IMG/VR virus record: IMGVR_UViG_3300043449_000060
Span: 1-23,243 of that record
Length of the DNA stretch: 23,243 nt
Strand: one strand, 5' to 3'
Source of the DNA: a virus
In this document: piece by piece, positions 1-23,243 of the stretch
Layout: the number at the start of each line of letters is the position of its first letter
Position numbering within the stretch: the first letter of the stretch is position 1
Program-made: the position numbers and the translations under genes
Notes under the pieces: generated by a model
Databases searched by the model: none
What the model saw: only the letters and a program-made list of their open reading frames with translations
Told to the model about the DNA's origin: nothing

Positions 1-576
1 ATTACAGATTTGGCTGTGGCTGATGGTGGAACTGGTGCATCGACTGCGGCAAATGCTCGTACAAACCTGAGTGCGGCGGCTTCTGGTGCTAACTCTGACA
101 TTACCTCGATTACTGGTTTGACTACTGCTTTGACTGTGGCTCAAGGTGGAACTGGCGCAACATCAATCTCTTCTGGTGCTTTGGTTAAGGGTAATGGAAC
201 TAGTGCATTGAGTGCGGCATCTGCCTCTGACATAACAACTGCTATTGGTTCTACTGCGGTAACAAACGCAACAAACGCAACCAATGTAACAAATGGTTTA
301 GGTGTTAGCCAAACATATCAAAACGTAACTGGTAGCCGTGCTTTAGGAACAACCTATACAAACTCAACATCAAAGCCTATTTGGTTAAGCGTGTCGTTTG
401 GCAATAGTGCTGGTCAGGTATGTGACCTATATGTTGATGGCAATCTTGCTTCTCATACAGAAGGTGATCTATATCCACGATTGACAGTTACAGGAATTGT
501 CCCTGCTGGTAGCACATACTACATAAGCCGAACTGGTGGAAGTGGTGCTATCACTTATTGGTTGGAATTGAGATAA
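1..576 (+). CDS. Phage tail fibre protein, C-terminal part (5' end outside window)
   Basis: The frame is open from base 1, so the gene begins upstream; the TTG at 10 is internal. About 191 codons are visible. The first half carries GGTGA-type tail-fibre repeats: 'ADGGTGASTAANARTNL' and 'AQGGTGATSISSGALV', with Ser/Thr/Ala-rich linkers. The last 90 residues ('TYTNSTSKPIWLSVS' through 'YWLELR') resemble the compact C-terminal domain at the tip of many phage fibres, ending in an aromatic-X-ELR motif. The likely role is host-receptor contact at the virion surface. The next gene starts 2 bases after the stop. That it is a fibre or fibre-like tail protein is well supported by the repeats; receptor specificity cannot be read. 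Confidence 0.8.
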   Translation: MTDLAVADGGTGASTAANARTNLSAAASGANSDITSITGLTTALTVAQGGTGATSISSGALVKGNGTSALSAASASDITTAIGSTAVTNATNATNVTNGLGVSQTYQNVTGSRALGTTYTNSTSKPIWLSVSFGNSAGQVCDLYVDGNLASHTEGDLYPRLTVTGIVPAGSTYYISRTGGSGAITYWLELR

Positions 577-578
577 GA

Positions 579-1124
579 ATGAGCGAAGTTATTGATTTAC
601 TTGCTGTTGAGGGTGCTGTTTCTACACAAGAAGGACAGAACACGCCTGAAAAAATACAGTTTCGCCACAATGTTTTAGTTTTGCAAGAAGGCTTAATGGA
701 CAAAATAGCCAAGGGCGAAATTGAATCAACATTAGATGACTGCACATTAACCCATCATTTTTCACCTGTTGACGAAAAGTATGGTTGTGGCACTTACGCA
801 AGGGAAATGTTTATTCCAAAGGGAACTGTCATCATAGGAAAGATTCACAGGCATCAACATTTGAACTTTATTATGAAAGGCAAAGTATCTGTTGCTACTG
901 AGTTTGGTAAAAAGTATTTTGAAGCACCTCATGTGTTTATTTCTGAGGTTGGTTTAAAACGGGCTGTTTATGCAGAAGAAGATACTATTTGGGTAACAGT
1001 TCATTTAACAGAGCATCAAGGAGAGGATAACCTTTCCAAGATAGAGGAAGAAGTTATTGCGCCAACTTATGAAGAAATGGGGCTTATTGCCTCTGCGCCA
1101 CAAATCAAAGGAGAATTGCCATGA
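579..1124 (+). CDS. Cupin-like protein, 181 aa, between tail fibre and virion proteins
   Basis: The ATG at 579 is chosen over an upstream in-frame TTG at 558, because 558 would overlap the tail-fibre end while 579 follows its TAA by 2 bases. Residues about 78-145 look like a single cupin barrel. Cupin motif 1 is recognisable as G-x-I-H90-R-H92-Q-H94 followed by N and a KG turn, with three histidines in a row of alternating positions. The usual Glu ligand is replaced by Asn, and motif 2 (around 'VGLKRAVYAEED') has no clear His. The fold is therefore likely, while metal binding and any enzyme activity are uncertain. The C-terminus is acidic. Its stop overlaps the next start as ATGA, so it is translated with the structural genes. 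It could modify or decorate fibre or capsid parts; this is inference. Confidence 0.65.
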   Translation: MSEVIDLLAVEGAVSTQEGQNTPEKIQFRHNVLVLQEGLMDKIAKGEIESTLDDCTLTHHFSPVDEKYGCGTYAREMFIPKGTVIIGKIHRHQHLNFIMKGKVSVATEFGKKYFEAPHVFISEVGLKRAVYAEEDTIWVTVHLTEHQGEDNLSKIEEEVIAPTYEEMGLIASAPQIKGELP

Positions 1125-2179
1125 CATGGGGAATGACAGCAGTTGCGGGAGCAGGATTAGTCGGCGGCATAATGGCTGGCGAATCTGCTAAGAGTGCGGC
1201 AGAGACTTCTGCTAATGCTCAAAGAGAAGCGGCTCAGACGGCGGCAGATGCGGCTAGATTTCGTCCTGTCGGTGTAACTACTCGTTATGGCACATCACAG
1301 TTTCAATTAAGTCCTGAAGGATATTTGCAGAGTGCAGGATACACAGTATCTCCTGAACTACAACAATATCAGGATCAGTTACAAGCCCTATCGCAACAAC
1401 AAATCCAACAGGGCTTAATGGCTCCACAGCAGTACGCTCCTCTACAAGGTGCGGCGGGTGGGTTATTTAGTCTTGGTCAACAGTATTTGGCTCAAACGCC
1501 AGAACAGGCGGCTCAAAAGTATATGGAACAGCAACAGAACTTGCTTGCTCCTAGCCGTGAGAGACAGTATGCACAGTTGCAAAACAAATTGTTCCAAACA
1601 GGTAGAGGTGGTTTATCAGTAGGTGCGACTGGATTGCGTCCAAGTGGCGCACAAGGTTTAGGCGCAAGTAATCCTGAGATGGAGGCGTACTACAACGCTT
1701 TGGCACAACAAGATGCACAGTTAGCGGCTCAGGCACAAGAGGCTGGTCAACGGCAAACTGCATTTGGTGCAGGGCTGTTTGGCACAGGTTCGCAATTGCT
1801 TGGTCAGTATCAGGCTGGTCAAGTTGGTGCGTTATCACCATTCCAAACATCGCTTGGTTTGGGTGGAACTATTGAATCAATGGGTCAACAAGGATTGGAG
1901 TTGGGTTCTGCTCTTGGTGGTAGGTCTGCTACGGCTGGCGCAACTGCTGGAAGATATTTGCTTGCTGGTGGTCTAGGTGCGGCAGAGGCAATGCAAAAAG
2001 CCAACGCTTACAACCCATTGGCTAATGTCTTACAAGGCGTAGGAACAAATCCGTATGTTTACGATTATCTTAAAGGCAGGGGTGCTGGTGGCGGTATAAC
2101 AAGCACAGGTATGTTTGAACAATCATATACAGATGTTTATGGTGGTGGGCAACTGCCATTAGGCTACGCTAATCTTTAA
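1121..2179 (+). CDS. Putative internal virion / DNA-ejection protein, 352 aa
   Basis: The start ATG has a strong ribosome site (AGGAG about 7 bases upstream) and overlaps the previous stop. The protein opens with a hydrophobic Gly/Ala stretch ('VAGAGLVGGIMAG'), then an Ala/Gln-rich helical region and long Gln-rich stretches (residues about 85-250), and ends Gly/Tyr-rich. This composition, with its position after the tail fibre and before two more proteins of the same kind, fits small internal virion proteins of podoviruses, which travel with the DNA into the cell envelope. No catalytic motif is visible. The function is inferred from context and composition only, and it could instead be another minor structural protein. 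Confidence 0.55.
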   Translation: MTWGMTAVAGAGLVGGIMAGESAKSAAETSANAQREAAQTAADAARFRPVGVTTRYGTSQFQLSPEGYLQSAGYTVSPELQQYQDQLQALSQQQIQQGLMAPQQYAPLQGAAGGLFSLGQQYLAQTPEQAAQKYMEQQQNLLAPSRERQYAQLQNKLFQTGRGGLSVGATGLRPSGAQGLGASNPEMEAYYNALAQQDAQLAAQAQEAGQRQTAFGAGLFGTGSQLLGQYQAGQVGALSPFQTSLGLGGTIESMGQQGLELGSALGGRSATAGATAGRYLLAGGLGAAEAMQKANAYNPLANVLQGVGTNPYVYDYLKGRGAGGGITSTGMFEQSYTDVYGGGQLPLGYANL

Positions 2180-2190
2180 GGAGAAACCAA

Positions 2191-3735
2191 ATGGCAACAG
2201 ATATAGTAGGTGGATTATTTGGTATCACTCCTGAGATGTACCAAAGAGATCAAAATATATTGGCTTTGAAGCAAGCGGCAGAATTAGGGCAAATGGATCC
2301 TTTTGCATCTGCTCGTACTAGCCTTATCTATGGTGGCAGACAGTTGGCTGGCGCATTGGGTGCTGAAGACCCAATGTTGCGGAAGATTTCTGCACAAAAC
2401 CAGATATTGCAAGGATTGGACATTACCAATCCACAATCAATTGCTAGTGGTATTGAAAGAGCGCAACAGGCTGGAATTCCTGAGTTGGCTTTTAAGTTGT
2501 TGGCTGTTCGTGATGATGCAATGAAACGGCAAGCAGTTTTGCAATCTCAACAAAGAATGCAACAGGCTCAAGGTTTGTTGCCAAGCATATTAGTGCAAGG
2601 CACTCCAGAACAAGTTATTCCTGAAAAGGTTATTGTTGATGAGACTTCTGACACTTCTTATTTGCAACCAGCAACAAAGAAAGAAGCAACTCCAACAATG
2701 ATTAACCAAAGAGTTGTTGAGCAATTAAGCGTTACACCAGAAGGGCAAGCCGTTCTTGAAGGTTTCTACAAGGCGCAGAAGTCTGGCAGTGATGCAGATA
2801 AAGCGCAGGCGGAAGCAAATATCAAAATTGTTGAGGCTAGATATGCTCCTGAATCACAAAGAGCAAAATTGATTAAAGATGCGGCTGATGCACAAAAAGC
2901 GGCAACTGATGCAAGTTGGGAAGATAAAGTTAAAGCCATTGGCTATGCTAAAACAGTTGCTGAAATTAAGAATATCAATAGCGAAATTGGTGTTCGTGGT
3001 GCCAAACTTGGTTTGGATACACAAATGACTCAGGTCAATGTTTTAGAAAAGTTGGCTCAAATCCAAAAACTTAATACTGACATCCCAGAATCAACTAGAA
3101 AACTCATTAACGATAGTGCAGTTGTTGCCGCAACATCAAAGCAGGCGGCTAATCAGTTTAATGATTTAGCATCTAGGATTGAGTCTGCTGGCGGTGGATA
3201 TGGTGGATTCTCATCATTTAATTCATATCTTACGAAGGCTGGTGGTTTCCAGAATGGAACTTACGATTTGCGCCAAGAGTACACAAGGTTGCGTAACAAT
3301 GCGGCGATTAAGTCCCTGCCGCCTGGCCCCGCAACGGACAAAGACATCTCCCTTGCATTAAGCGGATTCCCAACCGAGACAGCAGATGCTAGAACTCTTG
3401 CTAGTTTCTTGCGTGGCATGGCAAAACTTCAAGAGATCGATGCGACAGTTGCCAACGCAAAAACTGATTGGGTTGCTCAAAACAATGGTGTTCTTACAAG
3501 AGCCAACAAGACATTTGTGGCTGGTGATTACACGGCAAAACAAGGTGAGACTTTTGTTGACTTCTCAAATAGGATTGCTAAAGATGTTAGTTCAAGATAT
3601 TCTGGTGTTGGTGAGAAAGAAAGAGTGCAAGGTTTAGTTGGTCAAATTCCAACAACAGGAGAACTACCATCAACTAGCACAAACATTTTGAACCAAGCAG
3701 ATCAAATTTTGGCTAGACCTCGTGGAGCAAGATAA
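2191..3735 (+). CDS. Putative internal virion protein, 514 aa
   Basis: The start follows AGGAG with a normal spacing (GGAGAAACCAA then ATG). The sequence is rich in Ala, Gln, Lys and Asp, predicted largely helical, with likely coiled-coil stretches around residues 100-135 and 200-330 ('SDADKAQAEANIKIVEAR', 'KLINDSAVVAATSKQAANQF'). There is no signal peptide, transmembrane segment or enzyme motif. Its stop overlaps the next start as TAATG, so the two are tightly coupled. Position and composition suggest a structural protein ejected with DNA, comparable in place to the P22 gp16/gp20/gp7 group. I do not recognise a named family, so the role is inference. Confidence 0.5.
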   Translation: MATDIVGGLFGITPEMYQRDQNILALKQAAELGQMDPFASARTSLIYGGRQLAGALGAEDPMLRKISAQNQILQGLDITNPQSIASGIERAQQAGIPELAFKLLAVRDDAMKRQAVLQSQQRMQQAQGLLPSILVQGTPEQVIPEKVIVDETSDTSYLQPATKKEATPTMINQRVVEQLSVTPEGQAVLEGFYKAQKSGSDADKAQAEANIKIVEARYAPESQRAKLIKDAADAQKAATDASWEDKVKAIGYAKTVAEIKNINSEIGVRGAKLGLDTQMTQVNVLEKLAQIQKLNTDIPESTRKLINDSAVVAATSKQAANQFNDLASRIESAGGGYGGFSSFNSYLTKAGGFQNGTYDLRQEYTRLRNNAAIKSLPPGPATDKDISLALSGFPTETADARTLASFLRGMAKLQEIDATVANAKTDWVAQNNGVLTRANKTFVAGDYTAKQGETFVDFSNRIAKDVSSRYSGVGEKERVQGLVGQIPTTGELPSTSTNILNQADQILARPRGAR

Positions 3736-5645
3736 TGGCAACAGCACAAGAATACGCAACTTGGATAGTTCAAAACAAGGATTTGCAAGGAACTCCTGAG
3801 TTTGAAACTGTTGCAAAAGCCTATGAGGTTAAAAAACAAAGTGAAAATTTAGCAACAACAACTGCTCAACTTGCGCCAAAACCTAAAGAGGCTGGCATTG
3901 TTGAGAAGTTGATTGGTGCTGGTGAAACTGGCTTGGCTATAACTACTGGTTTATTTGGCGGAACTTTTGGCGGTTTACGAGGTGGTATTGGTTATGCGGC
4001 TCAACAGGCTAGAGAAGGTAAGATTCGTGATCCTTTAGCAACTAGGGGTCTTGAGCAAGCCATAGTTCAAGGCGCACAAGACTTCACATATATGCCAAGG
4101 ACTGAGGCTGGTCAAGAGCAGACTCAAGCAGTTGGCAGATTTATTGGCGAGACAATTCCACCAGTTATGCCAGTTATTGGTGCACCATCCATGTTGTCTC
4201 AAGCAACTAGGCAAGCGGCACCATTTGTAGAAGCTGGCATCAGAAGGGGCGCTACTGCGGCTCAAGAAATGGCGATGATTCCTGTGCAAAGAGGAACTCA
4301 GATGGTGCGTGATGTTTTTGGAGTTGAGACTCCAGCACCAATGGGGGCAACTGGCAGAGCAAGTGGCGGTGCTATGGCTACTCCAGCGGAATTACAACGC
4401 ATGACAACTGCGGAAGGATTGCCTGTCCCTGTTAAGTTAACAAAAGGTGCGGCTAGTCGTGAGGCAGAGCAGTTGGCATTTGAAAAAGAGCAAATGAAAG
4501 GTCAGTTAGGACAACCTTTACGCCAACGGGCTGAAGAAAATAATTTACAACTATTGCAAAACTTTGATGCAATTGTTGATCTAACAGGAGCAGAACAAGT
4601 TAGAAGTGGGTTAGCCGCAACTGGTAATGCAGTTATTAATGCATTGTCAACTGGATATGAAGGGGCAAAAGCAAAAACAAGAGCCGCTTATAAAAAGGCT
4701 GAAGCACAGGGGGAACTTGATGCCTTGTTAAGTATTGATGATTTGGCTAATTACATAAATTCTAAAAAAGTAGAATCTGCTTTGCCAAATGCGCCAATAA
4801 TTAATTTTGCTAGAGATAAAGGCGTTGAATTAGGTGTTCTTGAAAAATTACCTGATGGTTCTGTTCAGGCTTTACCAACTACTTTAAAAAATACTGAAGC
4901 GTTAAGAAGATCAATTAACGAAGTAACAGGTTACGAACCAACTAATAAATTATTTAGCGGTGAATTAAAGAAGGTAATTGATCAAAACACAGAAGGTTTA
5001 GGTGGTGAACTTTACAAACAAGCCAGAACATTGCGTGAACAACAAGCTAGAAAATATGAAGGTCGTGCAATTGTTGCCAATTTACTTACAACAGTTAAAG
5101 GTAAAGATGATCCAAAGATTGTTGCTAGTGAAGCATTCCAGAAATCTATTCTTAATTCTTCACCAGAAGAAATTACATTCCTAAAACGTGTTTTGTTGAC
5201 AAGTGGCAAAGATGGTCAGCAAGCATTTAAAGAGTTACAAGGTGCAACTATCAAGCATCTAGAAGACATTTCTACGGCTGGAGTTGGAACAGACTCACAA
5301 GGTCGTGCATTGGTATCAACTGCGAAACTTAATGCTGGCATTAACCAATTGGATTCAAATGGAAGGCTAGACATTATTCTTGGAAAGAAAAATGCAGAAA
5401 TTGTGCGTGACTTGAATGAAGTGGCAAAGTATGTAACGACAGTCCCGCCTGGCACTCTGGTCAACAACAGCGGTACGGCTGGCGTTTTGTTGGCGGCAAT
5501 GGGTGAAGCGGCTACTACTGGCGCATTGACAGGTTTGCCATTGCCAGCAATTAGCATATTAAGAGCAGTTAATCAACAAATGAAAAACAATAAAACAAAA
5601 GCTAGGATTGCTCAGGCTCTTAACAAGGCTGAAAGTTCTCAATAG
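3735..5645 (+). CDS. Putative large internal virion / ejection protein, 636 aa
   Basis: It starts within TAATG of the preceding gene. A Gly-rich amphipathic segment near residues 60-90 ('GLFGGTFGGLRGGIGYAA') and a second hydrophobic Gly/Ala stretch near the C-terminus ('GVLLAAMGEAATTGALTG') could insert into membranes. The middle is a long helical, Lys/Glu/Gln-rich region. No lytic transglycosylase or protease motif was found, which sets it apart from T7 gp16-type proteins. It is the largest of three consecutive proteins that probably form the ejected internal complex. It ends in TAG, and the next gene lies in the same reading frame 9 bases later, so low-level readthrough would fuse the two. 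The role is inferred from context. Confidence 0.5.
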   Translation: MATAQEYATWIVQNKDLQGTPEFETVAKAYEVKKQSENLATTTAQLAPKPKEAGIVEKLIGAGETGLAITTGLFGGTFGGLRGGIGYAAQQAREGKIRDPLATRGLEQAIVQGAQDFTYMPRTEAGQEQTQAVGRFIGETIPPVMPVIGAPSMLSQATRQAAPFVEAGIRRGATAAQEMAMIPVQRGTQMVRDVFGVETPAPMGATGRASGGAMATPAELQRMTTAEGLPVPVKLTKGAASREAEQLAFEKEQMKGQLGQPLRQRAEENNLQLLQNFDAIVDLTGAEQVRSGLAATGNAVINALSTGYEGAKAKTRAAYKKAEAQGELDALLSIDDLANYINSKKVESALPNAPIINFARDKGVELGVLEKLPDGSVQALPTTLKNTEALRRSINEVTGYEPTNKLFSGELKKVIDQNTEGLGGELYKQARTLREQQARKYEGRAIVANLLTTVKGKDDPKIVASEAFQKSILNSSPEEITFLKRVLLTSGKDGQQAFKELQGATIKHLEDISTAGVGTDSQGRALVSTAKLNAGINQLDSNGRLDIILGKKNAEIVRDLNEVAKYVTTVPPGTLVNNSGTAGVLLAAMGEAATTGALTGLPLPAISILRAVNQQMKNNKTKARIAQALNKAESSQ

Positions 5646-5648
5646 GAG
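5644..5648 (+). promoter_or_regulatory. Ribosome binding site deciding an ATT start
   Basis: AGGAG overlaps the TAG stop of the 636-aa gene and sits 6 bases before the in-frame ATT at 5655. The next in-frame ATG, at 5676, is preceded by a pyrimidine stretch with no Shine-Dalgarno match. The site therefore supports initiation at ATT. Confidence 0.5.
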
Positions 5649-5654
5649 ATACCC

Positions 5655-6383
5655 ATTGATCCTTTTTCTCTCCTCATGTTGGCGCAAGGTGCAGTTGGCT
5701 TTATTAAGCAAGGCTGTGCAATGCTCCATGAGGGGCGAATGGAACTTGAAGGTGCTAAGAAGACAGTTGAAGGCGTACTTGCAGATGTCAAGGCAATCAA
5801 GGGCATTTGGCAGTGGCTCATTGGCTTACTTAGCGGAAAGCCCAAGTCCAAGCCAACAGAAGAAGCCCCCAAGCCTCTGGCGCAAAAGAAAGCCAAGGCA
5901 GTCTCAGCCAAGCAACAGTCTTACGAGGAACTTGAACTTAAACTTATCAAAGACATTGGTGACAAACTAGGTTTTCTCTTTGACACACAACAAGAAATCA
6001 ACAACTACTACCATGAACTAGAAGAAACAAACAAAAACAACTACGATCCAACCCAAAACAATAGCAAAAAGGCGATAGAGAGGGCTTTGATTGAGTTACA
6101 GATGGAGAAGTTGTTTGAGCAAGTCAGAGAGGCGATGGTGTATGCCCCAGCAGAACTAAAGGATTTGTATAGCAGATTCTTGAAAATGCACCAAAAGATT
6201 GAGCAAGAGCAAGAGTGGGCAAGGGCAGAGATGGTTCGCAGAGCAAGGCTAAAGAGATGGAAACAAGAGCAATATGAGATTCGTTGTATCGAATTAACTG
6301 GTGGGGTGATTGCTGTGGTGTTTATGTCTTTAATATTTGGGTGGATGATGTGGGTTCTACGAAACTTGTCGGGTGGATTCTGA
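5655..6383 (+). CDS. Membrane-anchored coiled-coil phage protein, 242 aa, likely ATT start
   Basis: I place the start at ATT 5655 (first residues M-D-P-F-S-L-L-M) because AGGAG lies 6 bases upstream; the ATG at 5676 lacks any ribosome site and would remove only seven residues. The N-terminal 55 residues contain weakly hydrophobic helices and a 'GIWQWLIGLLSG' segment. A Lys/Pro-rich linker follows (about 60-80), then a long charged helical region (about 85-205, 'KMHQKIEQEQEWARAEMV'), then one clear transmembrane segment near the C-terminus ('GGVIAVVFMSLIFGWMMWVL'). It may be the last of the virion or ejection genes or the first of the lysis region. I do not recognise the family. The next small gene overlaps its 3' end in another frame. 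Confidence 0.55.
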   Translation: MDPFSLLMLAQGAVGFIKQGCAMLHEGRMELEGAKKTVEGVLADVKAIKGIWQWLIGLLSGKPKSKPTEEAPKPLAQKKAKAVSAKQQSYEELELKLIKDIGDKLGFLFDTQQEINNYYHELEETNKNNYDPTQNNSKKAIERALIELQMEKLFEQVREAMVYAPAELKDLYSRFLKMHQKIEQEQEWARAEMVRRARLKRWKQEQYEIRCIELTGGVIAVVFMSLIFGWMMWVLRNLSGGF

Positions 6384-6517
6384 GTGTCTTGGCTTTGTGC
6401 ATCATTGTTGCCACAACAAGCCTTGCCTACATCGAAACCTTGTACATGAAGGCACAACTGAAGAGAGAGATGAAAGAATTGCGTAAGTTGAAACAAGAAC
6501 TGAAAGAAACCAAATGA
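6350..6517 (+). CDS. Small single-pass membrane protein, about 55 aa
   Basis: The frame has one clear transmembrane helix ('WILSVLALCIIVATTSLAY') followed by a strongly charged Lys/Glu coiled-coil tail ('MKELRKLKQELKETK'), with the topology of a small inner-membrane protein. It overlaps the end of the preceding gene in a different frame. The start is uncertain: I use GTG 6350, preceded by GGTGGA, though GTG 6341 or a later TTG are possible. Its stop overlaps the next ATG as ATGA, which supports real translation. Position at the head of the lysis region makes a helper of holin or spanin function possible, but no family is recognised. Confidence 0.45.
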   Translation: MGSTKLVGWILSVLALCIIVATTSLAYIETLYMKAQLKREMKELRKLKQELKETK

Positions 6518-6771
6518 ATATGTACAGAAAAAGCCATTTTGTATACATAAAGTGGTTGATATGTATAGGTTTATTCGTTTTGGCATCATGTAGTGATCGC
6601 TACCGATATTTTTGCCAAAATCCTAAGAACTTCTCTGCCAAACAATGTCAGCGTCCTGATTGCCAATTCACCCAAGATTGTCCCGATTACCTCGTAGCAC
6701 CTATATTGGAGAAACAAGTTGTCCAACAACCCCCACAAATTCCAAGTCAATCGGCTTCTGACGCAAGATGA
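6514..6771 (+). CDS. Cys-rich outer-membrane lipoprotein, 85 aa
   Basis: It has a lipoprotein signal: positive start (residues 1-13), hydrophobic core ('LICIGLFVL'), and lipobox L-A-S-C with the lipidated Cys at residue 26. The mature part contains four more Cys in a short block ('YFCQNPKNF', 'KQCQRPDCQF', 'DCPDYLV'), probably two disulfides in the periplasm, then a Pro/Gln-rich tail. It overlaps the previous gene by ATGA, and its last 53 bases overlap the next gene. I recall similar short Cys-block lipoproteins beside lysis genes of aquatic phages, but know no proven function. The true Rz1-like lipoprotein lies elsewhere (7424-7660), so this one is an extra. Confidence 0.6.
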   Translation: MNMYRKSHFVYIKWLICIGLFVLASCSDRYRYFCQNPKNFSAKQCQRPDCQFTQDCPDYLVAPILEKQVVQQPPQIPSQSASDAR

Positions 6772-7225
6772 GATAGAGGTCAGGGTTTGGGCTTTAGTAG
6801 TCCTAATCGTGACTGTTATCTTGGCTGGCATTGTGTTCTTTATGCTGTATAGCGTTACCTTTGTGACTCAGCCTATCAAGAGCATGGCTCCGATAGACCA
6901 AGGCTACCTCAAGATGCTCAACGATATTGTGTTGCTGATTGTTGGTGGCATTGGTGGCGTTATGTCTCGTAAGGGTGTGCAGACCTTGGCTGAGAAGATA
7001 GCAACGCCTACAACACCCCCTACAACGCCTCCTAGCACCCCTACAACGCCCCCACCACCATCTAACTCTACTTGGGTGTCATCTGGTGCTATGCCAGCAT
7101 GGGTGAATCCTCCTTTGGATGAGGAATGGAGAGCGCCACCACCACCTACCACCCCACCTGACTATATTGATCCTGAGAAGGAAAAAATAGCCAATGAGAG
7201 GGCATTAGCGAGGGCTGATCAATGA
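6719..7225 (+). CDS. Holin-like two-helix membrane protein with Pro/Thr-rich tail, 168 aa
   Basis: The start is TTG 6719 with GGAG 7 bases upstream, inside the lipoprotein gene. Two hydrophobic segments are visible: residues about 24-50 ('VLIVTVILAGIVFFMLY') and about 68-82 ('IVLLIVGGIGGVMS'), with 'QTLAEKI' after. Residues 97-150 are a low-complexity Pro/Thr tract, with repeats of TPPTTPP type, unusual for a holin. The C-terminus is charged. Position directly before the spanins and endolysin makes a holin or pinholin the best guess. The DNA for the Pro/Thr tract is itself repetitive (ACGCCCCC-like units), so its length may vary between relatives. Lethality and timing cannot be read from sequence. 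Confidence 0.5.
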   Translation: MSNNPHKFQVNRLLTQDEIEVRVWALVVLIVTVILAGIVFFMLYSVTFVTQPIKSMAPIDQGYLKMLNDIVLLIVGGIGGVMSRKGVQTLAEKIATPTTPPTTPPSTPTTPPPPSNSTWVSSGAMPAWVNPPLDEEWRAPPPPTTPPDYIDPEKEKIANERALARADQ

Positions 7226-7686
7226 TTCCAAACCCTTGGGTAATCTTAGGCGTTCTATTGGCTTTGGCAGGCTTTTATGGTTATGGACACCATAGAGGAT
7301 GGGATGATCGTGATATTGAGATGCAAGCAGAGATTGCTGTCAAGAACGAGGAAGCCCGTGTAAAAGAGCAAGAACTCACCAAACAACTTAATGAAAACTC
7401 AACCAAATTGATGGAGGCCAATAATGCCATTACTGAAAAACAGTCTAGTCTTGATCGTGCTATCCGTGCTGGTAGGGTGCGCCTCCCGACCCCAAGTTGC
7501 CCACAAACCAGTCCAAATACCCCCATTGCCAGCGGAAATAGCGGTCAAGCGGGAAGCGAATCTGACACAGAGACTCTCCGACTTATTGCTCAAATCGCCG
7601 CAGACGGAGACAAAGCCATCAACCAACTCAACGCCTGCATCGACAGTTACAACAAAGTGATGGAGACTGTAAATGGTAAACGCTGA
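7222..7686 (+). CDS. Rz: i-spanin (Rz-like), 154 aa
   Basis: The N-terminus is a signal-anchor helix ('VILGVLLALAGFYGYGHH') that would hold the protein in the inner membrane. A periplasmic helical, coiled-coil-prone stretch follows, rich in Glu, Lys and Asn (residues 30-75), which is the usual plan of Rz. GAGGG lies 7 bases before the ATG, and the start overlaps the previous stop. The o-spanin gene is wholly nested inside in the +1 frame, a hallmark of lambda-type Rz/Rz1 pairs, and the endolysin start overlaps the end. Together with the o-spanin it should span the periplasm and disrupt the outer membrane in the last lysis step. Identification rests on architecture, since Rz sequences diverge widely. 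Confidence 0.8.
   Translation: MIPNPWVILGVLLALAGFYGYGHHRGWDDRDIEMQAEIAVKNEEARVKEQELTKQLNENSTKLMEANNAITEKQSSLDRAIRAGRVRLPTPSCPQTSPNTPIASGNSGQAGSESDTETLRLIAQIAADGDKAINQLNACIDSYNKVMETVNGKR
7424..7660 (+). CDS. Rz1: o-spanin lipoprotein (Rz1-like), 78 aa, nested in Rz
   Basis: It is embedded entirely within the i-spanin gene in another frame. It has its own strong ribosome site, GGAGG (7413-7417), 6 bases before the ATG. The signal peptide is clear: K5, hydrophobic core 'LVLIVLSVL', lipobox L-V-G-C with the lipidated Cys at residue 19. The mature protein is about 60 residues and rich in Pro, Ser, Thr and Lys ('RPQVAHKPVQIPPLPAE'), as expected for outer-membrane-anchored Rz1 proteins. It should pair with the i-spanin C-terminus across the periplasm. 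Confidence 0.85.
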   Translation: MPLLKNSLVLIVLSVLVGCASRPQVAHKPVQIPPLPAEIAVKREANLTQRLSDLLLKSPQTETKPSTNSTPASTVTTK

Positions 7687-8269
7687 ACAACTAAAACAAC
7701 TCCATATTGGTGCGGAGTGGGTGGATGCTCTAAATGAGACATTCTCACGTTTTAACATTGCTACAAAGAATCAAAAGGCTATGTTTATCGGTCAATGTTC
7801 TCACGAAAGTGGTAATTTCAGGTTGTTGCAAGAAAATTTAAATTACAAGGCGGCAACGCTGATGAAGTTATGGCCTAAACGCTTTCCTACCCTAGAAGTT
7901 GCCAATCAATACGCTGGTAACGCTCGTGCTATCGCTAACAAGGTTTACGCAGATCGTATGGGGAATCGAGATGAAGCATCTGGTGACGGGTATCGGTTCA
8001 GGGGAAAAGGACTCGTTCAACTTACTGGACACTCTAACCATTTCCACGCAGGCAAAGCATTGGGTGTTGATTTTGTTATGCAACCTGATCTTGTTGCAAC
8101 CCCTAAATATGCCGCCCTCACTGCGGGGTGGTTCTGGGAAACACATAAACTCAATCCACCAGCGGATGCCCTTGACTACACTAAAGTGACCAAGATCATA
8201 AATGGTGGCTTGATAGGGCTGGACGATAGGATCAAGCACACGCAACAAGCGTTAGCTGTGTTGGCTTAG
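7673..8269 (+). CDS. Endolysin, GH19 chitinase-like lysozyme, 198 aa
   Basis: The protein matches the GH19 endolysin plan. There is a helix with the catalytic Glu in 'GQCSHESGNFR' (E45), a second acidic residue at E54 ('LLQENL'), and the substrate-binding block 'YRFRGKGLVQLTGH' (107-120). A 'WFWETHKLN' helix and 'KIINGGLIGLDDR' near the end complete the fold. It should cut peptidoglycan glycan strands. No signal peptide or anchor is present, so it would need the holin to reach the periplasm. The ATG at 7673 overlaps the end of the i-spanin and has GGAG about 8 bases upstream. Its stop codon overlaps that of a leftward small gene, so the two operons meet here. Confidence 0.9.
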   Translation: MVNAEQLKQLHIGAEWVDALNETFSRFNIATKNQKAMFIGQCSHESGNFRLLQENLNYKAATLMKLWPKRFPTLEVANQYAGNARAIANKVYADRMGNRDEASGDGYRFRGKGLVQLTGHSNHFHAGKALGVDFVMQPDLVATPKYAALTAGWFWETHKLNPPADALDYTKVTKIINGGLIGLDDRIKHTQQALAVLA

Positions 8270-8370
8270 TCTTTATCCCAAGAAAAATAGAGGATGGCGA
8301 CTATTACGCCAATCCCTACGCAGGCACCTATCAATAGTAAAGCGATGATGGTCAAGATGCTTTCTATCAT
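8266..8370 (-). CDS. 34-aa single-helix membrane peptide
   Basis: Reading leftward from ATG at 8370, the peptide is almost entirely one hydrophobic helix ('ILTIIALLLIGACVGIGVIV') with a short charged end (WDKD). AGGAG lies just upstream and the start overlaps the previous stop as ATGA, so coupled translation is likely. It is the last gene of the leftward operon and overlaps the endolysin stop by 4 bases. The embedded terminator-like hairpin (8292-8315) lies in its second half. No family is recognised; small inner-membrane phage peptides can affect host membranes or lysis timing, but that is speculation here. Confidence 0.55.
   Translation of the reverse strand: MIESILTIIALLLIGACVGIGVIVAILYFSWDKD
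8281..8315 (-). terminator. Candidate leftward intrinsic terminator inside the last small gene
   Basis: On the minus strand GGAT-T-GGCG and CGCCATCC form an 8-bp stem with one bulged base and a 7-base loop (8292-8315), followed by TCTATTTTTCTT. Stem plus U-rich tail fits an intrinsic terminator for the leftward operon. It lies before the stop codon of the 34-aa gene, so transcripts ending here would lack that stop; this weakens the call. Confidence 0.35.
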
Positions 8371-8477
8371 TTAACTTTACTCCTAATCAAATCCTCCAAA
8401 CACTTCATCAAAGTAAATACCGCACTTAGAAAAGCTGGTGCCAACATACCAAGAATAAAAAGCGTTACATCATACAT
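8367..8477 (-). CDS. 36-aa small membrane-associated peptide
   Basis: It starts at ATG 8477 with GGAG 7 bases upstream. The sequence is a hydrophobic N-terminal helix ('VTLFILGMLAPAFLSAVF') and a basic end ('LIRSKVK'). It overlaps both neighbours by 4-8 bases, which supports coupled translation. I recognise no family. Confidence 0.5.
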   Translation of the reverse strand: MYDVTLFILGMLAPAFLSAVFTLMKCLEDLIRSKVK

Positions 8478-8607
8478 ATCTAGTCTCCAAATACATTTCG
8501 TGGAATGCCCACACAACCAGCCAATCCCACATTAGATTGGGGCAGTTACCATCATGGTAATACTTTGCCATAGAAAGACAAAACTCTTTAGTTGGTGGTT
8601 TTTTCAT
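8470..8607 (-). CDS. 45-aa small protein, unknown function
   Basis: It runs leftward from ATG 8607, beginning M-K-K-P-P-T-K-E-F and ending in an aromatic, amphipathic part ('MWDWLVVWAFHEMYLE'). It has two Cys residues and four Trp in 45 residues. The ribosome site is weak (a GAG in CTAGAG). It overlaps the upstream 74-aa gene by 20 bases and the downstream 36-aa gene by 8 bases. No homologous family is recognised; the overlap pattern is the main support. Confidence 0.45.
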   Translation of the reverse strand: MKKPPTKEFCLSMAKYYHDGNCPNLMWDWLVVWAFHEMYLETRYV

Positions 8608-8812
8608 ATTTTGACTCTAGTTCATCTACTCGTTTAGACAGAAGTCGAACAACCTCGGTCAGCAACGCAACTTCAGCAATTAACTTTGCCTCTTTGGTTG
8701 GATGGCGAATTGTCTCCTTCCTAACTGAACTTTGCTCCATTGCGCTAAAGAATTCCTTCTCCTCTGGAGTCTCTATTTGGATGGGTATGGTTAAGCCAAT
8801 TGGTTTACGCAT
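8588..8812 (-). CDS. 74-aa coiled-coil protein, unknown function
   Basis: It starts at ATG 8812. After a Pro/Ile-rich start ('MRKPIGLTIPIQIETPEE'), the second half is a strong heptad helix ('IAEVALLTEVVRLLSKRV') followed by 'DELESKYEKTTN', so it probably forms a short coiled coil and dimerises. No DNA-binding or catalytic motif is visible. It lies between a membrane peptide and the 45-aa gene in the leftward operon. The function is unknown. Confidence 0.55.
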   Translation of the reverse strand: MRKPIGLTIPIQIETPEEKEFFSAMEQSSVRKETIRHPTKEAKLIAEVALLTEVVRLLSKRVDELESKYEKTTN

Positions 8813-8813
8813 A

Positions 8814-9011
8814 TCAAATCCAAATGTATTTGGTGAACATATAAAAGAAGAACCACACTATGGCAATCAGCGCACACAGAATAGCGAAGTCGCTGATCTG
8901 CGGCTCACGATAGGGGCCTGTGAAGATGTCTTCATTCAAATAGTCTTTAGGCCATGCCTCTTGCATGGTGCGGGGGAACATTCGTCCAGTTGGTAGTAGA
9001 TCATCATTCAT
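8814..9011 (-). CDS. 65-aa C-tail-anchored membrane protein
   Basis: Starting at ATG 9011, the first 40 residues are soluble and Pro/acid-rich ('FPRTMQEAWPKDYLNEDIF'). The last 25 form one aromatic transmembrane helix ('ILCALIAIVWFFFYMF') with a short KYIWI end, so it looks tail-anchored in the inner membrane. The start overlaps the previous stop as ATGA. No family is recognised. Confidence 0.55.
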   Translation of the reverse strand: MNDDLLPTGRMFPRTMQEAWPKDYLNEDIFTGPYREPQISDFAILCALIAIVWFFFYMFTKYIWI

Positions 9012-9157
9012 TTCAAAAGGCTCCTGTAAGCGTTAATGGCATCTTTCAGATCATTCTGCAACTGTTGGATGTAGTCCTGTTGCTCTTGCAATTTAATGTA
9101 AGACTCTTGGGCAAACTTGGCTAGATTCTCGTGGCTCCATGATTCAAATGTTGGCAT
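9008..9157 (-). CDS. 49-aa helical protein, unknown function
   Basis: It runs leftward from ATG 9157 with GGAG 6 bases upstream, a good ribosome site. The protein is hydrophilic and probably one long helix ('YIKLQEQQDYIQQLQNDL'), likely a small coiled coil. It ends by overlapping the next start as ATGA. It is easily missed because it is so short. No family is recognised. Confidence 0.55.
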   Translation of the reverse strand: MPTFESWSHENLAKFAQESYIKLQEQQDYIQQLQNDLKDAINAYRSLLK

Positions 9158-9159
9158 TG

Positions 9160-9387
9160 TTATCTCCAAAATCGTTTAAGGTTGTCGGTTGAAAATGTTT
9201 TTTGGTACTCGGTTTCTTTGGGAGTAGTTAACCTGTTTTTCTGAGGTAAAGCTCCTGTGAACACTTCTTCTTTGGTTTTAAAAATACAAAAGCAAAGTTT
9301 GCAGTATCTGCGGCGGTAAGTAAACTCTTCATTCTGTATGGTTTCGGTGATTGCGATCTTGTCACCCTCGCACTTAGGACATTTCAA
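9160..9387 (-). CDS. Zinc-ribbon protein, 75 aa, TTG start
   Basis: I choose TTG 9387, which overlaps the previous stop as TTGA and has GAGGT 6 bases upstream; this makes the protein begin M-K-C-P-K-C, the normal opening of short zinc ribbons. A longer TTG start at 9411 is possible. Two CxxC pairs, 'CPKC' (3-6) and 'CKLC' in 'RRRYCKLCFCIF', would hold one zinc ion, as in NrdR-type or Ogr-like ribbons. The rest is basic and polar. It may bind DNA or RNA polymerase as a small regulator; the fold is well supported, the role is not. Confidence 0.65.
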   Translation of the reverse strand: MKCPKCEGDKIAITETIQNEEFTYRRRYCKLCFCIFKTKEEVFTGALPQKNRLTTPKETEYQKTFSTDNLKRFWR

Positions 9388-9584
9388 AATGGCACCTCGT
9401 CCCAAACCCAAGATGAGCAGTCAACAAGACCAGTAATCCAATCATCTGGTGGAGGCGCATCAAACTCTTGGCACTTACTGAAACTAAGTTTGGTGCAACT
9501 TTGGCAGTTGACAGGAATAATGTTTATCTGTGCCAATTGCTTCTTCAAATGCATTTTGATGGCGTTTAGTTCAACTAAATTCAT
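9384..9584 (-). CDS. 66-aa Cys-containing small protein
   Basis: It starts at ATG 9584, overlapping the last 14 bases of the helicase gene. The N-terminal half is a helix ('IKMHLKKQLAQINIIP'), followed by a 'CQSCTKLSFSKC' block that could bind a metal, and an acidic/Trp-rich end ('DDWITGLVDCSSWVWDEVPF'). The stop overlaps the zinc-ribbon start. No family is recognised. Four Cys in 66 residues and two neighbouring Cys-rich genes suggest a small metal-binding protein. Confidence 0.5.
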   Translation of the reverse strand: MNLVELNAIKMHLKKQLAQINIIPVNCQSCTKLSFSKCQEFDAPPPDDWITGLVDCSSWVWDEVPF

Positions 9585-11190
9585 AATCTCTCACTTCCGT
9601 ATATTTTCCATTTTGGCGAGTTGCAATGCGGGATGGTTTTTTAATGCAGTTTGGATCGAAAAGCAAAGCATTGATTGCATACTCAACACTTGTTGGATAA
9701 CTAAGCGAAGTATTTGGCGAACTGCGAGCAATCCACCAAGCAACAGCCTTCTGTCCTGCATAACCCGTATGGTCAAAACAAACCCATTCTGATGCTTTTT
9801 TCAAGATTCCAGAATAGTAGTCAACCCTAAGAGAGTCAGGCTTACCATCCTTCTTATGGGTGTGGTACTCAACCTTGGTGATGTCATGCCAAACCAAAGA
9901 GTGCTTGGCGTTTGACAAAAGTTCTGCGTAAGACAGAGTGGCATCCAAGACCTTGGGTTGCTCTTCCCTAATCGTGGCTCCACAGGCAACACAAGTCAAT
10001 GCGGCGGCGGCATTCCTCTCGCCGCAATCTGGACAGATGGAGAATGGAGCCTCTTGATTGCTGGTCAGGCGTTTGGTTCTACCGCTGATGGTGTCAACGG
10101 GGCCGAGTCTGGCGACTGTGTCGGTGAAATCAAGCACCATGCAGTCGGTCTTCCCATCCGCAATGCGGGTGCCTCTGCCCATGCCTTGCACATACAGAAC
10201 TGGCGACTGCGTTGGTCTGCACCAGATGATGCAATCCACATCTGGCACATCGAAACCAGTTGACAAAGCCAAGACAGTCACCAAGCAACGAATCTCTCCA
10301 TTGCGGAAATCTCTGATGAGGTCTTCCCTAATGTTTTTTGGAGTCTCACCACAGACAACGGCGGTTCTTACGCCAAGTGAATTTAGGCGATTACAGAGAC
10401 TATCTGCGTTAACGACACTTGGTGTAAAGGCTATCCACTTCTTGCGGTCTGAGGCGATTCTGGTGGCTTCTAGGGCTACTTTGTCCAAGTATTTCTCAAC
10501 CTCTAGCGACAACTCGCCAATCTTGTAGTCTCCGTTGGCAATTCCCACCTTGCTGGCATCGATCTGAGTGATCACTCCATAGGTCGGTGGGACTAATGGC
10601 GCAATGAATCCTGCATCAAGCAATTCCCTCATGGTCACTCGGCTGGCGAACCCTGTGAAGAGTGGATCATCTCCGTCCGTTAGCCAGACACCATTGCCCC
10701 TAAAGGGTGTAGCGGTCATGCCAACTGTTCGGTATTCGCAGAGTTCCGACAACTTAGCCAAGAAAGTGCGATACATCCCTTTTGGCTTTGTGTCTACCAG
10801 ATGCGCCTCATCAATGATCACCATCTTGATGTCTCCAAGAAGGTGCGCCGACTTAGCGATTGATCCTATGGTGGCAACAATCACATCTGCATCATGCTGT
10901 TTCTTGTTAAGGCTTGCACTCACAAAGCCAACCTTGATGTCTGGCGGCAAGAGGGCTTGCAACTTCTCAGCGTTCTGCTCCGCCAACTCCTTGCTAGGCA
11001 CCAGCACCACAGTTCTAGGGTGGAAGTCTGGGTACTGATCCCACATCTGGCGCACAATCTCGGCGCAGATGATTGACTTGCCTGCGGCAGTTGGTAGCAC
11101 CAACAGAGGTATGTCAGTTACCTCTTGGTGCTTTGTCCACCAATCAAACAAACTGGTGACTGTGCGAGATTGATACTCACGCAGGATCAT
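9571..11190 (-). CDS. SF2 DEAH helicase with C-terminal zinc ribbon, 539 aa
   Basis: I use ATG 11190 (M-I-L-R-E-Y-Q), the usual Q-motif opening, rather than an upstream in-frame start at 11268 that would lie fully inside the preceding small gene. Motifs in order: Walker A 'LPTAAGKS' (32-39), DEAH box (127-130), 'MTATPF' (158-163), a second RecA domain with 'STGFDVPDVD', and motif VI 'QGMGRGTR' (335-342). A zinc ribbon follows, CPDC (386-389) and CVAC (400-403). The C-terminal 120 residues carry no recognised motif. It is an SSL2/RecG-like ATP-dependent DNA translocase, probably unwinding DNA for replication or recombination beside the nuclease, Sak4 and DUF669 genes. Family is clear; exact role is inference. 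Confidence 0.88.
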   Translation of the reverse strand: MILREYQSRTVTSLFDWWTKHQEVTDIPLLVLPTAAGKSIICAEIVRQMWDQYPDFHPRTVVLVPSKELAEQNAEKLQALLPPDIKVGFVSASLNKKQHDADVIVATIGSIAKSAHLLGDIKMVIIDEAHLVDTKPKGMYRTFLAKLSELCEYRTVGMTATPFRGNGVWLTDGDDPLFTGFASRVTMRELLDAGFIAPLVPPTYGVITQIDASKVGIANGDYKIGELSLEVEKYLDKVALEATRIASDRKKWIAFTPSVVNADSLCNRLNSLGVRTAVVCGETPKNIREDLIRDFRNGEIRCLVTVLALSTGFDVPDVDCIIWCRPTQSPVLYVQGMGRGTRIADGKTDCMVLDFTDTVARLGPVDTISGRTKRLTSNQEAPFSICPDCGERNAAAALTCVACGATIREEQPKVLDATLSYAELLSNAKHSLVWHDITKVEYHTHKKDGKPDSLRVDYYSGILKKASEWVCFDHTGYAGQKAVAWWIARSSPNTSLSYPTSVEYAINALLFDPNCIKKPSRIATRQNGKYTEVRDYEFS

Positions 11191-11341
11191 TTTTTCTCGC
11201 CTCAAGCATTGCGTCTGCCACTCTGTAAGCGTCAGCAGAGAGTTGATAAACATTGGGGTGCATCCCATTGTTCAGCAAGCCTTGCATCGCTTGTGCGGCA
11301 AAGTAATCTCTCAGGGTAATGTCTTGAATTGGTGGTGTCAT
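11177..11341 (-). CDS. 54-aa conserved-type phage protein, unknown function
   Basis: It runs from ATG 11341 and overlaps the nuclease stop as ATGA and the helicase start by 14 bases. The sequence 'LRDYFAAQAMQGLL' then 'AYRVADAMLEAR' is a helical pattern I recall in many small phage and prophage proteins of unknown function. There is no signal, membrane segment or catalytic motif. Confidence 0.6.
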   Translation of the reverse strand: MTPPIQDITLRDYFAAQAMQGLLNNGMHPNVYQLSADAYRVADAMLEARKNDPA

Positions 11342-12423
11342 ACAAATTTTCCTTCATATTGTTTCCGCAATTCCAAGCATTGCTCGTCCACCAAAATCGT
11401 CTTGTCTCCACAGGCGTGGATTTCCTGACTGCTCAAGTGGTCTGGGTTCTTGTTTGGATCGCCATTGGTAAAGCGTTTGCCATCTGCCATTTCGTAGATA
11501 ACTCCATCTCCATCTGTGTCAATAGGATGGGCAGTCTTAGCCAGCAAAATTGGAATGATCCTGTGGTCTTTGCATCCTTGTCGCTGTTCATCAACCGACA
11601 AATCCTTTTTGTGCGTTTGGCAACTCCATCTCGCCTCTCCATCCATTTCTGGGGTGACATGGGCGCATGATCTGCAAGATGCGGCTGGTACATCCGTTCC
11701 GTGGCAGATTGCGTGGTAGTCGCAGAATTTGCACTCGTACCAACTAGGATCAGCAGAGACACCAACAGGCGGCTCCGTGGCTGTGATGACCGCAATGGCT
11801 TTGTCAATGATGGCTTGAGCCTCTTGCACGTCAAACTCGACTCGTTCTGTATAGATTTCATCGTTATCCTTGTTGACTACAAAGTACAAGGCTCGTTTGC
11901 AACCATCGTCACCAAACTCGTCTTGCGTCCACTTCATGTATATTTGCATCTGCCCATAGTGTTCTGGCTTGGACTTCTTTACGCCATTTTTTTGCATATC
12001 CCGAAACATCTTGTCCGAGGCAGTCTTGATCTCCAAAATGTGCGGCGACTTGGGTGCCTGTGGTAGACCAGTGAGAATCCCATCGCAGTTGCCTTGGAAA
12101 TGCCCACCAGAAGATTGCTCTGTGAATGACCATTGCTTTCCTGTGGCTGGATTGTTTTGGTAAACAGTACAACCAATGCTTGCCAAGTCTTTGTAGACCC
12201 GTGGCTCTTGCAGATGCCCAGACTGAAACACTCGATACAAGCGTCCAGAAAATTGTGCCGCCTTAGACCAGCGGAAGGAATACCAATGCTGGCGCAAACA
12301 AGGTTTGCCAATAGCAGAGGCTCCAAGGTATGGACGCTGTGGTTCAGAGCCAAACTTTGCCTTGTAGTAGGCAAAGATGGCATCTGCCACAGGGTCAACT
12401 ACCGCAGTTGGTAGTTGTGCCAT
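11338..12423 (-). CDS. RecB/Cas4-type PD-(D/E)XK nuclease with Fe-S cluster, 361 aa
   Basis: The nuclease core is visible in order: a G-H-x-x-E motif near G69-E73, D114 in 'GNCDGILTG', E131 and K133 in 'HILEIKTAS', and the Q-x-x-x-Y motif Q158-Y162. C42 ('KPCLRQHW') together with C231, C234 and C240 ('CKFCDYHAIC') matches the split four-Cys iron-sulfur signature of the AddB/Cas4 group. A second cluster, C250, C253, C268 and C284, follows and probably binds zinc. It is likely a DNA exonuclease making single-stranded ends for Sak4-mediated annealing. The start ATG follows AAGGG, 3 bases after the end of the DUF669 gene, and it is coupled to the next gene by ATGA. Confidence 0.82.
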   Translation of the reverse strand: MAQLPTAVVDPVADAIFAYYKAKFGSEPQRPYLGASAIGKPCLRQHWYSFRWSKAAQFSGRLYRVFQSGHLQEPRVYKDLASIGCTVYQNNPATGKQWSFTEQSSGGHFQGNCDGILTGLPQAPKSPHILEIKTASDKMFRDMQKNGVKKSKPEHYGQMQIYMKWTQDEFGDDGCKRALYFVVNKDNDEIYTERVEFDVQEAQAIIDKAIAVITATEPPVGVSADPSWYECKFCDYHAICHGTDVPAASCRSCAHVTPEMDGEARWSCQTHKKDLSVDEQRQGCKDHRIIPILLAKTAHPIDTDGDGVIYEMADGKRFTNGDPNKNPDHLSSQEIHACGDKTILVDEQCLELRKQYEGKFV

Positions 12424-12425
12424 TC

Positions 12426-12920
12426 TTATCCCTTCTTAGCCCATGCAGGGGCTTTAGAAGTTGGTGCAGAGGCTTGTGCAGGGGCTGGTGTATCAGCAAC
12501 TTGTGCTGAATGCGTAGGCGCACCACCAGAGGCAGACTCATAGCCCTTGATGTTGTTGCTCTCTTGGTACTTGCCATCTGCCTCACGGACTGTCACCTTG
12601 ATTCGCATAGGCTTGTAATGCAATGCAGATGTGTCTTCCAACTTGATCACATTCACGGCATGGCAAAGTGCAGACAACTGCGCCTGTGCAATGCGTTGGG
12701 TGGTTTCGTTGTTGTGTTCGATGTTCAGGTTGTCCCACACACGGCGGCCTTTGTACTGACCATCAATGATCTCCAAAGTAAGTTTCAAACCCTGACCATT
12801 GCCAGATGCCAATGGACGAACATCAGACTCTGTGATGTGTGCAAGGTAAGTTCCTGCGGGTAAGACTCCATTTGTGATCTGTGGAGCGACAGCGGATGCG
12901 TCAAAAGAAAAGTTAGCCAT
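12426..12920 (-). CDS. DUF669-family protein, SSB-like, 164 aa
   Basis: The N-terminal 110 residues match the DUF669 pattern: 'GTYLAHITESDVRPLASG' , 'GLKLTLEIIDGQYKGRRVWD' and 'LNIEHNNETTQRIAQAQL', a beta-rich OB-like arrangement. The tail (about 125-164) is disordered, rich in Ala, Pro, Ser and Thr, and ends A-P-A-W-A-K-K-G, resembling the flexible partner-binding tails of single-strand DNA-binding proteins. It lies between a Sak4-like ATPase and a nuclease, which agrees with a DNA-binding helper. AGGAA precedes the ATG. The family is well supported; the SSB-like role comes from gene neighbourhood. Confidence 0.75.
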   Translation of the reverse strand: MANFSFDASAVAPQITNGVLPAGTYLAHITESDVRPLASGNGQGLKLTLEIIDGQYKGRRVWDNLNIEHNNETTQRIAQAQLSALCHAVNVIKLEDTSALHYKPMRIKVTVREADGKYQESNNIKGYESASGGAPTHSAQVADTPAPAQASAPTSKAPAWAKKG

Positions 12921-12957
12921 TTTTAAATTCCTAAAAGTTAAAGTTACGGATTGATGA

Positions 12958-13701
12958 TCAAGATTGTGCTTTTGTCAAAGCGTCTTGGAATGTCGCCCAA
13001 TCAAGCGGCATATTGGATAAGCCAAAGCGGTTGCCACCGCAATGGGCTGGATGAGCCTCAACATGGAGGATGCGTTCACCCGTAGTAGTTGCCTTGGTTT
13101 CTTTCTTGTTGAAACCAGCGTCTGTTTTACTGGTGTAGATGCGGTAGCCTGCGTAGCCAATCACATCTGCCCATTCCTGCACCAGAGCGGCGGCTCGGTC
13201 ATGGAGTTTTAAAACATGGGAGTCATAGCCCTCGGTCAGCGGGTCTTCCACTCGTTTGATCTTGTCGTGGGCAATAAGGATGATGCCCATTTGCTTGGTG
13301 GATCGGAGGACTTCTAAACCAGTAAGAAGGTTGCGCCACTCTTCAGCGGCGGCGACATAGCCCTTCCCGAAGCCAGGCTGTTCGATGTTCTTCCACCCAT
13401 TCTGTTTGCACACATGATCCTGCACCATTGGCTCCAACCAATCGAGCGAATCCATAAACAGCGTCTTGAAATCATGCTCATTTGTGATCAGCGTTTCAAT
13501 TGCGGAATAAACCTCTTGCAAAGAACTAGCCAATGGAAATGCGTTAGCGTCCACAGCGTCTGCACCATCTTCTGTCAAGATGCCAATGGCGTTAGGTGCG
13601 TGTGATGCAAAGGTGGTCTTGCCGATCTTTCCTGCGCCAACTAAACAGATTTTGGGCGCACGAACACGGCGGGTTTTGGTGATAGATTTAAGATCAAACA
13701 T
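12958..13701 (-). CDS. Sak4-like RecA-fold ATPase (AAA_24), 247 aa
   Basis: Walker A is 'GAGKIGKT' (22-29) after a short beta strand ('APKICLVG'). A Walker B candidate is 'LFMDSLDWLEP' with D84. A later strand 'MGIILIAHDKIKR' fits the RecA-core sensor. Length and pattern agree with the phage nucleotide-binding group that includes single-strand annealing protein Sak4, shorter than RecA and lacking its N-terminal domain. It would load on single-stranded DNA with the DUF669 protein. No helicase loop or zinc site is seen. Its ATG has only a weak ribosome site, and it starts 2 bases after the previous gene. Assignment to Sak4 rather than a general ATPase is likely but not certain. Confidence 0.75.
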   Translation of the reverse strand: MFDLKSITKTRRVRAPKICLVGAGKIGKTTFASHAPNAIGILTEDGADAVDANAFPLASSLQEVYSAIETLITNEHDFKTLFMDSLDWLEPMVQDHVCKQNGWKNIEQPGFGKGYVAAAEEWRNLLTGLEVLRSTKQMGIILIAHDKIKRVEDPLTEGYDSHVLKLHDRAAALVQEWADVIGYAGYRIYTSKTDAGFNKKETKATTTGERILHVEAHPAHCGGNRFGLSNMPLDWATFQDALTKAQS

Positions 13702-13703
13702 TT

Positions 13704-14069
13704 TTAGTCTTTCAGGTTTAAGGATGGTTTTGCGGGTTTAGATGTAAAGAATTTAGCGGCTTGTGCATAAGCAGGAGCATCGAGTTCTTGCAAGGCACGA
13801 AGTTGACGAAGATCAACTTCTGGCTTCCAACGAAATGCTTTTTGCACATTGGCTCCAAGCATCTCGAACTCGGCTGATAAAGCCTCTGCATCGACTGTGC
13901 GAGTCAGTTTCCAATAGATGGAGAACTCCTCATCATTGTGGGTGCCCTCGCCACCATCTGGCGTGACATAGAGCGCAAGAATCTTGTTCTCCACATCGAG
14001 GCGGTTTTTCTTGGCAGTTTCTTCTGCCAGTTTTGCGGCTCTAAGTTCCGCAACAAGTTTAGTAATCAT
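13704..14069 (-). CDS. 121-aa protein of unknown function
   Basis: It starts at ATG 14069 with AAGGA 8 bases upstream, overlapping the previous gene by 11 bases. The N-terminal half is a charged helix ('VAELRAAKLAEETAKKNR'); then 'YWKLTRTVDAEALSAEFEM' and 'AFRWKPEVDLRQLRALQEL' suggest a mixed fold. I recall similar proteins next to Sak4/DUF669 genes in phages but no assigned function. Position suggests a link with recombination. Confidence 0.6.
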   Translation of the reverse strand: MITKLVAELRAAKLAEETAKKNRLDVENKILALYVTPDGGEGTHNDEEFSIYWKLTRTVDAEALSAEFEMLGANVQKAFRWKPEVDLRQLRALQELDAPAYAQAAKFFTSKPAKPSLNLKD

Positions 14070-14298
14070 TGGAGTTTTCCTTCATATCTTCAAGGGCGGA
14101 TTCGCAGATGTGATCCACGATGGACTGCATAAGCAGATGGGCAATGTCAACGCCATTGGTGGTGGCGTTAACAAGGTTCATGCACTCGTCTATGTCGGGT
14201 GCGTCTGGATAGTTTTCTTCTGCTGGCTCATACTCCAGTTTGCATTGGAGTTCGACACCTTCGATCTCGCAGTTGAATTGGTAGAGGTCTGGTGTCAT
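14059..14298 (-). CDS. 79-aa acidic protein, unknown function
   Basis: It starts at ATG 14298, overlapping the previous stop as ATGA. It is strongly acidic (many Asp and Glu, e.g. 'EYEPAEENYPDAPDIDE') with three Cys, and has no membrane segment or motif. Small acidic phage proteins can mimic DNA or inhibit host factors, but nothing here proves that. The function is unknown. Confidence 0.55.
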   Translation of the reverse strand: MTPDLYQFNCEIEGVELQCKLEYEPAEENYPDAPDIDECMNLVNATTNGVDIAHLLMQSIVDHICESALEDMKENSNDY

Positions 14299-14561
14299 AG
14301 ATTTTTATCCTTGAGTTTGGCTTCAATGGCTTGGGCAAAGGGATAAAGATTTGTGCCATGTGTGTTTAAATCCTCCATGATTGCGCCTTGTTCTTGCTCC
14401 GTCAGCCCTACCCATGTGCGCTGTGGTGGGGTGGTGTATAGGGCAACGTCATCATCAAATGCTCTTTGCTTTGTCAATGTCGTCATCACAGTGAAGCCTT
14501 GACGTAGTTCGTCAAACCTATGCTCTGACATCCACGCCACAGGCTCTTGCTCTGGTTTCAT
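14295..14561 (-). CDS. 88-aa protein of the 'PVAWM...ALYTTPPQR' type
   Basis: I use ATG 14561 (M-K-P-E-Q-E-P-V-A-W-M) because GGGAG lies 7 bases upstream; a TTG at 14579 would add six residues. The 'EPVAWM' opening and 'DDVALYTTPPQRTW' segment are a pattern I recall in many short phage and prophage proteins of unknown function. The C-terminal half is a helix ('EQGAIMEDLNTHG'). No enzyme motif is seen. Its stop overlaps the next gene's ATG. Confidence 0.6.
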   Translation of the reverse strand: MKPEQEPVAWMSEHRFDELRQGFTVMTTLTKQRAFDDDVALYTTPPQRTWVGLTEQEQGAIMEDLNTHGTNLYPFAQAIEAKLKDKNL

Positions 14562-14809
14562 GCTGATGCTCCCATCCAAGCGTTGACTAAAGGTTGAGCA
14601 TCATACTTACGGACAAGATCAACAGTTGATTTAAAAGAGCCAGCGGTTCTGTGGGTGGGTCTGCCCCAAGCGTCTTTGGCGTTGAGGTTGACCAGTTGAC
14701 CTCGGCGAACTGCCATGTAAACGGCGTTGGCTGTAAAGCCCTCTGCCACAATTTCTTTGATAGTGCGTGGCTCGGCGCAAAACTCTTGGAGTCGGGTGAT
14801 ATGGGTCAT
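14558..14809 (-). CDS. 83-aa putative DNA-binding protein
   Basis: I use ATG 14809 (M-T-H-I-T), which overlaps the stop of the 28-aa gene as ATGA; an ATG at 14836 lies inside that gene. Residues 1-40 resemble a winged helix-turn-helix: 'RTIKEIVAEGFTANAVYMAV', then 'RRGQLVNLNAKDAWGRPTHR' which could be the wing. This suggests a small DNA-binding regulator, but the match is by pattern only. The rest is basic and polar. Confidence 0.5.
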   Translation of the reverse strand: MTHITRLQEFCAEPRTIKEIVAEGFTANAVYMAVRRGQLVNLNAKDAWGRPTHRTAGSFKSTVDLVRKYDAQPLVNAWMGASA

Positions 14810-14892
14810 GTTGACCACCATGCCACTAGGAGCCATGCAAAGCCTACTGCCACCAGCGTGGCGGCGAAAATGTCTTTGAGTGTTTGGTTCAT
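14806..14892 (-). CDS. 28-aa membrane micropeptide
   Basis: It reads leftward from ATG 14892: a short polar start (M-N-Q-T-L-K-D), then one hydrophobic helix ('IFAATLVAVGFAWLLVAWW'). A GGGAGAGA ribosome site precedes it. Both ends overlap neighbours as ATGA, a pattern shared with known genes in the same operon. It is too short for most gene finders. No function is known; it should sit in the inner membrane. Confidence 0.5.
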   Translation of the reverse strand: MNQTLKDIFAATLVAVGFAWLLVAWWST

Positions 14893-15143
14893 GCCATCTC
14901 TCCCTGCATTGCTTCCCACTCTTTGACAGTAATCATTTTTACAACCACATCATCCCAACGCCTAAAGTGATTGAATGCTTCAGCGGCTTGCTTGATAGTC
15001 ATTGGCAAAGTTGGCTTCCACATTTTTAGTGCGCCAACATAAGTGTCCATGCGGATCACGATCCACTCTTTGCGAGCGTTGGGGTTGGCACCTCTACGAG
15101 ATGATCTCCTTACTACTGTTCCATCTGATGTTGAATGTGTCAT
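14889..15143 (-). CDS. 84-aa basic protein, unknown function
   Basis: It starts at ATG 15143 with AGGAC upstream. The N-terminal 25 residues are very basic ('VVRRSSRRGANPNARKEW'), possibly nucleic-acid binding, then a mixed region with Trp and 'IKQAAEAFNHFRRWDD'. Its stop overlaps the 28-aa gene as ATGA. No family is recognised. Confidence 0.55.
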   Translation of the reverse strand: MTHSTSDGTVVRRSSRRGANPNARKEWIVIRMDTYVGALKMWKPTLPMTIKQAAEAFNHFRRWDDVVVKMITVKEWEAMQGEMA

Positions 15144-15171
15144 TTCAATTGTCCTGTAAAGGTTGAAAGGG

Positions 15172-15189
15172 ATGGGGCTTGCGCCCCGT
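15172..15189 (-). other. Intercistronic stem-loop with GCAA tetraloop
   Basis: On the minus strand GGGGC-GCAA-GCCCC forms a 5-bp GC stem closed by a GNRA tetraloop, extendable by a G-U and an A-T pair. It lies between the first two leftward genes. No U-run follows, so it is more likely an mRNA stability or processing element than an intrinsic terminator. Confidence 0.4.
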
Positions 15190-15194
15190 GGGTG

Positions 15195-15470
15195 TTACTT
15201 GCGTTCTACTGTGCCAACCAATTCACCATCCATGATTAAGAACAGGATGTGTTTGGCGATATTGAGGGTTTTGCGGCTAGATTCTTGTGCGCCACCAGCA
15301 ATCAGTTCTTGAGCATCTGACATCAGGCCAGCAACGATCATGTGGCCACCTGTGAATTGATAAGTGATGGATTGTTTAACTGACTCTACATAAGCATCTA
15401 TGTCAGCGACTCCATACATATTGATGTTGCGTTCTTCTTGTTCAGTTACTAAGATGTTTGCGTTTGTCAT
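15195..15470 (-). CDS. 91-aa protein, first gene of leftward operon
   Basis: It starts at ATG 15470 with AAAGGA upstream and is the first gene after the divergent control region, so it should be the earliest leftward product. The sequence has a helical N-terminal part ('ADIDAYVESVKQSITYQF'), a hydrophobic middle ('GGHMIVAGLMSDAQELIAGG') and a polar end with 'SSRKTLNIAKHILFLIMDGE'. No domain is recognised. First-gene position is typical of phage early proteins acting on the host, but this is only inference. Confidence 0.6.
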   Translation of the reverse strand: MTNANILVTEQEERNINMYGVADIDAYVESVKQSITYQFTGGHMIVAGLMSDAQELIAGGAQESSRKTLNIAKHILFLIMDGELVGTVERK

Positions 15471-15535
15471 TTTGTTTCCTTTGTTGGCCTCTCGGCGTGA
15501 TGTGCAGAGAACCTATTTCCCTGCCCATGACCAGA

Positions 15536-15544
15536 ATTCTAGCA
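15536..15544 (-). promoter_or_regulatory. Leftward early promoter, extended -10
   Basis: Minus-strand TGCTAGAAT is an extended -10 (TGn plus TAGAAT, 5/6 to TATAAT). No good -35 lies 17 bases upstream, as is allowed for extended -10 promoters. The start site would be near 15528, leaving about 58 bases of leader before the first leftward gene. Confidence 0.45.
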
Positions 15545-15554
15545 AAAAACTAGA
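15538..15554. promoter_or_regulatory. Operator-like inverted repeat TCTAG-N7-CTAGA
   Basis: Perfect 5-bp arms are separated by CAAAAAA. It overlaps the leftward extended -10, so binding of a repressor would block that promoter. The Cro/YdaS-like protein at 15665 is the obvious candidate binder. Confidence 0.45.
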
Positions 15555-15556
15555 GG

Positions 15557-15577
15557 TTTCTAGCGGTTTGATAGAAA
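15557..15577. promoter_or_regulatory. Operator-like inverted repeat TTTCTA-N9-TAGAAA
   Basis: Perfect 6-bp arms lie one DNA turn from the first operator and share its TCTA half-site. The right arm contains TTGATA, which could also be a -35 for a rightward promoter with a weak -10 TGTTAT at 15592. Confidence 0.4.
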
Positions 15578-15646
15578 TATTTAAAAATAATTGTTATCGG
15601 TATCCCTAATAGGGTTTTCACCTATATCGTTAGTGTTCTATCATTA

Positions 15647-15655
15647 TGCTAGACT
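15647..15655 (+). promoter_or_regulatory. Rightward early promoter, extended -10
   Basis: TGCTAGACT is an extended -10 (TAGACT, 4/6). The ATG of the regulator begins 10 bases after it, so the mRNA would be leaderless or nearly so, consistent with the absence of a Shine-Dalgarno before that ATG. Confidence 0.35.
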
Positions 15656-15664
15656 CGCTCCCCT

Positions 15665-15886
15665 ATGAACATCCCACACATTACCCCCGAAGAGAGGAGA
15701 GAACTGGCTGAAAAGGTTGGTCTCTCAGAACAATACATCTACCAATGCCTGACAGGAAGGCGAGAAATGTCTGCTTGGCAGGCTGTTTGGGTTGAGCAGG
15801 AATCAGGTGGCAAGATCACCAGAAAGATGCTCTGTCAGGGTAGCTGGCAGGCGATTTGGCCTGAACTGGTGGAGGTGCAGGCATGA
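15665..15886 (+). CDS. YdaS/Cro-like DNA-binding regulator, 73 aa
   Basis: A helix-turn-helix is visible at residues about 9-32: 'ERRELAEKVGLSEQYIYQCL', followed by TGRREMS. The pattern A-x-x-V-G-L-S-x-x-Y-I-x-Q-x-x-x-G-R-R and the ending 'SWQAIWPELV' match the YdaS/Cro group of small phage repressors. No ribosome site precedes the ATG, so translation may be leaderless. It likely binds the TCTA(G/T) inverted repeats just upstream and shuts down early transcription. The gene overlaps the primase-helicase start as ATGA. No CI-type partner or integrase is seen in the window, so lysogeny cannot be claimed. Confidence 0.78.
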   Translation: MNIPHITPEERRELAEKVGLSEQYIYQCLTGRREMSAWQAVWVEQESGGKITRKMLCQGSWQAIWPELVEVQA

Positions 15887-17937
15887 GTAGTTTGACAAGC
15901 ATATTCCCCAACGGGTTCGCCGTTGCTACTGAGAGCCAAGACTTGATTAGTCCTGTCGAGGGATTCACCAAGCATTGCGAGGCACAAGGGCTGGTGATCA
16001 GAGACTTGATCGCAGATGGAGAGATACATCGAGTGCCTCACATCTCTTCTAAGAAGGGTGCAGTTGATGGGTGGTATATCTTGCACCTGTCAGGCAAGAT
16101 TCCAGTTGGTGTTTGTGGCTGTTGGAAGGAGCCAACCTTTGAGTCCAAGTGGATGGCAGATATTGGGCGCAATATGTCGTTTTCTGAGCGACTAGAGCAT
16201 GACAAGTTGATCGCTGAGATCAGAGCCAAGCGAGAGGCAGACAGGCTTGCATCTCAACAGGTGGCGGCTGAGAAGGCAGAGGATGAGGTTTCAACTTATG
16301 CTGATGCCAGTGCAGACCATCCGTATTTGGTGAGGAAGAGGATAGAGCCTCATGGGATCAAGATTGATCGTGCAGGCAGGCTGGTTGTGCCTGTCATTGA
16401 CCAAGAAGGGGAAATCCTGTCGTACCAAACCATCGATGCTGATGGAAACAAGCGGTTTCTCAAGGGTGGCAAGATCGAGGGTGGTTTCTATGAACTCAGG
16501 GGAAATCGCAAGGTCATCTTCATTGGCGAAGGGTTCGCAACTTGTGCGTCAATTCACCAAGCGACAGGGTTCACAACTTTGGTGGCGTTTGATTGTGGAA
16601 ATCTCGCCAAGGTAGCCAAGAGTGCCAAGGAAATGTTCTTGGGTTCTCGGATAGTTATCTGTGCTGACAATGATCAGTTTACGGAGGGCAACCCTGGCCT
16701 CACCAAGGCGAAAGCGGCGGCTGGTTTGGTGTTTGGGGAAATTGTGTATCCAATCTTCAATGAGTCTGATCTGGCATCAAAGCCAACGGATTTCAATGAC
16801 TTGCATACCTTGCAGGGCATCGAGGCGGTCAAGGAGCAGATCGAGCGTGTGGCGTTGCCAGCCATAGACAAGTTGGCGTTTGAGTTCACTAGAGCAGATA
16901 GTTTGGAACTCACGGAGATTAAGTGGGTGGTGGATGATTACATTGAGGCGGACTCGCTGGCGCAAGTGTTTGGCGATCCAGGCGGCGGAAAGTCATTCGT
17001 CGCCATCGACTTGGCTTGTTGCGTTGCAACTGGTAAACCTTGGCATGGACATGATGTCAAACAGGGTTCTGTGTTCTACATCGCTGGTGAAGGGCATAAC
17101 GGATTAGCCAGAAGACTGAAGGCATGGCAGATTGGTAACGGGACATCTCTCGCCAATGTCCCCTTGTACAAGTCCCATCGTGCGGCTCAGTTGTACGATG
17201 CAACAGAGGCGGCAGTTGTGGCTGAGTCGATTAAGCAGTTGTCAGCGGAAGCGAACTGCATCCCATCCATGATTGTGATTGATACATTAGCCAGAAATCA
17301 TGGTGGTGACGAAAATAGCACTCAAGACATGAATTCCTTTATCCAACATCTGGATGTGTATCTGCGCCAACCTTGGAAATGTTGCGTCATGGTGGTTCAC
17401 CACTCAGGCGTGGCAGACAAGGATCGCTCCAGAGGCTCCACAGCCTTGAAAGGCGCATTGGATGCGGAATACAAGTGCCAACTGGATTCAGGCACCAAAA
17501 CCATAGCGTTCGAGTCCAAGAAGATGAAGGATGCGGAAATGCCAAGTCCTAAGAACTTCCAGATCACCCAAGTCGATCTACCCATCAACAACAAAAACGG
17601 AATGCCAGTCAAGGGTGCGTATCTGACAGCGGTAGACATTTCGGGATTGGTTAGCCAAGTGCAAAAGAAGACCTACCTCTCACCAAACCAAAAGCAAGTG
17701 ATGGAATGCTTGGTGATGCTAGAGGTCAATTTGCTACAAAATCACCAACTCAGACCAGTTGGATATGACGAGTGGCGAGACTGCGCCAAGGAGCATGGAG
17801 TTAAGAACAACAGATTTTGGGAAGTAGTCAAGAGCATGATCGCCAAAGAGATGATTTTGGAGGTCGATGGTGGGTATAAAAGTCATCCGAAACCATCCGA
17901 AAGTCATCCGAATCGGATAACATCGGATGGTAAGTAG
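15883..17937 (+). CDS. Primase-helicase: Toprim plus RepA-like ATPase, 684 aa
   Basis: The N-terminal part (to about 140) lacks an evident zinc finger. A Toprim primase domain follows at about 150-330: E216 in 'FIGEGFATC', D262 and D264 in 'VICADND', and 'DFNDLH' (303-308). A RecA-fold ATPase of the RepA/AAA_25 type follows: Walker A 'GDPGGGKS' (364-371), Walker B 'MIVIDT' (463-468) and 'VVHHSG' (504-509). The last 90 residues look like a winged-helix region ('YDEWRDCAKEHGVKNNRF'). The very end ('SHPKPSESHPN') is encoded by the CATCCG repeat array. It would unwind DNA and make primers at the phage origin. The start overlaps the regulator stop as ATGA. Confidence 0.87.
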   Translation: MSSLTSIFPNGFAVATESQDLISPVEGFTKHCEAQGLVIRDLIADGEIHRVPHISSKKGAVDGWYILHLSGKIPVGVCGCWKEPTFESKWMADIGRNMSFSERLEHDKLIAEIRAKREADRLASQQVAAEKAEDEVSTYADASADHPYLVRKRIEPHGIKIDRAGRLVVPVIDQEGEILSYQTIDADGNKRFLKGGKIEGGFYELRGNRKVIFIGEGFATCASIHQATGFTTLVAFDCGNLAKVAKSAKEMFLGSRIVICADNDQFTEGNPGLTKAKAAAGLVFGEIVYPIFNESDLASKPTDFNDLHTLQGIEAVKEQIERVALPAIDKLAFEFTRADSLELTEIKWVVDDYIEADSLAQVFGDPGGGKSFVAIDLACCVATGKPWHGHDVKQGSVFYIAGEGHNGLARRLKAWQIGNGTSLANVPLYKSHRAAQLYDATEAAVVAESIKQLSAEANCIPSMIVIDTLARNHGGDENSTQDMNSFIQHLDVYLRQPWKCCVMVVHHSGVADKDRSRGSTALKGALDAEYKCQLDSGTKTIAFESKKMKDAEMPSPKNFQITQVDLPINNKNGMPVKGAYLTAVDISGLVSQVQKKTYLSPNQKQVMECLVMLEVNLLQNHQLRPVGYDEWRDCAKEHGVKNNRFWEVVKSMIAKEMILEVDGGYKSHPKPSESHPNRITSDGK

Positions 17938-18068
17938 ATCATCCGAAACTACCATCCGAATCATCCGAAACCATCCGAAACCATCCGCCTTCTGCCTCTC
18001 CAATCATCCGAATCCTTCCTCCGTTGTCTACAGACAACGGAAGGATCGGATGGAAGGCAGATCGGATG
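17884..18068. repeat. Iteron-like array of CATCCG(AAA), 12 copies
   Basis: Nine CATCCG on the plus strand start at 17884, 17894, 17905, 17940, 17953, 17962, 17972, 17982 and 18005. Three CGGATG (the reverse) start at 17924, 18047 and 18063. Most plus copies continue as GAA or GAAA and are spaced 9-13 bases, about one helical turn. The array straddles the end of the primase-helicase gene. Such spaced direct repeats next to a rep-type gene are typical of initiator binding sites, so this is a candidate origin. One more CATCCG is at 19035, next to the DnaA boxes. Confidence 0.6.
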
Positions 18069-18116
18069 AGGTAGGACGGATTGGGTGTCAGGTTGGGTAA
18101 CTTTGAAAGGTAAGGT
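17938..18116. other. Intergenic region holding most of the CATCCG array and a hairpin
   Basis: No gene is seen in these 179 bases. They hold nine of the 12 CATCCG/CGGATG repeats, the 18012-18046 hairpin, and the ribosome site AAGGT before the next gene. Confidence 0.6.
18012..18046. repeat. Long stem-loop inside the CATCCG array
   Basis: ATCCTTCC-(TCC)-GTTGTCT pairs with AGACAAC-GGAAGGAT, giving 15 base pairs with a 3-base bulge and a very tight AC centre; TCCGTTGTCT/AGACAACGGA is an alternative uninterrupted 10-bp pairing. No U-run follows on either strand, so it is unlikely to be a terminator. It may act as a single-strand structure for primosome loading or as a binding site. Confidence 0.5.
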
Positions 18117-18410
18117 ATGAAAGAAAAATTGTGGGCTGGAAATAAACCAGATCAGAAGACTTGGGTAAAGGTTTGTGACCTTGGCGAGTTTGATGGCGTT
18201 AACTGGATGCTGTTTGAGAACCAGCCAGTTAAGGAATATTGGAATAACTACAAACTGGTGGCTGATGGCATGGTGGCACTAAAAGCGAATTATTGGTTTG
18301 CTTGGAATGGCACTAGGTTTGCCGATAACCTTGACTTGCCAATCATTAAGGAGTTTCGCCCAGACTTGTTCAAAGCGGTCTGCAAAGCCATCGAAGAAGC
18401 CTACGCATGA
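18117..18410 (+). CDS. 97-aa protein, unknown function
   Basis: It starts at ATG 18117 with AAGGT upstream. The protein is compact and aromatic-rich ('VNWMLFENQPVKEYWNNY', 'ALKANYWFAWNG'), without membrane segments or motifs, and ends in a helix ('DLFKAVCKAIEEAYA'). It overlaps the RusA-like gene as ATGA, so it may be a partner of that gene. No family is recognised. Confidence 0.6.
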   Translation: MKEKLWAGNKPDQKTWVKVCDLGEFDGVNWMLFENQPVKEYWNNYKLVADGMVALKANYWFAWNGTRFADNLDLPIIKEFRPDLFKAVCKAIEEAYA

Positions 18411-18742
18411 TCGAAGTGAGGATTGAAATGAAGATTGTCTCTGTTGCTAACTTGCGGATGCATTGGGCTGTTAAGGCTCGTTTGGCGAAAAGTCAACGGC
18501 AAAAGGCGTTTAACGCATTGGCATCTGTGGCTGTTCCGCCGCCATTACCTTTGACTCTGGTGCTAACGAGGATTGCGCCTCGACAGTTGGATGGCGATAA
18601 CTTGCAGTCTGCGTTCAAAGCTACCCGTGATGGTGTCGCCGACTGGCTTGGCGTTGATGATGGCGATAAGCGTCTTGATTGGCAGTATCGGCAGAGAAGC
18701 GGTGGTGCCAAGGTGTATGCGGTTGAGTTGGAGGTGATATGA
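18407..18742 (+). CDS. RusA-like Holliday junction resolvase, 111 aa
   Basis: The RusA signature is present: D62 and D64 in 'RQLDGDNLQSAFK', K71, and acidic residues D84/D85/D87 in 'WLGVDDGDKR'. These correspond to the Mg-binding Asp residues and Lys of Escherichia coli RusA. Length (about 110-120 aa) agrees with the family. The ATG at 18407 overlaps the previous stop; an internal ATG at 18428 with GAGGA before it would give 104 aa and is a real alternative. It should resolve branched DNA during replication or before packaging. Confidence 0.8.
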   Translation: MIEVRIEMKIVSVANLRMHWAVKARLAKSQRQKAFNALASVAVPPPLPLTLVLTRIAPRQLDGDNLQSAFKATRDGVADWLGVDDGDKRLDWQYRQRSGGAKVYAVELEVI

Positions 18743-18981
18743 GAGGTAGACCATGCAGAACGGATACTGTCTGGTTTAAGCGCAAACTTGGAGAATCGGA
18801 GAGAAAAATCCTTTTGGTCGCTGGTCGTGGTGATCTGACTCAAGGATGGCATACATTGCTGGAAATCTATCAGAAACTGTGGAACAACGGATACAGACCC
18901 AAGGACGATCTGGATGATTTCTTAGGCATTGACCCGTCCGAGCCAGAAAAGCCTGTTGTAGGCGGTTTTAATGCGGTTTGA
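18739..18981 (+). CDS. 80-aa protein, unknown function
   Basis: It starts at ATG 18739, overlapping the RusA-like stop as ATGA. The N-terminus is basic ('MRGRPCRTDTVWFKRKLG'), followed by a helix with 'WHTLLEIYQKLWNNGYRP' and an acidic Pro-rich end. It is the last early gene before the origin-like region. No family is recognised. The basic start and mixed helices would allow DNA binding, but this is inference. Confidence 0.55.
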   Translation: MRGRPCRTDTVWFKRKLGESERKILLVAGRGDLTQGWHTLLEIYQKLWNNGYRPKDDLDDFLGIDPSEPEKPVVGGFNAV

Positions 18982-19041
18982 GAGGGTTTTAAGGAACTAT
19001 TCTCCGTCTGGTGTCAGGTATGGCTGGAATGCACCATCCGA

Positions 19042-19064
19042 CCCTTTCCCTTTTCCCGTTTCCC
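19042..19064 (-). other. G-quadruplex motif on minus strand
   Basis: Four CCC runs on the plus strand at 19042-19044, 19048-19050, 19055-19057 and 19062-19064, with gaps of 3, 4 and 4 bases, give a canonical G3N3-4 pattern on the minus strand. It lies about 30 bases from the first DnaA box. Confidence 0.5.
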
Positions 19065-19076
19065 GACCGACCAGTC

Positions 19077-19088
19077 GGTTAATTAACC
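19077..19088. repeat. 12-bp palindrome GGTTAATTAACC
   Basis: A perfect palindrome lies 4 bases before the first DnaA box. ACCGAC-CA-GTCGGT (19067-19080) overlaps its left side as a second inverted repeat. It is a possible binding site for an origin or repressor protein. Confidence 0.4.
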
Positions 19089-19268
19089 CAACTTATCCAC
19101 AGGGCAAATGATGAGTTATCCACAATTTCTTGATTTCTTTGCGTTAACTTACAAAAGCCTGTGGATAACTTGTGGATAACTACAAAATAACTTTACATAA
19201 TGAATGTTGTATGAATTAGACTTGCAAAACTGTCAGGGTTTACCCGTAGGTCTTGCGTTTTGGATGGG

Positions 19269-19316
19269 GGGGAGGGGGTCGGTCGCTGTCAGAGTTTTTG
19301 CTGTACCCCCCTCCCC
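19269..19316. repeat. GC-rich stem-loop, G-tract and C-tract
   Basis: GGGGAGGGGG (19269-19278) pairs perfectly with CCCCCTCCCC (19307-19316) across a 28-base loop, just upstream of the small-terminase-like gene. The left arm is part of a longer G7-A-G5 tract. A 3'-U-run is absent on both strands, so it is not a standard terminator. Confidence 0.45.
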
Positions 19317-19348
19317 TCACAAAAAGCGAAAAGGAGTAAAATTTTGTT

Positions 19349-19723
19349 ATGAGTGAACTTGAATTGAAAAAAAAGGTTGGTAGACCGAAGGGCGTAAAGA
19401 AACTCACCATCCAGCGATGGGCGGCGAACCCTAGCCTGTCGTTACCGAAGACGGATCACCAGAGGATCAAGGAACTCAAAGACCTGATGATCAACTCTGG
19501 TGGAAGGGATGTGGCGCAGAAGGTGATAGAGATTGCGTTGAACGATGACCACCCTGGTCAAATGGCGGCTCTCAAGATGTGTTTGGATAGGACGTTACCG
19601 ATCACGCTGTTTGACAAGGAAGCCAAGCAAAGGAATGCGGTAACGATTAACATCACGGGCATTGGCGAGATCAATCACGCCCAAACAATAGATGCTGAAG
19701 ATGTGGAGGATAAGAATGGATAG
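19349..19723 (+). CDS. terS: Putative terminase small subunit, 124 aa
   Basis: It starts at ATG 19349; AGGAG lies 12 bases upstream, rather far. The N-terminus 'KKKVGRPKGVKKLTIQRWA' is basic and could bind DNA. The middle 'RDVAQKVIEIALNDDHPGQMA' then 'LKMCLDRTLPITLF' matches the helical pattern of several phage small-terminase-like proteins (DUF5681 type). Position two genes before the large terminase supports the call. It would recognise packaging sites and recruit the large terminase. Sequence similarity in this group is low, so this is probable rather than certain. Confidence 0.6.
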   Translation: MSELELKKKVGRPKGVKKLTIQRWAANPSLSLPKTDHQRIKELKDLMINSGGRDVAQKVIEIALNDDHPGQMAALKMCLDRTLPITLFDKEAKQRNAVTINITGIGEINHAQTIDAEDVEDKNG

Positions 19724-20117
19724 TCTTGTAAAACTTTATGGGATGAGAACTCCCTATAAATCAGAACTTACTTTCTTTAAGGAAAGACCTGAAGTTGCTG
19801 GCATGGCGGCTGAAGACAATAAAATTATCTTAAATCCTTTTTCTACGCTTTCTCCTCAAGAGAAGATGGCTGTTGCGAAGAACGAGGCTTTGCGTATCTA
19901 TATGCGCCAAAACGACATAAGCCCTAACTTTGATTTAACAGGCTCACAACAAAAGATGTTTGTGGGTACTGAATATGAAAAAGACCCTGTTTCTGCCAAA
20001 CAATCTATCTTGGCTAGGATTCTTTCTAATGATCCTTCTGCCAAAGATGCAACCTTAGACCAAACCCTTGAGGCTCAGAAACTGCAAGAACAAATCATGC
20101 AAATGATGAAGAAGTAA
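19716..20117 (+). CDS. 133-aa conserved-type protein between terminase genes
   Basis: I use ATG 19716 because GGAGG lies 6 bases upstream; an ATG at 19692 would extend into the previous gene. The N-terminal half has 'GMRTPYKSELTFFKERPEV' and 'NPFSTLSPQEKMAVAKNEAL', then a helix 'RIYMRQNDI', and the C-terminus is a Gln-rich helix. I recall this pattern in aquatic phages next to the terminase, without a known function. It overlaps the terminase start as TAATG. A structural or packaging helper role is inferred from position. Confidence 0.6.
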   Translation: MDSLVKLYGMRTPYKSELTFFKERPEVAGMAAEDNKIILNPFSTLSPQEKMAVAKNEALRIYMRQNDISPNFDLTGSQQKMFVGTEYEKDPVSAKQSILARILSNDPSAKDATLDQTLEAQKLQEQIMQMMKK

Positions 20118-21376
20118 TGAGTGATCTGAACTTTTCCCTTCTCCCTTGGCAACAGGATGTTTTTGCTGACAAGACGAGGTTTAAGGTTGTGGCGGCAGGA
20201 AGAAGGTGTGGTAAGTCTAGGTTGGCGGCAACGACATTGATTATTGAGGCGTTGAAGTGTCCGCAGGGTTCGGCGGTTTTGTATGTGAGTCCTACGATGG
20301 GGCAGTCTAGACAGATCATTTGGGATTTGTTGTTGGACATTGGTCGAGAGGTGATTCAGGGCAGTCATGTAAACAACTTGGATATCACTATGATCAATGG
20401 TGCGAAGATTTATGTCCGTGGCGCAGACCGCCCTGATACCTTGCGTGGAGTCTCTCTTACTTATGCTGTACTGGATGAGGTAGCTGACATAAAGCCAGAG
20501 GCATGGGAGCAAGTTATTAGGGCATCACTGTCAGACAAAAAGGGCAGAGCGATGTTCATAGGCACCCCCAAGGGTAGGAATTGGTTCTATGACCTTTTCA
20601 AACTTGGCGAAAGCGAGGAAGACCTTGATTGGAAATCTTGGCACTTCACCACAAGAGACAACCCCCTGATCGACCCAACTGAGATTGAATCAGCCAAGAA
20701 AACCCTGTCTACCTTTGCTTTTAAGCAAGAATACATGGCTAGTTTCACCAATGCTGGTAGCAACATCTTCAAGGAAGAGTGGATCAAGTACGGGGAAGAG
20801 CCTGAGTATGGCAGTTACTACATAGCCTGTGACTTAGCAGGATTTGAGGAAGTTGCCAAACAAGCGGCTAATTCCAAGAAAAGGCTAGACCAGACGGCTA
20901 TTGCTGTGGTGAAAGTTACGGATGATGGCAAATGGTTTGTCAAAGAGATTGTCTATGGTAGTTGGGACATCCGTGAGACTGCGGCAACGATCCTGTTGAA
21001 GATGCGTGAATACAAGCCTTTGAGTGTGGGAATTGAGAAAGGTGCGCTAAAAAACGCAGTTTTGCCATATTTGTCTGACTTAATGCGTAAAAATAATGTA
21101 TATTCGCACATAGTTGACTTAACGCATGGCAACAGGAAAAAGGCTGACAGAATTATCTGGAGTCTCCAAGGGCGGTTTGAGCATGGACGTATTGTGCTGA
21201 ACTCTGAGGAGGATTGGGATGAATTTAAAGATCAACTTCTTTTATTTCCCGCCATTGGAGTGCATGATGATTTGCCAGATGCTCTCTCATATATAGATCA
21301 AATGGCTGTCACTTCCTACTTTGTGGATGACCAAGAAGATGATTGGGAGCCAGTAGACATAATAAGCGGGGTTTGA
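20117..21376 (+). CDS. terL: Terminase large subunit, 419 aa
   Basis: The ATPase domain has Walker A 'AAGRRCGKS' (26-34), a Walker B-like 'TYAVLDEVADIKPEAW', and coupling motif 'MFIGTPKGRN'. The nuclease domain has an Asp in 'IACDLAGF', an acidic motif in 'VGIEKGAL', and the final 'HDDLPDALSYI' typical of RNase H-like terminase nucleases. It is the motor that drives DNA into the prohead and cuts the concatemer. At 419 aa it is at the short end of the family. It starts in TAATG of the previous gene, and the portal ATG follows the stop by 2 bases. Confidence 0.93.
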   Translation: MSDLNFSLLPWQQDVFADKTRFKVVAAGRRCGKSRLAATTLIIEALKCPQGSAVLYVSPTMGQSRQIIWDLLLDIGREVIQGSHVNNLDITMINGAKIYVRGADRPDTLRGVSLTYAVLDEVADIKPEAWEQVIRASLSDKKGRAMFIGTPKGRNWFYDLFKLGESEEDLDWKSWHFTTRDNPLIDPTEIESAKKTLSTFAFKQEYMASFTNAGSNIFKEEWIKYGEEPEYGSYYIACDLAGFEEVAKQAANSKKRLDQTAIAVVKVTDDGKWFVKEIVYGSWDIRETAATILLKMREYKPLSVGIEKGALKNAVLPYLSDLMRKNNVYSHIVDLTHGNRKKADRIIWSLQGRFEHGRIVLNSEEDWDEFKDQLLLFPAIGVHDDLPDALSYIDQMAVTSYFVDDQEDDWEPVDIISGV

Positions 21377-21378
21377 TA

Positions 21379-23243
21379 ATGGCAACAGATAAACAAGTTG
21401 GTATGGAAGAAAACGAGTTTGACGAGCCTAGTGAGGCTGACAAAGAACTTGTTGGATTTGTTGTAGACCACTGCAATCGGTGGCGTGACTACCGAGATGT
21501 TAACTTCCTTCCTGATTGGCTAGAGTACGAGCGCATCTTCCGTGGTCAATGGGCTTCTGAAGATAAAACCCGTGAATCTGAGCGTAGCCGTATTGTCACC
21601 CCCGCCACCCAACAAGCCGTAGAGACTCGCCATGCTGAGATCATGGAAGCAATCTTTGGTCAGGGCGACTACTTTGATATTGAAGACAACCTACAAGATG
21701 TAGGTGGTAACCCCATAGATGTTGAGTTAATCAAGGCTCAACTGATGGAAGACTTCAAGAAGGACAAAATACGCAAGTCCATCGACCAAATTGAGTTGAT
21801 GGCTGAAATCTACGGCACAGGCATTGGTGAGATTATTGTCAAGACGGAGAAGGAATACATACCCGCTACGCAAGCGATACCAGGCCAAGTCGGACAAGCC
21901 GCCATCGGAGTCTTAGAAAAAGACCGCATTGGCGTGAAGATCATGCCCGTCAACCCAAAGAACTTCTTGTTTGACCCTAACGGCACATCCATTGATGACT
22001 GTATGGGCGTGGCTATCGAGAAATATGTCTCTATCCACAAGATTGTCCAAGGCATAGAGAAGGGCATCTACCGCAAAGTAGACATTACCACCTCTGGTGA
22101 AGACACAGACCTTGAGCCTACCCAAGAGGTAAGCCAATACCAAGATGAGAAAGTCTTGTTGTTGACCTACTATGGCTTAGTTCCACGGGAATATTTAAAT
22201 AATCTCAATGAAAACAAAGACATAGTAGAGTTATTTCCAGAGAATTCTGCGGCAGATGACTACACAGATATGGTGGAAGCCATTGTTGTCATAGCAAATG
22301 ATGGTCAACTTCTCAAAGCAGAAGAAAACCCATACATGATGAAGGATCGCCCTGTTTTGTCCTATCAGGATGACACAGTTCCGAACCGCTTATTGGGCAG
22401 AGGCACAGTAGAAAAAGCGTTCAATATGCAAAAGGCTATTGATGCTCAGACCCGTAGCCACTTGGATTCCTTGGCATTAACGACTAGCCCCATGATTGCT
22501 ATGGATGCGACCCGTTTACCAAGAGGAATGAAGTTTGAGGTGAAGCCTGGCAAGGCGATCCTCACCAATGGCGCACCTTCTGAGATTCTCTACCCCTTCA
22601 AGTTCGGTCAAACCGATCCCAACAACTTGGCTACGGCAAGAGACTTTGAGCGTATGTTGTTACAAGCAACAGGAACGCTTGATTCCCAAGGCATGATCAG
22701 CAATGTTGCTAGAGATGGTGGTCAAGGCGGTATGTCTATGGCTGTCGCTTCTATCATCAAGAAGTACAAGCGCACTTTGGTGAACTTCCAAGAAGATTTC
22801 CTAATCCCGTTTATCAAGAAAGCGGCGTTCAGGTTCATGCAGTTTGACCCAGAGCGTTATCCTTCTGTAGACATGAACTTCATTCCTACGGCTACTCTTG
22901 GCATTATTGCTAGAGAGTACGAGCAACAGCAGTTTATTGGCTTGTTGCAGACGCTTGGCCCTAACACTCCCGTTTTGCCAATCATCTTGAAAGGCATTTT
23001 GGCTAATTCAAGCCTGTCTAACAGGTACGAATTGATGCAAGCCTTGGATAAGATGAACCAACCTGACGAGCAAGCACAGCAATTGGCACAAGTTCAGCAA
23101 CAATTGGCATTGCAAGCGGCTCAAGCACAGATTGCGGTCAACACTACTCAAGCAGAACAGAATCGTGCAGAGGCTACCAAGTTGACAGTTGAGGCTCAGT
23201 TGATGCCACAAGAAGTTCAAGCCAAGATGAGTGCATCTTTGAC
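21379..23243 (+). CDS. Portal protein, P22-type, 3' end outside window
   Basis: The frame from ATG 21379 is open to the window edge, 621 visible residues. Early segments 'DWLEYERIFRGQWASED', 'ESERSRIVTPATQQAVETR' and 'AEIMEAIFGQ' match the start of P22-like portals. 'LLTYYGLVPREYL' and 'DRPVLSYQDDTVPNRLLG' also fit, as does 'RGTVEKAFNMQKAIDAQTRS'. The region after about residue 560 is a Gln/Ala-rich helix ('QQLAQVQQQLALQAAQAQIA'), as expected for the portal barrel. It forms the DNA entry channel and binds terminase. Confidence 0.9.
   Translation, partial: MATDKQVGMEENEFDEPSEADKELVGFVVDHCNRWRDYRDVNFLPDWLEYERIFRGQWASEDKTRESERSRIVTPATQQAVETRHAEIMEAIFGQGDYFDIEDNLQDVGGNPIDVELIKAQLMEDFKKDKIRKSIDQIELMAEIYGTGIGEIIVKTEKEYIPATQAIPGQVGQAAIGVLEKDRIGVKIMPVNPKNFLFDPNGTSIDDCMGVAIEKYVSIHKIVQGIEKGIYRKVDITTSGEDTDLEPTQEVSQYQDEKVLLLTYYGLVPREYLNNLNENKDIVELFPENSAADDYTDMVEAIVVIANDGQLLKAEENPYMMKDRPVLSYQDDTVPNRLLGRGTVEKAFNMQKAIDAQTRSHLDSLALTTSPMIAMDATRLPRGMKFEVKPGKAILTNGAPSEILYPFKFGQTDPNNLATARDFERMLLQATGTLDSQGMISNVARDGGQGGMSMAVASIIKKYKRTLVNFQEDFLIPFIKKAAFRFMQFDPERYPSVDMNFIPTATLGIIAREYEQQQFIGLLQTLGPNTPVLPIILKGILANSSLSNRYELMQALDKMNQPDEQAQQLAQVQQQLALQAAQAQIAVNTTQAEQNRAEATKLTVEAQLMPQEVQAKMSASL

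Follow-up and report, generated by a model that had tools for sequence, protein, structure and literature searches.

The window analysed here is a stretch of 23,243 bp of viral DNA from IMG/VR and is probably a fragment. A primase-helicase gene with Toprim_3 and AAA_25 domains lies on the forward strand (15883–17937), and it is the replication gene that accompanies the unit described below. Farther along the same strand are an ORF of 124 amino acids (19349–19723), which had no family match and by its position is probably the terminase small subunit, and the gene of the terminase large subunit (20117–21376, phrog_2). The window has its least stable duplex at 15547–15640, where a gap separates the leftward early genes from a Cro-like gene at 15665, and this is probably a divergent early promoter region. 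Contig ends near TerL were considered as natural genome ends and rejected, as the ends were irregular on inspection.

The non-coding gap between the end of an early ORF at 18981 and the start of the next ORF at 19349 holds four exact copies of the DnaA box TTATCCACA within 87 bp (19093–19179), and no copy was found elsewhere in the window. Box 1 (19093–19101) and box 2 (19116–19124) are on the forward strand, box 3 (19160–19168) and box 4 (19171–19179) are on the reverse strand, and box pairs form long inverted repeats. Dinucleotide shuffles gave a mean of 0.23 copies per window, and four copies were reached in 0 of 100. These results bear out the original prediction, which had noted four perfect boxes, two forward and two reverse, between the early genes and the terminase, followed by an A/T-rich stretch. 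AT pairs make up 73% of the sequence after the boxes (19180–19235), and by nearest-neighbour energy only one 40-bp duplex in the window is less stable than that at 19176–19215.

This duplex overlaps an AT-rich conserved motif of 25 bp on the forward strand (19192–19216; TTWACATAATGRNNNTTGTATRAA = TTTACATAATGAATGTTGTATGAAT, family consensus TTWACATAATGRNNNTTGTATRAAG). The motif is presumably the element that unwinds, and the earlier reader of this DNA had overlooked it inside the A/T-rich stretch. In an alignment of 17 close relatives, the block right after the boxes, TTTACATAATGAATGTTGTATGAA, was about as conserved as the boxes. Box 1 was invariant and box 2 nearly so (conservation 0.99), and boxes 3 and 4 were mostly retained (0.88, the lowest of the four, and 0.97); box 3 is often degraded in relatives, and the usual variant of box 4 is TTATGCACA. 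TTAACATAATGGATGTTGTATAAA was present at the corresponding place in relatives with a primase only 33–36% identical. Judged by this conservation, the boxes and the 25-bp motif are two halves of one conserved unit (19093–19216). The motif fell in the least stable 1% of its own locus in 80 of 110 relatives, compared with 5% of random positions. A weak duplex alone does not separate an origin from a promoter, because the −10 region of a promoter is also unstable.

The earlier reader had also missed the separateness of a G-rich tract containing a perfect inverted repeat of 10 bp (19266–19316; arms GGGGAGGGGG at 19269–19278 and CCCCCTCCCC at 19307–19316). The tract GGGGGGGAGGGGG upstream of the terminase is kept in box-less relatives of the terminase (86–90% identity). 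Since the hairpin stays with the terminase whether the boxes are there or not, it is probably a packaging signal separate from the unit.

Conservation and geometry of the unit

As an independent test, IMG/VR was scanned for the motif alone, which yielded 87 sites flanked on each side by 300 bp. Within that distance, one or more exact boxes were present 5' of the motif at 75 of the 87 sites and 3' of it at 12, and these counts are not independent events because the IMG/VR contigs are partly redundant and the loci were picked by sequence patterns. In 89 dereplicated IMG/VR segments, counted from the start of the motif, boxes recurred at −100, −77, −62 and −21, and additionally at −111 and −87. 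The boxes of the window stand at −99, −76, −32 and −21; boxes 1, 2 and 4 correspond to the positions −100, −77 and −21 of the distant relatives, and box 3 is off their grid. It confirmed the conservation that had been named as a check of the original prediction, as the boxes are retained at fixed positions beside replication genes in the relatives.

Single substitutions at the four grid positions were mostly A3>G (TTGTCCACA) and C5>G (TTATGCACA). Others affected positions 1 and 9 and in a few cases position 6, T1>A being common at one grid position, and none was found at positions 2, 4, 7 and 8. DnaA tolerates TTWTNCACA, and the TTGTCCACA form is known in other bacteria; the variants in the relatives would thus be mostly of types that DnaA tolerates. 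Some relatives carry just one or two exact boxes. Across 16 records, TTATCCACA was nearly confined to the cluster, and a reversed control pattern was found once.

Dense clusters of DnaA boxes without the 25-bp motif were also observed in many other virus contigs (L161–L240, for example L204, L176, L188 and L200), with 20 exact boxes in about 400 bp in L204. Most box clusters among those listed were of this kind.

Genes accompanying the unit

The unit accompanies three primase lineages, one at least 75% identical, one 28–40% identical and a third in L406 (CAINTF010000009.1), a phage contig with TerL, TerS, its own lineage of primase and the unit. L406 is binned in an uncultured Acidimicrobium MAG, where misbinning is likely, so its host is uncertain. 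Relatives of the terminase (86–90% identity) with other replication genes had no box cluster, and the cluster was present in terminase relatives with either primase lineage. As the cluster is missing with other replication genes and is kept with unrelated late genes, the boxes belong to replication and not to packaging.

The motif was forward in all 38 loci that have the terminase type of the window and a primase at least 75% identical, and it was reversed in 52 of 56 loci with other late genes; L406 shows the reversed layout too. In 24 loci (10 forward and 14 reversed units), the flanking genes on both sides were mainly co-directional with the primase, with one exception. Since both orientations occur amid co-directional genes, a late-operon promoter cannot account for the two of them, and a late promoter as its sole function was ruled out. 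A small ORF near the unit common to all unit-bearing lineages was not found.

At six of the 87 motif sites, fewer than two box-like sites were present 5' of the motif, the actual number being none. In five of the six, the motif begins right after a gene of about 220 amino acids, and two of these genes, when scanned, gave weak PHROG matches to replication initiation, the best one O-like (3e-5). A protein search found six relatives with this O-like replication-initiator gene, and in all of them the motif was located 21–25 bp past it. Phages with the O-like gene and the motif and without 5' boxes were L293 (8727–9389), L322, L363 and L433–L438. The sixth box-less site belongs to an unrelated phage, L360, and has three iteron-like repeats resembling ACAATTTGACC at −45, −26 and −18 (L360:2689–2733). 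The Methylophilales phage MEP301 has a remote relative of the O-like gene, but a convincing motif was not found in it. These sites, which are few and related, suggest a putative origin in which the motif stays constant and the initiator sites vary.

End overlaps of 99–127 bp in four relatives indicate that they are complete circular assemblies of about 35–36 kb. One complete relative encodes a helicase, a Cas4-type exonuclease, SSB, Sak4 annealing proteins, a primase, a portal, a capsid and an endolysin. The families listed for it included neither an integrase nor a partition protein, DnaB or DnaA, and apart from primase-type matches no replicative DNA polymerase was among them, so such a phage would need the host polymerase.

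All matches of the terminase protein to cultured phages were below 60% identity, so that no cultured host was identified. When the region was compared by blastn with cultured phages and plasmids, there was no match, or the matches were short and mostly insignificant. The box cluster was absent from distant cultured phages with a similar early-gene layout (primase about 32% identical), namely Alteromonas PB15 and XX1924, Salicola CGphi29 and Idiomarinaceae 1N2-2. Neither cluster nor motif was found in the best ten loci of prophage-like primase relatives from 398 Pseudomonadota genomes, and a sequence search of the primase against solved structures found no match.

Discussion

In this study, we found DnaA boxes above chance, an easily melted AT-rich element at a fixed distance from them and the conservation of both with replication genes across relatives, and these are features of an oriC-type origin. 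DnaA sites at fixed positions next to replication genes make a start of replication by the host DnaA probable. The reading that fits best is that the unit at 19093–19216 is a phage replication origin opened by the host DnaA, and we consider it rather more probable than otherwise. Host DnaA would bind the boxes, which keep fixed distances and occupy both strands, and the bound DnaA would melt the adjoining 25-bp motif. The phage primase-helicase (Toprim and AAA_25) and the host DNA polymerase III would then enter the bubble.

The original prediction had proposed a bacterial-type origin that uses the host DnaA and expected a turning point of GC skew at this place. The origin itself stands as the best-supported reading on the basis of the conserved boxes at fixed positions by the replication genes, but the GC skew gave no support. 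No turning point was found at the unit; the skew follows the gene strand, and it says little in a phage of 35 kb. A turn of the GC skew is a common sign in chromosomes and does not define the origins of phages or plasmids. Besides the missing turn, the cultured relatives without the cluster, the occurrence of the motif without boxes, the relatives left with a single exact box and the position of box 3 off the grid speak against an origin. The motif itself could serve as a promoter or an operator. A phage with its own primase-helicase might not need DnaA.

The unit resembles an E. coli-type oriC in that TTATCCACA boxes on both strands lie beside an AT-rich, easily melted stretch. It differs in its length (about 130 bp), its four boxes and its specific 25-bp motif, and no 13-mers were recognised by eye. 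The boxes and motif were also scanned for in 84,980 bacterial and archaeal genomes (species), and the unit was found only in the L406 phage contig within a MAG, which rules out a copied host oriC. Coliphage 186 needs the host DnaA.

The origins of iteron plasmids (P1, F, pSC101 and R6K) also combine an AT-rich stretch with neighbouring sites for the host DnaA, and it is reported that DnaA alone can begin the opening in plasmid P1 (PMC5043065). Unlike these plasmids, the window contained no plasmid initiator gene and no recognisable iterons, and iteron-like repeats were seen only in L360. Phage lambda is likewise a tailed phage with DnaA sites in its origin region (PMC3985674). In lambda, however, the O protein opens the origin and DnaA stimulates transcription, whereas no O-like gene was found near the unit, whose boxes keep to a fixed grid beside the presumed melting site. 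The phages with an O-like initiator (L293, L322 and L433–L438) share with the window the 25-bp motif in the neighbourhood of replication genes, but they have no 5' DnaA boxes and their initiator gene ends 21–25 bp before the motif. For a Pseudomonas phage, an origin with predicted DnaA boxes was drawn from Ori-Finder output (PMC11512268). A description of the unit of boxes and motif was not found in the open-access literature.

The motif, as it occurs also without boxes, could be a promoter or an operator. The boxes would then recruit DnaA as an activator or a repressor and tie the transcription of the late genes or the origin region to the host cell cycle, as near the lambda origin, where DnaA-footprinted boxes lie near pO (PMC3985674). 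The motif does contain a −10-like match, CATAAT, in the window it is directed towards the terminase genes, and it precedes the terminase operon in L360 and late genes in the L293-type phages. A single promoter-like match is, however, the level of shuffled sequence (0.8 expected), and the absence of a conserved −35 element in the aligned relatives also counts against a promoter. Moreover, the boxes track the replication genes and not the late genes, and in one large group, 52 of 56 loci have the unit reversed relative to genes that are co-directional. We therefore regard a DnaA-controlled promoter as unlikely.

It is still less likely that a phage-encoded protein binds the 9-mers and that their match to the DnaA box is due to descent or coincidence. 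Phage initiators are able to bind repeats, and two other lineages combine the motif with an O-like initiator gene or with iteron-like repeats. Against this, the sites are identical to the strongest DnaA consensus and vary mostly by substitutions that DnaA tolerates, the boxes stay unchanged while the primases diverge to about 33% identity, and the unit-bearing lineages have no small ORF near the unit in common.

E. coli datA is a chromosomal site that regulates DnaA and is not an origin. It is a cluster of DnaA boxes like the unit, but it has no adjoining melting motif. Four strong sites per genome would, as replication multiplies them, bind a large number of DnaA molecules, and the boxes could act as such a sink, lowering free DnaA and blocking host initiation. 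We consider this titration very improbable, as a sink requires neither a fixed spacing to a melted motif nor a linkage to the replication module, and relatives with just one or two exact boxes exist. That the unit is a packaging (pac or cos) signal, as its place just upstream of the terminase genes and beside the G-rich hairpin may suggest, was rejected as having almost no likelihood, because the boxes do not track the terminase, the 86–90% identical relatives keeping the G-rich tract without them and unrelated late genes occurring with them; the idea is kept for the hairpin.

Taken together with the loci without boxes, the origin reading can be extended, as a tentative model more doubtful than the origin itself, to a phage origin of modular build. 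In it, a melting element of 25 bp that does not vary would be combined with interchangeable initiator sites, which may be DnaA boxes, an O-like initiator gene or iteron-like repeats, in a cassette able to flip and to move between genomes, and the tailed freshwater phages with boxes would leave initiation to the host DnaA.

Freshwater phages that carry the unit probably start the copying of their DNA by borrowing the host DnaA, as far as the comparison of sequences indicates. If it is true, a peak of replication is predicted at the motif in every relative, and the 25-bp element, which is shared while its initiator sites can be swapped, would be a sequence handle for the origins of many uncultured phages. 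It would also mean that a common group of uncultured freshwater phages begins replication with the initiator of the host, and that the replication of these phages is tied to the DnaA level and the growth state of the host.
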